Source of the DNA: an uncultured Myxococcales bacterium
GTDB lineage: Bacteria > Myxococcota_A > UBA9042
Assembly (NCBI GenBank): GCA_903842345.1
Contig: CAIMLR010000047.1
Location: forward strand, 310,001-374,000
Length of the DNA stretch: 64,000 nucleotides
Direction of reading: 5' to 3'
Of this stretch, positions 1-64,000 are shown piece after piece; positions within the stretch are counted from its first letter, which is position 1; each line of letters starts with the position of its first letter. The notes beneath the pieces were generated by a model that was given only the letters and a program-made list of their open reading frames with translations, was not told the origin of the DNA and did not search any database. The translations under genes and the position numbers were made by a program.

Positions 1-1
1 C

Positions 2-1990
2 GCGACCGACGGCGACGCCAGCGACCCCGGCGACAGCTTGGGCGACACCGGCGGCAAGGACATCGACTCGACGTTCAAGTGCACGACCGGGGCGATCGCG
101 TGCTTCAACGACAAGACGTCGAAAATCTGCGTCAACGAAGCCTGGCAGATCAAGGAAACCTGCGCGGACACGGCGATTTGCGAAGACGGCAACTGCCTCG
201 TTCCCGCGGACTGCACGGCCAACCAGCTCATCGGCTGCGACGGCTTTTCGCTGGAAGTGCATTGCTCCGCCAACGGCAAATCGGTGTTCAAGACGCCCTG
301 CCCGGACGGTCAGCTCTGCGCCGACGGCAAATGCCAGAAGGTCATCTGCACGCCCTACTCGCCTGAATGCACGGGCAAACAGAACTACCACGTCTGCAAT
401 CCGGACGGCCAAGCGTGGGGCGATGCGGTCGACTGCAAAACCGGCGCGCAGTGCTTTGGCGGCAAGTGCCTGAGCTTGTGCGAGACCAACCTCAAGATCT
501 CGTCCAACGTCGGCTGCGAGTACTGGTCCGTCGATCTCGACAACTACCCCGATCCGTTCTCGCTCACCGGCGGCGCGACGCCGGAGATGATCCCGCACAG
601 CATCGTCGTCTCCAATCCCGGCATCATCGACGCCAGCCTGACGTTCACCGTTGACGTGACCTGCGCGGACGGCACGCCGTGCAATCCCGCTGGCTTGTGC
701 CCGGGCAAGAAGGCCTGCGAGACGCCCGCGACCAAGCCGTATGACCTCATGATCGCCGACGCGACGGTCAAGGCGGGCCAGACCAAGGAATTCAAGATGC
801 CGGTGATGAACGCGTCCGGCACGTCCAAGCTGCCCAAGGGCATTCACTTGAAGAGCGACCAGCCGATCATCGCGTGGCAGTTCAACCCGTTCAACGCGGA
901 AGGCGCGGCGTCCAATGACGGCTCGCTGCTGCTGCCGCAGAACGTGCTGGGCAAGAAATACTATCCGGTGTCGCGGCCCTCGGGCATCTCCATGATGGGC
1001 GGACTGCCGGCGCAATCGGGCTACGTGACGGTTGTGGCGGCGTGGCCGGGAACGACGACGGTGACGGTGACGCCGTCTTGCAACCTGAGTCTGACCAAGG
1101 GCGGGAGTTCCCCCGTGCCAAAGATGCCAAAGGGCGCGCCGACGCAGATCCAGCTCCAGCAGTACGACGTGCTGAACCTGCAGGCGGCTGAGGCGGCGCT
1201 CATGTCCGGTGGGAATGACCTGACCGGGACGTTCATTGAAGCGGACAAGCCGATTTCAGTTTTTGGCGGCCATCAGGAGGACGTGGAGTCCTTTGACGGC
1301 ACGACGGACGACAGCTGCTGCGCGGAGCACATTGAAGAGCAGTTCATGCCGCTGGAACAGTGGGGCAACGCCGTCAACTGCGTGAAGACCAAGCCGCGCG
1401 GCAGTGAACCGGATCACTGGATCTTCATTGCCGGCGACTACAACGTGACGCTGACGACGAATCCGCCGAACCTGGCGGTCAAGGGCGTGAAGATCAACGG
1501 CGTCGCGAAGAGCGCGTCGCTCGATGGCCATGTGCTCGCCAAGCCGGGCGATTCGATTGAAGTGGAGACGCCGCAGAGCTTCAACCTCACCGCGACCGGC
1601 AAGATCCAGGCGACGCAAATCATCGTCAGCCGCGGCGTGACCAACACGTTCACGGGCGATCCGTCGATGCAGATTGTCCCGTCGCCCAAGCACTACCGCA
1701 CGGACTACGGCATCCTCACGGCGCTTGGCTACACGGACAACTACGCGACGGTCGTGCGCCCCAAGGGCCTGGCAATCCAGTTGGACGGCACGCCGATTCC
1801 CGACACGGAATTCCAGTCTTTTGGGGATGGCACGTGGGACTACGCCTACGTGGTGTTCAAGACTGGCGCGCACAATTTCACGTCGACCAGCAACTTTGGC
1901 CTGCAGGTGTATGGCTACGGCAACGCCACGGCCTATAGTTATCCGGGCGGTATGAATCTCGCGGGCGCGGCGTCGACTACCGCCCCTTGA
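2..1990 (+). CDS. IgGFc-binding-type secreted protein (5' end outside window)
   Basis: The reading frame is open from base 2, so the signal peptide and true start lie outside the window. The visible N-terminus is an Asp/Gly/Thr-rich linker, followed by about 130 residues with spaced cysteines (motifs such as CxDGxC and CADGKC). The rest resembles the IgGFc-binding family: a region that ends in phrases like SDQPIIAWQFNPF, then repeated beta-rich segments with conserved Gly/Pro turns. Such proteins are large extracellular or lipid-anchored surface proteins, common in Myxococcota; the ligand is unknown. The stop is 9 bases before hisD, so the two may be cotranscribed, although they have no obvious functional link. 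Family assignment is by recognised motif style, not a search. Confidence 0.7.
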   Translation, partial: ATDGDASDPGDSLGDTGGKDIDSTFKCTTGAIACFNDKTSKICVNEAWQIKETCADTAICEDGNCLVPADCTANQLIGCDGFSLEVHCSANGKSVFKTPCPDGQLCADGKCQKVICTPYSPECTGKQNYHVCNPDGQAWGDAVDCKTGAQCFGGKCLSLCETNLKISSNVGCEYWSVDLDNYPDPFSLTGGATPEMIPHSIVVSNPGIIDASLTFTVDVTCADGTPCNPAGLCPGKKACETPATKPYDLMIADATVKAGQTKEFKMPVMNASGTSKLPKGIHLKSDQPIIAWQFNPFNAEGAASNDGSLLLPQNVLGKKYYPVSRPSGISMMGGLPAQSGYVTVVAAWPGTTTVTVTPSCNLSLTKGGSSPVPKMPKGAPTQIQLQQYDVLNLQAAEAALMSGGNDLTGTFIEADKPISVFGGHQEDVESFDGTTDDSCCAEHIEEQFMPLEQWGNAVNCVKTKPRGSEPDHWIFIAGDYNVTLTTNPPNLAVKGVKINGVAKSASLDGHVLAKPGDSIEVETPQSFNLTATGKIQATQIIVSRGVTNTFTGDPSMQIVPSPKHYRTDYGILTALGYTDNYATVVRPKGLAIQLDGTPIPDTEFQSFGDGTWDYAYVVFKTGAHNFTSTSNFGLQVYGYGNATAYSYPGGMNLAGAASTTAP

Positions 1991-1999
1991 CGGTGGACC

Positions 2000-3253
2000 A
2001 TGAAAATCGTTGAACATCTTCCCATCGTGCGGGGCGCGCAGAGCAGTGCATCGCCCGCGCGGGTCCAGGCCATCGTTGAGGACGTCCGCGACCGCGGCGA
2101 CTCGGCGTTGCGCGACTGGAGCGAGCAGCTTGACCGCGGCGTGCCGCCGGCCTGGACGGTGCCCCACGAGGTGCTGGCGGAAGCTTGGCACGGCCTGCCG
2201 CAAGTCGATCGCGATGCGCTGGAGCACGCGGCGCGCAACATCAGGACGTTCGCCGAAGCGCAGCGCCTGAGCCTGCAAGGCATGGAAATCGAGATCGAGC
2301 CGGGCGTTTTTGCCGGCCAGCGCGTCGTCCCGGTGGATCGCGTGGCCTGCTACGTGCCCGGTGGGCGGTATCCGCTCCCGTCGACGGTGCTGATGACGGT
2401 CATTCCAGCGCTGGCGGCGGGCGTGTCGCACGTTGTGGTGTTGACGCCGCCGCGCGCGGACGCGTGGCCGGACCGGCATATCCTCGCCGCCGCGTATCTG
2501 GCGGGTGCGACGGCCGTGCATCCGGTTGGTGGCGCGCAGGGCATCGCAGCGGCGGCGTATGGCACGGAGTCGATCGCCGCGGTGGACCTCATCGTGGGTC
2601 CAGGCAACGCGTGGGTCACGGAAGCCAAGCGGCAAGTGTATGGCGTTGTGGGCATCGACGCGCTCGCGGGACCGTCTGAAGTGATGGTGCTGTGCGACGC
2701 AAGCGCGGATGTCGCGACGGTGGCGGCGGATTTGCTGGCGCAGGCGGAGCATGACCCGGATGCCGAGGCGATCGCGGTGACCGACGACGCGATCTTCGCG
2801 GAACAGTTGCGCCTTGAAGTTGAACGGCAACTGGACGGGCTGCCAACGCGCGAGATCGCCGCGCAATCCATGGCGCGCCATGGCCGGATCGTCGTTGTCG
2901 CGGATCGCGCGGCGATGGTCGCGCTTGCCAATGCGCGGGCGCCGGAGCACCTGGAAATCGTCACGCACGACGCCGGGGCGCTGGCCGCGCTCTGCACAAG
3001 CTACGGCGGGCTGTTCATCGGCCACGACGCCGCGGAAGTGCTGGGCGATTACTGCACCGGGCCGAGCCACGTGCTGCCAACCGGGCGGGCGGGGCGCTAC
3101 ACGGGCGGTTTGTCGGCGCTGACTTTTCTGAAAGTGCTGTCGACCCAACGCGCTGATCCGGGTGCGGCGCGCAGTCTGGCGGCGACCGCGGCACACCTTG
3201 CGCGGCTGGAAGGTCTTGAAGCACACGCGCGGGCGGCGGAACACCGCAAGTAG
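2000..3253 (+). CDS. hisD: Histidinol dehydrogenase
   Basis: This 417-residue protein catalyses the last two steps of histidine synthesis: NAD-dependent oxidation of L-histidinol to histidine in the cytoplasm, with a bound zinc ion. Family signatures are clear: the CYVPGGRYPLPSTVLMT segment, GGAQGIAAAAYGTESI, the VGPGNAWVTEAKRQVYG block and DALAGPSEVMVL, then AQAEHDPDA and the late ARAPEHLEI segment. Length is normal for bacterial HisD (about 420 to 440). The ATG at 2000 has a weak GGTGGA motif just upstream. It follows a lipoprotein gene by 9 bases and no other his gene is adjacent, so the histidine genes appear scattered in this genome. Confidence 0.95.
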   Translation: MKIVEHLPIVRGAQSSASPARVQAIVEDVRDRGDSALRDWSEQLDRGVPPAWTVPHEVLAEAWHGLPQVDRDALEHAARNIRTFAEAQRLSLQGMEIEIEPGVFAGQRVVPVDRVACYVPGGRYPLPSTVLMTVIPALAAGVSHVVVLTPPRADAWPDRHILAAAYLAGATAVHPVGGAQGIAAAAYGTESIAAVDLIVGPGNAWVTEAKRQVYGVVGIDALAGPSEVMVLCDASADVATVAADLLAQAEHDPDAEAIAVTDDAIFAEQLRLEVERQLDGLPTREIAAQSMARHGRIVVVADRAAMVALANARAPEHLEIVTHDAGALAALCTSYGGLFIGHDAAEVLGDYCTGPSHVLPTGRAGRYTGGLSALTFLKVLSTQRADPGAARSLAATAAHLARLEGLEAHARAAEHRK

Positions 3254-3307
3254 CCGCTCGCTTGCCAACGCCCCTCGCTGCGCGTCATGCTCAAGCCTTG
3301 TCCGTGG

Positions 3308-4591
3308 ATGGTGAACGTGAAGCAGTTTGTCGGTTTGGTTTGCGCCCTTCAGGCCCTCGCGTTGCCGGCTTGGGCCGACACGTTCGCGGTCGACGCCAAG
3401 CAGATTCGCACGCTCGTGCCGGGCGCCCCGCGCATCGACGAGGGTCGGATCGTCGTGGAGGATGGCAAAATCACGTGTCTCGGCAGTCAGCGCGCGGGTG
3501 CCGGCAAGATGTGCACCCTGCCCGACAAAATCCGCCGGTACGACTACAGCAAGGACGGCATCGTGACGCCGGGATTCATCGAGACGCTGGGCCGAATTGG
3601 CCAGGTCGAGGTGGACGCTGAAGACGGATCGCACGATGGCATCGCCGCCAAGGACAGCAACCTCGCGCACGTGCGGGCGGTCGACGGCATCGCGATGGCG
3701 TCAAGGGCGATGGACGCGGCGCGACTGGGCGGCGTGACGACCGTGCTCGCACGGCCGCTGGGTGGCGCGCTCATCAGCGGCCAGAGCGCGGCGTTCCGCA
3801 CGTCCGGGCTGACTGTAGATGCCGCGCTGGTACAGACCCCGGTGGCGATCCACGTGAATCTGGGCGAGGAGGCGCGTCAGGACATGCCGCTGGTCGGCGC
3901 GCGGTCGGGGCAAATCGCCGTGCTGCGCACGCTGCTGCAGAACGCCCAGCGGCTGGCAGACGCCGACCGGAAGAAGCCCAAAGAGGCCGCAGAAAAGGAG
4001 ACGATTCAGCGCCTGCGCGACGACCCGGGCATCGCCGTGCTGGCGGACCTCGTGTGGCGCAAGAAACTCCCGCTGGTGGTGCACGCGCACCGTTCCGATG
4101 AGATTGCGGCGGCGATGCGGCTGCAAAAGGAACTGGGCTTCAGGCTGGTGATTGCCGGCGGCGCGGAGGCGCACCTGCTCGCGGCGGAGTTGGCGGCGCA
4201 GAAAATCCCGGTGCTGCTGGGGCCGGTGCGGGTGGCGCCGTTTGGCTGGAATACGCGGCAGGCGCGACCTGAAGCCGCGGCGATTCTCCATGCCGCCGGC
4301 GTGCAGCTGGCGTTGGCGACTGCCGAGACCCACAACGCGCGCAACCTGCGCTTTGAGGCGGGCTTTGCGGTTGCGCACGGCCTGCCGGCGGACGTTGCGC
4401 TGGCGGCGATCACGCGTGAGCCGGCGGTGATTCTCGGCTTGCCAGCAGCTGGCACCCTGGGTGTTGGCACGTTGAAAGAAGGCCAACTCGCTGATTTTGC
4501 AGTTTTTGACGGTGAGCCACTGACGTATGACGGCCATACGCGCTTCGTCGCGGCGGCTGGCCAGGCGATCGACGCGCCGCAACAGCGCTAG
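3308..4591 (+). CDS. Exported amidohydrolase-like protein lacking the HxH motif
   Basis: About 427 residues with an N-terminal signal peptide (hydrophobic VGLVCALQALALPAWA, then DTF). The fold matches the imidazolonepropionase-like amidohydrolase group: a small beta domain with GRIVVEDGKI, a TPGFIE segment, a VVHAHRSDE block, and a C-terminal GTLKEGQLADFAVFDGEPL return strand. In active members the PGFxD segment runs into HxH, which binds metal. Here it reads TPGFIETLGRIG, so both histidines are missing, while a later histidine (VVHAH) remains. This suggests a catalytically altered or inactive periplasmic relative. Starts at 3287 (MLKP) and a GTG at 3317 (immediately before the signal peptide, with a GGTGA motif) are also possible. 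The next gene converges from the other strand. Confidence 0.7.
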   Translation: MVNVKQFVGLVCALQALALPAWADTFAVDAKQIRTLVPGAPRIDEGRIVVEDGKITCLGSQRAGAGKMCTLPDKIRRYDYSKDGIVTPGFIETLGRIGQVEVDAEDGSHDGIAAKDSNLAHVRAVDGIAMASRAMDAARLGGVTTVLARPLGGALISGQSAAFRTSGLTVDAALVQTPVAIHVNLGEEARQDMPLVGARSGQIAVLRTLLQNAQRLADADRKKPKEAAEKETIQRLRDDPGIAVLADLVWRKKLPLVVHAHRSDEIAAAMRLQKELGFRLVIAGGAEAHLLAAELAAQKIPVLLGPVRVAPFGWNTRQARPEAAAILHAAGVQLALATAETHNARNLRFEAGFAVAHGLPADVALAAITREPAVILGLPAAGTLGVGTLKEGQLADFAVFDGEPLTYDGHTRFVAAAGQAIDAPQQR

Positions 4592-4594
4592 CTG

Positions 4595-5170
4595 CTATGC
4601 GCTCAGGAATTCCAGGATGCGCGCAATCGCGTCCGTGAGCCGCGCCAACGGCCAGGCAGCGCTGACGGGCGGCAGGTGCACAAACAGCACGCGGCGGTCC
4701 GGATACGCGTGCAGCGAGCTGAAATACGTCGCGTTGCAGACGTACCGCCCGGCGTTCTCCGAGCGCTCCACGCCCACGCCCAGCTGCTGCAGGTGCGCCA
4801 CGAGGCGCGCGACCGCCACGGGCGTCGACAGCGTTGCAGGAGCGGCTGGCTCGACTTCCCCCGCCTGCGGCTGCGCGCCGTCCACGTCGGCGACGCGAAA
4901 CTGCAGATGATTCGCGCCCTGACTCTCAATCCGCACCACGGTAGCATCCGTCGCCACGCCGAGGTGGACGATGCACACGGGCGCATGCGCGGCCACGAGC
5001 CCGGCCACCTCCGCGCGCGCGCGCTCCCACGCAACTGGCAGGACCGCCCCGTGCACGCGCCAGCCCGCGATCGGCAAACCATGCAGCGATTGGGCGACGC
5101 GCGCCGTCGGGTTATCCGCCACGCCCGGAAACGCGCCGAAGCCGGTCAGCAGCAGCACGCGCTCAGGCAT
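4595..5170 (-). CDS. pcp: Pyroglutamyl-peptidase I (peptidase C15)
   Basis: A cysteine peptidase of about 191 residues that removes N-terminal pyroglutamate from peptides in the cytoplasm. The N-terminus LLLTGFGAFPGVADNPT is the family signature. The catalytic triad is visible: Glu in RIESQGAN, Cys in AGRYVCNATYF, and His in VLFVHLPP. The ATG at 5170 sits inside the last codons of the upstream channel gene (8-base overlap), which argues for translational coupling. It is the third gene of a minus-strand operon after the epimerase and the Kir-type channel. Confidence 0.9.
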   Translation of the reverse strand: MPERVLLLTGFGAFPGVADNPTARVAQSLHGLPIAGWRVHGAVLPVAWERARAEVAGLVAAHAPVCIVHLGVATDATVVRIESQGANHLQFRVADVDGAQPQAGEVEPAAPATLSTPVAVARLVAHLQQLGVGVERSENAGRYVCNATYFSSLHAYPDRRVLFVHLPPVSAAWPLARLTDAIARILEFLSA

Positions 5171-6092
5171 CGCCAACCACCGACGCGCTCAGCGGCTCCA
5201 CCTCGTGGAAATGCCGCAGATCGATGTATCGCTCGCCCTTCTCGTTGCTCCGGATGATGTCGACGAAGCGGTGATTCCAGCAAATCTCATCCGGCACGTA
5301 CGACCAGCGGGCGTGGACCGTCTGGGACATCGTCTCATCCATGCCGACGAGTGAGACGACGACTTCAACATCCGTATTCGCGAGCGTTTCCGCGGTGTGG
5401 CCAAAGAGCGGGCTCGTCTCGTCGATCACGTGCATCGCGGTCCAGGAAAGCGCAAAGATGATGTTCTGGTGTCGCACCATCTGCAGGTCAAAAAACCGCC
5501 GCATGGTCTCGCCTTCCAGGGTCCGCTCGGACATCGCGACGGCGACTTGCACGCGCGCCTCGACGATCTGGTTGGCGCGCTGGTTGGACATCCGGAACAT
5601 CAGCGTCGGCACGCCGTTGCGCGGGGCGACAATCGCGAACTTGCTGAATTCAACGCGCGCAGTCGGCCGGGAAAACTTGGAAAACATCAGGCCGGTGACC
5701 ATCGCGACGGTCAACATGCCGATGAACGCCTCGATCGTCACGAGCCAATGCGCCCACAGCGTCCGCGGCGCCATCACGCCGTAGCCAATTGTCGCGAGGG
5801 TCTGCACGCTGAAGAAAAAACAATCGGTAAAGCTGCCGGGCTCGGCGTTCTGGATGCAATCGCCGCCCAGCAGGTACAGGCACGCGAACAGCGTGTTGAG
5901 CGCAACGTAGAGCAGGATCACGAATACCATCAGCTGCGACCACGGGATGGTCAGCAGAAAGTGGTAGACGTCCGTCAGCGGCCGGCGCGCCAAGCCCAGC
6001 ATCGGCGTACGCCGACTCCCCGCATCGCGCTGGATCACGCGGAAGCGGCGGACCGGCGGCGGATTGGGCGGTATGTGGACCGGCTGCGTCAC
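5163..6092 (-). CDS. Inward-rectifier-type potassium channel (KirBac-like)
   Basis: A protein of about 309 residues. Two transmembrane helices flank a pore loop carrying the selectivity filter TIGYG (SVQTLATIGYGVM). A C-terminal immunoglobulin-like cytoplasmic domain of about 170 residues follows, as in eukaryotic Kir and bacterial KirBac channels (for example the block VPTLMFRMSNQRANQIVEA). It should form a tetrameric K+ channel in the inner membrane. The likely start is the GTG at 6092, placed 6 to 7 bases after GAGGA; a GTG at 6098 is also in frame but too close to that site. The gene begins just after the epimerase stop and overlaps pcp. Confidence 0.9.
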   Translation of the reverse strand: MTQPVHIPPNPPPVRRFRVIQRDAGSRRTPMLGLARRPLTDVYHFLLTIPWSQLMVFVILLYVALNTLFACLYLLGGDCIQNAEPGSFTDCFFFSVQTLATIGYGVMAPRTLWAHWLVTIEAFIGMLTVAMVTGLMFSKFSRPTARVEFSKFAIVAPRNGVPTLMFRMSNQRANQIVEARVQVAVAMSERTLEGETMRRFFDLQMVRHQNIIFALSWTAMHVIDETSPLFGHTAETLANTDVEVVVSLVGMDETMSQTVHARWSYVPDEICWNHRFVDIIRSNEKGERYIDLRHFHEVEPLSASVVGDA

Positions 6093-6101
6093 GGGCACTC
6101 C

Positions 6102-7031
6102 TCAGTTGGCGACATCCATGCCCAGGCTGCGCACAAGCGCCGCGAGGCCATCCCGCAGCGGCAGCGGATCCCGCACGTGCAATTCTTGCTGGAGACGCCG
6201 CGGCGCGACTTCTGAAAGGCGCACCTCGCCCGAACGCTCCGGCGCATGGAGCACCTGGAGCGGCTGACCGATGACCTCGCCGAGCACGCCGATCAGCTCA
6301 AGGAGCGTAATGCTGCGGCCCGACGCGACGTTGACGACGCCCGTAACGTTGCTCTGCAGCGCCGCCAGGTTGGCGCGCGCGACGTCCCGCACCGAGACGA
6401 AATCGCGGGTTTGCAGGCCATCGCCAAAGACGGTTAGCGGCCCGCCGGTCGCCGCCACGGAACAGAACTTGCTGATCACGCCGGAATACGGCGAGCGCGG
6501 ATCCTGGCGCGGTCCGTAGACGTTGAAATAGCGCAGCCCGCATGCGGAAACGCCGTAGAGTTGGCCAAAAAGCGCGGCGTATTGGTCGTCAACCAGCTTC
6601 TCCAACGCGTAGGGCGAGAGCGCCATCGGCGCGGTTTGCTCCGTCACCGGCAAGTCCGTCGCGAGGCCGTACACCGCCGCGCTGGACGCGTAGACAATCC
6701 GCTTGTTGCCGAGGCGCCGCGCGGAATCCAGCACGTTGACGAATCCGGCAATGTTGACCGAACCCGAGAGAACGGGCTGCTCAATCGACGTCGGGACGAA
6801 CACCTGCGCCGCCAAATGCAGCACGTGCGTGACGTCCGCCATCGCGTCCGCCACGGTCGCAGCGTCGCGAATGTCGCCGTCGCGCACTTCAAGCAGCGCA
6901 TGGGGCTGGAGGTTGTCGCGCTTGCCCGAGTAGAAGTTGTCCAGGACGCGCACGCGGTGGCCAGCGGACAACAGCAAATCCACGGTGTTGGAGCCGATGA
7001 AGCCTGCGCCTCCGGTAACAAGAACTTGCAT
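6102..7031 (-). CDS. NAD-dependent sugar-nucleotide epimerase/dehydratase
   Basis: A 309-residue short-chain dehydrogenase/reductase of the extended type. The N-terminal Rossmann motif GGAGFIGS binds NAD, the catalytic pair is Tyr/Lys in SPYALEKLV with the upstream Ser-rich YASSAAVYG, and RYFNVYGPRQDPRSPYSGVI is typical of UDP-glucose 4-epimerase and related UDP-GlcNAc 4-epimerases. The exact substrate cannot be told from sequence. The ATG at 7031 opens a minus-strand operon (epimerase, channel, peptidase) whose promoter must lie in the 7.03 to 7.47 kb divergent region. Confidence 0.85.
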   Translation of the reverse strand: MQVLVTGGAGFIGSNTVDLLLSAGHRVRVLDNFYSGKRDNLQPHALLEVRDGDIRDAATVADAMADVTHVLHLAAQVFVPTSIEQPVLSGSVNIAGFVNVLDSARRLGNKRIVYASSAAVYGLATDLPVTEQTAPMALSPYALEKLVDDQYAALFGQLYGVSACGLRYFNVYGPRQDPRSPYSGVISKFCSVAATGGPLTVFGDGLQTRDFVSVRDVARANLAALQSNVTGVVNVASGRSITLLELIGVLGEVIGQPLQVLHAPERSGEVRLSEVAPRRLQQELHVRDPLPLRDGLAALVRSLGMDVAN

Positions 7032-7474
7032 GTGCTGCTCGTTTTTTCGGAAATTCGACCGCGTCGCACGGCAAAGAACGCCGATTCTAGCAGAGAACGC
7101 CGGGCCTGCCAGCGCGGTACCGCCGGGCGTTTCTCAGGACGTGCGGACCGACCGTGAGCATTTGTGAAAGTTTGCTTGCCTGACGACGGCGGAAACACTA
7201 AGGTCCACGATGCCAAATGCTGCGGTTCTGCCGCGGTTTTGGCACGAAATGACCGAATGCAATGCGTCGGTTTTTGCCCCCGGGCCCACGGTTCGTCCGC
7301 GTGACTCGGGTGGCTCGTCCTTGTGCCGGCACCTAACAACGGCCGCCGGTCTCGCCCTCGCGCCCGCGATGGCACAGTTGTCAGGCGCAGGCGTGTCTGA
7401 CAAGTCGCTGCAAGCAGAGCGCCGTTTCTTCGGCAAACTCGATCTCTCAGGCAAGCTTTTTGGAGGATAGACTC
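7032..7474. promoter_or_regulatory. Divergent intergenic region with inverted repeats
   Basis: These 443 bases separate the minus-strand epimerase operon from a plus-strand lipoprotein gene and should hold promoters for both. No convincing gene is seen. Two symmetric elements stand out: the 10-bp palindrome GTGCCGGCAC near 7323 and an inverted repeat TTGTCAG (7378-7384) / CTGACAA (7397-7403) with a 12-base spacer, about 70 bases before the lipoprotein start. They could be operators. No clear -35/-10 pair was identified. Confidence 0.4.
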
Positions 7475-9034
7475 ATGGCGCGTACGTGGACGGCAAACAA
7501 GTTGTCACTGAAGTTTGAAGGCCTTGGCCGCTTGGTCGGCGTGGCCGCGATGGTTGCCTCGTGCGGCCTGGCTGCGTGCAGCACAACGGGCGGCGGCGCG
7601 GGCGGAAGCGGCACCAGCGCGGCGGCTGCGGGCACCCCGTGCAATCCGGCATCGCAGAACCAGGGCTGCTTCAACGGCGTGCGCATGCAGTGTACGGCGG
7701 ACGCGTCGACGACCCTCGGCGGCAAGTGGGCGCTCTCCGGCCCGTGCGGCTTGAACGAGAGCTGCGTGGAAGCTGCGGATCCGACAAACGCCAGCAAACA
7801 CATCGCCCAGTGCAAGGCCAACGGCTCGACCGGCACGGACGCCACCACGGGTAGCGACGCCACCACGGGTATGGACGTCGCCATCGTCGGCGGCGACGAC
7901 ACGGGCACCGGCACCAAGGACACCGGCGGCACCATCGGTTCCTGCGGCGACGGCTTCTGCAACACCGGCGAGACGGCGGCGAGCTGCCCGGCGGACTGCG
8001 GCACGGTCAACAACTGCGGCAACGGCACCTGCGACGCGGGCGAGACCAAGGCCAACTGCCCGGCGGACTGCACCGGCGGCACGACCAACAAGTGCGGCAA
8101 CGGCACGTGCGACGCCGGCGAGACGACGGCCAACTGCGCCGCCGACTGCCCCGCCGCCGGCACCGACCCGACGGCGTGCCTCCAGGCGAAGTGCGCGAAC
8201 GAGTACGGCGCGTGCGGCAATGACCAGAAGTGCGTGGACCTGCTCACCTGCCTGAACGCGTGCACGAGCGCGAGCGACACCGCGTGCATCAACGCGTGCG
8301 CGGCGACGGCCGGCCAGGGCGCGGTCACGGAGTACACCAACCTCGGCAACTGCGGCACGACCAACAAGTGCTTCGCGGGCGGCGGCACCACGCCGACGTG
8401 CGGCGACGGCACCTGCGACGCGGGCGAGACCAAAGCCAACTGCCCGGCGGACTGCGGCGCCGCGACGACGGGCAACGTGTGTGACGCCAACTGCGGCAAC
8501 CAGGTCGGCGGCGCGAATGGCTGCTACTGCGACAACCAGTGCAACCAGTACGGCGACTGCTGCGACGCCGCAGGCAGCGCGCCCAACAAGGCGACTCCGC
8601 ACACGGCGTGCACGGGTTCGACGTGCGCGGACTGCAACGGCGGCACCACGACCGGCCCGGTTTGCGGCAACGGCACGTGCGAAGCGGGCGAGACCGCGGC
8701 GAACTGCGCGGCGGACTGCGCCACGTCGACGCCCGTCTGTGGCAACGGCAAGTGCGAGACCGGCGAAACGACGGCGACCTGCCCCGGCGATTGCCCGGCC
8801 AAGACCTGCACGACCTACACGGACGTCCAGGCGATCTTCCAGAACAACTGCAACGGCTGCCACAACCACAAGTTCGGCAACGGCTGCTCGTCGGCGACCA
8901 GCTACTCCTCGATCGCGGCATACGTCGCCAACGGCTCCATGCCGCAGGGCAAGTCGCTGAGCTCCGCGGACAAGGCCAAGATCGCCGCGTGGGCTGCCGC
9001 CAAGAACGCGTGCACGACGGCGAGCTGCCCGTAA
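7475..9034 (+). CDS. Cysteine-rich lipoprotein with somatomedin-B-like and c-type haem domains
   Basis: A 519-residue protein with a type II signal peptide (lipobox GLAAC), so it is lipid-anchored. After a Thr/Asp/Gly linker come six short modules of the form CGxGxCxxGETxxxCxxDC; four lie before about residue 330 and two after about residue 390. Near residues 335-370 is a cysteine pattern (CDANCG, then GCYCDNQCNQYGDCC) that matches the somatomedin-B domain, a disulphide-rich eukaryotic extracellular module. The C-terminal 70 residues hold a covalent haem-binding motif CNGCH (C459-H463) in a short cytochrome-c-like domain with a candidate axial Met (SMPQGKS). The ATG at 7475 follows GGAGG. An electron-transfer role at the cell surface is plausible but unproven. 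Confidence 0.8.
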   Translation: MARTWTANKLSLKFEGLGRLVGVAAMVASCGLAACSTTGGGAGGSGTSAAAAGTPCNPASQNQGCFNGVRMQCTADASTTLGGKWALSGPCGLNESCVEAADPTNASKHIAQCKANGSTGTDATTGSDATTGMDVAIVGGDDTGTGTKDTGGTIGSCGDGFCNTGETAASCPADCGTVNNCGNGTCDAGETKANCPADCTGGTTNKCGNGTCDAGETTANCAADCPAAGTDPTACLQAKCANEYGACGNDQKCVDLLTCLNACTSASDTACINACAATAGQGAVTEYTNLGNCGTTNKCFAGGGTTPTCGDGTCDAGETKANCPADCGAATTGNVCDANCGNQVGGANGCYCDNQCNQYGDCCDAAGSAPNKATPHTACTGSTCADCNGGTTTGPVCGNGTCEAGETAANCAADCATSTPVCGNGKCETGETTATCPGDCPAKTCTTYTDVQAIFQNNCNGCHNHKFGNGCSSATSYSSIAAYVANGSMPQGKSLSSADKAKIAAWAAAKNACTTASCP

Positions 9035-9316
9035 TTCCAGCGTATCAGGCTGACGCCATGACAGGACCGTGACAGTTCCGGCAGAAACCTGTGCCGCCTG
9101 GATCACCGGACCGCCGCTGGCAAAAACCAACAAAACAACGTTGTTCGCGCTCCCGGGTGACGCAAGCCGCCCGGGAGACGCGAATGCGGAGCCAACAGGG
9201 CAAACTTGCGGGTCCGCGCAACGCGGCGTAGTGTCGGGCGCGGCTGCTGGTCTGGCAGCCTACGCGTAGCTATGTCCAGCGGGAGCTATCCCGCCACCAT
9301 TCGATTCGGAGGATCC

Positions 9317-9652
9317 ATGAACGCAAACAACAGCAGCCGCCGCGAATTTCTGTCGCGCCTCGGCATTGGCGCCCTCTCCATCGGCGCGATCGCTGCCGTC
9401 CAGGCGTGCGGCAAGAGCGAAGGCGGCGCCGCGCCCAAGTGCGACGACATGACCGGCGTTGACGACGCGGCGAAGGCCACGCGCGCTTCGCTCAAGTACG
9501 TCGACAAGTCGGCCGACCCCACGAAGACGTGCGGCAAGTGTCTCCAGTACTCGGCCCCGGAAGGCGGCGCGGCGTGCGGCGGCTGCAAGCTGTTCAAAGG
9601 CCCCGTCTCGGCCGATGGCAACTGCCAGGGTTTCGCTCCCAAGCCGGCCTAA
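9317..9652 (+). CDS. High-potential iron-sulfur protein (HiPIP), Tat-exported
   Basis: A 111-residue protein. The N-terminus carries a twin-arginine signal (SRREFLSRLGIG) followed by a hydrophobic stretch ending AVQACG, so it folds with its cluster in the cytoplasm and is exported by Tat; a lipobox-like cysteine may also anchor it. The mature part has the cysteine arrangement CGKC, then ACGGCKLF, then NCQGF, which fits a HiPIP that holds one 4Fe-4S cluster and shuttles single electrons in the periplasm. The ATG at 9317 follows GGAGGATCC. A strong terminator follows at 9670, so it is probably monocistronic. The haem lipoprotein just upstream is a possible redox partner. Confidence 0.85.
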   Translation: MNANNSSRREFLSRLGIGALSIGAIAAVQACGKSEGGAAPKCDDMTGVDDAAKATRASLKYVDKSADPTKTCGKCLQYSAPEGGAACGGCKLFKGPVSADGNCQGFAPKPA

Positions 9653-9669
9653 GCCCTCTGTGATTTCCG

Positions 9670-9713
9670 CCGCGGCCGACCCGGAGCAATCCCGGTCGGC
9701 CGCGGTGTTTTTG
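9670..9713 (+). terminator. Rho-independent terminator after the HiPIP gene
   Basis: A perfect 12-bp stem CCGCGGCCGACC (9670-9681) pairs with GGTCGGCCGCGG (9694-9705) and is followed at once by TGTTTTT. It lies 18 bases after the HiPIP stop. Confidence 0.9.
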
Positions 9714-9776
9714 CCTAATCTTCGCTTGCAGTCCGGAATGCGCCCGGTACCATGGCCACCCGTTGCGGAGCGTAAA

Positions 9777-11093
9777 ATGGCGAGTCAGATGCGTACCTGT
9801 GTTCGATTCTCCTTCCTTGGCCTCGGCGCGCTGACCGCGCTGGCGATCGCCGCGTGCAGTTCGCCCGCGACCGGCGGCGCGCTCGCCAATCAATCCGATG
9901 CGGCGACCGGCGACACGCAACTGCAGGTCGACGTTGCGCTCACCGGGGACGCCACGGCAACGCAGGACGTTCCCGATGGGACCGACGCGGCGACCACAGC
10001 CGACGCCGGACTGACGGACGCGACCGCCGATGCGCTGGATGCCGTGGCGGACGTCAAGGACGTGGCCGTTGACGTCAACACCAACCCGAAGGGCGTCCCG
10101 AGCGCGCTGATCACCGCGCCGACGCCCGGTGCGGTCATCGAGGACGGCAAGCCGGTCGTGCTCGCCGGCATCGCCACGGACACAATCTACACGCCGGACC
10201 AGCTCACCGTGCAGTGGGCGTCAGACGTCGACGGCGTGCTCGGCACTTCCATCGCGGACAGCACCGGCAAGGTCTCACTCAACCTGCCCAAACTCAGCCC
10301 TGGCAAGCACATCATCTCGCTGACCGCGACCGAACCGAGCGGCCTGCAGAGCGTCGATACGGTCAACCTCGGCGTCTGTTCGTGGAGCAAGCCCAACACG
10401 TTTGACACCGCGGTCACGAGCAGCAAGTGGAAGACCTACGGCGACGCCTATTTTGACCCGGGCGGCTGGCTGGAGATGACCGGCAACGTGCAGAGCAAGA
10501 AGGGCGCGATCTTCAACACCGTCGATTTCGTCGCGCCGGGCGACGTGCAACTGAGCTTCAAGATCGCGACCGGCGGCTTCCTGACTTCCAGCGGCCAGCC
10601 CAAGGGCGCGGACGGCTTTGCACTCACGGTCATCGACGTAAAGACCATCGCCGAGCTCGAGACCTACATCGCGACCGCGGGCGCGGGCGGCTGCCTGGGC
10701 TATGGCGTCGCGGGCGACTGCGCGCAGCCAAGCGGCTCAATGGCGATCGAAGCATTCCACATCGAAATCGACACCTGGCACAACACCGGCGACCCGAACT
10801 ACGACCCGACGGCCGACAACCACATCGGCATCATGCAGAACGGCGACGCGAGCAACCACTACTTGTGGGCCAGCGTGCCGTTCATTGAAGACCTCACGTG
10901 GCACGCCGTGACCGTCGAGATCAAGGGCGATGTCGTGCGCATGACCCTGGATGGAACGGAAATCATCAACAAGGCCATTCCGAACTTCAAGTTTCGCGGC
11001 GGTTTTATTGGCTTTTCCGGCACAACGGGCTGGGCTACCAACTACCATCGTTTTGACGACCTGCAGATCCTGCAGCAGTGCATTGTCCAATAG
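9777..11093 (+). CDS. Lipoprotein with L-type-lectin-like domain
   Basis: About 438 residues with a lipoprotein signal peptide (LAIAAC). Residues of roughly 30 to 105 form a low-complexity Asp/Ala/Thr linker. A beta-sandwich segment follows (SALITAPTPGAVIEDGKPV, then a GKHIISLTATE strand) that resembles an Ig-like or cadherin-type fold. The C-terminal 240 residues resemble bacterial legume-lectin-like (concanavalin A fold) domains: GADGFALTVIDV, FHIEIDTWHNTGDPNYDPT and NHIGIMQNGD, where the acidic residues would bind calcium. It is probably a surface carbohydrate-binding protein. ATG 9777 is preceded by GCGGAG; ATG 9789 is an alternative. Confidence 0.75.
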   Translation: MASQMRTCVRFSFLGLGALTALAIAACSSPATGGALANQSDAATGDTQLQVDVALTGDATATQDVPDGTDAATTADAGLTDATADALDAVADVKDVAVDVNTNPKGVPSALITAPTPGAVIEDGKPVVLAGIATDTIYTPDQLTVQWASDVDGVLGTSIADSTGKVSLNLPKLSPGKHIISLTATEPSGLQSVDTVNLGVCSWSKPNTFDTAVTSSKWKTYGDAYFDPGGWLEMTGNVQSKKGAIFNTVDFVAPGDVQLSFKIATGGFLTSSGQPKGADGFALTVIDVKTIAELETYIATAGAGGCLGYGVAGDCAQPSGSMAIEAFHIEIDTWHNTGDPNYDPTADNHIGIMQNGDASNHYLWASVPFIEDLTWHAVTVEIKGDVVRMTLDGTEIINKAIPNFKFRGGFIGFSGTTGWATNYHRFDDLQILQQCIVQ

Positions 11094-11121
11094 CCGACCT
11101 GACCAACGAGGCTGAATCCCC

Positions 11122-12210
11122 ATGAAAGTAAATAGCAATCTGACGACCGCCCTGCTCCTCGCCCTCGTTGGCGCGGCCTGCTCCAACACCACGAGCAATA
11201 GCGGCGGCTACTACAACGCCGACGGCAAGGGCAGCGACGTGAAATTCACCGCGGATGGCAGCGTGCTCGTGGAGGACGGCAGCGGCAGCAGCGATGACGC
11301 CACCGCGACCGACGGCGCACCCACCGGCAGCGACGGCCTTGGCGGCGACGTCGGCGTGAACAGCGGCACGGACGGCGGCGGCCAGGACACGGGCATCAGC
11401 GACACGGGCGGCACGACGACGGACACTGGCCCTGACGTCATCGACTTCGACAGCTTCTTTGACCCCGACACCGGCGCGGTCGACACCGGCGGCGGCTCGG
11501 ACGTGACGATCGGCGGCGGCCTCGCGTTCGTCTTTGCCCACAGTTCCGATACGTTGTACCGCATGGACAAGTCGGGCTTCGTGAAGATCGGCTATTTCTC
11601 CTTCAACATGAACCCCGGCTCCATGACCGACATCGCCATGGACAAGAACGGCGCGCTCTACGGCGTCACCTTTGACGACCTGTTCAAGTGCGACAGCAAG
11701 ACCGCAAAGTGCACGTGGCTCGCGTCCCTGCCCGAGTCCTTCAACGGCCTGACGTTCGTCCCCGCTGGCACCGTCAAGCCCAGCGATGAAGCGCTGATCG
11801 GCATCGGCAACAGCGGCACGTGGAACCTCATCGAAGTCACCGGCAGCACCGCCAAAGTCACCAAGCTCGGCGCCTACAGCGGCTATTCGTCATCGGGCGA
11901 CGCGTTTTCGGTCGAATCGATCGGCACCTTCGCTACCGTCAAGAGCTCCAGTAGCTTTGGCGGCACGGACATCCTGGTGCAAGTCGACCCCAAGAACGGC
12001 ACCGTGCTCAAGACGATCGGCGACACCGGCGTCAGCGACCTCTGGGGCTTCGCGTGGTTCGGCGGGAAGTTCTATGGCTTCTCCGACGACACCAACGTGT
12101 ATGAAGTCGACACGACGACCGGAAAAGCCACGTATTCCAGCGCGTTCAAGGCGCCAACCGGCGTACAGTGGTGGGGCGCCGCCGTCTCCACGCGCGCGGC
12201 ATTGGATTGA
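11122..12210 (+). CDS. Lipoprotein with probable beta-propeller-like repeats
   Basis: A 362-residue protein with a lipoprotein signal (LALVGAACSN) and a long Gly/Asp/Thr/Ser linker to about residue 125. The remaining 230 residues contain recurring strand patterns (for example MTDIAMDKNGALYGVTFDDLFKC, SDEALIGIGNSGTWNLIEV, WGFAWFGGKFYGFSDDTNVYEVD) of the kind found in NHL or PQQ-like beta-propellers. No catalytic residues were recognised. It begins 28 bases after the lectin-like gene and may share its transcript. Function unknown; a surface role is inferred. Confidence 0.7.
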   Translation: MKVNSNLTTALLLALVGAACSNTTSNSGGYYNADGKGSDVKFTADGSVLVEDGSGSSDDATATDGAPTGSDGLGGDVGVNSGTDGGGQDTGISDTGGTTTDTGPDVIDFDSFFDPDTGAVDTGGGSDVTIGGGLAFVFAHSSDTLYRMDKSGFVKIGYFSFNMNPGSMTDIAMDKNGALYGVTFDDLFKCDSKTAKCTWLASLPESFNGLTFVPAGTVKPSDEALIGIGNSGTWNLIEVTGSTAKVTKLGAYSGYSSSGDAFSVESIGTFATVKSSSSFGGTDILVQVDPKNGTVLKTIGDTGVSDLWGFAWFGGKFYGFSDDTNVYEVDTTTGKATYSSAFKAPTGVQWWGAAVSTRAALD

Positions 12211-12318
12211 CGTTTGGGCCATCCGCGTTGTCGCGGCCGGCGCTTGCGTGTAGGCTCTATTTCACTGCCGACTGAAAACTCAGGCGCGCAGCCCCACCAA
12301 CGCAGAATGAGGAAGCCC

Positions 12319-13137
12319 ATGACCATCGCCTGGGAAAAGGCCGGAGATTACAGCGATATTCTCTACGACAAAGCGGAGGGAATCGCCAAGATCACAATCA
12401 ACCGTCCAGAAGTGCACAACGCGTTTCGCCCCGAAACGACGCAGCAGCTGATCCACGCGTTTGCGCAGGCGCGCGACGACGGCGACGTGGGCGTCATCAT
12501 CCTCACCGGCGCAGGCAGCGACGCGTTCTGCTCGGGTGGCGACCAGCGCGTGCGCGGCGCCAAAGGCTATGTGGGCGGCGACAAAGTCCCCCGCTTGAAC
12601 GTCCTGGACCTCCAGCGCGACATTCGCACCCTGCCCAAGCCCGTCATCGCGATGGTCGCCGGGTACGCCATCGGTGGCGGCCACGTGCTCCACGTCGTGT
12701 GCGACCTGACAATCGCCGCGGACAACGCGAAGTTTGGCCAGACGGGTCCCAAAGTCGGCAGCTTTGACGGCGGCTTTGGCGCCAGCTACCTCGCGAGCAT
12801 CATCGGCCAGAAGAAAGCCCGTGAAATCTGGTACCTGTGCAAGCAGTACGGCGCGGCGGAAGCGCTGGAGATGGGCCTTGTGAACAAGGTCGTGCCGGTC
12901 GCGGACCTGGAAACGGAGACAGTCGATTGGTGCCGGCAGATCCTGCAGCATTCGCCGCTGGCGCTGCGCTGCCTGAAGGCGAGCTTCAACGCGGCGCTGG
13001 ATGGCCAGGCGGGCGTGCAGGAGCTCGCCGGCAACGCGACGCTGCTGTTCTACATGAGCGAAGAAGCGCAGGAAGGCCGCGATGCGTGGCTGGAGAAGCG
13101 CAAGCCCGACTTTGGCAAGTTCCCGCGTTTGCCGTAG
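12319..13137 (+). CDS. menB: 1,4-dihydroxy-2-naphthoyl-CoA synthase
   Basis: A 272-residue crotonase-fold enzyme of menaquinone synthesis that closes the ring of o-succinylbenzoyl-CoA. Diagnostic segments are [79 protein letters not shown], and the C-terminal LEKRKPDF typical of MenB rather than other enoyl-CoA hydratases. The ATG at 12319 follows GAGGAAG; an in-frame ATG at 12307 is less well placed. It heads a compact operon with menA and a menC-menE fusion. Confidence 0.95.
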
Positions 13138-13143
13138 GTGGAA

Positions 13144-14067
13144 ATGGCGCAGATGTCCCGCGTGAAGATGTGGCTGGTGGCCTCGCGTCCCGCGACGCTG
13201 ACTGCCGTTGTGTCGCCGTTGTTGATCGGTGGTGCGCTGGCGCTGCGGGAGCCGGGGGCAAATGGGTTGGCCTGGCTGGCGGCGTTCCTCGGCGCGCTGT
13301 TCATCCAGCTCGGGACGAACTACGCCAATGACGTCTTTGACTTTGAGAAAGGCGCGGACACGCACGAGCGCGTCGGTCCCATGCGCGCGGTGCAGGCGGG
13401 CTTGGTCACGCCGCGGCAGATGCGCGTGGCGATGATTCTGGCGTTCGCGCTGGCGACGCTGTGCGGCACGTACCTGGTGTGGCTGCGCGGCTGGCCGTTG
13501 GTGTGGATCGGCGTCGCGTCGATTCTGAGCGGAATCGCCTACACGGGCGGGCCATTTCCGCTGGGATACAAAGGTCTTGGCGACGTCTTTGTCATGTTGT
13601 TCTTCGGCTTTGTCGCGACGATGGGCACCTACTTCGTGATGACCGGCACCGTCAGCGTCGCCAGCGCGCTCTGGTCCGTTCCGACGGGCGCCACGTGCAC
13701 CGCCATCCTCGTCGTCAACAACCTGCGCGACATGGACACCGACGCAAAAGTCGGCAAGCGCACGCTGGCGGTGCGTTTTGGCGCCAAATTTGTGCGGATC
13801 GAGTATGCGATCCTGGTCTTCGGCGCGATCGCGTGGCCGGTGCTGATCCTCCTGCACGAGTGGCCGGTGCCAATCCGCGCGGGGTTTTACGTGCGGTATT
13901 TCATGCCCGTCGGAATTCTCGGGACGGCGCTGAAGCTCAATCGCACGCTGTGGTCGACGCGCGAACCGGCGGTGCTCAACCCGCTGCTTGGCCAGACGGC
14001 GAAATTCCACCTGGCATACGGCATTCTGGCTGCGGCCGGGATCCTGTTGACGCGCTGGGCCGGCTGA
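13144..14067 (+). CDS. menA: 1,4-dihydroxy-2-naphthoate polyprenyltransferase
   Basis: About 307 residues of the UbiA integral membrane prenyltransferase family. It attaches the polyprenyl tail to 1,4-dihydroxy-2-naphthoate. The first Asp-rich prenyl-diphosphate site is NYANDVFDFEKGAD, and the second is NNLRDMDTDAKVGKRTL. Several hydrophobic helices are visible. The N-terminal SRPATLTAVVSPLLIGGALA is typical of MenA. It starts 6 bases after menB; a GTG at 13138 is an alternative start. The stop is one base before the next gene, so the three are clearly cotranscribed. Confidence 0.95.
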   Translation: MAQMSRVKMWLVASRPATLTAVVSPLLIGGALALREPGANGLAWLAAFLGALFIQLGTNYANDVFDFEKGADTHERVGPMRAVQAGLVTPRQMRVAMILAFALATLCGTYLVWLRGWPLVWIGVASILSGIAYTGGPFPLGYKGLGDVFVMLFFGFVATMGTYFVMTGTVSVASALWSVPTGATCTAILVVNNLRDMDTDAKVGKRTLAVRFGAKFVRIEYAILVFGAIAWPVLILLHEWPVPIRAGFYVRYFMPVGILGTALKLNRTLWSTREPAVLNPLLGQTAKFHLAYGILAAAGILLTRWAG

Positions 14068-14068
14068 C

Positions 14069-16414
14069 ATGCCGCTGCACTGGCTGCCACCGCGTCGTTA
14101 CCGCATCCCGGCGCGCCACCTGACAACCGCGCGCGGGCAACAAACCAGCATCGGCGGCACGCTTTTCTCCTGCACCGATGGCGTATTCACCGGCTGGGGC
14201 GATGCGCCTGATGCGGCGAGCCTGCGCGGCAATGGCCAGCACCGCGACGCGGTCGAACAGTTTGCGGAGGCGATGGCGCAACTGCATTTGGAGGCGCAGC
14301 AGGAAGGCGTCTCGCTGGCGGCGTGGCTGCACGCGGAGTTTCCGCAATGGACCGTGCCGCCGCGGGCGGAGATCGAGCTGCAAGGGCTCGTCGATTTTGC
14401 CCAGTTGCGGGCGGATCCCGCACAGGCGGAACTCGCGGCTGTGGGGCTGCGCTGCCTGAAGGTGAAGCTGGCGGGGCGGGAGCCGCCCGACGTCCTCGCG
14501 CAGGCACTGCACGCGGCGCGCGCGCAAGGGTGGACGCTGCGCGTGGATGTGAATGGCGGCTGGCTGCACCGGCTGGACCTTGCTGAACTGTTCGAAGCGT
14601 GCCGTGCGACGGGCGTGGAATATGTGGAAGATCCTTTGCCGATCAAGGACATGACAAAGCCTTCGGTCGTGTCCATTGCGGCCGACGCCATCGACAGTTC
14701 CGTCGACGCCGTCCTCGCCGCAGCCCGCGCTGGCCTCTGCGAAGTGGTCGTGGTGAAGCCGCCGCTCTGGGGCGGCGTTGCCAAGCTCCTCTCGGACGTC
14801 GCCGCGCTGCATGCGGGCGGCATTCGCGTCGTCCTGAGCAGTTCCTTTGAGGGCCCCGTCGGACTTGCCCACCTCGCCCAGCTCGCCGCCGTGCTGCCCA
14901 CGCCGCAGCCAGCTGGCCTGGCGACTCACCTGCTGTGGCCGAGCGCTTGGCAGCCCCCGGAACTGCAGGTGACCGCCGGCCGCTGGCGCCTTCCCGCTGC
15001 CAAGCCCAGTCCGCTCGCGCTCATTCACGCGTCGGCTGAAGGTCTCGTTCCTGTGGCGCTTGGCGTGCTGTCGCGGCAGGCCCACGCGCTGGCGGCACAC
15101 CTGGCCGGGCTCGGCGTCAAAGCCGGATCGGTCGTCGCGACGTGGGCCGGCAACGCGCCAGAAACCGTCGTTGCGTGGCACGCCGTGCGTTTGCTCGCAG
15201 CGACGTGGCTCCCGCTGCATCCGCGCCTGACCGCCGCGGAAGTCCTGCCGCTTTTGGCCCGCGCGCTCCCCGCCGCACTGCTCGTTGACCGCGATCTGGA
15301 TCCTGATCTGTTTCACGACATTCTACCCGTCATTGATTTGAAAATGCTGGGTTCTCTGCCAGAGGCGACGACGCTTCCGCGCTCTCTGGATCAGGCCGCC
15401 ATCGCCGCGCTGCTGTTCACATCGGGCAGCACTGGGCCGGCCAAAGGCGTGCAGCTCTCCTGGCGCGCGCTGAACGCGGGAACGGATGCAGCGCTGGCGC
15501 AATTTGGTCGCCAGCCCGGCGGAAGTTGGCTGTGTTGCCTGCCGGTGTGCCACGTTTCCGGCCTGATGGTCCTCCAGCGCGCAGAACGCCTTGGCATGAC
15601 GGTGCTGCTCTCGGATCAGCCGTCGACCCGCGACCTCGCTGAACTGCTGCACGCCATGGAGCCGCGGCTTGCGTCGTTGGTGCCAGCGCAGTTGACCCGC
15701 CTGCTGGACGAGCAGGTGGCGGCGCCGCGCGAGCTCCTGGCCGTCATCATCGGCGGCGCGCCCTGCCCGGCAGATTTGGTCGATCGGGCACGTGCCGCCG
15801 GGTGGCCTGTGCTTCCGAGCTTTGGCATGACCGAGACGGCCGCGCAGGTCGCCACGGCGCCGCTGGAGACGCGGCTGGCTCGAACACCCTGGCCGCGCGC
15901 GGACGATGCGACGTGCGTCGGTCCGGCGATTCCCGGCGTCGAGTTGCGCGTCGTGGCAGGCGAAATTCACGTCCGCGGCGCGCAGTTGCTCTCCGGCTAC
16001 CTGGGCGAAGACTCCCCGGTGCACGAGGGTTGGCTCCACACCGGCGATCTCGGCCGGATCGACGCAAACGGATGGCTGTGGGTCGCCGGTCGGCGCGGCG
16101 AGATGATCCTGCGCGGCGGCGAGAACATTACGCCGGACGAAGTCGAGGCGGCGTTGTTGGCGATCCCGGGCGTGCGCGAGGCCTGCGTGGTCGGCGTGGC
16201 GGATCGCGTGCTGGGCCAGCGCGTCGCCGCGTGGCTGACGGTGGCTGAAGTGCTCGATGGCGATGCGATCCCGCGCCACCTTGCCCATCTGGCGGCGTTC
16301 AAGCGACCGGAAGTGTGGCTTGTCACGCCGGCGTCCCTGCCGAGGACGGGGCCGGGCAAGGTCGCCCGCGGGGAAGTACGCGCGCGGCTGCAGGAGCTGG
16401 CGACGCACGGTTGA
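14069..16414 (+). CDS. menC-menE: MenC-MenE fusion: o-succinylbenzoate synthase plus o-succinylbenzoyl-CoA ligase
   Basis: A single 781-residue protein joins two menaquinone enzymes. Residues of about 1 to 310 are a MenC enolase-superfamily enzyme, with KVKL, the metal ligands Asp in RVDVNGGW and Glu in YVEDPLP, Asp in SIAADAIDS, and the second catalytic Lys in VVVVKPPLWGG. Residues of about 315 to 781 are a MenE acyl-CoA ligase of the ANL superfamily: LLFTSGSTGPAKG (near 449), SFGMTETAAQ, the HTGDLGRID hinge region, GGENITPDEVEA, and the C-terminal catalytic Lys in TGPGKVARGEV. No stop or frameshift separates the halves. Fusion would channel o-succinylbenzoate straight to CoA ligation, and MenB next door takes the product. 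Confidence 0.9.
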   Translation: MPLHWLPPRRYRIPARHLTTARGQQTSIGGTLFSCTDGVFTGWGDAPDAASLRGNGQHRDAVEQFAEAMAQLHLEAQQEGVSLAAWLHAEFPQWTVPPRAEIELQGLVDFAQLRADPAQAELAAVGLRCLKVKLAGREPPDVLAQALHAARAQGWTLRVDVNGGWLHRLDLAELFEACRATGVEYVEDPLPIKDMTKPSVVSIAADAIDSSVDAVLAAARAGLCEVVVVKPPLWGGVAKLLSDVAALHAGGIRVVLSSSFEGPVGLAHLAQLAAVLPTPQPAGLATHLLWPSAWQPPELQVTAGRWRLPAAKPSPLALIHASAEGLVPVALGVLSRQAHALAAHLAGLGVKAGSVVATWAGNAPETVVAWHAVRLLAATWLPLHPRLTAAEVLPLLARALPAALLVDRDLDPDLFHDILPVIDLKMLGSLPEATTLPRSLDQAAIAALLFTSGSTGPAKGVQLSWRALNAGTDAALAQFGRQPGGSWLCCLPVCHVSGLMVLQRAERLGMTVLLSDQPSTRDLAELLHAMEPRLASLVPAQLTRLLDEQVAAPRELLAVIIGGAPCPADLVDRARAAGWPVLPSFGMTETAAQVATAPLETRLARTPWPRADDATCVGPAIPGVELRVVAGEIHVRGAQLLSGYLGEDSPVHEGWLHTGDLGRIDANGWLWVAGRRGEMILRGGENITPDEVEAALLAIPGVREACVVGVADRVLGQRVAAWLTVAEVLDGDAIPRHLAHLAAFKRPEVWLVTPASLPRTGPGKVARGEVRARLQELATHG

Positions 16415-16531
16415 CGCCCCCGATTGCGCCGTCGCTCGGCGCCTCGACAGGGGCGGCTGCGTCTGGGTCGGCAAACGGCTGTGGCCTTGAACGCGCGCGC
16501 CGCAACGTCTATCGTCGGCAGCGGAGGTTCC

Positions 16532-17674
16532 ATGACGCGCAGAAGCACGACGGTCAGTTGGTGGCTTGGCATGATGACGGTTTGCCTTGGCGCGTGCGGG
16601 GCCACGGCATCCGGCGGCGGCACGGCCTTGGCGGACAGCAGCGGGGACACGGCGCATGACGCGGTTGTCGACGCCGGGGACATGCCCAACGACGTCACGG
16701 TCGCCGACGTCAGCGACATCCAGAGCCCGGCCGACACGAGCGCGCTGGACAGCGGCACGGACATCGGCGTTCCCGACAGCGGCCCCAAGCTCGGCTGCGG
16801 CGACGGCCTGTGCACAAGCCCGGAGACCAGCGTGACCTGCGCCACCGACTGCAAGAAGCCAGTTTGCGGCGATGGTTTCTGCCAGAAACCCGAGAGCGGC
16901 ATGACGTGCGAATTGGATTGCGCGCCAGAAGCGGTCGCTGAGGTCGGGTGCATGAAGAAGCTTTGCCCCAGCGCCGTCTCCGTGTGCAGCCAGGACCCGA
17001 CGTGCGCGGACGTCCTCGGCACCGCCTTGATGTGCGCGAGCGACGCCAACGGCGACACCGGACAGCTCGAATTCTGCGCGCAGAATCTCGGCAACAACAC
17101 CCTGAGCAAGGCGCTTACTGCGCCCGCGTGCGGGTTCACGACGTGCGCGGGCACAACCGCCGGCGCGATCTGCGGCGATGGCGTCTGCCAACCCACGGAA
17201 TCGAGCGCGAGCTGCGGCTATGACTGCCTCGGCGTCGCGGGCAAATGCGGGGACGGCACGTGTTCCGGCAGCGAAACCAGCAGCAGTTGCCCAGCCGACT
17301 GCAAGGTCGCGTCCGTCTGCGGCAACAATACCTGCGAACCCGGGGAAGACTCGGGCAACTGCCCGGCGGATTGCCCCGTCGTCGCCGTGTGCAGCGACGG
17401 CGTGTGCGACAAGACCGAGAGTGCCAGCACGTGCCCGCTGGACTGCGAGGCCGCACTCAAGGCGAAAGCCGATTGCCTCAAGGCCCAGTGCGGCGGCGAA
17501 TTCGACGCATGCTCGCCTGATCCCGCGTGCGTGAAAGCAATCACCGCCGGCCTGCAATGCGCCGCCAAGTGCGCCACCGGCGACATCGTCTGCTTGCTTG
17601 GCTGCCAAAGCGCGCTCGGCGGCATCCAGAACGCCAGCGCGCTCGCCTCATGCAGCGCATCGAAGTGCCCATGA
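16532..17674 (+). CDS. Cysteine-repeat lipoprotein
   Basis: 380 residues with a lipoprotein signal (MTVCLGACG), an acidic Asp/Thr linker, and six modules of the C-x2-G-x-C-x6-C-x3-(D)C type (CGDGLCTSPETSVTCATDC, CGDGFCQKPESGMTCELDC and four more), interrupted by helical cysteine segments such as CMKKLCPSAVSVCSQDPTC. These are the same modules as in the haem lipoprotein at 7475. No catalytic domain is seen, so a structural or adhesive surface role is inferred. The ATG at 16532 follows GGAGG. Its stop overlaps the ATG of the next gene (ATGA). Confidence 0.75.
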   Translation: MTRRSTTVSWWLGMMTVCLGACGATASGGGTALADSSGDTAHDAVVDAGDMPNDVTVADVSDIQSPADTSALDSGTDIGVPDSGPKLGCGDGLCTSPETSVTCATDCKKPVCGDGFCQKPESGMTCELDCAPEAVAEVGCMKKLCPSAVSVCSQDPTCADVLGTALMCASDANGDTGQLEFCAQNLGNNTLSKALTAPACGFTTCAGTTAGAICGDGVCQPTESSASCGYDCLGVAGKCGDGTCSGSETSSSCPADCKVASVCGNNTCEPGEDSGNCPADCPVVAVCSDGVCDKTESASTCPLDCEAALKAKADCLKAQCGGEFDACSPDPACVKAITAGLQCAAKCATGDIVCLLGCQSALGGIQNASALASCSASKCP

Positions 17675-18237
17675 AGCGCGCCTTGCTCATTCTCGTTGCG
17701 GTGCTGCTCGCGCTGCCTGCGCACGCCGGCACGCCCAATCCGCCCGCACCCAGCAAGCTCTACGGCTGGGGCCACTTTGCCGCCGAGGCGCAACTCGGCT
17801 TGGGCACACCGATCGGCGCGGCGGGAGCGATGTTTGACGCTGACATCCACCCGGACGTCTCGATCGGCGCAGGCGCTGGCTGGGGCTTTGGCCCGCAGTT
17901 CGCCGCCATGTTGCGCTACCGCCGTGGCCGCGTGCCGTTGCGCTGGGGCTTCGGCCTCGGAGCCACCCGGGGCCGCGCTGGCGACCGCGTGACGGATTTC
18001 ATCATGGGCAGCCCAACTTACGGTCCACATTGGGATCCGGGCTGGTGGGTCAACCTTGAGCTGTTCGTCGAGACGCGGTACGAAACCGGCATGCGCTGGC
18101 GATGCAGCCTCGGCGGCACCGCCGTCGTCAACGTCACGGACTGCGTCTGGCAATCCGACGACCGCCTCAACGGGTCGCATTGCTCGCGGAGCCTGCCCTT
18201 GCCGTACCTCGGGTGTGCGATTGGCTTTGGCCGCTAG
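17671..18237 (+). CDS. Secreted protein, probable small outer-membrane beta-barrel
   Basis: 188 residues with a clear signal peptide (ALLILVAVLLALPAHAG). The mature part alternates hydrophobic and polar residues with many Gly and aromatic residues (FAAEAQLGLGTPIGAAGAMFDADIHPDVSIGAGAGWGFGPQFAAMLRY is the style), as in OmpW/OmpA-size barrels, and ends LGCAIGFGR. The start overlaps the stop of the cysteine-repeat lipoprotein gene, so the two are probably translated together. The gene converges with, and overlaps by 4 bases, a minus-strand regulator. Function unknown. Confidence 0.6.
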   Translation: MKRALLILVAVLLALPAHAGTPNPPAPSKLYGWGHFAAEAQLGLGTPIGAAGAMFDADIHPDVSIGAGAGWGFGPQFAAMLRYRRGRVPLRWGFGLGATRGRAGDRVTDFIMGSPTYGPHWDPGWWVNLELFVETRYETGMRWRCSLGGTAVVNVTDCVWQSDDRLNGSHCSRSLPLPYLGCAIGFGR

Positions 18238-18836
18238 TCGGCGATCGCCCGATCCAGCGCCGCCAGCACGGCCCGCGGCAGCAACGTGCCCGCCACCAGC
18301 CGCTCCACAAGGCTCCGCCCCAGCTCCGCCGCCGCGATCAAGCCTTCGATCCGCCGCAACCGGAATTCCACGGCGCGATCTTTGCGACCCGACGTCTGCA
18401 ACTCGGCGCGCGCCTGCTGCAACGTGCGCGCCAGCGTGCGAATCTGCTCCAGTTCGCGGTCGCGGAACACGCGTGAGACCATCCGGAACAGGTTGGTCTC
18501 CGGGCGAAACCACGTGCGCCGGCTCCCCGGCACGTGTACGCGGTGAATCGTGCCCCAGTGATCCAGATCGCGCAGCGCCATCGACACCTGGCCTGCGCTC
18601 AGCCCCAGCGTCGCCGCGAGTTCGCCGGCGTGAAGTTCGCGTTCCATGAGGAACAGCAGGGCCCAAATGCGACCGTGCGACCGTTGGAAGCCCCAAAAAG
18701 CCATCAGATCGCCAATCGCGTCGCAGACGGCTTGCGCCGCGGGGCCAATGTCGCCGATCGCCGCGTCGCCAAAATCCTGAACGCCTGCTTCACCTTGCGG
18801 ATCGGCCCCAGTCGCACGCGCATCACTCTCCGCCAT
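18234..18836 (-). CDS. GbsR/MarR-family transcriptional regulator
   Basis: About 200 residues. A winged helix-turn-helix of the GbsR type is visible: MAFWGFQRSHGRIWALLFL, ELHAGELAATLGLSAGQVSMALRDLDHWGTIHRV, then an Arg-rich wing (VPGSRRTWFRPE). A helical C-terminal dimerisation region follows. GbsR-like proteins often control osmoprotectant or membrane-stress genes, but the target here cannot be inferred from neighbours. The ATG at 18836 follows GGAGG by 7 bases; a GTG at 18866 is also in frame. Confidence 0.8.
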   Translation of the reverse strand: MAESDARATGADPQGEAGVQDFGDAAIGDIGPAAQAVCDAIGDLMAFWGFQRSHGRIWALLFLMERELHAGELAATLGLSAGQVSMALRDLDHWGTIHRVHVPGSRRTWFRPETNLFRMVSRVFRDRELEQIRTLARTLQQARAELQTSGRKDRAVEFRLRRIEGLIAAAELGRSLVERLVAGTLLPRAVLAALDRAIAD

Positions 18837-18950
18837 TGTCAGCGCCTCCAGCCGTTCAGTGTGCAACGGCCGGCGCTGCGGCGCAATCTACCGGTCCGCA
18901 TGGGCATTCCGCCGGACGGCACGCCTCAAAGACAGGAGGTCGTTGCGCAG

Positions 18951-20201
18951 ATGGCCAAGAAAGTGCATCGTACATGCCCCATGGCTGACGCGGTAGACCA
19001 TCACTGTCCCTTCGCGCCGCTGCACCCGCTGCCGCGCCTGACCGCCGACCTGCCCGGTTGCGGCGGCCGTCTGCGAGTGGAACTTGAGGATTTTCAAGTA
19101 GAAGAGATTCCGCTCTACCTGCCAAGCGGTCAGGGCGACCATCTGTACCTGTGGATCGAGAAGGTCGACGTCGCCGCGGAATCGCTGCGCCGCCACGTGT
19201 CGCGGTCCCTGGGCGTTTCCAACCGCGACATCGGCATGGCTGGCCTCAAGGATCGCCGCGCGATCACCCGCCAGTGGCTCAGCGTGCCGCGATCGGCGGA
19301 AGACCGCATTTCCCGCATCGACACGGACCGGATCCGCGTGCTGGAGGTCAAGGCGCACCGCAACAAGCTGCGCACGGGCCACCTTGCCGGCAATCGCTTT
19401 GTGCTGCGGCTGCGGGACGTCGTTCCGGATGCGAAAGCGCGCGCCGAGGCCAAGATCGCGGTGCTGCAAGCCAGCGGCGTGCCGAACTTCTTTGGCAGCC
19501 AGCGGATGGGCCACGGCGGTTCGACGCTCGCGGCGGGCTTCGCGCTGACCCTTGGTGCGCAACAGATGACGCGCGTGCAGACGCCCGATGGCACGACGCA
19601 CGTGCTGCACCTGGGCGATCGTTCGCTGCGGCGGCTCGCGGCGTCGGCGCTGCAGGGCGAAGTGTTCAACCGCACGCTGGCGGAGCGGCTGGCGCGCGGC
19701 TTGTTTGACCGCGTGCTGCCCGGCGACGTGTGCCAGAAGCCGGATACCGGCGGCACGTTTACGACGGACGACCCGGCACGCGAGCAGGCGCGGCTTGAAC
19801 GCCGTGAAGTGACGATTACCGCGCCCATGTGGGGGCCGAAGATGATTCGGCCGACCGGCGAAGCTGCGGAACTGGAACACGCCGTGCTGGACAGCATGGG
19901 CCTGACGGAAGCGCAGTTTGCGGTGCTCGGCTCCCTGGCCGAAGGCACGCGGCGGCCGATCGCCATTCATCCGACGGAAGTGACCGTTGTCGAAGAAGTC
20001 GACGCCAACGGTGTTCCCGCGCTTGTCCTTTCTTTCATCCTGCCTGCGGGCTCCTTCGCCACCGTGTTCGTGCACGAGATGGCTGGCCCGATCCCGGGCG
20101 AATCGGCTGACGACGATCTGGACGACGGCCCTGCCGCCGACAGTCAGCCCGATGACGCCCCTGATTCAAGTCCTTCTGCCGAGACCGATACATGCGATTG
20201 A
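18951..20201 (+). CDS. truD: tRNA pseudouridine(13) synthase TruD
   Basis: 416 residues. TruD converts U13 to pseudouridine in tRNA-Glu. The catalytic Asp lies in GMAGLKDRRAITRQWLS (D101), and DFQVEEIPLYLPSGQGDHLYLWIEK and VPNFFGSQRMGHGGSTL are family signatures. The ATG at 18951 follows AGGAGGT by about 10 bases. The C-terminal 30 residues are an Asp/Ser/Pro-rich tail. The 3' end overlaps the SNF2 helicase gene by 10 bases, which suggests cotranscription. Confidence 0.92.
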   Translation: MAKKVHRTCPMADAVDHHCPFAPLHPLPRLTADLPGCGGRLRVELEDFQVEEIPLYLPSGQGDHLYLWIEKVDVAAESLRRHVSRSLGVSNRDIGMAGLKDRRAITRQWLSVPRSAEDRISRIDTDRIRVLEVKAHRNKLRTGHLAGNRFVLRLRDVVPDAKARAEAKIAVLQASGVPNFFGSQRMGHGGSTLAAGFALTLGAQQMTRVQTPDGTTHVLHLGDRSLRRLAASALQGEVFNRTLAERLARGLFDRVLPGDVCQKPDTGGTFTTDDPAREQARLERREVTITAPMWGPKMIRPTGEAAELEHAVLDSMGLTEAQFAVLGSLAEGTRRPIAIHPTEVTVVEEVDANGVPALVLSFILPAGSFATVFVHEMAGPIPGESADDDLDDGPAADSQPDDAPDSSPSAETDTCD

Positions 20202-23200
20202 ACCTGAGTTTATTGGAAAGCAGCATTGGCAACCGTGCGCGATTGGCCGGTGCTGAAGCTTTCCGCAATGGCCTCGTACAGCGCATCGTTCGCCAGGCGC
20301 CCGACAGCCCGCGCTATCTGGTGCTGGTTGGACCCGAGCGCGAAGGCGCGGACGAGGTGAACCTGACGCTGGAGCAGACTTCCGAAGGCGCGCTGCTGGA
20401 TGGCTGGGATTGCTCCTGCGAGGAAGGCGACGACGCGTGCATGCACGCGATGGCGGCGGCGCTGGCACTCCAGCACAACCTGGCGGCAGCGGGTGCGGCC
20501 GATCCGCGTCCCGGGCAGCGTGGTGGCTGGCGGCAGCTTGATCTGCCGACTGGCGCGCCCAAGGTCAACGATCTGCGCGCGAGCTGGATCGGCTACGACC
20601 TGACGCTGCATCAGGCGCAAGGCGAGACGACGGTGGGCGTGGTGCGGCGCAAGCGCTCGCTTTCTGATCGCGGCAAGAAAACCGCTGGCGTGGTTCTGGG
20701 TTGGACGCCGAGCGTCGTGGGCCATTTTGGCTATCGCACCAAGGACGATCCGGCGGAGAACCGCGACGACCTGATTCCCGTGCTCTGCCTCGTCAACCGG
20801 CACGACCTGCGCGTGCGGACGATCCAGCCGGGCTTCGTCGACGTGTTCCTGCGCCTCTTTGTCGACGCCGAGCCGTTTACGCTCCGTGTGGACAGCGAAG
20901 ATGCGACGGTCGACGGCGTGCTGCGGCCTGTCAGCGTGCTGATCCAGGACACGCCAGGCGGCGGCATCGAGTTGCGCGCGCAAGTGCAATCGAGCGTGCC
21001 GGGGCGGACTGGTGACGATTTTGTGTTGATGCCCGGGCCGTCGCCGTGGCTGTATCTGCGCGGTGAAAAGTGCATGGTGCGCCCGGATTGCTCCGCGCCC
21101 GCTGTGCTCAAGCTGCTGCGGACCGGCGCGGTGCAAGTCGCCGCTTCTGAAATTCCCGATTTCTCCCGCGAAGTGCTGCCGCAACTGCGCAGCGACGTGA
21201 CGCTCGTGGAACGCACGACGGCCTTGCCGCAGGCGCGCGTTGCCGTGGCGATCGCCGTCATCAAACTGGAAGAGTTGGACGAGCAGCTGACCGTCTCCCT
21301 CTGGTTCCACTACCGCGCCGACGACGGCGAGGCCGGCCGCCGCGTGGAGCACCACGACGTCATCGAGTTCATGGCCGGCAGTGGCCCCAAGGTGTTTGCC
21401 CGTTCGCACCATCCGGACACGCACGGTCGGCCCGTGCCGCCGTCCCTGTGGCAGCGCGACACGAGCTTTGAGCAGCGTTGGCACACCCGCGTGGCGCGCG
21501 CGGTTGGCGCGGTGCTGCCCGCGAGTCTGCCCGCCGATGAGGCGCTGGACTTTCTGCTCGACCACCTGCCCGCGTTTGAACGCGACGGTGCCGAGATTCA
21601 GGGTCAGGAAGAGTTGACGCGCCTGCGCGCCAGCCGCCGCATCGTCGTGCCGCAGGTCAAAATCCGCAGCGGCATCGACTGGTTCGGCGTCCGCGTGGAG
21701 ATCTTCGCTGGCGATCTGGAAGTCGCGCTCTCGGACGTCATCAAGGCGTGGAAGGCCGGCGCGCGCTACATCCGCTTGGCCGATGGCGAAATGGCGCGTT
21801 TGCCAGTGGCGTGGCTGCGCAAGCATGCCGCGGCGCTGACGGACCTGGACGAATTGGCGCCGCCCGATGCGACGGGCGAACGGCGCGTGGATCCGTATTT
21901 GGCCCCAGCGCTGGTGCAGTTGGCGGCGGATCATGAAGCGGGCGACGACGGTTGGCAGGCTTTTGTCGACCGGCTGACGGCGTTTGAGGGCATTGAGCCG
22001 CGCGCGCTGCCGGCTGGTTTCAAGGGCGAACTGCGGCCCTACCAGCAACGCGGCTACGAATGGCTGTCCGCGCTGCGGGAGCTGATGCTCCACGGCTGCC
22101 TCGCCGACGACATGGGCTTGGGCAAGACGGTGCAGACGCTGGCGCTGATGCAGGGCGAGCTGGAATCGGGCCGCAACGGCGGCAATCCGAGCCTTGTGGT
22201 CGCGCCGACTTCCGTCGTGCAGAACTGGGCGGATGAAGCCGCGCGCTTTGTGCCGGACATGCGTGTGCTCGTGCTGCGCGGTGGCGTGCGCGAGGATCGC
22301 CTCGACAAGCTGAAACAGCTGGGCCAGTACGATCTGGTCGTCACGTCCTACGCGCTGCTGCGCCTGGATCAGGAGACGCTGTCCGCCCAGCCGTTCCATT
22401 ACTGCATCCTGGACGAAGCGCAGGCAATCAAGAACGCGAACTCGCAGACGGCGCATGCCGCGCGGTCGTTGAAGGCGCGCCATCGGCTGACGTTGACCGG
22501 CACGCCGCTGGAAAACAACCTGATGGAGCTGTGGAGCCAATACACGTTCCTCATGCCCGGGTTCTTTGGCACGCGCGCGCGGTTCCTGCGTCGCTATGGC
22601 GTGGAGAAAGTTGGTGAATTGCAACCGGAATTGCTGGATCAACTGCGCCAGCGTCTGCGGCCGTTCCTGCTGCGCCGCTTGAAGACGGACGTGCTCACGG
22701 AGCTGCCGCCGGTGACGGAAGTGACGCTGCGTTGCACGCTGAGCCCGCCGCAGCGGCAGCTCTACGAGAAGGTGCGCAACACCTACCGGTCGCAGGTCAT
22801 GCGGTTGGTGGACGAGACCGGGATCGAACGCAACGCGCTGACGGTGCTGGAAGCCCTGCTCCGCTTGCGCCAGGCGTGCTGTCACCCCGATTTGCTCCCG
22901 TTCGACGAAGCGCGGGTGGTGACGGCTTCAGCCAAGACCGAACTGTTCCTCGAGACCGTGGAAGAGCTGCTGGCGGAGGGCCGCCGTGTGCTGGTTTTCA
23001 GCCAGTGGACGACGATGCTGAAAATCCTGCGCAAGCAGCTGGGCGACCTGGGCGTGGAGACGGCCTACCTGGACGGCGCGACGCGCGACCGTGCGGCCGT
23101 GATTGCCCGTGCGCAGGCGGACGACGGACCGCCGGTGTTCCTCGTGTCGCTCAAGGCTGGCGGCGTGGGCTTGAACCTGACGGCGGCGGACGTCGTCGTG

Positions 23201-23500
23201 CACTACGACCCGTGGTGGAATCCGGCGGTGGAGCAGCAGGCGTCAGATCGCGTGCATCGCATCGGCCAGACAAAGCCCGTGCTGGTGATTCGGTTTGCCG
23301 TGGAAGATTCGGTCGAGGACCACATCCTCGTGCTGCAGGAGCGCAAGCGCGCGCTGGCAATCTCTGCGATTGAGTCGCAGGCCGACGGCGTGAAGCACCT
23401 GACGCGCGCCGATCTGGAGGCGATCTTTGGGACGGGACCGACAGGGCCGCTGCTGCGGACCGCGCCAGGGCTGCTGGGGCTGGAAGAAGAAGAACTGTAG
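20192..23500 (+). CDS. SWIM zinc finger SNF2-family helicase
   Basis: 1102 residues. The N-terminus (residues about 70-95) has a SWIM-type zinc finger, CSCxxxxDACMHAMAAAL. A bacterial SNF2-associated middle domain follows. Residues of about 600-1100 hold the two-lobed SNF2 ATPase: DDMGLGKTVQTL (Walker A), DEAQAIKN (Walker B), LTGTPLENNLMELWSQY, LVFSQWTTMLKIL, and GGVGLNLTAADVVVHYDPWWNPAVEQQASDRVHRIGQ. It is a DNA or nucleoprotein translocase, probably used in transcription or repair. This chromosomal copy differs from the island helicase at 40345, which lacks SWIM. Confidence 0.92.
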   Translation: MRLNLSLLESSIGNRARLAGAEAFRNGLVQRIVRQAPDSPRYLVLVGPEREGADEVNLTLEQTSEGALLDGWDCSCEEGDDACMHAMAAALALQHNLAAAGAADPRPGQRGGWRQLDLPTGAPKVNDLRASWIGYDLTLHQAQGETTVGVVRRKRSLSDRGKKTAGVVLGWTPSVVGHFGYRTKDDPAENRDDLIPVLCLVNRHDLRVRTIQPGFVDVFLRLFVDAEPFTLRVDSEDATVDGVLRPVSVLIQDTPGGGIELRAQVQSSVPGRTGDDFVLMPGPSPWLYLRGEKCMVRPDCSAPAVLKLLRTGAVQVAASEIPDFSREVLPQLRSDVTLVERTTALPQARVAVAIAVIKLEELDEQLTVSLWFHYRADDGEAGRRVEHHDVIEFMAGSGPKVFARSHHPDTHGRPVPPSLWQRDTSFEQRWHTRVARAVGAVLPASLPADEALDFLLDHLPAFERDGAEIQGQEELTRLRASRRIVVPQVKIRSGIDWFGVRVEIFAGDLEVALSDVIKAWKAGARYIRLADGEMARLPVAWLRKHAAALTDLDELAPPDATGERRVDPYLAPALVQLAADHEAGDDGWQAFVDRLTAFEGIEPRALPAGFKGELRPYQQRGYEWLSALRELMLHGCLADDMGLGKTVQTLALMQGELESGRNGGNPSLVVAPTSVVQNWADEAARFVPDMRVLVLRGGVREDRLDKLKQLGQYDLVVTSYALLRLDQETLSAQPFHYCILDEAQAIKNANSQTAHAARSLKARHRLTLTGTPLENNLMELWSQYTFLMPGFFGTRARFLRRYGVEKVGELQPELLDQLRQRLRPFLLRRLKTDVLTELPPVTEVTLRCTLSPPQRQLYEKVRNTYRSQVMRLVDETGIERNALTVLEALLRLRQACCHPDLLPFDEARVVTASAKTELFLETVEELLAEGRRVLVFSQWTTMLKILRKQLGDLGVETAYLDGATRDRAAVIARAQADDGPPVFLVSLKAGGVGLNLTAADVVVHYDPWWNPAVEQQASDRVHRIGQTKPVLVIRFAVEDSVEDHILVLQERKRALAISAIESQADGVKHLTRADLEAIFGTGPTGPLLRTAPGLLGLEEEEL

Positions 23501-24093
23501 CGTTGTGCGGGGACGCGGGCCTGGACGGTAGGCTCGCATTCGCTCGATGATGTCCGTTCGCCGATTTTGGCGTGTGCAGACTTCAGCGAATGCTCCGCGC
23601 AACTGGCCGCGCGCACGCGAAGGTCTGGGACCTGATCCGCTGCGCATGGCGGCTGGCACGAGGCCGGCGGACCGACGAACTTGCGCGAGCAACACCAAGT
23701 TGGCCACGCGCCGATGGCGAGCGTTGCGGTTTTCTTGGCGTCCGAAGCAGAAAGTTCCGCGGCAAAGTCCTGGAATCGCCGAACACTTGATTGGCGCGTC
23801 GACCGAGGCGCGCTGGCAGCTGGCCGAACCGATCGCAAGGCCCTGTCTTCATCTACCAAGCCGGCGTGGCTGCGGGGCCCAAAGGACCTCCGCGAGCCGC
23901 CGAAGGATGGGCGACACGACGCGTAAAACCGTCGTGGGATCGCATAGATGAGTCGTGCCCGGACGTCGGTCCGGCACGTTCGGCGGGGTGGGCGCAAAAG
24001 ACGGGTGGGCCCCGCCGCGAAAGCCCGCTTCACGGCACACCCAGCCGCGCCCGCTCCACGCACGGGCGCGGACCAAGTTCATCGCGTGAACCG
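23501..24093. other. 593-base region with no supported gene
   Basis: Between the SNF2 helicase and a minus-strand lipoprotein. Several short open frames exist on both strands, but none has a ribosome binding site, a family motif or a consistent codon pattern. A hairpin-prone palindromic stretch (CGTGCC...GGCACG around 23955-23979) lacks a T tract. It does not match RNase P, tmRNA or 6S RNA consensus that I know. It may be a decayed gene or a lineage-specific repeat. Confidence 0.4.
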
Positions 24094-24528
24094 CTAGGGG
24101 TGCAGCGGCGACGGCGGGAAAAGGAAGAACGGCGCCAACTTTGGCAGCTCGTAGCAAACGAAAACGCCCACGCACGCGCCAAGTTTGCAGGTGGTGTTCA
24201 CGGTGCAGGGGTCGCCGTCGTCGCAGGGCGCGTTGGCCGCGAGCGGCTTCAGGATGCACTGCCCCTTGCTGCACATCGCCAAGTTGCACGCGTTGCCCAA
24301 CGCCTGACACTCCTTGTCCATCGAACACAGCCACGGTTGGGTGCTCTTCTCCACGCCCGTGTCATCGGGATCCGTCACCGGGATGTCCTTGCCGCTGGCG
24401 ACATAGCCGTCTTCACCAACCAGTGCCACATCGTCGCTGACCGCCCCGACATCCCCGCTCACCGCGGTTGCGCACGATGCCGCCAAAAGCGTTGCCACAG
24501 CCACCAAGCTCCATTGAATCGTCTTCAT
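24094..24528 (-). CDS. Small cysteine-rich lipoprotein
   Basis: 144 residues with a lipoprotein signal (LLAASCATA), a short acidic linker, and a C-terminal cysteine cluster (CSMDKECQALGNACNLAMC, CDDGDPCTVNTTCKLGACVG) of the kind common in myxobacterial surface proteins. It is followed by a hydrophobic Pro-rich tail. The ATG at 24528 sits 6 bases after GGAGGAG. No function is recognised. The 270 bases upstream, shared with the divergent radical SAM gene, should hold both promoters. Confidence 0.7.
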   Translation of the reverse strand: MKTIQWSLVAVATLLAASCATAVSGDVGAVSDDVALVGEDGYVASGKDIPVTDPDDTGVEKSTQPWLCSMDKECQALGNACNLAMCSKGQCILKPLAANAPCDDGDPCTVNTTCKLGACVGVFVCYELPKLAPFFLFPPSPLHP

Positions 24529-24799
24529 GGCCACTCCTCCTTGATTGGCGCCGGGGACGAAAACACGCCTCCCCCGCCGTTCCGGCAAGCTGCATACGCC
24601 GTGCCACGGCCAATCCTCGCGCGCTGATCCCTTGATCTGCTTGATGAAAAATGAGGCAAAGGCACCCAGCCAGTACCGTAGCTGCCTCCGACTCTGCGGA
24701 ATCCCGCGCACTCCTGCCGCGCAATTGCCCGCTTTCCGCGGTCGTTGACGCCCGATCCCCATCAGTCCAGACTGCCGTGGCCGCGCCATCAGCCCGGTC

Positions 24800-25759
24800 G
24801 TGAGGTCACCCGTGGACCGGAAACTGCTGAACGCCGCGCCGCCGCGCACCTCCGGCAAGCTCGACTTGAAGGTCGGCTTCCGCTGCAACAACCACTGCAC
24901 ATTCTGCGTCCAAGGGGACAAGCGCGACCACACGGCCGACTTGACGACAGCCGAAGTCAAAGAGCGCCTCGCGCAAGCCCGTTGCGAGTGCGACCGCGTG
25001 GTTCTCACCGGCGGCGAAGCGACGATTCGCGATGACATTCCCGAAGTCGCTGCGTACGCAAAATCGCTCGGCTACCACACGATCCAGCTGCAGACCAACG
25101 GCCGTCGGATGGCGTATCGCCAGTACTGCGAGTCCCTGATCGCCGCGGGCGTCAACCGCTTCAACCCCTCCGTCCACGGCCACAACGCCAGCTTGCACGA
25201 CAAGCTCACCGGCACGCGCGGATCGTTTGACCAGTGCATTCGCGGCATCCAGAACCTCGTGGCGCTCAAGCAAATCGTGCTGACACAGACGGTGATTGTT
25301 CGCGACAACGTCGCCCATTTGCCGGAAATCGCCCAGATGCTGGTGCGGCTGGGCGTGTCGCAGGTGCAATTCGCCTTTGTCCACGCGATTGGCACGGCGG
25401 CGGCGACGTGGGATGACACGGTGCCCCGCTACCGCGAGGTCGCGCCGCAAGTTGCCAAGGCTGTCGCCATCGTGCGGGCCGCCAATCGCCACGCACTGAC
25501 CGAGGCGATTCCGTTCTGTTTCCTGCAAGGCATTGAAACCGCCGCGTGCGAACTGCGGACGCCGTCCACGCTTGTCTACGACGGCCAAATCACCATCGGC
25601 GACTACGGCAAATACCGGCTGGAGGAAGGAAAGGCGCGCGGCGAAGTCTGCAAGTCCTGCTCCTGGAACGGCCGATGCGAAGGCCCATGGCGCGAGTACC
25701 CGGAGCACTACGGCTGGGAAGAGTTTGTCGCTCGCACCGATCCGCCGCTGCCGTCCTAA
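24800..25759 (+). CDS. Radical SAM protein
   Basis: 319 residues. The N-terminal Cys motif CNNHCTFC binds the 4Fe-4S cluster that cleaves S-adenosylmethionine, followed by the GGEAT segment (VVLTGGEATIRDD) that binds the SAM amino group. The C-terminus has a further cysteine set, CKSCSWNGRCEG, which may hold a second cluster as in SPASM-type or twitch-type enzymes. The substrate is unknown, and no peptide precursor gene was recognised nearby. Both GTG 24800 and GTG 24812 are possible starts. Confidence 0.85.
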   Translation: MRSPVDRKLLNAAPPRTSGKLDLKVGFRCNNHCTFCVQGDKRDHTADLTTAEVKERLAQARCECDRVVLTGGEATIRDDIPEVAAYAKSLGYHTIQLQTNGRRMAYRQYCESLIAAGVNRFNPSVHGHNASLHDKLTGTRGSFDQCIRGIQNLVALKQIVLTQTVIVRDNVAHLPEIAQMLVRLGVSQVQFAFVHAIGTAAATWDDTVPRYREVAPQVAKAVAIVRAANRHALTEAIPFCFLQGIETAACELRTPSTLVYDGQITIGDYGKYRLEEGKARGEVCKSCSWNGRCEGPWREYPEHYGWEEFVARTDPPLPS

Positions 25760-25793
25760 CATGGCCGTTGGGCAGATGCCCAAGGGGTTGGCC

Positions 25794-26660
25794 ATGAAAT
25801 ATGCCATCAATCAGGACATCGCGGGTCGCTTGGACGAGGTCGCCCAGGTGCTCGACGAACAGGGCGCCAATCGCTTCCGCGTTCGGGCCTACCACCACGC
25901 CGCGGCCGTGTTGCGCGACCTCCCGGTACCGATTTCAAAGATCTACGCGGAACAGGGGCTGGAAGGGTTGGACGCCCTGCCCGGCGTTGGCGAGAGCATC
26001 TCGCACGCGATCCGCGATATCTTGCGCCACGGCAAGCTGGCGATGCTGGACCGGCTGCGCGGCGAGCACGATCCGATTGCGTTGCTGACGTCAGTACCGG
26101 GCATCGGGACGGCCTTGGCGTGGAAGCTGCACGACGATCTGGGCTTGGAGTCGCTGGAGGACCTGGAGACGGCGGCGCACGACGGACGCCTGGAGCAGTT
26201 TGGCGGGTTTGGTGCCAAGCGGCTGGCGGGGATCCGCGACTCCCTGGCGCAGCGGCTTGGACGCGTGCGGCGCCCGACGGTCGCGGGAGAGAGGGCAACG
26301 CAGCCGACGATCGCGGAGCTTCTCGACGTCGATGCCGAATACCGCCGCGCCGCCCACGCTGGCACGCTGCCCAGAATCGCGCCGCGCCGCTTCAATCGTG
26401 CCGGCGAGGCGTGGCTGCCCGTGCTGCATACGACGCGCGGCCGACGCCACTACACCGCGCTTTTCTCCAACACCGCGCGGGCGCACGCGCAAGACCGGAC
26501 GCATGACTGGGTCGTTCTGTATTTTGACGGTCCGGAGGGCGAACGGCAGTGCACCGTCATCACCGCGGAATTCGGCCGACTGCAGGGGCGCCGCATCGTG
26601 CGCGGTCGGGAGGCGGAGTGCGAACAGCATTACGGCAGGCACAGCGCATGCGCGGCGTAG
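25794..26660 (+). CDS. Helix-hairpin-helix DNA-binding protein (PolX-like N-terminal region)
   Basis: 288 residues. Residues 1-150 match the N-terminal 8-kDa and helix-hairpin-helix part of family X DNA polymerases: NRFRVRAYHHAAAVLRDL, LPGVGESISHAIRDIL and VPGIGTALAWKLHDDLGL are HhH motifs that contact DNA non-specifically. The polymerase palm with its GS and DxD motifs is absent. The C-terminal half is a different domain (RFNRAGEAWLPVLHTTRGRRHYTALFSNTARAH). Stand-alone proteins of this layout exist in other bacteria with no assigned role. The ATG at 25794 follows AAGGGG. Confidence 0.7.
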   Translation: MKYAINQDIAGRLDEVAQVLDEQGANRFRVRAYHHAAAVLRDLPVPISKIYAEQGLEGLDALPGVGESISHAIRDILRHGKLAMLDRLRGEHDPIALLTSVPGIGTALAWKLHDDLGLESLEDLETAAHDGRLEQFGGFGAKRLAGIRDSLAQRLGRVRRPTVAGERATQPTIAELLDVDAEYRRAAHAGTLPRIAPRRFNRAGEAWLPVLHTTRGRRHYTALFSNTARAHAQDRTHDWVVLYFDGPEGERQCTVITAEFGRLQGRRIVRGREAECEQHYGRHSACAA

Positions 26661-26666
26661 GGCCGG

Positions 26667-28268
26667 CTATTCGCGACGTCGCTGCCATTCGTCGGCGAAA
26701 CTGAAAGGCGCGCACCACGGCCGATTGGCCGCGCAGCGATCTGAGGTTGGCGGCGAGTCAACGACACCCAGCGCGCCGAGATCGCGGAAGACGTGCGGGT
26801 CAAAGATCGCCGACTTGCGCGCCTCGGAGCGGGCGAACACAAACAGCAGGACCCACGCGAGCACAGGCAGCCAACGCAGCCACCACTCGGGCCGACCGGT
26901 CGGCGGCGGAGTCCCCGCTGGCCGCCGCAGCACACACGCGTCGAACCACTGGCCAAAACGGTCAAAAAGCGGGACGGCGAGGTTGCAGACGACAACGGGA
27001 AAGACCTTGGCGAAGTAGTCGAGGCCCGTCACTTGAACCAGCAGCCAGGCAAAACCGGAAACGCCGAGGCCGAGGCAAATGCCCTGAAGCACGCGGCCGC
27101 TGAAATGGCGGGCAGCGGTCATCGGATCGCCGGCGAACAACGTGATGGCAAGAAACCAGGCGGGCCAGAACGGGGTCGGCAACCGCCAGGCTCCCGGCAC
27201 GACTGCCAGGACGGCCAGCATCGCCAACGCGGCGGGCAAGCTCAACGCGCCGAGGCCGAAGCGCACGATGGGAATCAGCGAGAGCAGGAAAATCAGCTCC
27301 AGCATGTTGGGCGGCAATTGCAGCTGGAGGGCGATATCCTGGTAGCGGACGCCGGTGTGCGCCACGGCCAGCACGCCGATGACGGTGATACCAAATGCCG
27401 ATGGATTGAAGATGTGTGTGCCATTGGCGCGGCGAAACAGCCACTTGGAGCCGATCGCCAGCGCGACGACGAGGAAGCCGAGCCACAGGAACTCGCGCGG
27501 GAACCAGATGAAGAGGTTGGTGCTGAGCACGATGGGAAAGACGGCGAAGCCCGCCTCCCACGCGCCGCGCAACGTCAACGCCAACAGCGCGTCAAAGACG
27601 AGGCCAAAAGCGAGCTGGAGCGGCACGTCGAACAGCATGTGATCGCGCACCGGCGGCCAATACAGCGCCCAATAGGCGAAAAACACCAATTGCAGGACGG
27701 ACGGCAGGATGTGGTGCATGCGGGCCGCAAACGTGACGCGCAGACGCCGGACGCGCCCACGCAAGGCCACGAGCAGCGCGATCGCCCAGGCCAGGAGGCC
27801 GCCAAACGCGATGCGCAGTTGCGGCAAGGGCGAAAAGCGGTGGTAGAGGTCGACGGTGTCGCGCTGCTGGATGCTGCGGACCGCCCGCGCGACGAGAGCC
27901 TGCCCGACGGCATCGGGCCCGAGCATCTCCGCGCGGATGGCAAAAGAGGCGCCCGTTGGCTCGCCCGACCGCGCATCGCCACTCGGCACCAAATGGATGC
28001 GTGCGACGGCGTGCCCAGCCTTGTTGAGCACGCAGACGATCGACGAACGGCCAATCTGGATGCTGTCGAACACGTACCCGCCGGGCAGCGGCACCTCAAA
28101 ACCGGGATCCGCCAGGAGCGCCACGACCTGCGCCTCGATGCCCGGCGGCAGGCTCAGCGCCTCGGATGGCGGCGGATCTGCCAACGCCACAACCGGCGTA
28201 AACAGCAGCGCAAGCGCGGTCCAGAGGAGCAAACGGCGAAAACGTGGACGATCCGGGGGCTGCCGCAT
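26667..28268 (-). CDS. NqrB/RnfD-like membrane protein with an exported N-terminal domain
   Basis: About 533 residues. The start at 28268 gives a signal-peptide-like N-terminus (LLLWTALALLFTPVVALADPP). It is followed by a roughly 120-residue periplasmic domain and then about ten transmembrane helices. The membrane part resembles subunit D of RNF or NqrB: SKWLFRRANGTHIFNPSAFGI corresponds to the flavin-attachment or loop region, though I cannot confirm a flavinylated Thr. No other rnf or nqr gene is adjacent, so this is a stand-alone relative. It may take part in redox-driven ion transport. It converges with the HhH gene with only 6 bases between. Confidence 0.6.
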   Translation of the reverse strand: MRQPPDRPRFRRLLLWTALALLFTPVVALADPPPSEALSLPPGIEAQVVALLADPGFEVPLPGGYVFDSIQIGRSSIVCVLNKAGHAVARIHLVPSGDARSGEPTGASFAIRAEMLGPDAVGQALVARAVRSIQQRDTVDLYHRFSPLPQLRIAFGGLLAWAIALLVALRGRVRRLRVTFAARMHHILPSVLQLVFFAYWALYWPPVRDHMLFDVPLQLAFGLVFDALLALTLRGAWEAGFAVFPIVLSTNLFIWFPREFLWLGFLVVALAIGSKWLFRRANGTHIFNPSAFGITVIGVLAVAHTGVRYQDIALQLQLPPNMLELIFLLSLIPIVRFGLGALSLPAALAMLAVLAVVPGAWRLPTPFWPAWFLAITLFAGDPMTAARHFSGRVLQGICLGLGVSGFAWLLVQVTGLDYFAKVFPVVVCNLAVPLFDRFGQWFDACVLRRPAGTPPPTGRPEWWLRWLPVLAWVLLFVFARSEARKSAIFDPHVFRDLGALGVVDSPPTSDRCAANRPWCAPFSFADEWQRRRE

Positions 28269-28348
28269 GCGTTGCGTCCGCGAACGCCGCGGGATGCGGC
28301 GGGTGAAGCGTAGCGGGTGCAGCGCCAGTGGGAAAGCCGGAAGCTGGC

Positions 28349-29527
28349 TCAGTAGATGTTCAGGCCAAACTGGACCGCGGGCGTGAACGCGCCCGACCAC
28401 GGCGCGTTGGGCTGCCAGAGCCCGCCAGCGCGGATGCTGAACGCCATGCGGGTGGTCATGGCGATCTCGGATTCGACGCCGGCCGTGATGAACGGATGGG
28501 TTGCGGAGATGTACGGCCAGTCGCCTCCGCCGGTGTTGATGTACTGCATGCCGACGCCGAGGCGCGGGCCAAAATGCCAGACGCCGACGTGGACGGGCAG
28601 CCAGATGAGGTCCGCGCCGTAGCGGACAAACCACATGTCGCCGGGCGTCATCACGTCGCTGGCGGCGCCGGCGTCAAAAGTGCCGACGAGGCCGAGCGAT
28701 TGGCTGAGGAAGCCGCCAAAATTGGTGTGGAAGACAAAGCCGCTGAGCGCGCGGTCTTTGGCGACCTGCTGCATCATCCAGCCGCCGCCGAATTGCCAGG
28801 TGAAGCCGGTGTGATCGAGCGGCGCGCGGCCACGGCGCCATAGGCCAGCGCCTTCGTCGGCGACGATGATGGCGGAACCGCTTGGATCGATGTCGGCACG
28901 TGTCAGATCGTCCAAGCCGATCAGCCGCTCGGCGCCGTTGGCGCTCAGCATGTGGACGGGATGGTGCGGATGCACGGCGACGATGCCGTCGTAACGCGAA
29001 CCTTCGCTGGCGGCAAATCCAATCGTCGCGACGAGAGCAGCGGCGACGGCGGCAGCAACGAGGCCAGCGACGGCAGACTTGCTATCCCCGCGCGCATAGT
29101 TCGAGCCGGACGGACCGAGCGCCCCATAGTAACCTGGCCCGCCGACTGGCCCAACGGGGCCGCCAACCGCTGGCGATCGCGCGTAATACGTTGGTTCACC
29201 AAATCCCAGGTAAAGTGGCGGCAGCACGTAGAAATAGGTGACATGGCCCTGCGGCTGATAGGGCGCATAGACCGTATCACCGCCGTCCAACGCCCCGCCC
29301 GGTGGCACATCCTGCGGCTGCGGCGCCCAGGAGGGTGCGCGAGGCGGTTCCGTCGCGGTACCCAGCCGCTGGACGGCGCGCACGACTTGACCGCGCTCCT
29401 GCGGCGGGACGTCAACGAGGCGCTGCAATTCATCGGTCGGAATCTCATAGCTCTTGGCCAAGCATCCCTGCAAGGCGAGCAGCAACAACAACGCCGCAAT
29501 CAGTTTCTGGGCTCGGGCGCGTCGCAT
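28349..29527 (-). CDS. Lipoprotein with C-terminal membrane or barrel-like region
   Basis: About 392 residues. The N-terminal signal (IAALLLLLALQGC) indicates a lipoprotein. A Pro/Gly/Tyr-rich stretch follows (YAPYQPQGHVTYFYVLPPLYLGF, then repeated VGGPxGP). There is one Ala-rich hydrophobic segment near residue 160 and a C-terminal 200 residues of alternating strands ending FGLNIY, which suggests a beta-barrel or lipocalin-like domain. The ATG at 29527 follows GGAGG. No enzyme motif is seen. It is the last chromosomal gene before the tRNA. Confidence 0.6.
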   Translation of the reverse strand: MRRARAQKLIAALLLLLALQGCLAKSYEIPTDELQRLVDVPPQERGQVVRAVQRLGTATEPPRAPSWAPQPQDVPPGGALDGGDTVYAPYQPQGHVTYFYVLPPLYLGFGEPTYYARSPAVGGPVGPVGGPGYYGALGPSGSNYARGDSKSAVAGLVAAAVAAALVATIGFAASEGSRYDGIVAVHPHHPVHMLSANGAERLIGLDDLTRADIDPSGSAIIVADEGAGLWRRGRAPLDHTGFTWQFGGGWMMQQVAKDRALSGFVFHTNFGGFLSQSLGLVGTFDAGAASDVMTPGDMWFVRYGADLIWLPVHVGVWHFGPRLGVGMQYINTGGGDWPYISATHPFITAGVESEIAMTTRMAFSIRAGGLWQPNAPWSGAFTPAVQFGLNIY

Positions 29528-29699
29528 CTTTGGCCTCCTGCCATCCATGATAGTACGCGCCGACGGTTTGCGGTATTCAGACGCACGCGAGGCGACCGAA
29601 GCGTGCGCGCGCTTGACAGGAAGCGGCGTTTACGTCACTCTGTCGCCCGCTTCAAGCGTGCCTTGAAGCAGTGCGAGCCGGCGCAGAGCCGGGTGCGAT

Positions 29700-29774
29700 G
29701 CGCGCATAACTCAGCGGTAGAGTATCACCTTCACACGGTGGGAGTCCTAGGTTCAAATCCTAGTGTGCGCACCA
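29700..29774 (+). tRNA. tRNA-Val (anticodon CAC)
   Basis: The cloverleaf folds fully. The acceptor GCGCGCA (29700-29706) pairs with TGTGCGC, the D arm is ACTC/GAGT, and the anticodon stem TCACC/GGTGG has loop TTCACAC, giving anticodon CAC. The T arm is CTAGG-TTCAAAT-CCTAG. CCA is encoded at 29772-29774. It is the apparent integration site of the island on its right, whose integrase gene points towards it. Confidence 0.95.
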
Positions 29775-29776
29775 AG

Positions 29777-29803
29777 AAAGCCTTCGGAAACGAAGGCTTT
29801 TTT
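29777..29803 (+). terminator. Rho-independent terminator after tRNA-Val
   Basis: Stem AAAGCCTTCG (29777-29786), loop GAAA, stem CGAAGGCTTT (29791-29800), then a T tract. It sits right after the encoded CCA, so it either belongs to the host tRNA unit or came with the island end. Confidence 0.9.
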
Positions 29804-29981
29804 CGTTTTGACTGACAGCAAAACCGCGATTTGGTGCCCCCGACGGTCGATCTGGTGCCCCCGCTGGTGCCCCCAGATGGTATTCGTGAGCAGCTGCCCG
29901 GATCGTCCGGAACGGGCGCGCAGAACCAGCCCGCACTTATGGGCTGGGCCGCTGGAACTGGCTGCCCGCCCCCGCCGCTTC

Positions 29982-31148
29982 CTATCCCAGCACCCTGCCC
30001 AGCGCCGCCGCCTTGTCCTCCATCGGGATGCTGGCGTAGCGCTCAGTCATCTTGATCGAAGAGTGGCCCATCAATTCCCGAATGGTTATGAGGTCAACGC
30101 CCTCGGAGACGAGGATCGTGTTCAACGACCGCCTCAACACTTGCGGTGTAACCCGCTGACCGACGCCGCGTGCGCCGCTGCAAATGCGGCACGGCTTGGC
30201 CAAAGACTGCTCGACGCGATAGGACTCGCCCTCGGACGGGAACACCAGCGCGCCCTTCCCGTCGTCCCACTGCGGCAGGTCTTTCTTGAGCTGCGCCGTG
30301 TGATGGGCCTTGAGGATCGCAACTAGCTTGGGAACCAGTGGCACCTCGCGCGGCGCGTCCGTCTTGGTGAGTTCCAGTTTGCCGTTCGTCGCGCTGAACT
30401 GCAGCTTGGCGCTCGGATGCGGCCCGTCCAGGCGCACGTCTTTCCAATGGAGGCCGAACGCCTCGCCGGACCGACACCCGGTGTAGGCGAGGAATGTCAG
30501 TTCAGCATGTCGCAGCGGCTGGTGGACCTGGACCGCCGTCAGGAAGGCTTCCAACTGCGGCCTCTTCAAAGTCTTGGTCTCGCGGACGCGGGGTGCCGTG
30601 ACCTTCGGGGCCGTCACGCGCGCGGTCGGGTCGTGCGGCAACCGGTAGCGAGCGACCGCGTCGCGCAGCATGTGCGTCATCGTGCGCCACCAGCCCATCA
30701 CCGTGTCCGGGCTGTATGGCTTGCCCGACTTCTGCTTGTGCCCTTCCGCCCACGCGACCCATTCCTCGACATCCTCCATGTTGACCTCATCAAGGCGCAG
30801 GCTGCCAAGGTCCCGTCCGGCGCGCACCAGGACCGGCAGGCAGTGTTCCTCCAGCCGATGCTTCATCTCAGAGATCACGCTCTCACGGTTGCGTTTCTTC
30901 TTCCGTGCCAGCCACGTGTCGCAGTAGTCGACCACGGTAGGGATTTCCGGCGGCAACGCCGGGTCGTTCGCTGCCAGCGACTCCTTCAGCTCGGCCACCA
31001 GCCGGATCGCGTCCCGCTCGCTCGCGCCCACCGGCAGCATTTGCCGCTTTTCCACCTTCGCCCCGTCGACCAGGCACGATACGCGGACGAACAGCCTGCC
31101 GTCGGGAGCCCGAAACACGTTGCTGTACTTTGTCTTCTTTCCTTTCAT
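29982..31148 (-). CDS. int: Tyrosine site-specific integrase of the island
   Basis: 388 residues. The N-terminal arm- and core-binding regions are followed by the catalytic domain: the first Arg in AYTGCRSGEAFGLHWKDV, then TPQVLRRSLNTILV, LMGHSSIKMTERYASI with the late His and the nucleophile Tyr. The usual HxxR box reads QVLR here, so the first histidine is replaced by Gln, an unusual but not unknown substitution. A CRIC cysteine pair lies before that box. The gene ends about 200 bases from tRNA-Val and reads towards it, as expected of an integrase adjoining its attachment site. The start at 31148 lies inside the upstream HTH frame. Confidence 0.88.
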   Translation of the reverse strand: MKGKKTKYSNVFRAPDGRLFVRVSCLVDGAKVEKRQMLPVGASERDAIRLVAELKESLAANDPALPPEIPTVVDYCDTWLARKKKRNRESVISEMKHRLEEHCLPVLVRAGRDLGSLRLDEVNMEDVEEWVAWAEGHKQKSGKPYSPDTVMGWWRTMTHMLRDAVARYRLPHDPTARVTAPKVTAPRVRETKTLKRPQLEAFLTAVQVHQPLRHAELTFLAYTGCRSGEAFGLHWKDVRLDGPHPSAKLQFSATNGKLELTKTDAPREVPLVPKLVAILKAHHTAQLKKDLPQWDDGKGALVFPSEGESYRVEQSLAKPCRICSGARGVGQRVTPQVLRRSLNTILVSEGVDLITIRELMGHSSIKMTERYASIPMEDKAAALGRVLG

Positions 31149-31722
31149 TCAAGTTCTCCTTCACGTAAGCGTCGAGGGTCTCGCGGGCGAAAAGGTAGCT
31201 GCCGCGCCTGCCATTGCGGCCATCGGGCACGAGCAGCCCTTTTTGGACCAAAGCCCGGATACTGCTGGTCCCGGCAAGCCTGAGAAATCCAGCCGCATCC
31301 GCAGTCGTGTAGTACGGCTGCGCGCCGGTCGGGGACGAGACGGACAGCGCATGCTCGCGACGAGGCTGCTTGGGAGGGCCTTTGATGGCGGTCGCATCGT
31401 CCCGCGCAACACACTGTTTTGCGTACCTATCCAGGGTTTCGCGACTGAAGAGCCAGGGACCGTTAGGGCCTGCACGACCGTCAGCCTTCAGCTGGCCGCT
31501 CTCAATCGCGAGGTGGATATGCTCGACAGAGTCCAGCCCCAGGTACGCTGCTGAGCACGCCGGGTTGAACCACGTCGGGACGCCATTCAGGACCGGCGGC
31601 TTCTTTACGGCGACGAAGCGCCGGCGTGGCGTCTCCTGCGGAGGCGGGGAATCTGCGCCGGCGATGGGTGATGCCGCCGTGCCGGTCACGTGGGCGTAGA
31701 GGCTGGCTTCCTTGTTCAGCAT
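30883..31722 (-). CDS. Tandem HTH excisionase-like DNA-binding protein
   Basis: Two copies of an excisionase/MerR-like helix-turn-helix occur in one protein. The first is around NPACSAAYLGLDSVEHIHL...SGQLKADGR...LFSRETLDRYAKQ. The second is YYTTADAAGFLRLAGTSSIRALVQKGLLVPDGR...LFARETLDAYVKENL. Each ends with the same F-x-R-E-T-L-D-x-Y helix, so they are a duplication. Beyond the second copy the frame stays open for about 265 bases inside the integrase gene. The biological end may be near 31145, by frameshift or by use as a short protein. ATG 31722 follows GAGGT; ATG 31854 would add 44 plausible residues. A role in excision control or repression of int is inferred. Confidence 0.65.
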   Translation of the reverse strand: MLNKEASLYAHVTGTAASPIAGADSPPPQETPRRRFVAVKKPPVLNGVPTWFNPACSAAYLGLDSVEHIHLAIESGQLKADGRAGPNGPWLFSRETLDRYAKQCVARDDATAIKGPPKQPRREHALSVSSPTGAQPYYTTADAAGFLRLAGTSSIRALVQKGLLVPDGRNGRRGSYLFARETLDAYVKENLNERKEDKVQQRVSGSRRQAVRPRIVPGRRGEGGKAANAAGGRERAGRDPAGGRAEGVAGSERPGVAAGNPYRGRLLRHVAGTEEETQP

Positions 31723-31854
31723 CGGGTTCAGACCTCGGTGGAGCTTGGCTGCGTCGCGTTCACGCCGCACGGCGACGTACCACGACACGATCCCGTTGCG
31801 ATACCGCGTACTTGGAAACGAGATCGAGATCCAGTACTTACAGGTGCCAGCCAT

Positions 31855-32940
31855 GAGTGCCGGAACCGGCCACACGGACAGCCTGCACCGCAAGCTCTCG
31901 ATCTGATTTCTGATTCTGAGGAAAGGCGGACTTGAACCGCCAGGACGGGGTCGACTTGACGCCCATCGGGCACGCCGCGGCCTACTGCTCGGCCCGGTGC
32001 TGCGGACGATTGTATCGGCGACGACGGCGCGCGTCACGCCAGAAGTGGCGGTGAGATAGCACGCCTTGCAGGCCGGTAGCTGCGCCTCTACCGCGTGCTC
32101 ACCTTCGTCACGCGTTTGCGCGGCGCGACGGCCGCCAATCTCGCACTGAGAGAGCCACAGCATGGCGTGTGACAGCTTGATCTGCCGGCGGTCACGGAGG
32201 TCAAGCCGGCGGCACAGCCGGGGCGGTCACGTTGGTCGGGGTGCTCAAGGCGGGCAGGTACGGTCAGCGCGGTAGCCGCCCAACGCCGGCACAGCGTGGG
32301 TCTCGCGCAGGTCTGGCGCGGGTCGGCCGGAGGCCGTCGGCGCGAAAGGCGCGTGGCGGCACGCGCCGAACTGTGTTCATCATCATCATTAGATTCAATT
32401 CCTTACAACACTTCACTTCCCTACGTAGAACATCCACGTAGGGGGTAAACAGATAGGCGGCGGCGGCAAAGCAAGCCGTCGCCAATAAGTTGACCTGCCT
32501 ACGCGGACGTCGGGCCGGCAAACTGCCGTGACCGACCCGACCGACCTTCCCGGTAGCGCGTGGCCGCGCAGGCGCGGACGTGCGCATGTACTCGTTATCG
32601 TCGGGCTCGCGCGGCTGATGCCGGCGTTCGTCCGCGTGCCGCGATAACCGTACTGCGGACATGCTGTTGGCGACGTCTCTGAACTCGGCGGAGGCTTGGT
32701 AAAGGTGTGAACGGCACAGCCGATTGTCCCGTTGCAAGAATGACGCAGTCGTTCGAGCTTGGTTATCCGCCTTTCGCTGTTAGGCTCGTTGTGCCGACCG
32801 CGATCGGCTCTTTGGATGTGACACCTTGCACCTTCTCCTTCATCAACGCAGCCGCCTGAACGTGTTCGTTGCCCTTGCTGGTTGTCCAGGGTCTGCGTGT
32901 CGCGCTCGTTCAGGTGGCTGCGTTGACGTTGGAGGCCCCG
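31855..32940. other. Long non-coding control region between integrase block and polymerase
   Basis: About 1.1 kb between divergent transcription units with no supported gene. It contains clustered CGGTCACG-type repeats (near 32190-32235), an AT-richer patch at 32385-32460 in an otherwise GC-rich region, and a hairpin with 8-bp arms at 32419-32443. This layout fits an origin, transfer or regulatory region of the island, but nothing proves it. A short T-arm-like palindrome near 31926 does not extend into a tRNA. Confidence 0.45.
32419..32443. repeat. Inverted repeat CCCTACGT/ACGTAGGG
   Basis: A perfect 8-bp inverted repeat with 9 bases between the arms, within the AT-rich patch about 500 bases upstream of the polymerase gene. 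No T tract follows, so a terminator is unlikely; a protein-binding or origin hairpin is possible. Confidence 0.6.
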
Positions 32941-34995
32941 ATGGGAACTCGTCGCTCGTACGCTGATGACCTGCTGGACGCGCACCTGCCGATGCCCGAG
33001 GACGCGATGTCGCGCACCGTTCGCGTGTTCGGCCTGGAGCTGGTGCCCACGCAACCGCGCTGCCTGCTTCAGTACCGGAAGGGCGTGTACGCGCACCGCC
33101 TCCAGTTCGACGTCGGTCTTGCCGGGCCTCCGGTCGACGCGCTCTTCCGCGACCACGTGCTGACGCACCTGCAGGCGTCTGGCTGCAACGTCCGCAAGAC
33201 CGATTCATACGTCTCCCTGCTGCAGAACCTCTGCTTCACGCTGGCGCAGGCGCACGCCGATGCGGTCGCCTATGGCGTGCCGGTTGTGGTGACGTTCCAC
33301 AAGAGTCGCTCGGCCTACACGCGGCAGATTGGTACTTCCGACGCCATGCCCGGCTTCTGCGTCGTCGACACGCTGTTCCGTGCGCTCGATGAACTCGGAC
33401 TGGCGGTTGTGACGCCGTCGACGGTCGACGGACAGCTTTCTTCCATTATCAGTACTGATAACTTCCTTTCGTTCGATCAAGACCTCTCGCCCGTCATCCT
33501 CAGCCGCAACGGCCAGGTCTGCGTGATGTCGGCGCGCGCGAAAGTGAAGGGCGAGAAGGTCCCGACCGGCGAGATGACCAAGACGGGGCGCCGGGCGATG
33601 CATACGCCCGTTACCAAGGGCGGGCACCAGCGCATCGCGATGGCGAAACTCGTGCGTGCCGAGCAGCGCTTCCTGCAGCACGAGTCGGACAAGTTGACTG
33701 TCGCCAACACGCTTCTGTCGCGCTGCCGCCTCGCCTTCTGCGATGGCAAAGGTCGTTGGCACCGGTACTTCGCTGGCAACCTGCTGTATCGCGCCGTGTG
33801 GAATGACGGCGACACCGACCACGGCGGCCGCAACTTCTGCCGCGGTCAGAATCTGCCACAGCGCTGCATGGTGCCGATTCGCGAGACGCTGCACATGGCG
33901 CTGGAGGGCCAGGTGATGCGCGCGCTCGTGGAAGTCGACTACAAGAACTTGCACATCAGGATGCTGTACGCGCTGGTCGGCGACGTGCTCGCTGACGACT
34001 TCGATTGCTACGACATCCCGATTCCCGGCTGGCCCAAGTGCAAGGCCGTGCGCGACTTCCTGAAGGTGCTGCTGCTGGCGCTTCCCAATTGCGGCAACAA
34101 GAACGCGGCACCGGAGAAGAATCTGCAGACGGCGCACGCGATGGCGCGCAAACAGTACCGGGATTGGCAGGGCGCGGCGGTCGAGAACGACCCGGACGGC
34201 AGCCTCACGCGTGCGCAGCGGGCGGAGCGCCGGTTGCCCGATGGCGTCACGCCCGCCACCGTCATCCACGCCATCGTCGCGGCGCACCGTCCCATTGCTG
34301 AGCACCTGTACACCGGCAAGGGTCTGGAGCTGCAGGCGGTCGACGGACAAATCGCCCGCAACATCTTGTACCACTTCGCGCTCAAGGGTGTGCCGGTCGT
34401 CTGTATCCACGATTCTTTCATGATTTTGCCGGATTACGCCGACGAACTGCGCGCGCTCATGGTTTCCGAGTACCGCGCCCAGATGCAGGCCAGCTATCCC
34501 GACCTGTACGACGGCAGCGCGCCGGTACCTGAACTGAAGGACAAGAAGCGCAAGTGTTTGCAGCCCATTCCCGCGGACCTGTACGAGTCCATCGCCAACC
34601 GGACTGTGCCGCGCAACGAGGACGCCGTGCTGGCAATCGCAGCGGCTGCACCCGCGGCCGCCGACTCGGTCATGGTCGAGGCCGCCACCGTCAAGCCTGC
34701 TGCCTTCGAGGCCGCCGCGGTTCACCCGGCCGTCGTTTCACACGCAATCGTCGTCGTGCCACCGGCCGCAGAGGTCTTGCCACGCGCTCGCCTCGCGTCG
34801 CCCAATCCCGGTGTGCTTCAGGTCACGACGTCTGTCCTGCCCGCGGGCGCCGGACGTCTTTTCAGCCGCTTCGGCGCGTTCGACCCGTCGCTCGAGCGCC
34901 ACTTGGCGTCCCGCGGCACAACTTTATCAGCGCTGATAATGAGATCTGTAACCGCATACACGGCCGAACCGCCGTCTGGAGCATCCGATGTCTGA
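32941..34995 (+). CDS. Palm-domain nucleic acid polymerase-like protein (family A / T7-like motifs)
   Basis: 684 residues. Three segments fit the palm and fingers of the family A polymerase/T7 RNA polymerase superfamily in the right order. Motif A is LVEVDYKNLHIRMLYALVGD (Asp333), a motif B helix is R371-x3-K375 in VRDFLKVLLLALPN, and motif C is VPVVCIHDSFMILPDYADEL (His490-Asp491). The HDSF form resembles phage-type RNA polymerases more than the HDE of Pol I. No 3'-5' exonuclease motif was seen, and the first 320 residues are unrecognised. An Ala/Val/Pro-rich tail follows residue 560. The ATG at 32941 follows GGAGG. It is probably the element's replication or priming polymerase, which is inference. 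The gene carries two copies of the island palindrome. Confidence 0.7.
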   Translation: MGTRRSYADDLLDAHLPMPEDAMSRTVRVFGLELVPTQPRCLLQYRKGVYAHRLQFDVGLAGPPVDALFRDHVLTHLQASGCNVRKTDSYVSLLQNLCFTLAQAHADAVAYGVPVVVTFHKSRSAYTRQIGTSDAMPGFCVVDTLFRALDELGLAVVTPSTVDGQLSSIISTDNFLSFDQDLSPVILSRNGQVCVMSARAKVKGEKVPTGEMTKTGRRAMHTPVTKGGHQRIAMAKLVRAEQRFLQHESDKLTVANTLLSRCRLAFCDGKGRWHRYFAGNLLYRAVWNDGDTDHGGRNFCRGQNLPQRCMVPIRETLHMALEGQVMRALVEVDYKNLHIRMLYALVGDVLADDFDCYDIPIPGWPKCKAVRDFLKVLLLALPNCGNKNAAPEKNLQTAHAMARKQYRDWQGAAVENDPDGSLTRAQRAERRLPDGVTPATVIHAIVAAHRPIAEHLYTGKGLELQAVDGQIARNILYHFALKGVPVVCIHDSFMILPDYADELRALMVSEYRAQMQASYPDLYDGSAPVPELKDKKRKCLQPIPADLYESIANRTVPRNEDAVLAIAAAAPAAADSVMVEAATVKPAAFEAAAVHPAVVSHAIVVVPPAAEVLPRARLASPNPGVLQVTTSVLPAGAGRLFSRFGAFDPSLERHLASRGTTLSALIMRSVTAYTAEPPSGASDV
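33446..33461. promoter_or_regulatory. Island palindrome, copy 1 (TTATCAGTACTGATAA)
   Basis: A perfect 16-bp palindrome inside the polymerase gene (codons for SIISTDN). One of four island copies sharing TTATCAG-NN-CTGATAA. No promoter is obvious beside it, which favours a structural or partition-type site over a simple operator for this copy. Confidence 0.75.
34925..34940. promoter_or_regulatory. Island palindrome, copy 2 (TTATCAGCGCTGATAA)
   Basis: A perfect 16-bp palindrome in the last codons of the polymerase gene, 47 bases before the ATG of the next gene. Identical to copy 3. Confidence 0.8.
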
Positions 34996-35665
34996 CCAAA
35001 TCGTGTTGACCAAGGACGCGCCGCCCGCGCCGGAAACCGTACTGCGCTGCCCAACCGTCCGCGCCTGCGTATTCCTGTGTGGCGAACAGATGTTCGCCCG
35101 AATCGAGTTCGCGGCCACCAGCAAGTTCGCCGTCACGATCGAAGCGATCTCGTTCGACCTGACGCTGGCGCATGACGCGGTCGCCGTCACGGTCCCGCCG
35201 CTCAACATGGCCACCACGTACAACGAACTGTTGGTGGTGGTACAGGCGCGCATCGCGTTGCTCGAGCCGCACGCAGCGGCGATCCGGCTGTCCGGCGATT
35301 TGGCCGTGGCGGCAAAGGCGACGCACGCCACCCGCACCACCATCACGGCGCCGGGCGACGTCAGGAAGAACGACCGGCTGGAGGCGACGATTGCGTGCAA
35401 CATCGACCCGACGTGGTTGCCCGTGCTCGCCGCGATCGACGCCGAAGCGCTGCACAACGACGGTGTGTTCGGCCACATCCAGCTCACGCGGCTGCTAGTC
35501 GGCAAGCCGTATCCGCCCGGCACGGTCGTTGACTTGGCCGACGCCGTGCAGTGGCCGCGCATCCCCGTCGCTTTTCGCGACTTCTTTCCGCCGGTCAGCC
35601 AAGGCAAGCGCCTTCCGGCCAAACGTTGGCAGCGGCCCGACGGTAATGTTCCGGCGAAGCGGTGA
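34988..35665 (+). CDS. Unknown island protein downstream of the polymerase
   Basis: 225 residues, not recognised. Sequence character: mixed alpha/beta with a conserved-looking N-terminal strand set (CVFLCGEQMFARIEFAATSKFAVTIEAISFDLTLA) and no signal peptide, membrane segment or cysteine cluster. The start overlaps the polymerase stop by 8 bases, so it is translationally coupled to it and may be its partner. A palindrome copy lies 47 bases before its start. Confidence 0.6.
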   Translation: MSDQIVLTKDAPPAPETVLRCPTVRACVFLCGEQMFARIEFAATSKFAVTIEAISFDLTLAHDAVAVTVPPLNMATTYNELLVVVQARIALLEPHAAAIRLSGDLAVAAKATHATRTTITAPGDVRKNDRLEATIACNIDPTWLPVLAAIDAEALHNDGVFGHIQLTRLLVGKPYPPGTVVDLADAVQWPRIPVAFRDFFPPVSQGKRLPAKRWQRPDGNVPAKR

Positions 35666-35820
35666 TGGAACAGGTCCAGCGCGGTACTTGCCAGGCCAAC
35701 GGTCGACATGCCCGCGGCGCATCCCGGCACCCGGCCTCCTGCCAAGACGTTTGCTCCCGGCGACTCCGACGTGGAGTTTCAAGGCAGATGCGCACTTCCC
35801 ACTCACCGCGAGGCCAAACC

Positions 35821-36642
35821 ATGCACCAGCCCTACTACCGCGCGCCCACGTCGATGCGCTTCCTGGACCAGCCCACGCCGGACGCACCAAAGCGCGGCAA
35901 GGCCAAGAAGCGCCGCGCCACTCGACAGGTCGCGCCGTTCCCGCTGACGGTGTTGGCCGAACTGTTGGGCTGCCACGCCGCCACGCCATACGGTGCGGCG
36001 AAGAAGTTCCGTCTGGCTGTTTGGGTGCGTTCGCGTGTGCGCGAGCAGTTGACGGTCGGCGCCGGCTACGCGGTTGGCGTGGAGATGGAGCGTGCGGTCC
36101 GGTTCCGTCGCGCCGAGCTCGAGCGCCATGCGCGCTTCGTCCTGGCGCTACGCGCCGACCATCAGGGAAAGCCACTGGACGGCGTAGCGCTCGCGACTGC
36201 TTTGGAAATGCCTTCCTGGCGGAGCGGCCCCGACTTCAAGGTGGTCTGGCTGACGTACGTCGGCGCGCTCGCGGAAGAGTTGGTGGGCATGTGCCGCCTC
36301 GGCAACCTGGAGGACTTGCCGCGGCGTAAAGCCGAAGCCTACCTCGACCAGACGGTGGCGCCGCGCGTGCGGTCGCTCAGGCGAGTGGACCCGGACGCAG
36401 AGTCGCCGCTACCCAACAGGTTTGGTGGCCTCCGGCGTACCTGGAGAATCGTGAACGGCTTGACGTCCGCGAACCCCGAAGTCGTGACGGCGACGCTGCG
36501 AAGCTGGGAAGTCGAGCGACTGAACTGGCTGGATGCGCCGGATCCCAGCGGATGGGAAGAATGGGGCGACGAGGCAGATCGCCCGCGCACCCAACCCAGC
36601 GACGCCATCGACGGCGCCTGCGCTACTGAGAGACGACGTTGA
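35821..36642 (+). CDS. Unknown basic island protein
   Basis: 273 residues, not recognised. The N-terminal 40 residues are strongly basic (PKRGKAKKRRATRQ), followed by a helical region with FPLTVLAELLGCHAATPYGAAKKFRLAVW, a length and pattern compatible with a helix-turn-helix, and a hydrophilic C-terminal tail. The ATG at 35821 was chosen because the composition becomes protein-like from there. A DNA-binding role is a guess. It precedes the ParB-like gene. Confidence 0.5.
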   Translation: MHQPYYRAPTSMRFLDQPTPDAPKRGKAKKRRATRQVAPFPLTVLAELLGCHAATPYGAAKKFRLAVWVRSRVREQLTVGAGYAVGVEMERAVRFRRAELERHARFVLALRADHQGKPLDGVALATALEMPSWRSGPDFKVVWLTYVGALAEELVGMCRLGNLEDLPRRKAEAYLDQTVAPRVRSLRRVDPDAESPLPNRFGGLRRTWRIVNGLTSANPEVVTATLRSWEVERLNWLDAPDPSGWEEWGDEADRPRTQPSDAIDGACATERRR

Positions 36643-36695
36643 CCGCAGCGCCGGTAGCGGCGTAGCCTGCGCTCCGAACCGCCGGAGGTCAGGTC

Positions 36696-37421
36696 GTGAT
36701 TCGCCAATTGCCCATCGAACCCGTGCCTCTCGGCGCGATTATTGACACCGGTGGTGGGCTCGAACCCTTCTACCGAGTTCTCGGCGACTTGGGTCCGCTC
36801 AAGCAATCCATCCGCAAATACGGGTTGATGGTGCCCCCCACCGTCTGGAAATTGGATGGCGACGCCTCGCACGGTGCCGGCGCGCAGTACGCCATCATCG
36901 ACGGAGCGCGCCGAATCGCAGCGCTGCGGGAACTGAGAGCGGAAGCTGACGACCTATTGCAGTCACCGGCAACTGTGGCCTGCAGCGTGTGCGCAGCAGA
37001 CCTTGCGACAGCAAAAATCCTCAGTATTCACGCGCACGAGGAGCGCAAGCGGGCCAAGAAGGCACGCCCCGGCCACGTGGCCGAAGTGGTGCAGCGTTTG
37101 CTGGAAGAAGGAAAAAAGCAGCGGGAGATCGAGAAGTTGCTTCATATTTCTCAAGCGACGGTCTCGACGCTCAAGACGCTGTCGGACTGGTTGACCTCCG
37201 ACGCGATGCACGCGCTGCAATCTGGCGACATCACCATGAACGACGGACTGCGCCTTGTCGCGATCAGCAAAGAGCGACGCATCGCCAGCCCGGCCAACAA
37301 GATGTGCAGTAACCAAGAGATTGAACTGTTCCAGAACAAGCAGCTCGCCGCAGTCGTGGCGCACAATCGCAGCCGCACGTGGAAAAGCTCGCGCGAGAAC
37401 GGGAGAAAAGCGCGCGCCTAG
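36696..37421 (+). CDS. ParB-like nuclease-domain/partition protein
   Basis: 241 residues. The N-terminal ParB/Srx domain is visible: IRQLPIEPVPLGAI, LGPLKQSIRKYGLMVPPTVWKLD, and the box IIDGARRIAALREL, which corresponds to the GERRxxA motif of ParB. A helix-turn-helix follows (QREIEKLLHISQATVSTLKTLSDW). No ParA ATPase gene was recognised next to it. Solo ParB-like proteins in mobile elements act in maintenance or transcription control. The GTG start follows GGAGG. The 16-bp palindromes on this island are the right size to be its binding sites, which is an inference. Confidence 0.75.
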   Translation: MIRQLPIEPVPLGAIIDTGGGLEPFYRVLGDLGPLKQSIRKYGLMVPPTVWKLDGDASHGAGAQYAIIDGARRIAALRELRAEADDLLQSPATVACSVCAADLATAKILSIHAHEERKRAKKARPGHVAEVVQRLLEEGKKQREIEKLLHISQATVSTLKTLSDWLTSDAMHALQSGDITMNDGLRLVAISKERRIASPANKMCSNQEIELFQNKQLAAVVAHNRSRTWKSSRENGRKARA

Positions 37422-37515
37422 TTCAAGTCAAGGCGTTAGGAGCAGAGCTGCCCCAGCGCGCGACATCAGCACATGCAGGCGCACGTCGTCGCTGACGTGG
37501 TTGAGCGAGGCCGGG

Positions 37516-37653
37516 ATGCTTGTCGACGCCGCCCGGGAGCACGACGAGCTCGTGCTGCTGGTGGCGCGGAACGCGACCCGGACTTGGCAGACGGCGCGGG
37601 CCAAGGGCGTGGCGGGAAGGCCGCCGAAGGACCTTGGAGACCACGCGAAATGA
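37516..37653 (+). pseudogene. Possible remnant repeating the ParB-like C-terminal tail
   Basis: A 45-codon open frame whose sequence (ELVLLVARNATRTWQTARAK) resembles the end of the upstream ParB-like protein (QLAAVVAHNRSRTWKSSREN). This points to a second, decayed copy of that gene or to an exchanged 3' end. No ribosome binding site is evident. Confidence 0.4.
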
Positions 37654-37658
37654 CGTGG

Positions 37659-39074
37659 TTACCGTCGATAGCTCAGCCATTCCTGGTAGGGCGGTTGCAT
37701 CTGGAGGCGATTGGCGATTGCGGCATCCGGGACCCCTATCGCTTGCAGTAGCGCAGAATGCAGCGTCAGGCCAAAGTGCCCTGTCACTCTCACGATTTCC
37801 CGAAACGGGGGGACGGGCGACGTCGGGTCGCGGTGAATGAGCGCGTTTCGTGCGTCCACCATCTCGTCCACCACGCCTTGCCACTTACCGAATGCATCGC
37901 GAAGCGCCGGCGGCATGCCGCGCATGAGGTCTCGAGTCCGACGGCGCAACGACACCTGATTGCCGAACTCGACGCGCTTCTTGAGCGAGGTGCGTAAGCC
38001 GTCGACCCGCGTGAGGCCGTTTACCTGCCCTACGAGCCCTGATTGAACTTGGGCATAGTCGGCGTCGGGCACGAAGGTCTGCGGATGCGTGCTCGATCGA
38101 TGAAATGCCTCGAGCGCCTGAGCGACGATGCCGAGTTTTGCCTCCCAACTTAGGTCCCTGTCCCACGTGTCCACGAGGAGCTTTGCCGCCACCCGCAGCG
38201 AATCACGACGTCCCAGCCAGACCGCGAGGACGTTGGACAGGTCGGTCGGGTACGAACCGGCCGTGAGATCGTAAAAAAAGTCGCCGAAAGACTGCCGAGT
38301 TGCGGCATCCGACCGGACTGAGCCGACCAACGACGCTTCAAAATCGTGGTGGGCGTGACGGGGCTCCTGCAGATCGGGCGCGTGCTGTGACGCCAGTGCA
38401 GCTACGACGTCCGACCGGGTTCCAGTCAACAGGCTCCACAGCAGGGCGAGGTCGGTCCAGAACTGTTTGGCATCAACGAGACTGACCTGCGACGGGAACT
38501 CGACGATGACGTCAACCTGCGGCTTTACCGTTAGGTGGTTGCCAAGTCCGCCGAAGGATTGCTCCACGGGGGCGTACACAAAAACGTCGACACGGGTGCC
38601 CCCGTGTTCCGCGGACGCAAGGTGCCGGGACGTCTGAAAGTGATAGGTGAGGCGGGCGTTGCTTCCGCCCGGAGTCGTCGTCTTGTTTGATTCCCAGAGC
38701 TTGGATGGCACGAGGCGCTGCAGATTTGTGAACCGCAGAACTAGTCGGCGGAGTAGCGCGCTCGGACTCACGTGGTCGTCGAACAGGACCGCATCACACA
38801 CGATCGATTGACCGCGAAAGCCCGGCTCCGCGAATGTGTCAGCTCGGACGACGACGCAACCGATCAACGTGAGTTCGCCCTCGCGCGTCAGGCCGTGAAC
38901 GGACTCGGCCTTTTCAGGTCCGCCGTGTATCAAGACGTCAAATGTGTCCAGCACCGGCCAGTTCCCGGCCTTCAACCGCAAACGGCCCTGCGTGCGGCGC
39001 TCAGGCGTCCCGGGCAGGTAGAAAGTTCCGTCGAACGAGTGTTCCTCTGTCCAATCAATGAATTGTCCGGGCAT
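37659..39074 (-). CDS. ApeA-like HEPN-domain defence protein
   Basis: 471 residues. The N-terminal half resembles the ApeA N-terminal domain (for example FDGTFYLPG near the start, then VHGLTREGELTLIGCVV). The C-terminal HEPN domain carries the RNase motif R-N-x3-H as RNALIH (R409 to H414), with flanking helices. ApeA proteins are single-gene abortive-infection defences that act as RNases when triggered by phage. The ATG at 39074 lies 9 bases after AAGGAG; an ATG at 39083 is too close to it. It shares a minus-strand operon with the upstream gene at 39132. Confidence 0.7.
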   Translation of the reverse strand: MPGQFIDWTEEHSFDGTFYLPGTPERRTQGRLRLKAGNWPVLDTFDVLIHGGPEKAESVHGLTREGELTLIGCVVVRADTFAEPGFRGQSIVCDAVLFDDHVSPSALLRRLVLRFTNLQRLVPSKLWESNKTTTPGGSNARLTYHFQTSRHLASAEHGGTRVDVFVYAPVEQSFGGLGNHLTVKPQVDVIVEFPSQVSLVDAKQFWTDLALLWSLLTGTRSDVVAALASQHAPDLQEPRHAHHDFEASLVGSVRSDAATRQSFGDFFYDLTAGSYPTDLSNVLAVWLGRRDSLRVAAKLLVDTWDRDLSWEAKLGIVAQALEAFHRSSTHPQTFVPDADYAQVQSGLVGQVNGLTRVDGLRTSLKKRVEFGNQVSLRRRTRDLMRGMPPALRDAFGKWQGVVDEMVDARNALIHRDPTSPVPPFREIVRVTGHFGLTLHSALLQAIGVPDAAIANRLQMQPPYQEWLSYRR

Positions 39075-39131
39075 CGGGTGCATCTCCTTGGCAGCACTGC
39101 TGGCCTCTGCGCGTGTGAATCCGTTGTCGCG

Positions 39132-39890
39132 TCACTGTCCGAGCATGAACAGCCGGCCTTCCAGCTGACGGGAACCGAAGCCGGCGAACCACGCGGTCGC
39201 GAAACCGGGGTCTTCTCGGCCAAGGCGAAGGACTTCGTGGACGACCGCGGAGGCGTTCAGCATCGATGCGCTCCACGCCCTTGGCAGTCCCGCACAGCCG
39301 GAGTAGCGCGGCGTGTATCGTTCACCGCCGAGTGTCGACGTTTGCCGGAGTCGCAGACGGAGACCACGGAGCGTCCGCCCCTGAGCGATTTCCTCTGCCA
39401 GGACCCGTTCGGTAAACCACGCCGACACCCGGCTGTCGTACATGATGAAGCGCCCGTCGTCGAACGCGACTGCATAGACCTTGGTCCATCCCGCGTTCAT
39501 GCGCGTCATGCCGTCCGGGTTCTCGTTCGCCAGACAGCGTAGATTGGCACGGACGGTGGAAACGAGCAGTCCATCACGGGCGAGCTCGTTGACCCTGTCT
39601 TTGTTGCCGCTGATCGCTCCACGGTCATACCAGACGCCACCCCAGTCCATTACGACGCGGACCGCATCTAACGTCCGCTGCTCATCATTCGTATCCAATC
39701 CCGCGTGGAGTTCCTGCGCCGCGGTCGTCAAGAGCAGGTCGGCCTGCGCCTGAGTTCTGCCGGTAGCCAGCGTCGCGGGCACCCAGGTCGGTGCCTCACG
39801 CAACCGAAACGGCCACCTATAGCCGGGATCAGGAAGCGCCGCCAACGCTTCAGTCGCGCGGCGCGCCAGTGTCTGCAGATCGGGATCCAT
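39132..39890 (-). CDS. Unknown protein upstream of the ApeA-like gene, possibly OGG-fold
   Basis: 252 residues, not firmly recognised. The phrase MNAGWTKVYAV...FIMYDSRVSAWF recalls the 8-oxoguanine-glycosylase-like (OGG-fold) proteins, in which a W-x-K segment and a DSRV segment recur, but I cannot confirm it. The ATG at 39890 follows GGAGG. Only 57 bases separate its end from the ApeA-like start, so the two probably act together or share control. Confidence 0.5.
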   Translation of the reverse strand: MDPDLQTLARRATEALAALPDPGYRWPFRLREAPTWVPATLATGRTQAQADLLLTTAAQELHAGLDTNDEQRTLDAVRVVMDWGGVWYDRGAISGNKDRVNELARDGLLVSTVRANLRCLANENPDGMTRMNAGWTKVYAVAFDDGRFIMYDSRVSAWFTERVLAEEIAQGRTLRGLRLRLRQTSTLGGERYTPRYSGCAGLPRAWSASMLNASAVVHEVLRLGREDPGFATAWFAGFGSRQLEGRLFMLGQ

Positions 39891-40344
39891 CAGGCCCTCC
39901 GGGAGGCAAACGTTTTACTCCAGGTGCGTCGGCTTGAACATGGTCCAGAAAAAGGACGCGGAGGGCTTGGAGACCCGGATTTCCGACCCCGTGTAACGCC
40001 AGCACTTCGTGTTCGCCACCGTCGAGAAGAAGGGGCAACGACCGCACCTCGTTCATTTGGTCGCGGCCGTAGGCGAGTAGCCCTGCACGAGTCCCAGAGT
40101 CCCGTCGAGGTTACTTCGTGCGCCGACTCCGCATGTTGGGCCGAGCGACAACTTCGACCAAATCCAAGCAAATACGGCAATGTTCAGCTACAGAAAGCCC
40201 AACAACAACTTGTGACGCCCTGCCGCGCTTCGTGTTGGATGTTCGATTATCAGCGCTGATAAACTCATATCGCAGCTTCAGACCCACTGGCGCAACACCG
40301 GCACACCGGGTACAAACCAGGCGCTCGCTCAGGACGGTGCCCGC
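39891..40344. promoter_or_regulatory. Divergent control region before the helicase/RM operon
   Basis: 454 bases between a minus-strand operon and the large plus-strand operon. No gene is supported. It contains palindrome copy 3 at 40247, 83 bases before the helicase ATG. Confidence 0.5.
40247..40262. promoter_or_regulatory. Island palindrome, copy 3 (TTATCAGCGCTGATAA)
   Basis: A perfect 16-bp palindrome, identical to copy 2, in the intergenic region 83 bases before the start of the helicase/RM operon. This is a normal operator position. Confidence 0.85.
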
Positions 40345-43300
40345 ATGAAACTCGTCAGCAACTCCGGTACCAACCGCGTCGTCGACGAACTGCGCGGCGC
40401 GCTCGTGAAGACTTCCACGCTCGACGTCGCGTCGCCCGACTTCTCACTGTTCGCGTTCGAGGAGCTGAGGGATGTCCTGCGCGGCCTGTCGGCGTGCCGC
40501 CTGGTCTTGCCCGCCGCCGCGCTGGCCGAGTTGCGCCTGCTCGGTGGTGTCGAAGACCGGCAGTTCCGCAACCGCCTCGGCGCGCGCTTCTTGGCCCGCC
40601 AGTGCGCGGTGTGGCTGCAGGACACCGTACAGGTCCGGAAGGCGCACGGGCCGCTGCCCCAGGCCGCGCTTGTGGCAGGGCACGCCGATGTCGCGCGCCA
40701 CAAGGCATTAGCCGGCAACTGCCCGCTAACGACGGATGGCCTCGGCGTCACGCCCGGCAACCAGTTCAGCCTCATCCAGGCGTCCGAGAACGACGTGGAG
40801 TGGCAGGCGTACGCGGCCTGGTTCGCGGGCCTGTGGAACGCGCTGCCCGCGTCGCAGGACGCCAAGAACGAGCTGCTGGCGCGCCTGGACGAGCTCATCC
40901 AGCCGAAGCCGCCATCAGTCATCTACTTCGCGATGCTGCTGCACATGTTCCGCAACTTCGGCGGCGAGCTCGACGAGGACCGCGTCATCCGCGCTGCCAC
41001 CGGCATCCGCAACACGGTCACGTGGAAGAAGCTGTTCAAGTTCCAGCGCGACGGCGTGATCGGCGCCATCGACAAGCTGGAGCGGTTCGGCGGCTGCATC
41101 ATCGCGGACAGTGTGGGCCTGGGTAAGACGTTCGAGGCGCTGGCCATCATCAAGTACTACGAGCTGCGCAACGACCGTGTCCTGGTGCTGTGCCCGAAGC
41201 GGCTGCGCGACAACTGGACCCTGTACAAGGCCAACGACCGCCGCAACGTGCTCGCGCCCGACCGGCTGCACTACGACGTGCTCAACCACACCGACCTGTC
41301 GCGCGACGGCGGCATGTCCGGCGACATCGACCTGTCGTACGTGAACTGGGGCAACTACGACCTGGTCGTCATCGACGAGTCGCACAACTTCCGCAACAAG
41401 GCCGCGCTCAAGGACCGCGACACGCGCTACGACCGGCTCATGAAGCACGTCATCCGCGCCGGCGTGAAGACGCGCGTGCTGATGCTGTCGGCGACGCCGG
41501 TCAACAACCGCCTGTCCGACCTGCGCAACCAGATTGCCTTTGTGACGGAAGGCGACGACGCGGCGCTGACCGAGCACGGCATCCCGAGCATCGCGACGAC
41601 CATCCGGCTGGCACAGGCGCAGTTCAACCGCTGGTCGGCCTTGTCGGAGGCGGAGCGTCGCCCTGCACGCCTGTTGGAGATGCTGGGCTTCGACTACTTC
41701 AAGCTGCTGGACCTGCTCACGATCGCCCGGTCGCGCAAGCATGTGGTGAAGTACTACGGCACGAGCGAGACCGGCAAGTTCCCGGAGCGCCTGCCGCCCA
41801 TGAACCTGCGCTGCGACGTGGACCTCGGCGGTTCTTTCCCGCCCATCGCCGAGATCAACGACGAGATCCGCCACCTGAACCTGAGCGCCTACGCGCCGCT
41901 GCGCTACGTCCTGCCGCACAAGCAGGCCGCGTACGACGCGAAGTACAGCACCAAGGTGCGCGGCGGCGCCGGCTTCTTCCGCCAGTCCGACCGCGAGGAG
42001 AGCCTCATCCACCTGCTACGCGTGAACATGCTGAAGCGCATGGAGAGCTCGGTCACTTCGTTCGGCCAGACCGTCGCCCGGCAGCTTGCCGACGTTGAGA
42101 TGCTGCTGGGCAAGCTGACCGAGCAGGCGAGCGAGATGGAAGAGCTGGCGATTGACGACGTCGACATCGACGACCCGCTCTACGAGACGCTCCTGGCAGG
42201 GCGCAAAATCAAGGTGCTGCTGCAGGATGTCGACCAGATCCGCTGGCGGCAGGACCTGCTGGAGGACCACAACCGGCTCGCGACGCTCCACTCGGTGGCG
42301 CAGCACGTGTCAGTGGCGCGCGACCTGAAGCTGGCGAAGCTGCGCGAGGTGATTGCGCAGAAGTGCGCCGAGCCCATCAACGCGGGCAACAAGAAGGTCA
42401 TCGTCTTCACCGCCTTTGCCGACACCGCCGCGTACCTGTACCGCGAGCTGCACAGCTGGGCTCAGCACGGGCTCGGCCTTCACAGCGCGCTGGTGACGGG
42501 CGCGAGCGGCATCAAGACGACGCTCAAGACGGTGCGCCTCGACCTGGGCAGCATCCTGACGGCGTTCTCGCCCCGGTCCAAGGAGCGCGGCGCCGAGTTC
42601 GCCGAAGAGGGCCAGATCGACCTGCTCATCGCGACCGACTGCATCAGCGAAGGCCAGAACCTGCAGGACTGCGACTACCTCATCAACTACGACATCCACT
42701 GGAACCCGGTGCGCATCATCCAGCGCTTCGGCCGCATCGACCGTATCGGCTCGCCCAACCAGCAGATCCAGCTCGTCAACTTCTGGCCCAACCTGGAGCT
42801 GGACGAGTACATCGGCCTGGAGCAGCGTGTCAGCGGGCGCATGGTGCTGTTGGACATTTCCGCGACCGGTGAAGAGAACGTCATCGAGCATCACGCCGGC
42901 AACCAGATGAACGACCTGGAGTACCGGCGCAAGCAGCTGGAACGCCTGCAGACCGCCGTCATCGACATGGAAGACCTGTCGAGCGGCATCTCCATCACCG
43001 ACCTGACCTTGAGCGACTTCCGCGTCGAGCTGGCCGACTTCATGCGCGCGCACACCGGCGTGCTGGAGCGCCTGCACCCGGGCGCGTTCGCCGTGACGAG
43101 CGTGCGCGAGATGGGCGACCTGGCCGTGCCGCCGGGCGTCATCTTCTGCCTGGAAGCCGTCGACGAGACGCTGACGCAGCTTGCCGAGCCGGGCTACCCG
43201 CTGGCTCCGCACTACCTGGTGCATGTGGGCGAGGACGGCGCGGTGCTGCTGCCGTACACGCAGGCGAAGCAGGCGCTGGACCGGCTGCGGCGCGCGGCGG

Positions 43301-43548
43301 TGGGCAAGGACCTGCCCGACGCGATGGCGGTCGCGCGGTTCGACAAGCTGACGAAGGGCGGCGCCGACATGACGCAGGTGCAGGCGCTGCTGTCGAAGGC
43401 GGTCGCGAGCATTCTGGGCAAGCGCGAGGAGCGCGCGGTCGCGAGCCTGTTCTCGCCCGGCGGGACGTACGCGCAGAAGGGCGAGTTTCAGGGGAGCAAC
43501 GCGTTCGAGGTGGTGGCCTCGCTAATCGTCCTATCGGACGCGCAGTGA
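40345..43548 (+). CDS. SNF2-family helicase with PLD-like N-terminal region
   Basis: 1067 residues. The first 170 residues resemble a degenerate phospholipase-D-like nuclease domain (SPDFSLFAFEELRDVL, then GNCPLTTDGLGVTPGNQFSLI) often fused to such helicases. The SNF2/superfamily 2 core follows: DSVGLGKT (from D255), VVIDESHNFRN (D344), LSATPVNNRLSDL, ATDCISEGQNLQDCDYLINYDIHWNPVRIIQRFGRIDRIG. It heads a long operon that includes DUF4391, a type III methyltransferase and Res, an arrangement I recognise from helicase-linked type III-like defence loci. It probably translocates on or remodels invading DNA. It is different from the chromosomal SWIM-SNF2 gene. Confidence 0.85.
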   Translation: MKLVSNSGTNRVVDELRGALVKTSTLDVASPDFSLFAFEELRDVLRGLSACRLVLPAAALAELRLLGGVEDRQFRNRLGARFLARQCAVWLQDTVQVRKAHGPLPQAALVAGHADVARHKALAGNCPLTTDGLGVTPGNQFSLIQASENDVEWQAYAAWFAGLWNALPASQDAKNELLARLDELIQPKPPSVIYFAMLLHMFRNFGGELDEDRVIRAATGIRNTVTWKKLFKFQRDGVIGAIDKLERFGGCIIADSVGLGKTFEALAIIKYYELRNDRVLVLCPKRLRDNWTLYKANDRRNVLAPDRLHYDVLNHTDLSRDGGMSGDIDLSYVNWGNYDLVVIDESHNFRNKAALKDRDTRYDRLMKHVIRAGVKTRVLMLSATPVNNRLSDLRNQIAFVTEGDDAALTEHGIPSIATTIRLAQAQFNRWSALSEAERRPARLLEMLGFDYFKLLDLLTIARSRKHVVKYYGTSETGKFPERLPPMNLRCDVDLGGSFPPIAEINDEIRHLNLSAYAPLRYVLPHKQAAYDAKYSTKVRGGAGFFRQSDREESLIHLLRVNMLKRMESSVTSFGQTVARQLADVEMLLGKLTEQASEMEELAIDDVDIDDPLYETLLAGRKIKVLLQDVDQIRWRQDLLEDHNRLATLHSVAQHVSVARDLKLAKLREVIAQKCAEPINAGNKKVIVFTAFADTAAYLYRELHSWAQHGLGLHSALVTGASGIKTTLKTVRLDLGSILTAFSPRSKERGAEFAEEGQIDLLIATDCISEGQNLQDCDYLINYDIHWNPVRIIQRFGRIDRIGSPNQQIQLVNFWPNLELDEYIGLEQRVSGRMVLLDISATGEENVIEHHAGNQMNDLEYRRKQLERLQTAVIDMEDLSSGISITDLTLSDFRVELADFMRAHTGVLERLHPGAFAVTSVREMGDLAVPPGVIFCLEAVDETLTQLAEPGYPLAPHYLVHVGEDGAVLLPYTQAKQALDRLRRAAVGKDLPDAMAVARFDKLTKGGADMTQVQALLSKAVASILGKREERAVASLFSPGGTYAQKGEFQGSNAFEVVASLIVLSDAQ

Positions 43549-43591
43549 TGCAGCCGTGATCGTGGGGCGCACCAGCCCGAAGGAAACGACC

Positions 43592-44221
43592 GTGAAAGAA
43601 AATGACATCGAGTTTGCCAGCGCATCGGATCCATTTGCCGCCGTTCTCGGCGAAGAGGCTCCAGAACGACCTTTGCCTGCAGACCGATGGAGGGCCCGCT
43701 TCGAAGCGGCGGCGCTCCACGAGGCGAGCCACTTGATCGTGATCTGGTACTACTCGAGGCGTCGCGCAATGCATCCCCCGTTCAGTGGCGTGACGCTCCG
43801 GGATGACAAGGGCACACCAAACGGTTGTGTGAGCTGGGTTGATGCCGAAGTCGCCGGTGGCGAAGAGGCCATCTCGGCGATGATCTTGGCTGGTCTCTAC
43901 GGGCAGAAACAGCTGTGGGGTTCGGCACTCACGATGGCTGACTGGATTGGACACGTCTCGGCGAGTGCCAGCGACATCGCGTTCTCGCACGATTACAAGG
44001 TGCTCATTACCAGGTTTGGCAAGCGGAGCGCCCAGTTCCAGACCGCTTCCTTGCCCTTGCTGCAGGCTGTGCCGCAGACGTTCTGGGCGGTCGCAAGTGA
44101 ACTCGCGGACCTCATTTTCGCCGGACAGGGGATTTCTGCGGCGAAAGCTGCAGAGCTCTTGTCACGGCACTTCCCTCCTACGACCTCCAGCGCGAAGGCT
44201 CCTGCCCGATCCAAATCATGA
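43592..44221 (+). CDS. Stand-alone M41/FtsH-like zinc metallopeptidase domain
   Basis: 209 residues. ALHEASHLIVIWYY contains the zinc-binding HExxH motif (H43-E44-x2-H47) in the context of M41 peptidases (HEAGHA in FtsH). GGEEAISAMILAGLYGQKQLWG resembles the family's (G)GRAAE-x3-FG segment, and ASASDIAFSHDYKVLITRFG resembles the SxGAxxDLxxAT region. The AAA ATPase and membrane parts of FtsH are missing. The GTG at 43592 follows GAAGGAAA, and the stop overlaps the DUF4391 start (ATGA). It could be a protease effector or activator within this defence-like operon, but its substrate is unknown. Confidence 0.65.
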   Translation: MKENDIEFASASDPFAAVLGEEAPERPLPADRWRARFEAAALHEASHLIVIWYYSRRRAMHPPFSGVTLRDDKGTPNGCVSWVDAEVAGGEEAISAMILAGLYGQKQLWGSALTMADWIGHVSASASDIAFSHDYKVLITRFGKRSAQFQTASLPLLQAVPQTFWAVASELADLIFAGQGISAAKAAELLSRHFPPTTSSAKAPARSKS

Positions 44222-44973
44222 TTTCCCTTACGGTTGCCACGTTCCAGCTGCCCCCTGCCGCCTTGGTCCACCAGCGCGTCCCAAAGAAGCTCCTGCTTGA
44301 GCACGGCGCCCCCACCGCAGCCGACAAGCGCCTGCTGCAGGACGGCGTCGAAGAAGTGCAGTGGCTCGCCGCGCTCAAGCCCTCTACCATCGGCGTGCCC
44401 GCCTACCGCGACGACGTGCGCGAGTACTTGGAGATCGCAGTCATCTCCGTCGAGCTGCGCGCCGACGCCAAAGCCGCGCGCCTCACTGAGCTCATCCACC
44501 GCGCCATCCCCTACCCGCTGATCCTGTTGACGGCGCAGGCCGGCGCGACCACGCTGTCCTTCGCGCACAAGCGCTGGTCGCAGGTGGAGAACCGAGCGGT
44601 GGTGCTCGATGGCGCCGTCGTCGCCGCTGTGCTGGCGGTCGCGGAGCCGACGCCGCAGGACCTGGCGTTCGAAGCCTCGCTCGCTCTGGGTGCGCAATCA
44701 GCCGCCGACCTGCACGCGCTCTACCGGGGCTGGGTCGATCGCGCCGAGGCGCGTGCTGCTGCCGCTTTGACGGGCACCTTCGCGCTCGCCAGCACGCCGG
44801 AGGCCGCACACGCGCGCCGTGAGGCGCTGCAAGAACACGCGCGTCTGCAGAGGGAAATCCGCGACCTACGAGCTCAAGCGGGAAGGGAGAAGCAAATCCG
44901 CGCGCGGGTGGAGATCAACCTTCGCATCCGCGTAGCTGCGCAGCTCTTGTCGAAACTGGCCGAGCGGCTGTAG
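44218..44973 (+). CDS. DUF4391-family protein
   Basis: 251 residues. The N-terminal VTFQLP-type start, the segment EVQWLAALKPSTIGVP, a EIAVISVELR strand and PYPLILLTAQAGATTLSFAHKRWSQ match the DUF4391 family as I know it, which is typically encoded between an SNF2-like helicase and a type III methyltransferase. The C-terminal 60 residues form an Arg/Glu-rich helix, probably a coiled coil. The role is unknown; by context it is a subunit of the helicase-RM complex. Confidence 0.65.
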   Translation: MISLTVATFQLPPAALVHQRVPKKLLLEHGAPTAADKRLLQDGVEEVQWLAALKPSTIGVPAYRDDVREYLEIAVISVELRADAKAARLTELIHRAIPYPLILLTAQAGATTLSFAHKRWSQVENRAVVLDGAVVAAVLAVAEPTPQDLAFEASLALGAQSAADLHALYRGWVDRAEARAAAALTGTFALASTPEAAHARREALQEHARLQREIRDLRAQAGREKQIRARVEINLRIRVAAQLLSKLAERL

Positions 44974-45114
44974 GCTCGTCAAGGCGTCGGCCTTCAGCGA
45001 CCATCCGACTGGGCGGTGGCTCCTGGCGCGAGTGTTGCGTACGGGCCACATCGGCGGATGGGAAGCATTTGCATTTGCACATCAAATCGCGCGATCGGTT
45101 TGCCTGGCGGGGTC

Positions 45115-46431
45115 ATGAATCGCGTTGAGCACAAACGATGGTGGCGGCGAGCGCGATCGGCACGAAAGCGCCGTGTTCGGAACGGTTGGGTTCCGGACAG
45201 CGTCGAGGCATCCCGGTATCACCTGACCAAGACGTTCTGGGGGATGCGCGTTCCCGGCGTGAAGTATGTTGATGCGCACGGACGGGGGATCGGCGCGACG
45301 GGCCTAATCCAGATTCCGCGAGTGTTTTGTCTGGATGACGCGCCGGAAGAGACGCTGTTATTCCTCGAAGAATTGGCTCGCAACCTCAGGTCGACTCCTA
45401 CCCGAAACTTTCACATCAGCCACAAGAAGACGGAAAAAGTTGGACTCGGGGCCTCCTACCTGTTTGACAAGATTGTCCTCGACGCTGTCGCGTCGTGGCG
45501 GCGTCTTCGCCTCCCGTTCGCTCTCGGCGGGACGATCTCCAAAGTGAAGTCCGTAAATAACTTCCTTTTGGCATTTGGGTGGTTCCGGCAGATCGGACTC
45601 GACACGGTCGGGATGGCAAATGTCGACCATGACTACGAACGGCGTTTCGTGTCGTTTCTCCGCCCCGGGTCGTCGATCGACCCGTACGACAAGGGTCTTG
45701 CCACTTACGAGCTCGTTGGATACTTTGATTCCTGCTTGAAACACAATGGGCGGCAGCTTACTCCGCAGGGGCGACGACGCTTGCTCGATGCCATCGGTGA
45801 GTTGATCTGCAACGCTGAGCAGCATGCCGGTGTTACACCTGCCCACTGGGTTGCACTAGGGTGTTACAGCAAAGAATTGAACGAGTGCCGTTTTTCGATC
45901 CTAAACAAAGGCCAAACAATCACCCAGAGCTTGTGGAGCGAGGACTCGACCGCGCGTAGCGCGCTGACTTACATCGTCGAGACCCAGAAGCCCGAGTTTC
46001 GCGACCGTCTGATGGAATGGATCCGGACACGGAAGCATGAATCGTACTTTAACGAGGCGACGTGGACGGTTTTCGCCCTGCAAGAAGGTGTGAGCTCCAA
46101 GCGGACTGACGAAGGCTCGGGTGAAACTCGCGGCAAGGGATTCATGGATGTGATTGAGTTCATTGAGCAAGTTTCGGATGCCGTGCGGGAACGAACAGTC
46201 ACAATCTTGTCGGGTAATGCGCAAGTGAAGATCGACTACGAATATCCAGTTTTCTGGACTAAACTTCCCGAGGGAGCCGATGTTCGACGGATCGCCTTCA
46301 ACGAGGCCAAAGATCTGCTCGCTCCTCATGACAACCGCAAAGTGCGGATTCTCAATAATTTTCACGGCGGGACGGTCATCTCCGGGGCCTTCCGTTTTCG
46401 AAGTGACTATCTAACGAATGAGGCAAAGTAG
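45115..46431 (+). CDS. GHKL (histidine-kinase-like) ATPase
   Basis: 438 residues. The C-terminal half has GHKL features: the N box LLDAIGELICNAEQHAG (E229, N233, H237), a FSILNKGQTI strand and a G-rich lid GSGETRGKGFMDV (334-346). No histidine-phosphorylation or sensor domain is recognised; the N-terminus is basic and unfamiliar. Such ATPases paired with STAS-like proteins recall SpoIIAB/SpoIIAA-type partner switching. The ATG at 45115 follows GGCGGGG. The next two genes are tightly coupled to it, forming a three-gene unit inserted between DUF4391 and the methyltransferase. Confidence 0.7.
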   Translation: MNRVEHKRWWRRARSARKRRVRNGWVPDSVEASRYHLTKTFWGMRVPGVKYVDAHGRGIGATGLIQIPRVFCLDDAPEETLLFLEELARNLRSTPTRNFHISHKKTEKVGLGASYLFDKIVLDAVASWRRLRLPFALGGTISKVKSVNNFLLAFGWFRQIGLDTVGMANVDHDYERRFVSFLRPGSSIDPYDKGLATYELVGYFDSCLKHNGRQLTPQGRRRLLDAIGELICNAEQHAGVTPAHWVALGCYSKELNECRFSILNKGQTITQSLWSEDSTARSALTYIVETQKPEFRDRLMEWIRTRKHESYFNEATWTVFALQEGVSSKRTDEGSGETRGKGFMDVIEFIEQVSDAVRERTVTILSGNAQVKIDYEYPVFWTKLPEGADVRRIAFNEAKDLLAPHDNRKVRILNNFHGGTVISGAFRFRSDYLTNEAK

Positions 46432-46432
46432 T

Positions 46433-46804
46433 ATGGCCTGCACGATTGACATCAAAGATTATGTCCCGCAGCACGTGCCCGTGCTCGTCGGCCGAAAGAA
46501 CGGCGAGACACTCGTGGAGAAGCTTGCTGCCAAGGGCATCACGTGGAATGCGCTAGAAGCCACCGAGGATACGATTGAAATCATCGTGCCAGAACGCATC
46601 GAGACTATGAACGGTTCATATTTTCTAGGTGCATGGGGGAATCGGGTTCGCGCACTGGGCGGGGCCGCGGCGTTCTTTGCCAAGTACCACTTCCATGCGT
46701 CGCCGCACATCGTCGACGCGATTCACCTTCACGCAGAACGGGCGATGGTCATGGGGAGCCAGGTGGACATCCTGCTCGCCAAAGGTGAGGGAAAAGATGG
46801 CTAA
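46433..46804 (+). CDS. STAS-like DUF4325-type protein
   Basis: 123 residues. The pattern (QHVPVLVGRKNGETLVEKL near the start, then a long amphipathic region with MNGSYFLGAWGNRVRALG and VDAIHLHAERAM) fits the STAS-like DUF4325 family that is commonly encoded beside GHKL ATPases. The ATG at 46433 is 1 base after the ATPase stop, with GAGG upstream; an in-frame ATG at 46418 overlaps the ATPase. It overlaps the following gene by 8 bases. It is probably the regulatory partner of the ATPase. Confidence 0.6.
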   Translation: MACTIDIKDYVPQHVPVLVGRKNGETLVEKLAAKGITWNALEATEDTIEIIVPERIETMNGSYFLGAWGNRVRALGGAAAFFAKYHFHASPHIVDAIHLHAERAMVMGSQVDILLAKGEGKDG

Positions 46805-47462
46805 CCCTCCTACCGGAGTCACACTTCGGCCACCCGACCATGCGACTTGTGTAGTTCAACAGACCGCGCCTGACCACTTCTGGGGCCTGCCGCCAGCAGT
46901 CGCGGGTGCCGTGATCACGCTGTTCGCAAACCTGGCTTTCCTGATCATCAGCTACAAGCTGACGAGGGGCGGAAAGTACGATGACCGACGCTACGATGCC
47001 GAGCTGGAACGCTTCAAGGGCCTTGTCGGGATCGGACTGACCAAATATCTCGAAATAATTCGACAAATCGACACCCATTTTGAGGCGTTGCTGCGAGAGG
47101 CTTCCCTTCCGCTGACGGACATCCTCAAAGCCAAGCACAGGACTTTCGACGAGTTGTACGCGCTAGATTCTGATTTTCGCGACTCGACATTGCGCTTGGC
47201 GAGGGTTTATTCCGCGAAACTTCATGCAGAGCTGGAGACGAGATGGGAATCGTATGTCGACCAAACGACGGAGGCGTTGGCAAGCGTTACGAACGTACCG
47301 CAGCAACACCGGATCCCTCGTCAAACTCATTCGGGGAACTCGGACAGGTTTCTGGGCGATGTCTCTGCGATTCTCTCTCGATACGAACCGCATCGCTCTG
47401 ATGCGCCATCGACTTGGCAAAGGATTACGTCATGGTTCCGGTCCAAAAAGACGACCCGCTAA
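46797..47462 (+). CDS. Single-pass membrane protein, putative effector of the GHKL/STAS unit
   Basis: 221 residues with one clear transmembrane segment (about residues 33-53, PAVAGAVITLFANLAFLIISYKL in composition), a short N-terminal outside part and a long helical cytoplasmic part rich in Arg/Glu/Asp. The start overlaps the STAS-like gene, and the stop is 2 bases before the methyltransferase start. Small membrane proteins in such units often act as membrane-damaging effectors in abortive infection, but nothing in the sequence proves it here. Confidence 0.55.
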   Translation: MANPPTGVTLRPPDHATCVVQQTAPDHFWGLPPAVAGAVITLFANLAFLIISYKLTRGGKYDDRRYDAELERFKGLVGIGLTKYLEIIRQIDTHFEALLREASLPLTDILKAKHRTFDELYALDSDFRDSTLRLARVYSAKLHAELETRWESYVDQTTEALASVTNVPQQHRIPRQTHSGNSDRFLGDVSAILSRYEPHRSDAPSTWQRITSWFRSKKTTR

Positions 47463-47464
47463 CA

Positions 47465-49414
47465 ATGTCGGCGGACGTGAGTGCGCACAACGTCGACGCT
47501 CTGCGCGCGCTGTTCCCCGACGCCTTCATTGAAGGGCACATCGACTTCGACGTGCTCAAGCAGCTGCTGGGCGGCGCCGTAGACGAACGGGACGAGAAGT
47601 ACGGGCTGAACTGGCACGGCAAGCGCAAGGCGCGGCAGATCGCGCTGACGCCTTCGACGGGCACGCTGCGACCGTGCCCTACCGAGAGCGTCGACTGGGA
47701 CACGACGCAAAATCTGATGATTGAAGGCGATAACCTGGAGGTGCTCAAACTGCTGCAGAAGAGCTACGCCAGGCAGGTTAAGCTCATCTACATCGACCCG
47801 CCGTATAACACTGGCAACGATTTTGTTTACCCGGACGACTTCCAGGACAGCATCAAGAACTACCTCGAGCTGACGGGTCAAGTCGATGGACAGGGTCGCC
47901 GGATTGGCACGAACACCGAGGCGTCCGGGCGGTTTCACACAGACTGGTTGAACATGATGTATCCGCGGCTGCGGACATGTCGGCAGCTGCTCTCGTCGGA
48001 CGGCGCGATCTTCGTTTCGTGCGACGATTCGGAGAACGCCAATCTCCGGCAGGCCCTTGACGACGTCTTTGGCCCGGAGAACTTTGTTGCGCAGTTCGTC
48101 TGGCGTTCACGCCAGTTTACTGACGCGCGCGCAGTCACGAACGTCTCGACGGATCACGAGTACCTTCTTTGTTACGCGCGCGACTCCGGCTTCGCCATGA
48201 GAGGTGTCGAACGCGACGAGTCGAAGTTCGCGAATCCGGACAACGACTCACGGGGGCCGTGGATGAGCCGGAGTCTCCTCGGGCTGGCAACACGTGAGCA
48301 ACGTCCGAACCTTCACTACGACATTGTCGAGCCGGGAAGTGGCCGGCGATTTCCGCCAAACCCATCGACTGGATGGCGTTATTCGCCGGACAAGATGCAG
48401 TCCCTGATCGCGCAAGGGTGCGTTCTCTTTCCGTCCAAGGACGATGGACGACCGCGCGAGAAGAAGTTTCGGAAGGACATGAACTCAGAGTTCATCGCCT
48501 TCAGGAGCATCGTAGAGGGCACCTACACCGCCGATGGGACGCAGGAAATCCGCGCTCTATTCGGGGCCGAAGTTTTCAGCTATCCGAAGCCGGTCGAGTT
48601 GGTCCGCAAGGTGGTACAACAGGTTGCCGGCGAGTACGACACCGTCATGGACTTCTTCGCCGGATCGGGCACGACTGGGCAGGCGGTTCTCGAGCAAAAC
48701 GCCGCAGACGGTGGTCGACGGCGCTACGTCCTTGTGCAGTTGCCTGAGCCACTCGACCCGCGGAACAAGGACCAGGAAACCGCGGCGATGTACTGTGACA
48801 AGCTGGGCCGCCCTCGTAGTATCGCGGAACTGACAAAAGAACGCCTCCGTCGCGCCAGCGCGAAGATTGGCAGCGCACTGTTGAGCCCAAAGCAGCCCCC
48901 AAAGACTCCTGACTTGTTCGCGGCGACCGAGCCCGTCAAGCCACCACCCGACCTCGGCTTCCGGGTCTTCAAGCTCGCCACCAGCAACATCCAAGCGTGG
49001 GCCCCTGACCGCACCGACATTGCCGGCTCACTCGAAGCCGCCGCAGACCACCTGAAGCAGGACCGCACCGAGCAGGACATCCTGTATGAACTGCTGCTCA
49101 AGCGCGGCCTCGACCTCTGCGTGCCCGTGGAGAGCCGGACCATCGCCGGCAAGCAGGTCCATGCTATCGGCGCCGGCGTGCTCATGACCTGTCTCGCCAC
49201 GCACATCAGCCGCGCCGACGTGGAGCCGCTGGCCATGGGCATCGTCGCCTGGAACAAGGAACTGAACCCCGCGGGCGACGTGCAGGTCATCTTCCGCGAC
49301 AGCGCCTTCGTGGACGACGTCGCCAAGAGCAACCTCACGGCCATCCTCTGCCAGTGCAGCCTGGACGACAAAGGCATCCCGCGGCTGAGCGAGAAGAGCA
49401 TCCGGAGCATCTGA
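47465..49414 (+). CDS. Type III restriction-modification methyltransferase (Mod)
   Basis: 649 residues. The order of motifs is beta-class: the catalytic DPPYNTGNDF (111-120) precedes the SAM-binding DFFAGSGTTG (396-405), as in type III Mod enzymes. The opening NVDALRALFPDAFIEGHIDFDVLKQLLG is the usual Mod N-terminus, and the middle RSRQFTDARAV region would be the target-recognition domain. It methylates adenine in an asymmetric site and supplies specificity to Res. The ATG at 47465 is favoured over upstream in-frame starts that overlap the membrane-protein gene. The stop shares its last base with the ATG of RhuM. Confidence 0.92.
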   Translation: MSADVSAHNVDALRALFPDAFIEGHIDFDVLKQLLGGAVDERDEKYGLNWHGKRKARQIALTPSTGTLRPCPTESVDWDTTQNLMIEGDNLEVLKLLQKSYARQVKLIYIDPPYNTGNDFVYPDDFQDSIKNYLELTGQVDGQGRRIGTNTEASGRFHTDWLNMMYPRLRTCRQLLSSDGAIFVSCDDSENANLRQALDDVFGPENFVAQFVWRSRQFTDARAVTNVSTDHEYLLCYARDSGFAMRGVERDESKFANPDNDSRGPWMSRSLLGLATREQRPNLHYDIVEPGSGRRFPPNPSTGWRYSPDKMQSLIAQGCVLFPSKDDGRPREKKFRKDMNSEFIAFRSIVEGTYTADGTQEIRALFGAEVFSYPKPVELVRKVVQQVAGEYDTVMDFFAGSGTTGQAVLEQNAADGGRRRYVLVQLPEPLDPRNKDQETAAMYCDKLGRPRSIAELTKERLRRASAKIGSALLSPKQPPKTPDLFAATEPVKPPPDLGFRVFKLATSNIQAWAPDRTDIAGSLEAAADHLKQDRTEQDILYELLLKRGLDLCVPVESRTIAGKQVHAIGAGVLMTCLATHISRADVEPLAMGIVAWNKELNPAGDVQVIFRDSAFVDDVAKSNLTAILCQCSLDDKGIPRLSEKSIRSI

Positions 49415-50505
49415 TGACGACGGACGCGGCGCGCGGCACTGGCGAGATCCTTATCTACGCGACTGAGGACGGGCGTACGCGCGTCGAGTGCCGCTTTGAC
49501 GGTGCGACCATCTGGCTGACGCAGGCGCTGATGGCGGACCTGTTCCAGACGACGCCGCAGAACATTACGCTGCACCTGCGTGCGCTTTTCGCGGATGGCG
49601 AAGTCGATGAGGCGGCAACCTGTAAGGAATACTTACAAGTTGCCCAGGAGGGCGCGCGCGAGGTCCGGCGCAGCGTCAAGCACTACAATCTCGATGCCAT
49701 TCTGGCAGTTGGCTACCGCGTGCGGTCTGTCCGCGGCATGCAGTTCCGCCGGTGGGCCACCGAGCACCTGCGCGAGTACCTGGTGAAGGGCTTCACCATG
49801 GACGACGAGCGGTTGCGCAACCCGCCCGTGCGCGGCCTGGGCGTGCCGGACTACTTCGACGAGCTGCTGGAGCGCATCCGCGACATCCGCGCCAGCGAGC
49901 GGCGGATGTACCTGCGCGTGCAGGAGATCTTCACGATGGCGGCGGACTACGGCGCGTCGGCACCTGACACGACCGAGTTCTTCAAGGTCATGCAGAATAA
50001 GTTGCACTTCGCGACGACCGGCAAGACCGCGGCGGAGCTCATCGCCGAACGCGCCGACCACACGCTGCCGAACATGGGGCTGACGAACTTCAAGGGCAGC
50101 ACGGTGCGCAAGGCCGACGTCGGCACCGCCAAGAACTACCTGCAGCAGGACGAGATCTCGGCGCTGAACCTCATCGTGGGCATGTGGCTGGACTTTGCTG
50201 ACGACCAGGCCCGCCGCCGCAAGCAGATCTTCCTGCGCGACTGGGAGACCAAGCTGGACGAGTTCCTGCGCTTCAACGAGCGTGGCGTCCTGCGCAACGC
50301 CGGCACCGTCAGCAACAAGGACGCCACGGCGAAGGCGGAGGCCGAGTACGCCGCATTCTCGGAGCAGCGCCGGACATGGCTTGAAGCACAAGGTGCTGAG
50401 CATGCCGTACACGCCCTGGAAGACGCGGCCAAGGCGCTACCCGCCCGTCGGGCTGCCAGTGTGGCGAAAGCGGGCAGCAAGCCCAAGGAAGGCCGTAAAC
50501 CGTGA
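49414..50505 (+). CDS. RhuM-family protein
   Basis: 363 residues. The N-terminal IWLTQALMADLFQTTPQNITLHLRALFADGEVDE and KHYNLDAILAVGYRVRSVRGMQFRRWATEHLREYLVKGF match the RhuM family, first noted on a Salmonella pathogenicity island and often found between mod and res genes. Its exact role is unknown. The start overlaps mod by one base and the end overlaps res (GTGA), so all three are translationally coupled. Confidence 0.85.
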   Translation: MTTDAARGTGEILIYATEDGRTRVECRFDGATIWLTQALMADLFQTTPQNITLHLRALFADGEVDEAATCKEYLQVAQEGAREVRRSVKHYNLDAILAVGYRVRSVRGMQFRRWATEHLREYLVKGFTMDDERLRNPPVRGLGVPDYFDELLERIRDIRASERRMYLRVQEIFTMAADYGASAPDTTEFFKVMQNKLHFATTGKTAAELIAERADHTLPNMGLTNFKGSTVRKADVGTAKNYLQQDEISALNLIVGMWLDFADDQARRRKQIFLRDWETKLDEFLRFNERGVLRNAGTVSNKDATAKAEAEYAAFSEQRRTWLEAQGAEHAVHALEDAAKALPARRAASVAKAGSKPKEGRKP

Positions 50506-53490
50506 AGCTGCACTTCGAAGCCGACCTCGACTACCAGCAGGCCGCCATCGCGTCTGTTGTCGACCTGTTCCGCGGGCAGGAGATTTGCCGCACCGAGTTC
50601 ACCGTCACGGCGCAGGCCGGTGTGCCGCTTCTCGAGGCCACGGGTGTCGCCGAAAACGTCATGGGCATCGGCAACCGGCTGCAGCTGCTGGACGACCAGA
50701 TCCGCGCCAACCTGCACGGCGTGCAACTGCGCAATGGCCTCGCGGCGTCCAGCAGCCTGGCGTCCGGCGACTTTACTGTCGAGATGGAGACCGGCACCGG
50801 CAAGACCTACGTCTACCTGCGCACCATCTTCGAGCTCAACCGCCAGTACGGCTTCACCAAGTTCGTCATCGTCGTGCCCAGCGTCGCCATCAAAGAGGGC
50901 GTGTACAAGACCCTTGAAATCACGCAGGACCACTTCCGCAGCCTGTACGCTGGCGTGCCGTTCGAGTTCTTCCTGTACGACTCCAGCAAGCTCGGCCAGG
51001 TGCGCAACTTCGCCAGCAGCCCGAACATCCAGGTCATGGTGATGACGGTCGGCGCCATCAACAAGAAGGAAGTCAACAACCTGTACAAGGACAGCGAGAA
51101 AATCAACGGCGAGAAGCCCATCGACCTGATTCGCTCCACCCTGCCCATCCTCATCGTCGACGAGCCGCAGAGCGTGGACGGCGGTTTGGAAGGTCGCGGC
51201 AAGGAAGCGCTGAGCGCGATTGGGGCCGCTGTGCACGCTGCGCTACTCGGCGACGCACGTGGCGAAGCACCACATGCTGTACCGCCTGGACGCGGTCGAC
51301 GCGTACGAGCATAAGCTGGTCAAGCAAATCGAAGTGGCGGCGCTGCAGGTCGAGGGCGGGCACAACAACGCGTACATCAAGCTCGTGTCGACCAGCAATA
51401 AGGGCGGCACGATCAGCGCGCGCCTGGAGCTGGACGTCCAGCAAGGCAAGGCTGTCAGCCGGCAGCTCGTGACGGTGGAGCAAGGGGACGATCTGGCGGA
51501 CCTCACGGGGCGCGCCGTCTACGACAACTGGCGCGTGGACGACATCAGCTGTCGCGCCGGAGACGAGCACGTCGAGCTGAGCAAGCACGAACATCCGCTG
51601 CGTGTGGGCGAGGTTGTCGGCGGCGCGGATGAGGACGAAATCAAGCGGCACATGATTCGCCGCACGATTCGCGAACACCTGGAGAAGGAACTGCGGCTGC
51701 GGCCACAGGGCATCAAGGTGCTGAGCCTGTTCTTCATCGACGCCGTCGCGAACTACCGCACCTACGACGCGGACGGCCAGCCGCAGAAGGGCAAGTTCGC
51801 CACGATGTTCGAGGCGGAGTATCGCAAGGCCGCGAAGGACAGTCGGTACAACGACTTGTTCAAGGGCGTGGACTTGAGCGCCGACGCTGCCGAGGTCCAC
51901 GACGGCTATTTCTCGATCGACAAGGCGGGCCATGTCAGCGACACGGCCGAGAACAACGAGGCGGGCCGGCAGAGCGCGGAGCGCGCCTACAACCTGATTA
52001 TGAAGGACAAAGAGAAGCTGCTGAGCATGGACACCAAGCTCAAGTTCATCTTCTCGCACTCGGCTCTTCGCGAGGGCTGGGACAATCCGAACGTCTTCCA
52101 GATCTGCGTGCTGCGCGACATCGGCACAGAGCTGCGCCGCAGACAGGTCATCGGCCGCGGCCTGCGCCTGTGCGTCAACCAGGCCGGCCAGCGCGTGCGC
52201 GGGTTCGATGTCAACACGCTCACAGTCGTGGCGCGCGAGAGCTACGAGGACTTCGCCAGGACGCTGCAGCACGAGATCGAGGAGAGCACCGGCATCCGCT
52301 TCGGCATCGTGGAGAAGCACCAGTTTGCCAACCTCCCGGTGGTCGGCGCCGACGGCACGACCGAGGCCCTGGGTGTGCAACAGTCCGAGTCGCTGTGGTA
52401 CCACCTCCGCGACACCGACCTCATCGACGGCCACGGCAAGGTGCAGGACAAGCTGCGCACGGCGCTCAAGGACGGCACGCTGGAGCTGCCAGAAGCCGTT
52501 GCGCCGCATGCCGCGGCCATCAAGGAACTGCTGCGCAAGCTCGCGGGGCGCCTGGACGTGAAGAACTCGGACGACCGCAAGCCCATCAAGACGCGGCGCG
52601 CCGTGCTGGACAGCGCCGAGTTCCAGGCGCTGTGGGACCGCATCAAGCACAAGACGACGTACCGCGTCGAGTTCGACAACGAGAAGCTCATCGCCGACTG
52701 CGCCAAGAAGTTGCAGGCGGCGCCGGACGTGACGCGGACGAAGCTGCACATGCGCAAGGCCGACATCGCGATCGGTCGCGGCGGCGTGGTGGCAAATGCG
52801 GTGGCGTTGAACGGCGAAGAGCACATCAACATGAACGCGGAGGCCGTCGACCTGCCGGACCTGCTGACCGAGCTGCAGGACAAGACCCAGCTCACGCGAC
52901 GCAGCCTGGTGCGCATCTTGACGGGCTGTCGACGGCTGGAGGACTTCAAGCGCAACCCGCAGCAGTTCATCGAGATCGCGGTGACGACCATCGTGCTTGC
53001 CAAACGGCACGCCCTAGTGGACGGCATCAAGTACCAGCGCATCGGTGAAGACGCCTACTACGCGCAGGAGTTGTTCGAGCAGCCGGAGCTCGCCGGCTAC
53101 CTGAAGCGCAACATCTTGGAGAACACCAAGAAGTCCGTGTACGAGGACGTCGTCTACGACTCGGCTGGCGTGGAGAAGTCGTTCGCGGAGCAGTTGGAGA
53201 GCAACGTTGCCGTCAAGGTGTACGCGAAGCTGCCGTCGTGGTTCCAGGTGCCGACGCCGCTGGGGACGTACAACCCGGACTGGGCGGTGCTGGTGCAGCA
53301 GGACGGCGGCGAGCGGCTGTACTTCGTCGTGGAGACGAAGGGCACGTTGTTCGCGGATGAGCTGCGGAAGGCCGAGGGCGCGAAGATCGAGTGCGGCAAG
53401 GCGCACTTCGCGGCGCTGGCGCAGGGGCATGATGCTGTGCGGTACATGCAGGCGACGAAGCTGGAGGATGTGTTGGCGGAGGTCGAGTGA
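50502..53490 (+). pseudogene. Type III restriction enzyme Res subunit, interrupted by a one-base frameshift
   Basis: The full product would be about 995 residues. The 5' part has Walker A METGTGKT (95-102) and Walker B IVDEPQSV (D220-E221). At the G run 51222-51225 (GGGG) the frame breaks. With one G fewer, translation continues through GPLCTLRYSATH into the remainder, which carries the helicase C-terminal motifs (ALREGWDNPNVFQICVLRDIG, RQVIGRGLRLCV) and the endonuclease site (NPDWAVL...FVVETKGT). The second frame is intact to the stop at 53490. So Res is either inactivated, subject to slippage, or the extra G is a sequencing error. Without it the system would methylate but not cut. Confidence 0.85.
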
Positions 53491-53632
53491 GCCGTCTGCG
53501 GTCCGGCAGGCTCGTCGACTGCGCGAATCGTGCGCGTCGGCGTCCGAAAGCCGGTCCATGTTGGCAAAAAAGCGACCGACCCGCTTCTTGACCTTGACCG
53601 CACTTCATGTTTATGTGAAGTTGTCGGCCACG

Positions 53633-54094
53633 ATGGCTGACGAACTGACATTCGAGATGCGCAAGGGGTCCCAAGTGACCATTGCTGCGTACGTCATGCC
53701 TGATAAGACAGTGCCAGTCCGGGACCTGATCAGGGATTGGGCGACGAGCCCGCACAAGCCGGAGAAGACCGCTGCACGTCACTACACGACGTCGTTCACG
53801 AAGCGCGCCGACGGCCAAAAACTGCTCGGCGAGGAGTTTCACGGTTTCAATGACGGAACAGAACTCGTCGAGTTCAAGCACCGCGGAACGAAAACACGGT
53901 TGCTCGGGTTCATGGACGGGAAAGTTCTCGTTGTGCACTACATCGTGTTCGGAAAAAAAGAAGATGAAATCGACCCAGGCGAGGTGGACCGCGCGGTGAA
54001 GCGCAGGAAAGAGTACTTTGACCGGAAGGCCGGTCCGCCCGGGACGGCAGGTCCGCATCTGAAGAGCGCAGGCAAACAAGGAGGTCGTCGATGA
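53633..54094 (+). CDS. higB: HigB/RelE-like toxin of a TAC system
   Basis: About 153 residues from ATG 53633; an ATG at 53558 is also in frame and would add 25 residues. The middle part (ELVEFKHRGTKTRLLGFMDGKVLVVHYIVFGKKEDEI) has the beta-strand pattern of RelE/HigB-type mRNA interferases (Gp49-like). It precedes an XRE-type antitoxin, which it overlaps by 4 bases (ATGA), and a SecB-like chaperone, the usual toxin-antitoxin-chaperone order. Function as a ribosome-dependent RNase is inferred from the family. Confidence 0.7.
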   Translation: MADELTFEMRKGSQVTIAAYVMPDKTVPVRDLIRDWATSPHKPEKTAARHYTTSFTKRADGQKLLGEEFHGFNDGTELVEFKHRGTKTRLLGFMDGKVLVVHYIVFGKKEDEIDPGEVDRAVKRRKEYFDRKAGPPGTAGPHLKSAGKQGGRR

Positions 54095-54582
54095 TGGAAA
54101 AGACGGAGAAACGGAACGATTGGCTGGAAGAACTTTGGGCTTCCGATCCGGAACTCGCTGACTTCGGTGAGGAAGAGGATTACGGGTACGCGTTCATTCG
54201 CAAGGTCTCCGAAGAACTCGAACGGCGTGGACTGCGCCGTTCCGATTTGGCCACCAAGATGGGGCGCAGTCCGTCTTTTGTCACCCAGGTCATGGCGTCG
54301 GGGCGGAACCTGACGGTGAAGACCATGGTCCGGCTCGTTCGGGCGTTGGACGGCAAGTTGGTTCTTGAAGCGGAGTTCCCGGTCGCTCAGCTCCAGGCCC
54401 CCGCCCAAGTCCAGATCGTCCAACATGAAGCTGGGGCTTGGTACGTGAGATCCACTTTGTCTCACGGGTCGGACATGGCGGACACCGCCATAGGTCGATC
54501 CATGCGCCCGTCGACGTACGGACTCATGGATCGGCCTATGGCGGGACAAGATCAGGACGCCGACGAGTACGTCAGCTGCTAG
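54091..54582 (+). CDS. higA: HigA-like XRE-family antitoxin
   Basis: 163 residues. A classical helix-turn-helix is at about residues 45-90 (ELERRGLRRSDLATKMGRSPSFVTQVMASGRNLTVKTMVRLVRAL). The long C-terminal extension of about 65 residues could be the chaperone-addiction region through which SecB-like proteins control antitoxin stability; that is inferred. Overlap with the toxin gene shows coupled translation. It should bind the toxin and repress the operon. Confidence 0.8.
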   Translation: MMEKTEKRNDWLEELWASDPELADFGEEEDYGYAFIRKVSEELERRGLRRSDLATKMGRSPSFVTQVMASGRNLTVKTMVRLVRALDGKLVLEAEFPVAQLQAPAQVQIVQHEAGAWYVRSTLSHGSDMADTAIGRSMRPSTYGLMDRPMAGQDQDADEYVSC

Positions 54583-54602
54583 AAGTAACTGAAAGGATTA
54601 TA

Positions 54603-55127
54603 ATGTTTGACGTCACAACACCCGGAATTAGCCTTGACCAGCTTCGGCTTGCCGGAGTGGTTGGCGCCAATGTCCGATTGTCCGAGATCCTGATGCGGAG
54701 CGGCCAGTGCGACTGGAAGGGGCCGCTTCGTCTGCGCGACGACATTGTCCTGAACATCCGCGCGACGTATGAATCGTCGTGGATGCTCCTCGACGACAAG
54801 ATTGTCGTCGTCACCCTGCACGCCATCGCGGCCGGCGCTCCCGCCGACGAACCGAGCAACCCGGCTTCTGAACCTGCGGGGATCAACGTCGACGCTGTGT
54901 TCGACCTGTACTACGAGCTGCTCGGCGCTCCCCCGCCGGAGGACAAGCGTGACGAGTTGTTCTCCGGCTTCGCCGCGGTCAATGGGCCGCTCAATGGCTG
55001 GCCGTACTTCCGCGAGTTTGTCGATAGCAGCGTCAGACGGCTGGGCGTGAATCGCGGCACGCTTCCGCTCTTTCGCGTTCCGAAGTTCCAGTCGCCCCCG
55101 CCGGCGCAGACTGACAAACCGAAGTGA
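54603..55127 (+). CDS. SecB-like chaperone of the toxin-antitoxin-chaperone operon
   Basis: 174 residues. The C-terminal region (LFSGFAAVNGPLNGWPYFREFVDSSVRRLGVNRGTLPLFRVP) matches the SecB signature in which a NAWPYxRE-type motif precedes the final strands. The N-terminal half has the four-strand pattern of SecB. In TAC systems such a protein protects the antitoxin from degradation. The ATG at 54603 follows GAAAGGA and lies 20 bases after the antitoxin. Confidence 0.75.
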   Translation: MFDVTTPGISLDQLRLAGVVGANVRLSEILMRSGQCDWKGPLRLRDDIVLNIRATYESSWMLLDDKIVVVTLHAIAAGAPADEPSNPASEPAGINVDAVFDLYYELLGAPPPEDKRDELFSGFAAVNGPLNGWPYFREFVDSSVRRLGVNRGTLPLFRVPKFQSPPPAQTDKPK

Positions 55128-55307
55128 GGATACGCGGACGGCGCGCCAAGTGGCAGTGAGGCACGCCTCGTATCAAGCCCCCGCGACTTTGGTGCGCGAC
55201 GCCTCAGCGCTTCGGTTGGGTGCGCTGGGCGAGACGTGACGTCCATCGGCATGCGACGCGAGCGACGACGTGCGTTGGGTGCCGGCGCGGCGGCGGACAG
55301 GAGTGTC

Positions 55308-56099
55308 ATGGACTTCCGGAACAGGAACACCAAGTCGTTCTCTGCGTTCTGCCGCGACCTGGGCACACCGTTGAACAACGTCAACTGGTCATGGAGCGCG
55401 CGCAACCCAGATTTGAAGCGTGCCGTGTTCACCATCTGGGCAGATCGGGTCGTCGACGGCGCCATAGTGCTGTGGGAGCCTGACAGTCCCCGCGCGACGC
55501 GCAACGGCGGCAAGGAGCTGAAGGCGATCGCGGACGAGGCTGTCGCAGGAGGCTACGAAGCGTTCGGTATTCTGTGCTACGTGGTCGACGCCAATGCCAG
55601 CCCACGTGTTCGCGGGTACTACGCGGATGACGTGCTGCTCGTGTTGCGCCTGACTTCGACCGCCGACCAAGTTGTGGCCCACATCGTTGGCGAAGTGTCG
55701 AGCAATGTGGCGCCCGGGCAGACACGGGCTCAGACGGTGCCGATGATGCGCGCACTGGACGACATCAGCGAGCCTCCGCTCGGCAACGCCGTCCCGGAGC
55801 GCATTGTGCAGCTTGGCAGCGGCTACCGGCGCGATGCGCGGGTGCGTGCGTACATCGTCCAACAGGCCAATGGGCGCTGCGAGTACTGCACCGAGCACGG
55901 CTTCACCCTACCGGATGGGCGGCGATACCTTGAAGCACATCACATCCTGGCGCTTTCGGCGTGGGGGCCGGACACGGTGGACAACGTCGTCGCGCTCTGT
56001 GCGAACCACCACCGTGAGGCGCATTTTGGGGGCAACGCTCTGCAGCTAAATGAAAAGCTCGCGACGCTCCCCGCGCGACGCCTTGGAGCCGCGCAGTGA
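55308..56099 (+). CDS. HNH endonuclease
   Basis: 263 residues. The C-terminal 80 residues form an HNH domain: NGRCEYCTEHG, then EAHHILALSAWGPDTVDNVVALCANHHREAHFG, which has the two CxxC pairs for zinc and the His-Asn-His catalytic residues. The N-terminal 180 residues form an unrecognised domain starting MDFRNRNTKSFSAF, perhaps a sensor. The ATG at 55308 follows AGGAG. The stop overlaps the GTG start of the following HEPN gene, so the two form a pair. Confidence 0.8.
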   Translation: MDFRNRNTKSFSAFCRDLGTPLNNVNWSWSARNPDLKRAVFTIWADRVVDGAIVLWEPDSPRATRNGGKELKAIADEAVAGGYEAFGILCYVVDANASPRVRGYYADDVLLVLRLTSTADQVVAHIVGEVSSNVAPGQTRAQTVPMMRALDDISEPPLGNAVPERIVQLGSGYRRDARVRAYIVQQANGRCEYCTEHGFTLPDGRRYLEAHHILALSAWGPDTVDNVVALCANHHREAHFGGNALQLNEKLATLPARRLGAAQ

Positions 56100-57505
56100 C
56101 GAACAAGGGCTCCGAGTTGCGGGCAACCATGGACACGCTGTTCTCAGAAAGCCAGCTCGCGCTCACTGCGCTCGATGCCGGCGATGCGCGCGCAGGCCTT
56201 CACGTCGTCAAGCCGTTGATTGAGGCGCTCGGACTGGTGAAGCAGGTCGAGAAGAAACAATTCGGCGACTCTCCGCCAGTGGTGCTGGCGCGGCAACTCC
56301 TGGAAAGACTCGGCGACTTGCATTGGCCGTTTGTCGTGCGCCTCGTGGACGCGCTCCGGGAAAAGCGCCTCACTGACTTCGCGATCCTGGCGGCGGTCAC
56401 AATGCAGCGCGCTCAGCTCGAGTCGAACGGCAACGACCACGACGGTACGCAGGCGCTCTACGAGGTGGCACGCCGGTGCTATGCGGCCGGGTTGGATGAC
56501 GAAGGCGCACGCCGTGCACAGGATGCTGCGGCGGACGCGCTCGTCGCGAAAGCCGAGTGGTTGGACCGGGCGTCGACGGGACCGAGCCTGCTTGCCATAT
56601 CGGCATACGCAGATGCGCTGAAGGCGCTCCGGATGTGCCGCGGGCGCCAAGATCTGCGGCAGCGTGTGCACCGCCGGCTGCTGGAACTTCAGGTTGATGT
56701 ACCGCGGTTCATGGGACGAGTCGAAGTGCCCTTCGACCTATCGAGGATTGCCAGCATGGTGCGCGACAAGCTCAAGAACTTGTCCCGACCGGACGCGATT
56801 GTGTGGCTTGCCGCAGAAGCCGCGTCGCTCGTGTCGCGGGACGGCCTCGAATCCACCGACGCTGGTGGCGTCTCCGGGCTTTTCGCCAACATCCCGACGG
56901 CCTGGTCCGCGAACGACGGCAGGACTGTCGCGACCACCAGCGGCACTGACGACGATGCGGTGTCCCAACTCGCGTTGACGCGGCTCTTGGTCAGCGGCGG
57001 AATCCTGGGCGCGGCCCTCGCGGTGTATCGCGAGCGCTTTGCCGACGAGACCGCAACGGCCGGCCTTCTGCCAGAGCCATGCGAACTGGTGCAGCCGGTG
57101 CGGCTTCAGAGCGTGGGCACCGCGGCAGTAGCCGGGCTTGAAGGAAACTGGGAGGTCGCGATGCCGCTGCTGTTCCCGCAGGTCGAGCACATCTTCCGCA
57201 CCATCCTGAGCAAGTCTGTCACGTTGTCGGACGAAAATCCGGATTTCCAGCGCTTTCCCGACCTCGGAGCGATGCTCAAGAAGTACGAGAAAGAGCTTGC
57301 TCAGGCGATTGGGGAGCGAGACGCCTTTGCATGGCGAATGCTGTGCGCGACCGCTGGTGGCGACAGACGCAACCGCGTGCTGCACGGGCTGGATGATGAC
57401 GCAAACCTTGGCGGTCCGCACGACCACGTTGTTTGGTGGCTCTTTCTGCGTTTGACGCTCTTCGGCGGTGACCCGCGCCGACAGACGGAACCCCCGCCTA
57501 CGTGA
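56096..57505 (+). CDS. HEPN-domain protein, DUF4209-like
   Basis: 469 residues. The C-terminus carries R-N-x3-H as RNRVLHGL (R425 to H430), followed by HDHVVWWLFLRLTLF, similar to the LRN-x2-HG region of DUF4209 proteins. The rest is alpha-helical with no known enzyme motif. HEPN domains are usually RNases activated in stress or infection. It starts with GTG overlapping the HNH gene, so the pair may form a two-component nuclease defence. Confidence 0.65.
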   Translation: MTNKGSELRATMDTLFSESQLALTALDAGDARAGLHVVKPLIEALGLVKQVEKKQFGDSPPVVLARQLLERLGDLHWPFVVRLVDALREKRLTDFAILAAVTMQRAQLESNGNDHDGTQALYEVARRCYAAGLDDEGARRAQDAAADALVAKAEWLDRASTGPSLLAISAYADALKALRMCRGRQDLRQRVHRRLLELQVDVPRFMGRVEVPFDLSRIASMVRDKLKNLSRPDAIVWLAAEAASLVSRDGLESTDAGGVSGLFANIPTAWSANDGRTVATTSGTDDDAVSQLALTRLLVSGGILGAALAVYRERFADETATAGLLPEPCELVQPVRLQSVGTAAVAGLEGNWEVAMPLLFPQVEHIFRTILSKSVTLSDENPDFQRFPDLGAMLKKYEKELAQAIGERDAFAWRMLCATAGGDRRNRVLHGLDDDANLGGPHDHVVWWLFLRLTLFGGDPRRQTEPPPT

Positions 57506-57627
57506 CCACGGGGCGGAGCGGCGAAAAAGTCGCTGCAGGTCTGCCCTTCTTGGCACTTACGAACACTACTTCTATCGCCTCAGCGCCTGACGCGGCTTCA
57601 GGTCCTGCGATGGCGACGTCGGTCCAG

Positions 57628-57643
57628 TTATCAGCACTGATAA
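57628..57643. promoter_or_regulatory. Island palindrome, copy 4 (TTATCAGCACTGATAA)
   Basis: A 16-bp site with perfect arms and CA at the centre, in the 288-base gap between the HEPN gene and the ubiquitin-like gene, 150 bases before the latter's ATG. The gap holds no other supported feature. Confidence 0.8.
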
Positions 57644-57793
57644 TAAACAGATCGAGAGCCTCGCGCCGCCACCACGGATGAATTGGCGGCCTTCTGCAAA
57701 AACGAGGGCAGTTCTTGGGATAAGAGCCGTGTGCCGGTGGAGTTCGCCGTCACGTAGTGCCCATTTCGTCCCATTTTCAGGAGCTTCTACACC

Positions 57794-58003
57794 ATGCAGA
57801 TCAAAATCCTCCGCCTCGGTCACTCCGCCCGCCATCACGAAGCCGCTGCCGGCGCCACCGTCGGTGAAGTCCTCGACGCCGTCGACCTGCCTGCCGCCGG
57901 CCACGCCATCTCGGTCAACGGCCTCGGCGCCAGCACGACCACCGGCCTCAGCGACGGTGACGTCGTCACGCTGGTCCCCAAGGTCGAGGGCGGCAGCAAG
58001 TAG
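57794..58003 (+). CDS. Ubiquitin-like modifier (beta-grasp, GG-SK end)
   Basis: 69 residues with the beta-grasp pattern of ThiS/MoaD/ubiquitin-like proteins: an opening MQIKILRLG strand, a helix with TVGEVLDAVDL, an AISVNGLGAS strand and a DGDVVTLVPKVEGGSK end. The Gly66-Gly67 pair is followed by Ser-Lys, so the modifier would need trimming to expose GG, and a JAMM peptidase is encoded two genes on. The ATG is preceded by CAGGAG. It is the first gene of the ubiquitin-like operon. ThiS or MoaD itself is unlikely, because no thiamine or molybdopterin gene is nearby. Confidence 0.8.
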   Translation: MQIKILRLGHSARHHEAAAGATVGEVLDAVDLPAAGHAISVNGLGASTTTGLSDGDVVTLVPKVEGGSK

Positions 58004-58034
58004 TCCCTGTCCCGCAACACGATTCGCCGCTGGG

Positions 58035-58058
58035 CCGCATCCGGTGCGTCCGGAGCGG
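58035..58058 (+). other. Intercistronic hairpin 1 (Ubl to E2)
   Basis: CCGC-A-TCCGG / CCGGA-GCGG with loop TGCGT: nine pairs and one bulge, ending 24 bases before the E2-like start. First of four such hairpins in this operon. Confidence 0.75.
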
Positions 58059-58082
58059 TTCGGCTGGCGGGGAGACAACGTC

Positions 58083-59099
58083 ATGCACCATTGTGACCAA
58101 ACCATGGCCGCGTACCTGCTCGACTGGCAGGCAAAGCTCGGCCTGGACATCCGCTACCAGCGCTGGAGTGCGCGCTACACGGACCCGGCGGCGTTTCGCC
58201 GCGAGATTGAACTGCTCGGCCCAATCGCGGGTACGGCAGACGAGTGCCGGCTGCCGTACAAGGACGGCGTCCAGACGGTCAACGTCGTGCACGGCCGGCC
58301 GCACACGGGCGAGCCGGTGGAGTTGGGTATCGACGGCGAGACGTTTGTCGTCGCGTCCGTTGAAGGGCGCCGTGTGCGCTTGGCGTTCGATCTGGAGCGC
58401 CTGTTTGAAGTGCCGGGCGAGATCCAGCCGGGCCTCATCTTGGAAGCCGTACTCGGCGCGGCGCTGCCTCTCGCGGCGACGTACATTCAGGGCTACGACT
58501 GGCAGCGCGAGAAGGCGGAGTTCTCATCGTGGATGGTGTCGTCGGTCGACGGCATGGTCCGCAACTGGAAGAACGCCATCCGCGACAACGAGTACGAAGC
58601 CAACCGGCTCACCAGCCAGATCTCCGGTCTGGTACGCAAGAACGGCGAGTTGCGCGAGCAGATTGTGGCGCTTGAAGCCACGACCCGCCCGGCGCAGGAA
58701 GTCAAAGCCGCGGAAGAGTTCGCGGCGCTGGTCAAGATGATGCCGTCACCGGTCGTCAGCGTCGAAGTCGACTACGGCAAGCTGAGCATCGTGCTCGAGC
58801 CGCTCACCTTGGAGCACGACAGCACCGACTACGCGATGGGCTCGTACACGCTGACGGTGACGGCCGACAAGGTGCACATCTGGTCGGACGGCGGCTTCAG
58901 CTACCCGCATCCGCACGTCAGCAGTGACGGCGTTCCGTGCTGGGGCAACCTCGGGCCGGGCATCGGCAAGCTGCTGGGCGAGGGCCAGTACGCGGCGTTG
59001 GTCAGTGTCATCATCGAGTTCCTGCACAGCTACAACGAGCGCGACGCCTACCGTCACATCGAGACCTGGTCTGAGGACTACAACAGCGACGACGATTAA
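58083..59099 (+). CDS. E2-like ubiquitin-conjugating protein with long N-terminal extension
   Basis: 338 residues. The C-terminal part has a UBC-type active site: HPHVSSDGVPCWGNL (H276, C286), matching the HPN-x4-5-G-x-C-L pattern of E2 enzymes with Cys286 as the thioester residue. It is followed by a helix like that after E2 cysteines (QYAALVSVIIEFLHSYNERDA). The first 210 residues are not recognised. They include a predicted coiled coil (about 150-210: WKNAIRDNEYEANRLTSQISG), so the E2 may be tethered to a target. A normal E2 is about 150-170 residues. The ATG at 58083 follows GGGGAG. Confidence 0.7.
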   Translation: MHHCDQTMAAYLLDWQAKLGLDIRYQRWSARYTDPAAFRREIELLGPIAGTADECRLPYKDGVQTVNVVHGRPHTGEPVELGIDGETFVVASVEGRRVRLAFDLERLFEVPGEIQPGLILEAVLGAALPLAATYIQGYDWQREKAEFSSWMVSSVDGMVRNWKNAIRDNEYEANRLTSQISGLVRKNGELREQIVALEATTRPAQEVKAAEEFAALVKMMPSPVVSVEVDYGKLSIVLEPLTLEHDSTDYAMGSYTLTVTADKVHIWSDGGFSYPHPHVSSDGVPCWGNLGPGIGKLLGEGQYAALVSVIIEFLHSYNERDAYRHIETWSEDYNSDDD

Positions 59100-59121
59100 C
59101 GTCGGACGCGCGAACAAGACG

Positions 59122-59158
59122 GCCCCGGCTGCCCGTGAAGTACGCGGACAGCTGGGGC
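59122..59158 (+). other. Intercistronic hairpin 2 (E2 to JAMM)
   Basis: GCCCCGGCTG (59122-59131) pairs with CAGCTGGGGC (59149-59158): ten pairs including one G-U, with a 17-base loop. It ends 13 bases before the GGAGG of the JAMM gene. Confidence 0.8.
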
Positions 59159-59179
59159 TTTGTCGCTTTTGGAGGCAGC

Positions 59180-59779
59180 ATGAAAGTGAAACAGAACCTG
59201 CGGGTTCGCATCGACGCAGACGCGATGGAGCGCATCTGGCACTGGACCGATTTGGCGGCCGGCGAGTTCTCCTGCCTGGGCACGGTCACGGACGACGTGC
59301 TCGTCGGCAACGTGCAGCTGTTCGACCAGATCTGCACGGCCGCCAGCACGGAGCTGGACCAGGAGGCGCTGGCGAAGTTTCTGGTCACCCACCCGGCGCC
59401 GCAGAACGTGCGGGCATGGTGCCATTCGCATGCACGTCTTGGAGTTTTTTGGTCGCAGCAGGACGAGGCGTGCATCGAGGGCCTGGCGAACGACCAGTGC
59501 CTCGTCAGCATCGTCGTCAACAAGAAGCGCGAGTTCAAGGCGCGGATCGACGTGTGGCAGCCGTTCCGGCTGACGTTCGACGACCTGCCGCTGGAGATCC
59601 GCCTTCCGGACCAGAACCTGCGCGGCGAGTGCGAACGGCTGTTCAACGCGCACGTGGTGGAGATGCAGCCGGTACTGATGCCGGACTGGCGCGGCGGTGT
59701 TCGGCAGCCGCAGCAACAGGGTCAACCGTATCGGGGCGGTTGGCAGGACTTTGACGACGACCTTGCGGACTGGAGGTAG
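59180..59779 (+). CDS. JAB/JAMM-family isopeptidase (deubiquitinase-like)
   Basis: 199 residues. The JAMM zinc site is complete: Glu29 in AAGEFSCLG, then H82-S-H84-x7-S92-x2-D95 in CHSHARLGVFWSQQDEA. Such metalloproteases trim ubiquitin-like precursors or remove them from targets. The C-terminal 50 residues are Gln/Gly/Asp-rich. ATG 59180 follows GGAGG. The gene sits directly before the E1, with 2 bases between. Processing of the GG-SK modifier is the likely job. Confidence 0.85.
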   Translation: MKVKQNLRVRIDADAMERIWHWTDLAAGEFSCLGTVTDDVLVGNVQLFDQICTAASTELDQEALAKFLVTHPAPQNVRAWCHSHARLGVFWSQQDEACIEGLANDQCLVSIVVNKKREFKARIDVWQPFRLTFDDLPLEIRLPDQNLRGECERLFNAHVVEMQPVLMPDWRGGVRQPQQQGQPYRGGWQDFDDDLADWR

Positions 59780-59781
59780 CG

Positions 59782-60405
59782 ATGAACTTTCACAGACAGC
59801 TTGACGTACTGGACGTGCCGCGGCTCGCGCGGACGCCCATCACGGTCATTGGCGCGGGCGCGGTGGGCAGCTTCACCGTGCTGGCGTTGGCGAAGTGCGG
59901 CGCCACCGACATCACGGTCTGGGACGACGACAGCGTCGAGAGCCACAACCTGCCGAACCAGTGGTACCGCCTCACGGACCTAGGGCGGCCAAAGGTGCAG
60001 GCATTGAAGGCGTTGGTGCTGGAGATGACGGGCGTGGACATCAAGGTCGCGCAGGAACGCTTCCAGGGCGACGGCGCGACTGAGGTGACGATCTGCTGCG
60101 TCGACAGCATGGACATCCGGATTGCGCTTTGGGGGCAACTTCATCCACGGCCAACGCTCTACGTTGACGCGCGGATGGGAGCTGAGGTCGGCAAGGTCAT
60201 GTGCGTGGGCGCGTTTGGAAGCTGGTATGAAGAAACGCTGCACCCCAGCTCTGAGGCTCACCGCGCACCCTGCACGGCGCGGGCGACCATGTATTGCGCC
60301 AGCGGCCTCGCAGCCTTCATCGCCGGCCAAGTGGCGAACTACGCCAGCGACCGGCCCACCCGGGAAGAGATGACCGTGGATTTTCACAACGGAATCATTC
60401 TCTAA
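59782..60405 (+). CDS. E1-like activating enzyme (ThiF/UBA family), short form
   Basis: 207 residues. The Rossmann motif TVIGAGAVGS (G24-x-G26-x2-G29) binds ATP. DDDSVESHNLPNQWYRLTDLGRPK has the Asp/Arg/Lys pattern of E1 adenylation sites. TICCVDSMDIRIAL carries the later conserved Asp, and YVDARMGAEVG follows. Candidate thioester cysteines are C164 (APCTARATMYC) and C172. It lacks a separate catalytic-cysteine or ubiquitin-fold domain, so it is a minimal E1. It should adenylate the GG end of the modifier and pass it on to the E2-like protein. Confidence 0.85.
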   Translation: MNFHRQLDVLDVPRLARTPITVIGAGAVGSFTVLALAKCGATDITVWDDDSVESHNLPNQWYRLTDLGRPKVQALKALVLEMTGVDIKVAQERFQGDGATEVTICCVDSMDIRIALWGQLHPRPTLYVDARMGAEVGKVMCVGAFGSWYEETLHPSSEAHRAPCTARATMYCASGLAAFIAGQVANYASDRPTREEMTVDFHNGIIL

Positions 60406-60417
60406 CCGGAGGTTCAC

Positions 60418-60504
60418 ATGACCAGGTTGTTCAAGGTGCTCTACGTCGTCGTTCGGGTGGTCTACGACCTCGCGATCCCGCCGAACAAGCGGCGCGAGCC
60501 GTAA
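60418..60504 (+). CDS. 28-residue hydrophobic peptide gene
   Basis: A short frame, ATG to TAA, encoding a mostly hydrophobic peptide with a basic tail (contains FKVLYVVVRVVYDLAIPPNK). A strong GGAGG lies 7 bases before the ATG, 12 bases after the E1 stop. Probably translated; function unknown. It is flanked by the E1 and hairpin 3, so it is part of this operon. Confidence 0.5.
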   Translation: MTRLFKVLYVVVRVVYDLAIPPNKRREP

Positions 60505-60516
60505 CACAAGCGGCAG

Positions 60517-60547
60517 GTCCGGGGCGGTCAAGTCGGCCGTTCCGGGC
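60517..60547 (+). other. Intercistronic hairpin 3
   Basis: CCGGGGCGG (60519-60527) pairs with CCGTTCCGG (60537-60545) through two G-U pairs, extended by two outer pairs; loop of 9. It is followed by GAGGAG and the next start. Confidence 0.75.
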
Positions 60548-60564
60548 TTTCCGCGAGGAGACCC

Positions 60565-60963
60565 ATGAAACCTTTAATAAAGGCGTCGGGTGACGTACTG
60601 GACGCGCTGACGGCGGGTCTGGACGTTGGCGGTGCGCGCAAGATCGACAACGGCGGCTACATGGCGGTGCATGTGGACCGGCTGAGCCTCGCGACCTTCA
60701 GCGTGGCCCACTACTTCCAGCAGAACGGCGACCAGGTGTGCGACCCGGACGGCGTGTTCCTGAGGACCGCCGCGGGCTGGCTGCCGGTGACGCTGCAGCT
60801 CAGCACGGGACATTACACGGTCGCCGTCGAACTGGACGGCGACGACAAGCCCACTGCTTGGCGTCCGCGGCAATACCGCGAGCTGCAAGCGTTTGCCGCG
60901 ATGTGGCTGCGCAACATCCGCGAGCAGCAAGGCGGCATCGCTAGGATTCTGACGAGCAAGTGA
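60565..60963 (+). CDS. DUF6908-like mobile-element protein
   Basis: 132 residues. The segments YMAVHVDRLSLATFSVAHYFQQNGDQVCDPDGVFL and PRQYRELQAFAAMWLRNIREQQGG resemble the DUF6908 family, known from integrative elements and plasmids with no assigned role. It is close to the recombination genes that follow. The ATG at 60565 follows GAGGAG. Confidence 0.6.
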   Translation: MKPLIKASGDVLDALTAGLDVGGARKIDNGGYMAVHVDRLSLATFSVAHYFQQNGDQVCDPDGVFLRTAAGWLPVTLQLSTGHYTVAVELDGDDKPTAWRPRQYRELQAFAAMWLRNIREQQGGIARILTSK

Positions 60964-60973
60964 GCAGGCGGCA

Positions 60974-61006
60974 CGGGCTTGCGTCGGACGTTCCGGCGCT
61001 GGCCCG
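60974..61006 (+). terminator. Intercistronic hairpin 4 with T-rich tail
   Basis: A two-part stem: CGGGC/GCCCG outside and GCGTCGGA/TCCGGCGC inside with a 3-base loop, followed by GCTTCTTTTAT. It looks like a weak terminator or attenuator placed before the Rad52-like gene. Confidence 0.65.
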
Positions 61007-61029
61007 CGCTTCTTTTATGGAGGTGTGAC

Positions 61030-61644
61030 ATGGACAACGACAAGATGCGGCTGCTGACGCGGCCGTTCAACGACATCAAGACGCGCCCCGGGCGCAACGG
61101 CCAGAGCATCAACTACGTGGAGGCGCACAGCATCGTGCAGCGCCTCAATGACGCGCTGGCGGGCGACTGGAGCTTCCGCGTGCTGGAGCGCGAGCTCCTC
61201 GACGGTGAGGTCATCGTGCTGGGCGAGCTGCGCGCGGGCGACGTGGTCAAGCAGGCGTTTGGCGGTTCGGAAGTGACCAAGACCCGCGACGGCAAGATCG
61301 TCAGCTTGGCCGATGACCTGAAGAGCGCCGCGACGGACGCGCTCAAGAAGGCGGCGACGCTGATGGGCGTGGCGCTGCAGCTGTACGGCGTGGAAGAGCC
61401 CGTGACGCCCAGCGTGCCTCGTTTGGTGCCGCCGGTGCAGGACGGCGACGAGCCGGATGTGCCGCCAAACAACCGCCTGACGCGCAAGCAAGCCGAGTTC
61501 ATCGCCCGGTTGGCGCGTGAACGCGGCATGGCGAAAGGCGAGGTGGACGCGCTGGCGCGTGAGCGGCACGGCACCGCGGCCAACTTCTTGAGCGTCAAAC
61601 AGGCGTCCGAGTTCATCAAACAGCTGCGGCAAGACGCGGCGTAA
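61030..61644 (+). CDS. Rad52/DdrA-family single-strand annealing protein
   Basis: 204 residues. The N-terminal region, from INYVEAHSIVQRLNDALAGDWSFRV through LADDLKSAATDALKKAATLMGVALQLYG, is the Rad52/Rad22 core found in phage recombinases and bacterial DdrA. The C-terminal 70 residues are a helical tail (RLTRKQAEFIARLARERG). It anneals single-stranded DNA during strand invasion-free recombination. The neighbouring nuclease is the likely resecting partner. ATG 61030 follows GGAGGTG. Confidence 0.8.
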   Translation: MDNDKMRLLTRPFNDIKTRPGRNGQSINYVEAHSIVQRLNDALAGDWSFRVLERELLDGEVIVLGELRAGDVVKQAFGGSEVTKTRDGKIVSLADDLKSAATDALKKAATLMGVALQLYGVEEPVTPSVPRLVPPVQDGDEPDVPPNNRLTRKQAEFIARLARERGMAKGEVDALARERHGTAANFLSVKQASEFIKQLRQDAA

Positions 61645-61656
61645 CGGGAGGTCGCG

Positions 61657-62439
61657 ATGGAGTTCTTGCGTAGCGCGCCCAGGACGGACCTGCACGTGTC
61701 AGTTAGCCAAATCAAGTGCTTCCAGATGTGCCCGAAAAAGTACTTCTGGCGGTACGTCCTGGGCGCAGAGGCTGAGCACCGCAGCGCCAATCTGGTGCTC
61801 GGCAGCGCGGTGCATGAGGCGTTGGCGAGCTACTACAGCGCCATCCGCAACGGCAAGGTGCCGGTGGCGGAAGGCGTGCTGGCGGCGTTCAGTGACGCGT
61901 TTGACGATGAAGTGGCCAAAGAGCCGGCGATCTTGCTGGATGACGGTCTGACGATCGGCGTGCTGAAGGACAGCGGCGTCGCGCTCGTCAGCGCGTTTCT
62001 TGCTGGGGTGAAACCGCCGGATCGCGTCTTCTCGGTGGAGAGCGCGTTTGCCTGTGATGTTGTGACGCCAGAAACGGGCGAGGTGCTGGAAGAGCAGCTC
62101 ATCGGGTACCTCGACGCGGTCGTGGAAGACGCCGGCAAGCTGGTGGTGCTGGAGCACAAGACGGCGGCGCGGGCATGGTCGGCGGATCAGCTGGAGTATG
62201 ACCTGCAGGTCGGCATCTATCTGGCCGTGACGGGAGCGGAGCTGGTGCGGCTGCAAGTCCTGACGAAGACCAAGGTGGCGCGGATGCTGGTGCACGACCT
62301 AGTGCGGAGCGAGGCCGCGCAGGTGGAAGCGGTGAGCGTCGTGTGCCAGGTGCTGAAGGCGATACGCGCGGGCGCCTTCTGGCACAACCGCGGCTGGGGC
62401 TGTAAGGAGTGCGAGTTTCGGGCGCGGCGTGCGGCTTGA
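61657..62439 (+). CDS. PD-(D/E)XK nuclease, Cas4/RecB-like
   Basis: 260 residues. The RecB-type nuclease site is complete: LGSAVHEAL with His53, GYLDAVV with Asp153, LEHKTA with Glu166 and Lys168, then the Gln/Tyr motif DLQVGIYL. Cysteines C21, C25 near the start and C249, C252 near the end fit the four-cysteine iron-sulfur cluster of Cas4 and AddB. With the Rad52-like protein it forms an exonuclease-annealase pair like those of phage recombination systems. No Cas1/Cas2 or repeats are nearby, so a CRISPR role is unlikely. The ATG follows GGGAGG. Confidence 0.85.
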   Translation: MEFLRSAPRTDLHVSVSQIKCFQMCPKKYFWRYVLGAEAEHRSANLVLGSAVHEALASYYSAIRNGKVPVAEGVLAAFSDAFDDEVAKEPAILLDDGLTIGVLKDSGVALVSAFLAGVKPPDRVFSVESAFACDVVTPETGEVLEEQLIGYLDAVVEDAGKLVVLEHKTAARAWSADQLEYDLQVGIYLAVTGAELVRLQVLTKTKVARMLVHDLVRSEAAQVEAVSVVCQVLKAIRAGAFWHNRGWGCKECEFRARRAA

Positions 62440-62444
62440 AAGGG

Positions 62445-62478
62445 AAAGCAGAAGTGACGCACCAGCAACTTCTGCTTT
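62445..62478. terminator. Bidirectional rho-independent terminator
   Basis: AAAGCAGAAGT (62445-62455) pairs perfectly with ACTTCTGCTTT (62468-62478), 11 bp with a 12-base loop, and has a T run on one side and an A run on the other. It lies between the converging nuclease and lipoprotein genes and may mark the island's right edge. Confidence 0.9.
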
Positions 62479-62513
62479 TCTTACCTACCGCGCCGCCGCG
62501 AAAACTTCTTGAA

Positions 62514-63689
62514 TCAGTCCTTACGAACGCAGCGGACGAGCTCTATCGACGCGGGGGTGTCCGAGACATAGTCAACGCTCATGATCTTGCCCCCTTCGCT
62601 GGACGCGTATGCGAAGTTCACAATGAACGCTGCTCCCGCAGGAGAGGTCACGGTGTTCGCCGTCCAGAAAAAATAGCCGATTCCCTTCTGCGGAAACGCC
62701 GCTCGGTCAATGGCTGGGGAACCCTCACTACGCAGAGTCTCCAATTCGCCTTTGCTTGGCAACCGCCAGTCCGCTTTTTCGGCCAGTCTCAGGTCCTTGC
62801 AGTAGCGGTCGGCATCGGCCCTCGTGAGTTGGTTCTCCGGCACCGTCCTCTGCCAGGTCAACTTGGTCTGACCGTCGTACACTGTGTCTCCAACGCCTTC
62901 GATCTCGTAGCGCCCGATGACCGTTTTGGGAGTGCCGACCGCGCCATCATCATAGCCCTTCCGGTATCTTTCCCACGCTTGCCGCTCCCGCTCGTTGGTG
63001 AACACCGGCAGGCTACTTAGATTAAGGAGCACCCCGCTCGTCACTTCGATGCGGCGATGTTCTTCGACGGACGCGTCAAAGTGACGCGCACGTGACATGT
63101 TGAACGCGATATTGGAGATTTGGATCTCGCGTTTGGTGTCCGGCTGAGTTGCGCAAACCGGAATCCCGCTTTCGTCCTGAACGACATCGCAGTGGCCAAA
63201 GTACGTGCATAGCTCGGACTCTCTGCAGCCGGTCGGTGTCGCAACACAAATCCCGTCTCGCGCAGCGCACAGTCCGCCGACTTTGCACCAGTTCAGTGCA
63301 TTATCTCCATCCCACAGAGGCTTGGCCACTGGCGCTGGCGCACTGCACCCTACGTCGGAATCTGCACCGAGCCAGCAGCCCACGGTTGAGCGATTGTCAG
63401 GCGTGCAGAAGCCGAATCCGCGGCACTCTGGCGACTGGCGGCACTTCTCGCGGAGTGCGGCGCGTCGAACTTGCTCAGCAGCGACCTTGGCCGCTGCTTC
63501 GTCGGCTGCTTTCTTCTCGGCAACCTCACGGGCCAGAACCACTTCGGGCGTTTGGCACGTGTTGTCCTTCGCGCAGGTCAGACCGGACGCACAGTCATTC
63601 GGCTTCGCGCACTTACCGTTCTCTCGCGTCCCGCATCCAACAACGCAGATCAGCGCCAAGGCAAGAAAGTTCTTTATTTTCATTCGCAT
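62514..63689 (-). CDS. Cysteine-rich lipoprotein with DUF1566 (Lcl-type) C-terminal domain
   Basis: 391 residues. The N-terminus has a lipoprotein signal (ALALICVVGCGT) followed by cysteine-rich segments (CAKPNDCASGLTC, CRQSPECRGFGFC) and an Ala/Glu coiled region. The C-terminal 130 residues match DUF1566: LTWQRTVPENQLTRADADRYCKDLRLAEKADWRLPSKGELETL, then FFWTANT and a final VRCVRKD. This domain occurs in many deltaproteobacterial secreted proteins. The style is chromosomal, so the island probably ends before it. Confidence 0.75.
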   Translation of the reverse strand: MRMKIKNFLALALICVVGCGTRENGKCAKPNDCASGLTCAKDNTCQTPEVVLAREVAEKKAADEAAAKVAAEQVRRAALREKCRQSPECRGFGFCTPDNRSTVGCWLGADSDVGCSAPAPVAKPLWDGDNALNWCKVGGLCAARDGICVATPTGCRESELCTYFGHCDVVQDESGIPVCATQPDTKREIQISNIAFNMSRARHFDASVEEHRRIEVTSGVLLNLSSLPVFTNERERQAWERYRKGYDDGAVGTPKTVIGRYEIEGVGDTVYDGQTKLTWQRTVPENQLTRADADRYCKDLRLAEKADWRLPSKGELETLRSEGSPAIDRAAFPQKGIGYFFWTANTVTSPAGAAFIVNFAYASSEGGKIMSVDYVSDTPASIELVRCVRKD

Positions 63690-63759
63690 TTTGGCCCCAT
63701 GCAGACGATCTCTGTCCGCCCGTTACAAACTTACGCCGTCGATCTGTGCCGAATGGACC

Positions 63760-64000
63760 TCACTGCGATCGCTGGCCCCGGCCTGTGACTTTTTCCAGCT
63801 CTCGCGCAGCCTCTTGATGAAGCCTATCGTCCTGACTGGGAAAATCCGACAGCAGGGTCTCCAAAATCGGACGCGCTTCCTGAAAGCGCATCTTGGCAAC
63901 CAAGTCCTGCGCCTTCACCAGCCGTTGCGTGCCCTCCAGATGCTGGGCACCAGCCGCGTACGCCTCGTCCAAGCTGCCGCTCGACCACTCGCGGGGCGCG
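63760..64000 (-). CDS. C-terminal part of a TPR-like protein (5' end outside window)
   Basis: The frame is open to the right edge of the window; the last about 80 residues are visible (LVKAQDLVAKMRFQEARPILETLLSDFPSQDD). The helical pairs resemble a tetratricopeptide repeat. The real start lies beyond 64 kb. It is on the same strand as the lipoprotein at 62514, with a 70-base gap, so the two may be cotranscribed. Confidence 0.6.
   Translation of the reverse strand, partial: APREWSSGSLDEAYAAGAQHLEGTQRLVKAQDLVAKMRFQEARPILETLLSDFPSQDDRLHQEAARELEKVTGRGQRSQ

Follow-up and report, generated by a model that had tools for sequence, protein, structure and literature searches.

The divPolA2 proteins were described in 2024 from Barba18A and its relatives, the barbaviruses, and from other Caudoviricetes phages (PMC11348598). 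In the portions of that paper that were available, they are depicted as a palm that lacks the thumb and exonuclease of PolA, together with an N-terminal domain of no recognised kind, and the authors weigh repair DNA polymerase against RNA polymerase as the function, leaving the matter unsettled. Phages that encode divPolA2 can possess a separate DNA polymerase, and the surroundings of the gene vary, as is apparent both from the same parts of that paper and from the phage loci included here. A search of the open-access literature (subscription papers and supplementary tables lay outside its scope) found the name only in that paper and in the preprint PMC11188092. In that literature the family is undescribed outside phages, and its occurrence in bacterial integrative elements is new here.

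Three other groups of polymerases are relevant. The TV-Pols, as presented in the available parts of the 2008 description (PMC2579912), have a minimal PolA/T7 RNA polymerase core and are encoded by mobile elements with integrases; they possess an arginine before motif A, two aspartates, an RxxxK motif and no fused nuclease. CcPol-MP and the PolA-SSB primases of SCC-like elements, for which excerpts of PMC7581432 and PMC10061031 were available, pair a PolA-superfamily polymerase with a small gene downstream of it, within an integrative element, and serve as a model for a self-priming replicase. The following gene of the PolA-SSB primases encodes an OB-fold SSB. N4 RNA polymerase II (gp15/gp16) and T7 RNA polymerase belong to the same superfamily as the polymerase described below and share with it a His-Asp motif C and an RxxxK motif.

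The window analysed in this study, a stretch of 64,000 nt in all, derives from an uncultured Myxococcales bacterium, a lake bacterium. The polymerase gene occupies positions 32941-34995 of the forward strand, with 684 codons and no stop, and its assignment to divPolA2 draws on a PHROGs match, alignment with a second copy, and an AlphaFold model with structure searches. A longer mechanical ORF begins with TTG at 32869; the start at 32941 is supported by a methionine at the equivalent position in the second copy, which is 66% identical and resides in the same genome. Values of dN/dS for three pairs of polymerase copies were approximately 0.31, 0.21 and 0.19. Purifying selection acts on these copies, and the open frame and the dN/dS values together rule out a pseudogene.

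No match to the window protein was obtained in Pfam (none at E 1), in NCBIfam or in a single-sequence search of the PDB. Exonuclease families were likewise unmatched in Pfam, in agreement with an earlier note, made from the sequence alone, which had seen no proofreading motif. A PHROGs search aligned residues 281-510 with phrog_4756, to which no function is assigned there (E=1.2e-25), and gave a weak match to an 'RNA polymerase' family (E=0.002). All 19 members of alignment A1, of phage and bacterial origin and including the Barba18A protein, matched PHROG 4756. Judged by these profile matches, the window protein is a member of PHROG 4756, that is divPolA2, a named family, and not an orphan. 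The earlier note had mentioned distant relatives in mobile elements and could name no characterised one; such relatives do exist, but the family to which they belong has a name (PMC11348598, in the parts available).

Conservation was counted in 22 family members, eight repeat or near-repeat entries (the same genes under other locus identifiers) having been omitted. Residues N256, G296, R297, D333, Y357, K375, H490, D491 and S492 are invariant in all 22; R371, D468 and N383 are present in 21, and H338 in 20. The G-G-R at residues 295-297 (33823-33831, forward strand, as are the motifs that follow) is probably the positional equivalent of the conserved arginine hairpin of the PolA/T7 RNA polymerase superfamily, to judge from the available parts of PMC2579912. 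Motif A (D333-x4-H338-x2-MLY, residues 333-343) is situated at 33937-33969, motif B, or the fingers helix (R371-x3-K375-x7-N383), at 34051-34089, and motif C (H490-D491-S492) at 34408-34416; in the model described below, motif B lies in a helix of residues 368-383 and motif C in a strand-turn-strand. The L-Q-x2-D at residues 464-468 (34330-34344) contains the conserved D468, and its Q465 is found in 14 of the 22 members, with Met in the remaining eight. By eye, Gln465 aligns with Gln849 of Pol I and His784 of T7 RNA polymerase. The order of palm motifs reported in the earlier note was borne out, with D333, R371-x3-K375 and H490-D491-S492-F493 correctly placed. Of its IHDSF motif C, HDS holds throughout the family, but the F of HDSF is found in just 11 of the 22 members. 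Conservation of the motifs across these members rules out a chance match.

An AlphaFold2 model of the polymerase, built on an 8-sequence alignment, had a mean pLDDT of 64 and a pTM of 0.60. Palm and fingers (residues 311-540) had block pLDDT values of 72-97, except for a dip to 60 near residues 411-420. Past residue 550 the model is a disordered tail, of which residues 551-648 (34591-34884, forward strand; pLDDT <50) are of low confidence, probably disordered and missing in most relatives. The top match of the model in VIA-align 2 was Taq Pol I (Z 14.6, rmsd 5.0, 263 residues); yeast mitochondrial RNA polymerase (Z 13.0, rmsd 4.3, 270 residues) and T7 DNA polymerase (Z 12.5, rmsd 3.6, 232 residues) were also matched. 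Foldseek comparison of the full model with the PDB gave low TM-scores, about 0.2. In a viral structure library the best matches were uncharacterised phage proteins of 400-450 residues and a 'DNA polymerase' of Barba31A, and the closest predicted viral structures include phage divPolA2 proteins, with E values down to 2.3e-17. The palm that the earlier note had proposed to seek by AlphaFold and structure search is present, and the window protein is confirmed as a right-hand palm polymerase.

The N-terminal part, of which that note described 320 residues as matching nothing, has indeed no family match, but residues 58-200 folded alone gave a winged-helix-like model of modest confidence (pLDDT 72, pTM 0.66), with elements in the order helix, helix, strand, helix, helix, strand, strand. 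Within it, the putative winged-helix-like unit at residues 87-171 (33199-33453, forward strand; helix-strand-helix-helix-strand-strand) was delimited at low confidence from the separate fold model and from structure and profile searches. Foldseek retrieved mostly MarR-like winged helices, none with E <0.1, and all VIA matches had Z values of 6.7 or less, with ribosomal protein eS19 first and Orc2, LmrR and MarR-family winged helices among the rows. The family profile retrieved only eS19 among PDB sequences (E 0.66 and 0.76), in the same stretch as the structural match, and the N-terminal profile a single DNA primase chain at chance level (E=0.3). This family-specific domain may be a winged helix, a reading taken here as no more than a lead.

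The polymerase gene resides in an integrative element adjoining a tRNA-Val gene (29700-29774). The tRNA call and a repeat search identified attL, a 57-bp exact repeat of the 3′ part of this tRNA-Val and the bases after it, at 29727-29783 (forward strand). Because the repeat recurs exactly beyond the window, as attR at window coordinates 86748-86804 (G000:C47:396748-396804), the element is 57 kb long and extends out of the window. A tyrosine integrase is encoded at 29982-31148 on the reverse strand (Pfam Phage_integrase, E=5.4e-18; phrog_1 integrase, E=6.4e-47). Beside it, also in reverse, is an excisionase-like HTH_17 ORF (30883-32163; PF12728, E=3.5e-10), which has an uncertain start, a 3′ part overlapping the integrase ORF and a partial relative in L015. 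The polymerase gene lies 3.2 kb inside the element, at the integrase end and outside the defence block. It is followed, on the same strand, by the gene for protein X (34988-35665; 225 aa, function unassigned), the first 8 nt of which lie within the polymerase gene. Protein X has a 41% identical relative in G004:C205 and no family match in Pfam; two matches to PDB sequences (E 0.73 and 1) are at chance level. The gene for protein Y (35662-36642, forward) begins 4 nt before the end of that for X, and Y has relatives on four other contigs of the genus (E 8e-61 to 2e-34); it is a backbone gene that these elements share. A ParB-like protein with an HTH is encoded at 36696-37421, again forward (phrog_1033, E=4.9e-13; parB_part, E=4e-6, under the cut-off), and has a 40% identical relative in L015. 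Since their genes overlap, the polymerase, X and Y are probably transcribed as one unit.

Genes of the element (44) were called with our own codon-usage script, and 40 of the 44 were scanned with Pfam, the others being the small genes at 31120, 46749, 54579 and 84729 (window coordinates). Among those 40, no primase, replicative helicase or PolA-family match was found. Phage structural genes are absent from the same 40, which rules out a prophage and sets the gene apart from those encoded by Caudoviricetes phages. The cargo includes ApeA/HEPN, SNF2 plus DUF4391 near HKD/DrmD-type helicases, a type III restriction-modification pair and a type IV HNH-type restriction gene, followed by ThiF, Rad52-type and PD-(D/E)XK nuclease genes; the matches of the SNF2 and type III Res proteins are to models of defence systems. 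The defence cargo is dense over the element as a whole (29727-86804, ending at G000:C47:396804) and also includes PDC-S39, with AbiEii at the far end. A second divPolA2, a distant paralogue, is encoded in the same element at window coordinates 67956-69905 (L025:5956-7902). It falls in a separate clade (tree support 1.0), and its surroundings (a 214-aa protein, ThiF, Rad52, nuclease, HTH and ParB-HTH) recur in G001:C53 at 67-95% identity. In the region 57678-60405 of the window, the genes at 57678, 59135 and 59782 (ThiF) are 85-91% identical to counterparts in G004:C236, where they adjoin a Y gene; this degree of identity points to recent transfer from one species of the genus to another. Five regions of G001, G002 and G003 with the right-flank gene were searched for an empty att site, and neither tRNA-Val nor the 57-bp core was found in any of them; synteny thus differs, and these regions permit no inference on insertion. 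In the relatives the left- and right-flank genes are on different contigs.

It is apparent that the window protein resembles phage divPolA2, in the available account (PMC11348598), in its palm core with motifs A, B and C, in the lack of a 3′-5′ exonuclease, in having its own N-terminal domain, unrecognisable as a PolA thumb, and in the presence of several paralogues per genome. It differs in length, with 684 aa and a C-terminal tail compared with about 420-450 aa, and in being carried by a bacterial integrative element beside a tyrosine integrase; its neighbours are X, Y and the ParB-like protein, and sister elements substitute PolA modules. With the TV-Pols it shares the minimal core, the mobile setting with an integrase and the set of motifs listed above, but it has no Pfam PolA match and carries Asn at K+8 and His at D+5, unlike the TV-Pols in the parts of PMC2579912 available. 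TV-Pols have a D5-like helicase, fused or adjacent, or else a helical N-terminal domain together with an integrase or resolvase; among the 40 (of 44) scanned element genes no D5 helicase was found, and an integrase is present. The likeness to CcPol-MP and the PolA-SSB primases (PMC7581432 and PMC10061031, excerpts) lies in the gene arrangement within an integrative element, whereas the window polymerase is far more divergent, no D5/DUF927 helicase was found, the host is not one of the Bacillota, and X, by sequence, has no match to an OB fold or to any other family.

The family is present at four places in the genome from which the window derives. In a draw of the phylum, 8 of 377 genomes had a match, and these include all five genomes of the window's Myxococcales genus. 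Six loci were found on named genome contigs: three 'uncultured Myxococcales' contigs, a Bacteroidetes MAG, Pseudidiomarina halophila and a deltaproteobacterial MAG. Matches were also found in 146 of 50,697 phage records (at E 0.01) and in one of 72,556 plasmids; IMG/VR scans with P0001, A4, A6 and two single phage proteins gave no confirmed match. Of these loci, L008 (Thioclava) has lost its 5′ end, where an IS21 pair adjoins it, and L014 begins at a contig edge. The truncated divPolA2 gene of the Thioclava electrotropha plasmid is situated at L008:9620-10600, and the same plasmid also encodes an integrase, AbiE proteins and a DNA methyltransferase that shares 33% identity with the type III methylase of the window.

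Six element pieces of the genus, the window's included, share a related integrase. Three of them (the window, G004:C204 and G002:C207) contain divPolA2, and three (G002:C166, G004:C205 and G001:C33) contain short PF00476 polymerases of 630-646 aa. In G002:C166, a PF00476 DNA polymerase (E=4.9e-23) lies between an integrase and a Y protein that are 63% and 49% identical, respectively, to those of the window; G004:C205 has an integrase 58% and an X protein 40-41% identical to the window's, together with its PF00476 polymerase. The integrase of G001:C33 is just 25% identical to that of the window, and its polymerase adjoins a CHC2-Toprim-DUF3987 protein with relatives in G004:C205 (37% identical, beside the PF00476 polymerase) and G002:C206 (81%). 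DUF3987 was found in three of the five genus genomes, always on contigs of the PolA type, and not in the window's genome; in the genus, contigs with phrog_4756 and those with an extra short PF00476 polymerase never coincide. A Toprim-DUF3987 primase-helicase with a short PolA forms an alternative replication module in related Myxococcales elements (L090:3781-8264, L091:2909-7350 and L075:8934-13396). A protein with two CxxC pairs, with no convincing Pfam match in scanned members, is encoded near divPolA2 in four pieces (L027:7441-8637, L015:8968-10269, L014:942-1985 and L072:874-1932), with a relative near the PolA module of L075 (16846-17403). Its presence near both polymerase modules is one more sign of a shared backbone. 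An argument of the same type, from one polymerase replacing another at a single site of a common backbone, was used for the TV-Pols (PMC2579912, in the parts available). By this analogy, the exchange seen here, in contigs that are fragments, suggests functional equivalence, which would in this case lie in DNA replication or priming.

Sugar selection in this superfamily is aided by the residues at D+5 of motif A and K+8 of motif B, which are Glu710 and Tyr766 in E. coli Pol I and Gly542 and Tyr639 in T7 RNA polymerase. In divPolA2 they are His (20 of 22 members) and Asn (21 of 22), respectively. Among T7/N4-type RNA polymerases, Tyr occupies K+8 in eight of eight and Gly occupies D+5 in all five in which motif A was found; the pattern was located in five of eight RNA polymerases and five of six PolA proteins, the unmatched rest being uncounted. 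Two short PolA proteins have Phe at K+8. The His/Asn pair matches neither Pol I (Glu, Tyr) nor the T7-like RNA polymerases (Gly, Tyr). A simple Pol I was ruled out by the His at D+5, where Pol I has Glu, and by the lack of a Pfam match to DNA_pol_A (PF00476). In hhalign comparisons, three of four family profiles aligned with T7-type RNA polymerase at E 0.0014-0.0072, N4 RNA polymerase II at 0.012-0.086 and PolA at 0.042-0.26, and the fourth fitted none (E 0.45-0.52). The RNA_pol family PF00940 matched one of four scanned members below the cut-off (E=0.0087), the RNA polymerase family phrog_414 two of 19 members (2.4e-5 at best) and a DNA polymerase PHROG one of 19 (0.024). A PF00940 search of the genome gave no match, and the controls were silent too. 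These profiles lean slightly towards RNA polymerases. The earlier note had taken HDSF to point to phage RNA polymerases. That motif is not decisive: at the positions that select the sugar the protein resembles neither class, and its genomic setting speaks for DNA replication. As these residues fit neither class and the profiles lean weakly towards RNA polymerases, a DNA product is argued for by context.

Direct observation covers the palm motifs with their conserved residues, the match in fold, the purifying selection, both att sites and the swap of modules among sister elements, and in our view the chances are about even that this divPolA2, a PolA/T7 RNA polymerase core with no proofreading domain and with its own N-terminal domain, synthesizes DNA for the element. 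The integrase, together with the HTH protein, would cut the 57-kb element out at the tRNA-Val att sites. The polymerase, presumably co-transcribed with X and Y and encoded near the ParB-like gene, would then make DNA on the element's own template, in place of the PolA and primase-helicase module of the sister elements; its N-terminal domain may recruit it to the origin or template, and it could perhaps start strands with no primer. We infer the DNA nature of the product, replication of the element, the primer-free start and all of the partner roles. The polymerase is situated where sister elements keep their DNA-replication genes and therefore probably copies the element's own DNA; the interchange of divPolA2 with PolA/primase-helicase modules favours DNA synthesis over transcription. 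The fold matches to Taq Pol I and T7 DNA polymerase and the glutamine shared with Pol I at residue 465 also speak for this reading. Several findings run against a replicase: in fold, mitochondrial RNA polymerase comes almost as near (Z 13.0), eight of the 22 members have Met in place of Q465, the D+5 and K+8 residues are unlike those of DNA polymerases, the profiles lean towards RNA polymerases, phages with divPolA2 can encode their own DNA polymerase and place the gene in variable surroundings, the sister contigs are fragments, and no empty att site was found.

Some of these findings would suit a single-subunit RNA polymerase specific to the element, like that of N4 (RNA polymerase II) or T7, which would transcribe the island or make RNA primers. 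The HDS of motif C as in T7 RNA polymerase, the weak matches to RNA polymerase families and the mitochondrial enzyme among the structural matches are in its favour, and the authors of PMC11348598, in the available parts, considered such a function. We nevertheless regard it as unlikely, given that DNA polymerases and a primase-helicase occupy its place in sister elements and that the T7/N4-type Gly and Tyr are replaced by His and Asn; overall, hhalign similarity to those enzymes is E 0.0014 or worse. We would attach a similarly small probability to repair, gap-filling or translesion synthesis, or to a role as defence cargo. The island is rich in defence genes, two paralogues reside in one element, and in phages with their own DNA polymerase the surroundings of divPolA2 vary (PMC11348598, in part), but the order integrase, polymerase, Y is constant while the type of polymerase changes, and the window gene lies at the integrase end, away from the defence block. 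The unusual D+5 and K+8 residues might even indicate a catalytically dead polymerase acting as a DNA-binding regulator, which is highly improbable with both metal-binding aspartates, R-x3-K and the GGR arginine retained in 21 or 22 of the 22 members and dN/dS well below 1. The palm polymerase of a mobile island proposed in the earlier note is upheld; among the roles suggested there (replicase, primase or transcriptase of the island), the context leans towards DNA replication. A bolder and rather doubtful extension is that divPolA2 represents another type of primase-polymerase: a replicase of mobile elements, guided by a winged helix and independent of primers, that would alone replace primase-helicase and PolA and would select nucleotides through its His/Asn pair, which neither the DNA nor the RNA polymerases of the superfamily have, perhaps using both dNTPs and rNTPs.

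Taken together, the polymerase is real; it comes from a recently named family and is not categorically new, and what is added here is a new setting and a clue from context to its function. Whether divPolA2 is a repair DNA polymerase or an RNA polymerase is an open question in print (PMC11348598, in the parts available). The element family offers a contextual lever on it, since one backbone carries either divPolA2 or PolA and primase-helicase modules, and makes its function testable outside phages. The odd residues at both sugar-selection positions would, in addition, shed light on the shifts of this superfamily between DNA and RNA synthesis.

Follow-up and report, generated by a model that had tools for sequence, protein, structure and literature searches.

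Introduction

BilABCD operons encode a two-domain ubiquitin-like protein (Ubl) and an E2 whose motif is CEHH; their E1 contains an inactive and an active adenylation domain together with a Cys domain (PMC11354881). Bub operons have a Ubl/E2/DUB/E1 composition, and their regulators, like those of CBASS, often lie directly downstream of restriction-modification (R-M) systems (PMC13373217). In type II CBASS (Cap2/Cap3) and the 6A/6B operons, E1 and E2 are fused, a CD-NTase (or metallo-beta-lactamase) is present, and a Ubl gene is lacking. The PRTRC/6d systems of large plasmids (Iyer et al., 2006; PMC1779556) carry Ubl, E2, JAB and E1 as separate genes in this relative order; they also have ParB, E and, separating Ubl from E2, a gene F for an alpha-helical protein.

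Here, we analysed a 64,000-nt stretch of DNA from an uncultured Myxococcales bacterium (GCA_903842345.1, CAIMLR010000047.1:310,001-374,000), hereafter called the window, whose numbering is used for all gene positions. A preliminary description had proposed that four of its genes represent a separate subtype of Ubl pathway. Our results suggested that this cassette is probably a complete Ubl conjugation and deconjugation pathway of mobile, defence-carrying islands, whose role and targets we infer.

Gene content and catalytic residues of the cassette

Reading of the open reading frames in the window revealed that the Ubl, E2-like, JAB/JAMM and E1-like genes are consecutive at 57794-60405, all on the plus strand (Table 1), and that a Shine-Dalgarno-like sequence (CAGGAG, GGGGAG, TTGGAGG and CTGGAGG, respectively) precedes each of the four starts, exactly as the preliminary description had placed the frames and their good ribosome sites. 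The Ubl matched the Pfam family ThiS with 34.8 bits (cut-off 22.5), which agrees with the 69-residue beta-grasp protein ending in GG-SK described earlier, and the E1-like protein matched ThiF with 63 bits (cut-off 28.1). The E2-like and JAB proteins showed no convincing model match in Pfam, NCBIfam, PHROGs or PADLOC. A script check of the window copy located H276-P277-H278 and C286 in the E2-like protein, E29, H82, H84, S92 and D95 in JAB, and G24, G26, G29, D48, D50, K71, D108, D129 and C164 in the E1; the C286 motif, the intact JAMM residues and the G24-x-G-x2-G glycines reported before were thus all present.

Table 1. Features of the window that belong to the cassette, its conserved module and the surrounding island
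Feature	Position	Strand	Evidence or remark
tRNA-Val, left end of the island (attachment site)	29700..29774	+	ARAGORN
Tyrosine integrase of the island	29982..31148	-	PF00589 5e-18; adjoins tRNA-Val
Type III R-M Mod subunit, island cargo	47414..49414	+	PF01555 3.8e-30
Type III Res subunit, island cargo, two overlapping frames	50502..53490	+	ORFs 50502-51314 and 51220-53490; RE_endonuc 5.9e-37 on the second
Promoter-like element GCAAAA-N18-ATAAGA	57696..57725	+	Class A inter-copy homology starts here
Ubl, 69 aa, single beta-grasp, ends VEGGSK	57794..58003	+	ThiS PF02597 2.4e-8
E2-like protein of 338 aa, with an N-terminal part, a long helix (predicted) and a UBC-like domain at the C-terminus	58083..59099	+	HPH-x7-C286; UBC fold putative
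JAB/JAMM metalloprotease	59180..59779	+	E29, H82, H84, S92, D95; profile match RPN11
Minimal E1, ThiF-fold adenylating enzyme, 207 aa	59782..60405	+	PF00899 3.1e-17; candidate catalytic C164 in APCTAR
DUF6908 protein, class A module	60565..60963	+	PF21849 9.4e-20; after E1 wherever the class A contig reaches that far
Rad52-like annealing protein, class A module	61030..61644	+	PF04098 5.3e-8; conserved downstream
PD-(D/E)XK (RecB/Cas4-like) nuclease, class A module	61657..62439	+	PF12705 2.6e-26; inter-copy homology stops about here

Profile comparisons with solved structures gave SAMP2 and PF1061 as the best relatives of the Ubl (~1e-5), RPN11 structures as the closest to JAB (7e-4), and UBA7 as the closest to the E1 (1.7e-12). 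The archaeal SAMP/UbaA system and the eukaryotic ubiquitin pathway differ from the cassette in other respects: archaeal SAMP conjugation is not known to use an E2, and the eukaryotic E1 is far larger.

Conservation of the cassette in Myxococcota

Relatives of the cassette were found in 13 of 379 Myxococcota genomes, with 3-6 matches per genome in the genus of the window. The search for the same gene order in other genomes, which the preliminary description had proposed, was successful: Ubl-E2-JAB-E1 was kept at 16/16 complete four-gene loci. Across copies of about 30-96% identity, the catalytic residues were invariant, including H276, P277, H278, G283, P285 and C286 of the E2-like protein (alignment of 17 sequences), the five JAB residues (14 sequences), and both G24-x-G-x2-G and C164 of the E1 (13 sequences). 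The GG was likewise invariant in the Ubl alignment, in which one relative stops exactly at GG and others add 1-2 variable residues. Since the four genes, their order and their catalytic residues recur at 16 loci down to about 30% identity, a chance cassette was excluded.

In each of the four genes, dN between copies was much smaller than dS (for E2, dN of about 0.05-0.10 versus dS of 0.46-1.47), which indicates purifying selection, the ratios being only rough because dS is near saturation. Some copies are damaged; for example, the nuclease gene at locus L033 is interrupted by an insertion, and G059:C40 contains E2 fragments. This would be expected of a passive hitchhiker, that is, a decaying and functionless accessory operon on islands. 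However, the low dN relative to dS and the fact that every complete copy retains its catalytic residues make such a hitchhiker most improbable. Two copies in the same genome were often less alike than two taken from distinct species or genera, and copies grouped in the tree by class (A, B), not by genome. In genome G059, two loci consist of Ubl-E2-JAB without a nearby E1, and two E1s of the family are encoded elsewhere in the genome; this counts against a self-contained pathway. A phage or plasmid origin of the cassette was rejected, as searches of 50,697 phage records, 72,556 plasmid records and viral contigs detected no E2 relative.

Comparison with described Ubl systems

Like BilABCD, the cassette is an operon in which Ubl, E2, JAMM and E1 are encoded separately, with defence genes nearby, and the Ubl-maturing role of the Bil JAMM enzyme is also proposed for the cassette JAB. 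However, the Ubl consists of one ThiS domain rather than the two consecutive Ubl domains of BilA, the E2-like protein has P, I and G at C286+6, +8 and +13 where the Bil CEHH motif has E (C+6) and H (C+8, C+13), and the E1 is a single ThiF domain whereas that of Bil is multi-domain. With type II CBASS, the cassette has in common a JAMM protease and an E1-like adenylating fold (hhalign match of 2.7e-13 with the E1 of a plasmid CBASS). In contrast to type II CBASS, the cassette encodes a Ubl and keeps E1 and E2 separate at all loci; no gene near the window copy or the other copies read was recognised as a CD-NTase, in agreement with the earlier reading of the operon.

PRTRC resembles the cassette in gene order, separate genes and location on mobile DNA, and its E1 was the nearest among the bacterial comparators tried, aligning over 150 columns that include GxGxxG and the candidate-cysteine region (hhalign 1.2e-17). 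The PRTRC JAB aligned weakly (hhalign 1.1e-4), and the PRTRC Ubl and E2 gave no profile match to those of the cassette, whose E1 scored 37.1 bits against NCBIfam PRTRC_ThiF, below the curated cut-off of 144.75. Unlike PRTRC, the window copy has a spacer of 79 bp between Ubl and E2 and unrelated genes upstream. Moreover, the PRTRC JAB has an extra N-terminal domain that the cassette JAB lacks, the PRTRC Ubl is without the terminal GG, and the PRTRC E2 is without the upstream HP-H and has a conserved histidine after the cysteine, whereas the cassette E2 has H276 and H278 before C286. The Bub operons are similar in composition and in the position of their regulators beside R-M systems (PMC13373217). 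Citrobacter BubCD gave a weak profile match to the cassette E1 (4.5e-5), and no Bub chain was named among the structure matches of Ubl or JAB; solved BubCD is one chain of 458 residues whereas the cassette JAB and E1 are separate genes, and the Bub comparison is incomplete.

Taken together, these comparisons point to a probably complete set of Ubl, E1, E2 and JAMM that differs from both BilABCD and type II CBASS. The proposal of a separate subtype was supported in part, on the tested defining features of these two, and it had left PRTRC and Bub out of consideration. Judged by the features tested for each, the cassette belongs to neither Bil nor PRTRC nor type II CBASS.

The E2-like protein and the putative conjugation pathway

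The classical E2 motif is HPN-x7-C, and HPH-x7-C has equal spacing. No member of the E2-like family matched the Pfam E2 families, and UQ_con and Prok-E2_B had no matches in four genomes carrying the cassette family. Structure models reached a pLDDT of 47 for the full length and 63 for the C-terminal domain; Foldseek returned no significant match, and VIA-align of these low-confidence models gave Z <=6 with unrelated folds ranked first and UbcH7, Atg10 and UBE2L6 among the weak structural matches. Because of the low pLDDT and the lack of a clear fold match, only the predicted secondary-structure order was taken from the models, namely helix, strands, active-site loop and helices. The missing family match and the low-confidence model without a clear E2 match would also suit a protein that is not an E2, with C286 having a structural role or other chemistry and the pathway running only from E1 to target with reversal by JAB. 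We regard this as unlikely, since the motif is invariant with the classical spacing, the gene holds the operon place of E2 in Bil and PRTRC, the predicted order of elements speaks against it, and E2-type structures appear among the weak matches. On the refuting condition named in the preliminary description, a 338-residue protein without the UBC fold, the models gave no decision; the motif and the operon position point to a putative UBC fold.

For the preferred conjugation pathway, we propose that the JAB protease would trim the one or two residues after the Ubl GG, and that the minimal E1 would adenylate the GG end and then hold the Ubl as a thioester on C164, from which it would pass to C286 of the E2-like protein. 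The latter would attach the Ubl to target lysines, with its N-terminal and helical extra region picking the targets; no E3 gene was seen with the cassette. The JAB protease may also take the Ubl off targets. Should this proposal be right, the pathway would represent a further type of bacterial Ubl conjugation, in which the E2 motif is eukaryote-like and the E1 very small, and these two features would make it a minimal E1-E2 relay for reconstitution.

The membership of Ubl and E1 in the ThiS and ThiF families could also indicate a sulfur-carrier pathway without protein tagging (ThiS/ThiF/JAB; cf. CysO-Mec+ cysteine synthesis and siderophore sulfuration), and some sulfur pathways employ a JAMM protease. 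We consider it quite improbable, as the copies read had no recognisable cysteine synthase, sulfurtransferase or thiazole/molybdopterin gene next to them, the set invariably includes a protein with the E2-type motif, and its context is mobile and multi-copy.

Island context and possible role

The preliminary description included neither the multi-copy, island-borne nature of the cassette nor the extension of its module to 62439, and the stronger clue lies outside the four genes, in integrative islands beside defence systems or replication/transfer genes. The window copy is within a tRNA-Val island of ~57 kb with an integrase. The 3' part of the tRNA-Val and its flank are repeated (84 nt, 95%) at C47:396748-396831, 22.7 kb past the window end; no right end was found within 18 kb of the window, the repeat being farther out. 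A sister species (G001:C128) carries an island of 31 kb at this tRNA too; it shares the module, differs in its R-M system and shows an exact repeat of 46 nt. There, integrase homologues (70 and 86% DNA identity) lie beside an identical tRNA-Val sequence, and in both islands the integrase is beside the tRNA and the tRNA 3' end is repeated at the far side. In other copies, the integrase lies beside tmRNA (L051) or tRNA-Glu (L052), and no convincing direct repeat was found beside either.

In the window copy, the conserved block extends past E1 through DUF6908, Rad52 and PD-(D/E)XK, which are the constant class A partners. Those of class B are Replic_Relax, a TraD/HerA-like ATPase, a primase-like protein and a SprT-like protein. 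Upstream of the cassette, defence genes were present at 9/10 class A loci (a plain count, in which L038/L039 and L023/L028 share neighbours), including type III R-M, type I R-M, BREX BrxB/BrxC, a DUF1156 methyltransferase with a PLD-helicase, and DNA methyltransferases; Thoeris was found at L051 and a methyltransferase at L088. This strong defence neighbourhood fits a defence function equally well.

A dedicated, Bil-like anti-phage operon living in defence islands, in which Ubl on phage structural or replication proteins would spoil the progeny, is accordingly a possibility, if not a probable one. It would account for these neighbours, the A-B-C-D composition shared with Bil, and the resemblance to CBASS and Bub regulators just downstream of R-M systems (PMC13373217). 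On the other hand, class B copies have transfer/replication partners in place of defence neighbours, DUF6908, Rad52 and the nuclease move together with the cassette, unlike the defence systems, neither an effector nor a sensor gene was seen, and the adjacency could merely reflect islands bearing defence cargo. We give about even credence to a self-contained Ubl conjugation/deconjugation pathway of mobile islands that controls the processing of island DNA, such as excision, transfer, recombination or protein removal from DNA, with a possible side benefit against phage. In class A, a Rad52-type annealing protein and a nuclease would accompany this pathway, which lies behind the promoter-like element and next to a defence system that can be exchanged; the class B copies would operate among replication and DNA-transfer genes. 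Its repeated coupling to islands, Rad52/nuclease pairs and an exchangeable defence neighbour would tie protein tagging to the movement and cargo swaps of defence islands.

More tentatively, and with considerable doubt, we suggest that Ubl tagging is a core, co-regulated part of the island that shares a promoter class with the excision/integration genes and controls excision, transfer or recombination, thereby helping defence-system swaps at a fixed junction just upstream of Ubl. The promoter-like element was located 65-95 bp before Ubl in 13/13 class A loci tested and in 0/6 class B loci, and had one match in the window versus 0.05 expected. It was not found before the integrase of the window island, which counts against the island pathway preferred above. 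In favour of that pathway, the element occurs upstream of the integrase and of an excisionase-like gene as well in the G001 island.

Genes of the cassette and predicted reactions

The preliminary description claimed a bacterial ubiquitin-like conjugation cassette, consisting of genes for a ubiquitin-like protein (Ubl), an E2-like protein, a JAB/JAMM protease (JAB) and an E1-like protein. Location of the ORFs at 57794-60405 confirmed that the four genes are real, adjacent, intact and all on the plus strand, and every catalytic residue it listed is present in the window proteins. The JAB and E2-like proteins had no convincing model match in four libraries (Pfam, NCBIfam, PHROGs, PADLOC). The conserved block of the window copy includes three more genes, encoding DUF6908, Rad52-like and PD-(D/E)XK nuclease proteins. 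At locus L033 (3713-9764) of another genome, on G003:C280, this nuclease gene is split by ~5.3 kb of other DNA (matches 3713-3796 and 9057-9764).

Features of the window around the cassette
Feature	Position	Strand	Remark
tRNA-Val	29700-29774		start of island holding the window copy
Integrase	29982-31148		adjoins tRNA-Val
RhuM-family protein	49354-50505		PF13310, 1.7e-109; between Mod and Res genes
Type III Res subunit	50502-53490		overlapping frames 50502-51314, 51220-53490
Ubl	57794-58003	+	Pfam ThiS above cut-off
E2-like protein	58083-59099	+	ORF intact
JAB	59180-59779	+	ORF intact
E1-like protein	59782-60405	+	Pfam ThiF above cut-off
DUF6908	60565-60963		conserved block
Rad52-like annealing protein	61030-61644		conserved block
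PD-(D/E)XK nuclease	61657-62439		conserved block

The HPH-x7-C motif of the E2-like protein has the spacing of the classical E2 motif HPN-x7-C, and APCTAR (C164) of the E1-like protein resembles the PxCT motif of eukaryotic E1s. Structure models of the E2-like protein were of low confidence (pLDDT 47 and 63), and fold searches with them gave no clear UBC match. By the chemistry known for such protein families, JAB would mature Ubl after GG, and E1 would adenylate Ubl and then form a thioester at C164. Ubl would be handed to C286 of the E2-like protein (UBC fold putative) and attached to targets, from which JAB would take it off again.

Comparison with known systems

When the defining features of BilABCD and type II CBASS were looked for, the separation from both systems proposed earlier was upheld. 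The cassette shares its composition with Bil, but has a single Ubl, no CEHH in E2 and a small E1; type II CBASS has a CD-NTase and an E1-E2 fusion, both of which the cassette lacks. Membership of either was rejected on these grounds. PRTRC/6d has the same gene order and a clearly related E1, but its F, E and ParB genes are absent from the cassette, the E2 and Ubl signatures differ and the window JAB is shorter (PMC1779556). These differences, together with an E1 score far under the cut-off of the PRTRC model (NCBIfam PRTRC_ThiF), led us to reject this assignment as well.

Distribution, classes and defence neighbours

There is good support for the cassette as a gene set and as a module that is carried on islands, occurs in several copies and lies next to defence genes; any role given to it is putative. 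Four copies occur in the window's genome, a myxobacterium, and three to six matches in each other genome of its genus, the named relatives being MAGs of uncultured Myxococcales. Among 379 genomes sampled from the phylum, an E2 profile detected family members in 13; phage, plasmid and viral-contig sequences yielded no relatives. The order Ubl-E2-JAB-E1 was kept at all 16 complete four-gene loci. The E2 HPH-x7-C, all JAMM residues, E1 C164 and the Ubl GG are invariant among relatives, and amino-acid changes between copies are far fewer than synonymous changes. The distant genome G059 has two near-identical Ubl-E2-JAB loci (L054, L055) without an adjacent E1, while E1s of the cassette family lie elsewhere (C75:19353-19997 and C6:42646-43287), as do E2 fragments (C40). 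Distant E2-like members (L051, 5617-7059; L054; L055) carry a Cys/His-rich C-terminal extension, absent from the window copy, which is possibly zinc-binding and perhaps E3-like.

Constant partner genes distinguish two classes. Class A copies have DUF6908 and Rad52 downstream, usually with the nuclease. Upstream of class B copies lie genes for an HTH protein, a Replic_Relax protein and a TraD/HerA-like ATPase; downstream lie those for a DnaG/Toprim primase-like protein and an SprT-like metalloprotease (e.g., L046, 9616-17323; L048, 10826-18111). In eukaryotes, ubiquitin controls the cleavage of DNA-protein crosslinks by relatives of SprT, so this partner is a possible functional link. In a concatenated-protein tree with several weakly supported forks, copies clustered by class across genomes, not by genome, as would be expected of circulating modules.

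Defence genes lie upstream of Ubl at nine of the ten class A loci with enough sequence, contig C17 being the exception. Type I R-M occurs there at three loci, BREX BrxB/BrxC at two, and type III R-M at the window copy; the remaining cases are a DUF1156 methyltransferase accompanied by a PLD-helicase, and DNA methyltransferases. In other genera, L051 has Thoeris genes upstream and L088 a methyltransferase. The two overlapping frames of the window Res subunit suggest a frameshift or assembly error in this R-M system.

Islands and the upstream element

The window copy lies on an island of ~57 kb, whose other end is an 84-nt, 95% repeat of the tRNA-Val 3' part and flank (C47:396748-396831). The sister genome G001 has a 31 kb island that carries the cassette module together with an integrase and a type I R-M system and is bounded by an exact 46-nt repeat of this tRNA-Val end; in a DNA comparison, the two regions had only the module and the integrase/tRNA region in common. 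Just outside this 46-nt repeat (G001:C128) lies a second integrase, so there may be two elements in tandem. Integrases adjoin tmRNA (L051) and tRNA-Glu (L052) at distant loci and occur within ~12 kb of the class B copies on contigs C42 and C7.

Class A homology begins abruptly at GCAAAA-N17/18-ATAAG, an element that lies 65-95 bp upstream of Ubl at 13/13 class A loci and was not found at the class B loci tested (0/6), with 0.05 matches expected by chance in the window. Its position and two-box layout make it a putative promoter, and the abrupt junction may be a site of cargo exchange. It is possible, though rather unlikely, that Ubl tagging itself takes part in moving the islands and exchanging their cargo. 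Two more matches to the element were found in the G001 island, one before a small ORF and the other before an excisionase-like gene, after which comes the integrase.

Follow-up and report, generated by a model that had tools for sequence, protein, structure and literature searches.

What does a ubiquitin-conjugating-like (E2-like) protein do in an uncultured Myxococcales bacterium, and with which partners would it work? The question is raised by a gene at 58083-59099 of the 64,000-nucleotide stretch of DNA analysed here (the window), which a first-pass annotation, made from the letters of the sequence, had singled out for its long N-terminal extension. That annotation overlooked the neighbouring genes for a ubiquitin-like protein (UBL), a JAB/JAMM metalloprotease and an E1, and the main point is that these genes form a cassette carried on mobile elements and in phages. 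The window E2 very probably belongs to a complete UBL-E2-JAB-E1 conjugation cassette on an integrative element, with a chemistry that we infer from its components. The genes, their order, the relationships of the proteins, the catalytic residues, the purifying selection and the carriage by mobile elements and phages were all established by computation.

Reading frame and conservation of the E2 gene

The gene starts with ATG, just downstream of a purine-rich ribosome site of the GGGGAG type, and the alignments of its relatives begin at residue 1 of the window protein. A longer open reading frame of 473 aa, opening at 57678, was considered as the true E2 start and rejected, because the UBL gene sits there in another frame and the relatives align from 58083. 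Twenty full-length copies (residue 1 or 2 to 338, window copy included) were identified, none with an internal stop (0/20); the other places of match were cut by contig ends, partial or distant. Across the four cassette genes dN/dS was 0.07-0.24 in 16 comparisons, and for the E2 alone 0.07-0.10 in four. Frame, start, relatives and purifying selection agree with the initial reading of this frame as an E2-like protein of 338 residues.

The catalytic core has an E2-like fold

The UBC-like motif had been placed only in the last 65 residues; instead, the E2 domain covers about residues 200-334. Its signature runs H276-P-H278-V-x3-G283-x-P285-C286-x-G288, and Y274, H276-P-H278, G283, P285-C286 and G288 are kept in relatives down to 23% identity. 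In an alignment of 45 E2 cores, 35 of them from viral contigs, the only invariant residues are C286, G253 and G288, followed by the near-invariant P277 (44/45), H278 (42/45, as His and not Asn) and H276 (41/45).

A PDB search with the 45-sequence core profile returned 86 sequences at E-values up to 10 (best 0.018); among the 60 matches listed, 56 are named ubiquitin-conjugating enzymes. Taken one at a time, these sequence matches to known E2s are weak. In UBE2L3 the profile cysteine was aligned to the cysteine of HPNIDEKGQVCL, which carries the HPN...CL motif. The AlphaFold2 model of the core (pLDDT 88.3, pTM 0.81) consists of a helix (6-22), four strands (28-34, 37-49, 52-63 and 68-72), a loop bearing the cysteine and two helices (92-103 and 107-118), which matches the layout of the UBC fold. 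Foldseek ranked E2 entries at positions 1-42 (best E-value 1.2e-3, probability 1.00, none under 1e-3), and all 50 rows returned by VIA-align were E2s, with Z-scores of 7.3-8.2, values of about 7-8 being 'middling' on the tool's own scale, over 111-123 residues at 14-21% identity. The model of the full-length protein was weak on Foldseek, the core built with 45 sequences being clearer, and a profile of the whole E2 drew only coiled-coil noise from the PDB.

Family models were of little use: Pfam UQ_con matched 4/45 E2 relatives (best E-value 0.013), neither the window E2 nor the JAB was recognised by any Pfam, PHROG, NCBIfam or PADLOC model, and tblastn of the window E2 against plasmids and phages gave no match, the first viral scan being likewise empty. 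Each of the fold figures is moderate when taken singly; jointly they leave little room for another fold, and on profiles and models the identification of the product as an E2 is supported. C286, which the first-pass annotation had proposed as the active-site cysteine, lies within the E2-like fold of the model, not away from it, and aligns on the catalytic cysteine of UBE2L3.

Partner proteins and gene order

The four genes share a strand and are separated by 79, 80 and 2 bases (Table 1). Their order is conserved in distant loci of Myxococcota and Deltaproteobacteria, namely in G124, a genome belonging to a different family within the phylum, and in L063, L064 and L065.

Table 1 Features of the cassette, its carrier element and related E2 genes; positions are those of the window unless a locus is named
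Feature	Position	Strand	Remarks
tRNA-Val(CAC), element attachment site	29700-29774	+	attL repeat from 29727
Tyrosine integrase of the element	29982-31148	-	adjoins tRNA-Val
Ubiquitin-like protein (UBL; beta-grasp, SAMP2/MoaD/ThiS-like)	57794-58003	+	69 aa; C-terminus VEGG then SK
E2-like conjugating enzyme gene	58083-59099	+	338 aa
Predicted E2 catalytic core, residues 200-334	58680-59084	+	HPH 276-278, catalytic Cys 286
JAB/JAMM metalloprotease	59180-59779	+	199 aa; E29, H82-S-H84, S92, D95
Minimal E1, single ThiF domain	59782-60405	+	207 aa; C164-T165
DUF6908 protein	60565-60963	+	adjoins cassette in some copies
Rad52/22-like annealing protein	61030-61644	+	3' of cassette
PD-(D/E)XK nuclease, phage exonuclease-like	61657-62439	+	
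E2 relatives with Cys-rich tail	L063:5617-7056, L064:5692-7002, L065, L066, L067, L068		

The UBL profile matched archaeal SAMP2 (5.6e-6) and MoaD (4e-4), as well as SAMP1, with alignments reaching up to the final GG. This pair is invariant in 12/12 UBL relatives; after it come 0-4 residues that vary (SK, AR, AHHA, R, N, M, C or none), much as ubiquitin precursors bear residues after their GG. The best profile match of the JAB is an Rpn11-like protein (2.7e-8). The full JAMM set is invariant in 11/11 JABs, and HxH-SxxD is present in all 50 viral ones. The E1 is closest to ubiquitin-type E1s (UBA7, 8e-15, by profile) and its C164-T165 pair is invariant in 10/10 E1s; among 64 E1s, the CT motif is missing from the searched part in 12, the strict G[AG]GxxG[ST] motif is missing in 11, and CxxC zinc pairs were found in none.

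The N-terminal extension and C-terminal tails

Ahead of the core lie 199 residues, in line with the 200-residue extension first described. In the full-length AlphaFold2 model (15 sequences; mean pLDDT 74.2, pTM 0.46), an alpha/beta region (about 8-100) is followed by helices at 104-109 and 116-136, by a 60-residue helix at 140-199 and by the E2-like part from 202; the VIA list for this model covers mainly residues 199-332. A heptad pattern, whose second half has mostly hydrophobic a and d positions, supports a coiled coil in the extension, one having been suggested at about residues 150-210. Selection on the extension is purifying, as it is on the core (dN/dS 0.05-0.14 in both halves of the extension, 0.07-0.15 in the core).

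Of the 29 motif-bearing viral E2s, 28 have 65-421 residues ahead of the core, and the remaining one has 12 when counted from its first Met. An extension is thus the norm in this E2 family, at variable length. Within the cassette, no gene could be recognised as an E3. Together, these two observations fit the view that the extension may recruit a target or stand in for an E3.

A Cys-rich C-terminal tail of about 90-170 residues, absent from the window protein, was observed on six bacterial E2 relatives (Table 1), and a similar one on the E2 of a Xanthomonas phage (L161). As a guess, such a tail could serve as an E3-like part.

Comparison with known ubiquitin-like systems

The closest parallel in gene content is Bil (BilABCD), in which UBL, E2, JAB and E1 are four separate genes as in the window cassette. 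According to the available part of a review (PMC11354881), the C-E-H-H motif of BilB places Glu at +6, His at +8 and His at +13 after the Cys, BilD contains two adenylation domains (inactive and active) plus a Cys domain, and BilA has two UBL domains. The window E2 has 292 P, 294 I and 299 G at the BilB positions, so that C-E-H-H is absent; its family carries HPH ahead of the Cys and, over 45 sequences, no conserved His after it, unlike BilB. The window E1, in contrast to BilD, has one ThiF domain in 207 aa, and the UBL, in contrast to BilA, is single with 69 aa, tandem UBLs occurring in some viral relatives only. Another difference from Bil is that cassettes of the window type also occur in phages.

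The predicted type 6d operon of Iyer and colleagues (2006) likewise brings together Ub-like, JAB, E1-like and E2-like genes. In the available part of that description (PMC1779556), the E2 of type 6d has a His after the Cys but not the classical one ahead of it, its JAB carries an additional alpha+beta domain at the N-terminus, and the operon includes an alpha-helical protein. The window family, on the contrary, keeps the His before the Cys and has none conserved after it, and neither the post-Cys His nor the extra JAB domain nor the alpha-helical protein was seen in the window cassette. That the JAB has no such domain follows from its length of 199 aa and from its profile, which matches Rpn11-like proteins from position 5-6.

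The ThiF protein of the plasmid-borne PRTRC systems is related to the cassette E1 (hhalign 1.1e-13), but the window E1 scores 37.1 bits against TIGR03736 (PRTRC ThiF), below the cut-off of 144.75. Prok-E2_D, the PRTRC protein B type, weakly matched 2/45 E2 relatives (best E-value 0.033) and left the window E2 unmatched. E2, UBL and JAB profiles showed no significant similarity to one Alteromonas PRTRC locus (protein B being compared with the E2), and in the comparison with this one locus PRTRC shares only the E1 with the cassette. No ParB-related gene lies beside the cassette. Searches with Pfam Prok-E2_D and Prok-E2_B in 140 genomes of the phylum each returned zero matches, but the controls were silent too, so that this result carries no weight.

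With eukaryotic E2s (UBE2L3/UBE2D) the window protein has in common the E2 fold and the H-P-x...C spacing, and differs in HPH for HPN, in C-[WL]-G after the Cys and in the long N-terminal extension. An archaeal likeness is seen in the JAB, nearest to an Rpn11-like protein, and in the UBL, nearest to SAMP2. Membership in Bil, Iyer 6d or PRTRC was considered and ruled out by the E2 motif, by the architecture of E1, JAB and UBL, and by the TIGR03736 score. Given these differences, and with only the E1 shared with the PRTRC locus compared, the cassette is distinct within the known kind of UBL-conjugation systems.

Viral contigs and cultured phages

A scan of IMG/VR gave 50 loci with an E1 alignment and five with an E2 core, hence 55 viral contigs, and in most of them E2, JAB and UBL genes adjoin the E1. 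Gene orders were counted with profiles built from bacterial loci only (5688 ORFs, E<0.01); second-round profiles, being circular, were left out of the totals. The complete order UBL-E2-JAB-E1 was found in 22/55 loci (once with a second E2), E2-JAB-E1 in 10, JAB-E1 in seven, E2-JAB-E1-UBL in four, and the remaining 12 showed other patterns. Matches to phage hallmarks were obtained in 17 different contigs of the 55: Terminase_6N in 12 of the 28 contigs tried (eight above the curated cut-off), portal in 4/50 (three above cut-off) and Gp23 in 1/50. Many viral contigs are without a hallmark match. Among 33 viral UBL matches, 21 have GG near the end and 12 have none within the last ~12 residues.

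Tandem UBLs follow the E1 in two viral loci, two copies in L156 (6973-7431; split after GG) and three in L159 (7366-8040; ending GN), an arrangement that we liken to small polyubiquitins. Directly 3' of the E1, a Clp-type AAA+ unfoldase gene was observed in L107 (5947-8463) and L108 (6245-8773); besides two Walker A motifs and an IGF tripeptide, its product has a CxxC...CxxC segment near the N-terminus. These two contigs, of 178 and 152 kb, are close relatives and both contain portal genes. In an E1 tree of 65 rows, from which the near copies L138 and L150 were omitted, bacterial E1s stand among viral ones, although the position of the root and several of the forks are uncertain.

Cultured phages bear diverged versions of the cassette. 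Among 50,697 phage records, 75 matched the E1 by tblastn. Xanthomonas phage PhiXhv-12 (228 kb) encodes a UBL-like protein ending in SGG, an E2 of 892 aa with HPHM...CLG and an E1, placed between DNA ligase and topoisomerase genes, and no JAB was found near its E1 and E2. Flavobacterium phage FpV4 and two gut phages (one of them crAss-like, 'tikkala') have JAB and E1 genes with two genes upstream in matching places, the second of which bears YMHSH...C-x-G; in the Flavobacterium and crAss-like phages the UBL and E2 candidates fell below significance with the cassette profiles. The viral cassettes seem to have stayed unannotated so far, and the presence of cassette E1s in phages explains why such genes are annotated as 'thiamine biosynthesis protein'.

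The integrative element and bacterial copies

In the window genome the cassette rides an integrated element, about 57 kb long, whose attachment site is a tRNA-Val gene. The 3' part of this gene is repeated 57,021 bases on (57/57, then 80/84 identical bases), the second attachment repeat standing at position 86748, counted on from the window start and thus beyond the window. A relative's contig (L031) has three matches to the same attachment site and a cassette copy. At about 25 kb from two further copies (C42 and C7) lie integrase genes together with genes for tRNA-Gly or tRNA-Thr; for C42 no second attachment repeat was found and for C7 only a 17-base match, so repeat-bounded ends are known for the window element alone.

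DNA likeness among the copies is confined to the cassette (57.77-60.4 kb) or to a seven-gene block (57.77-62.44 kb), with the exception of short matches on contigs L027 and L031. The window genome has four copies, and of 89 genomes searched, 12 have at least one; by profile, the cassette E2 was detected in 13/377 genomes of the phylum. The named relatives, from 26 loci, belong to uncultured Myxococcales and Deltaproteobacteria, which points to a Myxococcales bacterium as the most probable host.

Genes for Rad52-like, DUF6908 and PD-(D/E)XK proteins lie downstream of many copies. Among loci reaching at least 1.3 kb past the E1, shorter contigs being excluded, the Rad52-like gene is present 3' of the E1 in 14/23 and absent in 9/23, and a scan of neighbours revealed no single constant partner of the cassette.

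Proposed mechanism and alternatives

From established knowledge of E1, E2 and JAMM enzymes, a working scheme can be drawn for the cassette. The JAB would trim the SK tail of the UBL, exposing Gly-Gly; the small E1 would then adenylate the UBL and hold it on C164, from where it could be handed on, in thioester linkage, to C286; the E2 would then transfer it onto target proteins. The extension, with its alpha/beta domain and long helix, may recruit the target or dimerise, in place of an E3, and the JAB may also take the tag off its targets. The conjugating activity, the order of the steps and the targets are what we infer from sequence. Since Rad52, exonuclease, primase, ligase and topoisomerase genes occur as neighbours, our best guess at the targets, a speculative one, is DNA replication or recombination proteins of the element or the host. 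Other neighbours point to defence and, in two phages, to unfolding.

Bil, CBASS conjugation and similar bacterial ubiquitin-like pathways are known to act against phages. By analogy, the cassette might be a Bil-like defence in which, upon phage infection, conjugation of the UBL to structural proteins of the phage disrupts assembly; we regard this as possible, if doubtful. Its gene set and four roles are those of BilABCD, at least in the available part of the review (PMC11354881), the genes upstream match defence models (HNH mREase_IV, 9.8e-23; PDC-S39, 1.1e-32), an ApeA-like HEPN gene shares the element, and the four copies per genome, whose surroundings differ, resemble cargo. However, a purely antiviral system would not be expected inside phages, where the cassette occurs both in the 17 hallmark-bearing contigs and in cultured isolates; the CEHH motif of BilB is missing, the E1 is single-domain, and PADLOC matched neither E2 nor JAB. 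The marking of proteins for unfolding and proteolysis by AAA+ machines, a counterpart in bacteria and phages of ubiquitin-dependent degradation, seems unlikely. The Clp-type gene directly after the E1 in L107 and L108, with its two Walker A motifs and IGF tripeptide, would suit such a role, but it accompanies only 2/55 viral cassettes, from closely related contigs; no Clp gene was noticed next to the window cassette, and the window genome yielded no gene of a proteasome family. The defence and degradation readings overlap, both with each other and with a target in DNA metabolism.

It is very unlikely that the cassette makes a cofactor, with a dead or structural RWD-like protein in place of an active E2 and a UBL acting as a ThiS/MoaD-like sulphur carrier. 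The UBL profile does match MoaD and ThiS, and some kinetochore RWD domains match the full-length E2 model as well as E2s do. Yet RWD domains are without the E2 Cys (PMC1779556), whereas this Cys is present in 45/45 E2 cores, the HPH being nearly as constant. A JAB conserved in the cassettes and tandem UBLs in viral relatives also argue against a cofactor role, and no thiamin or molybdopterin genes were seen beside the cassette.

Returning to the conjugation cassette, we consider it plausible, though at somewhat below an even chance, that it represents an unrecognised family with its own E2 (HPH...C-[WL]-G), widespread among tailed phages, large and crAss-like phages included, used by viruses on host or viral proteins, sometimes coupled to Clp, and taken up by bacterial elements from the viral pool. 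We found no description of phage-borne UBL-E2-JAB-E1 cassettes in the open-access literature searched, which is weak evidence of novelty; the available parts of a jumbo-phage paper (PMC7824862) and of the Borg paper (PMC12660748) describe no such cassette. If true, a whole pathway in phages and mobile elements would reverse the usual question, as phages may tag proteins themselves. The cassette is a compact four-gene set that could be rebuilt in the laboratory, its E2 with a built-in extension could show how conjugation may work free of an E3, and it would offer new material on the origin of ubiquitin signalling.

Other genes of the element

Annotation is poor in the right part of the element. 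Directly upstream of the UBL gene, at 55308-57505, lie the HNH gene, which matches models of type IV restriction, and the PDC-S39 candidate defence gene mentioned above. The ApeA-like HEPN protein is encoded at 37662-39074 on the minus strand (HEPN_Apea 6e-12, ApeA_NTD1 1e-9). A type III restriction-like helicase at 50502-53490 is split over two overlapping frames and looks broken; by eye, a RhuM-like gene precedes it, and RelE-like and XRE-like genes at 53558-54582 form a possible toxin-antitoxin pair. The product of 36696-37421 resembles ParB by eye, Pfam giving no ParB match, and has a relative at 40% on L027, a contig that bears another copy of the cassette.
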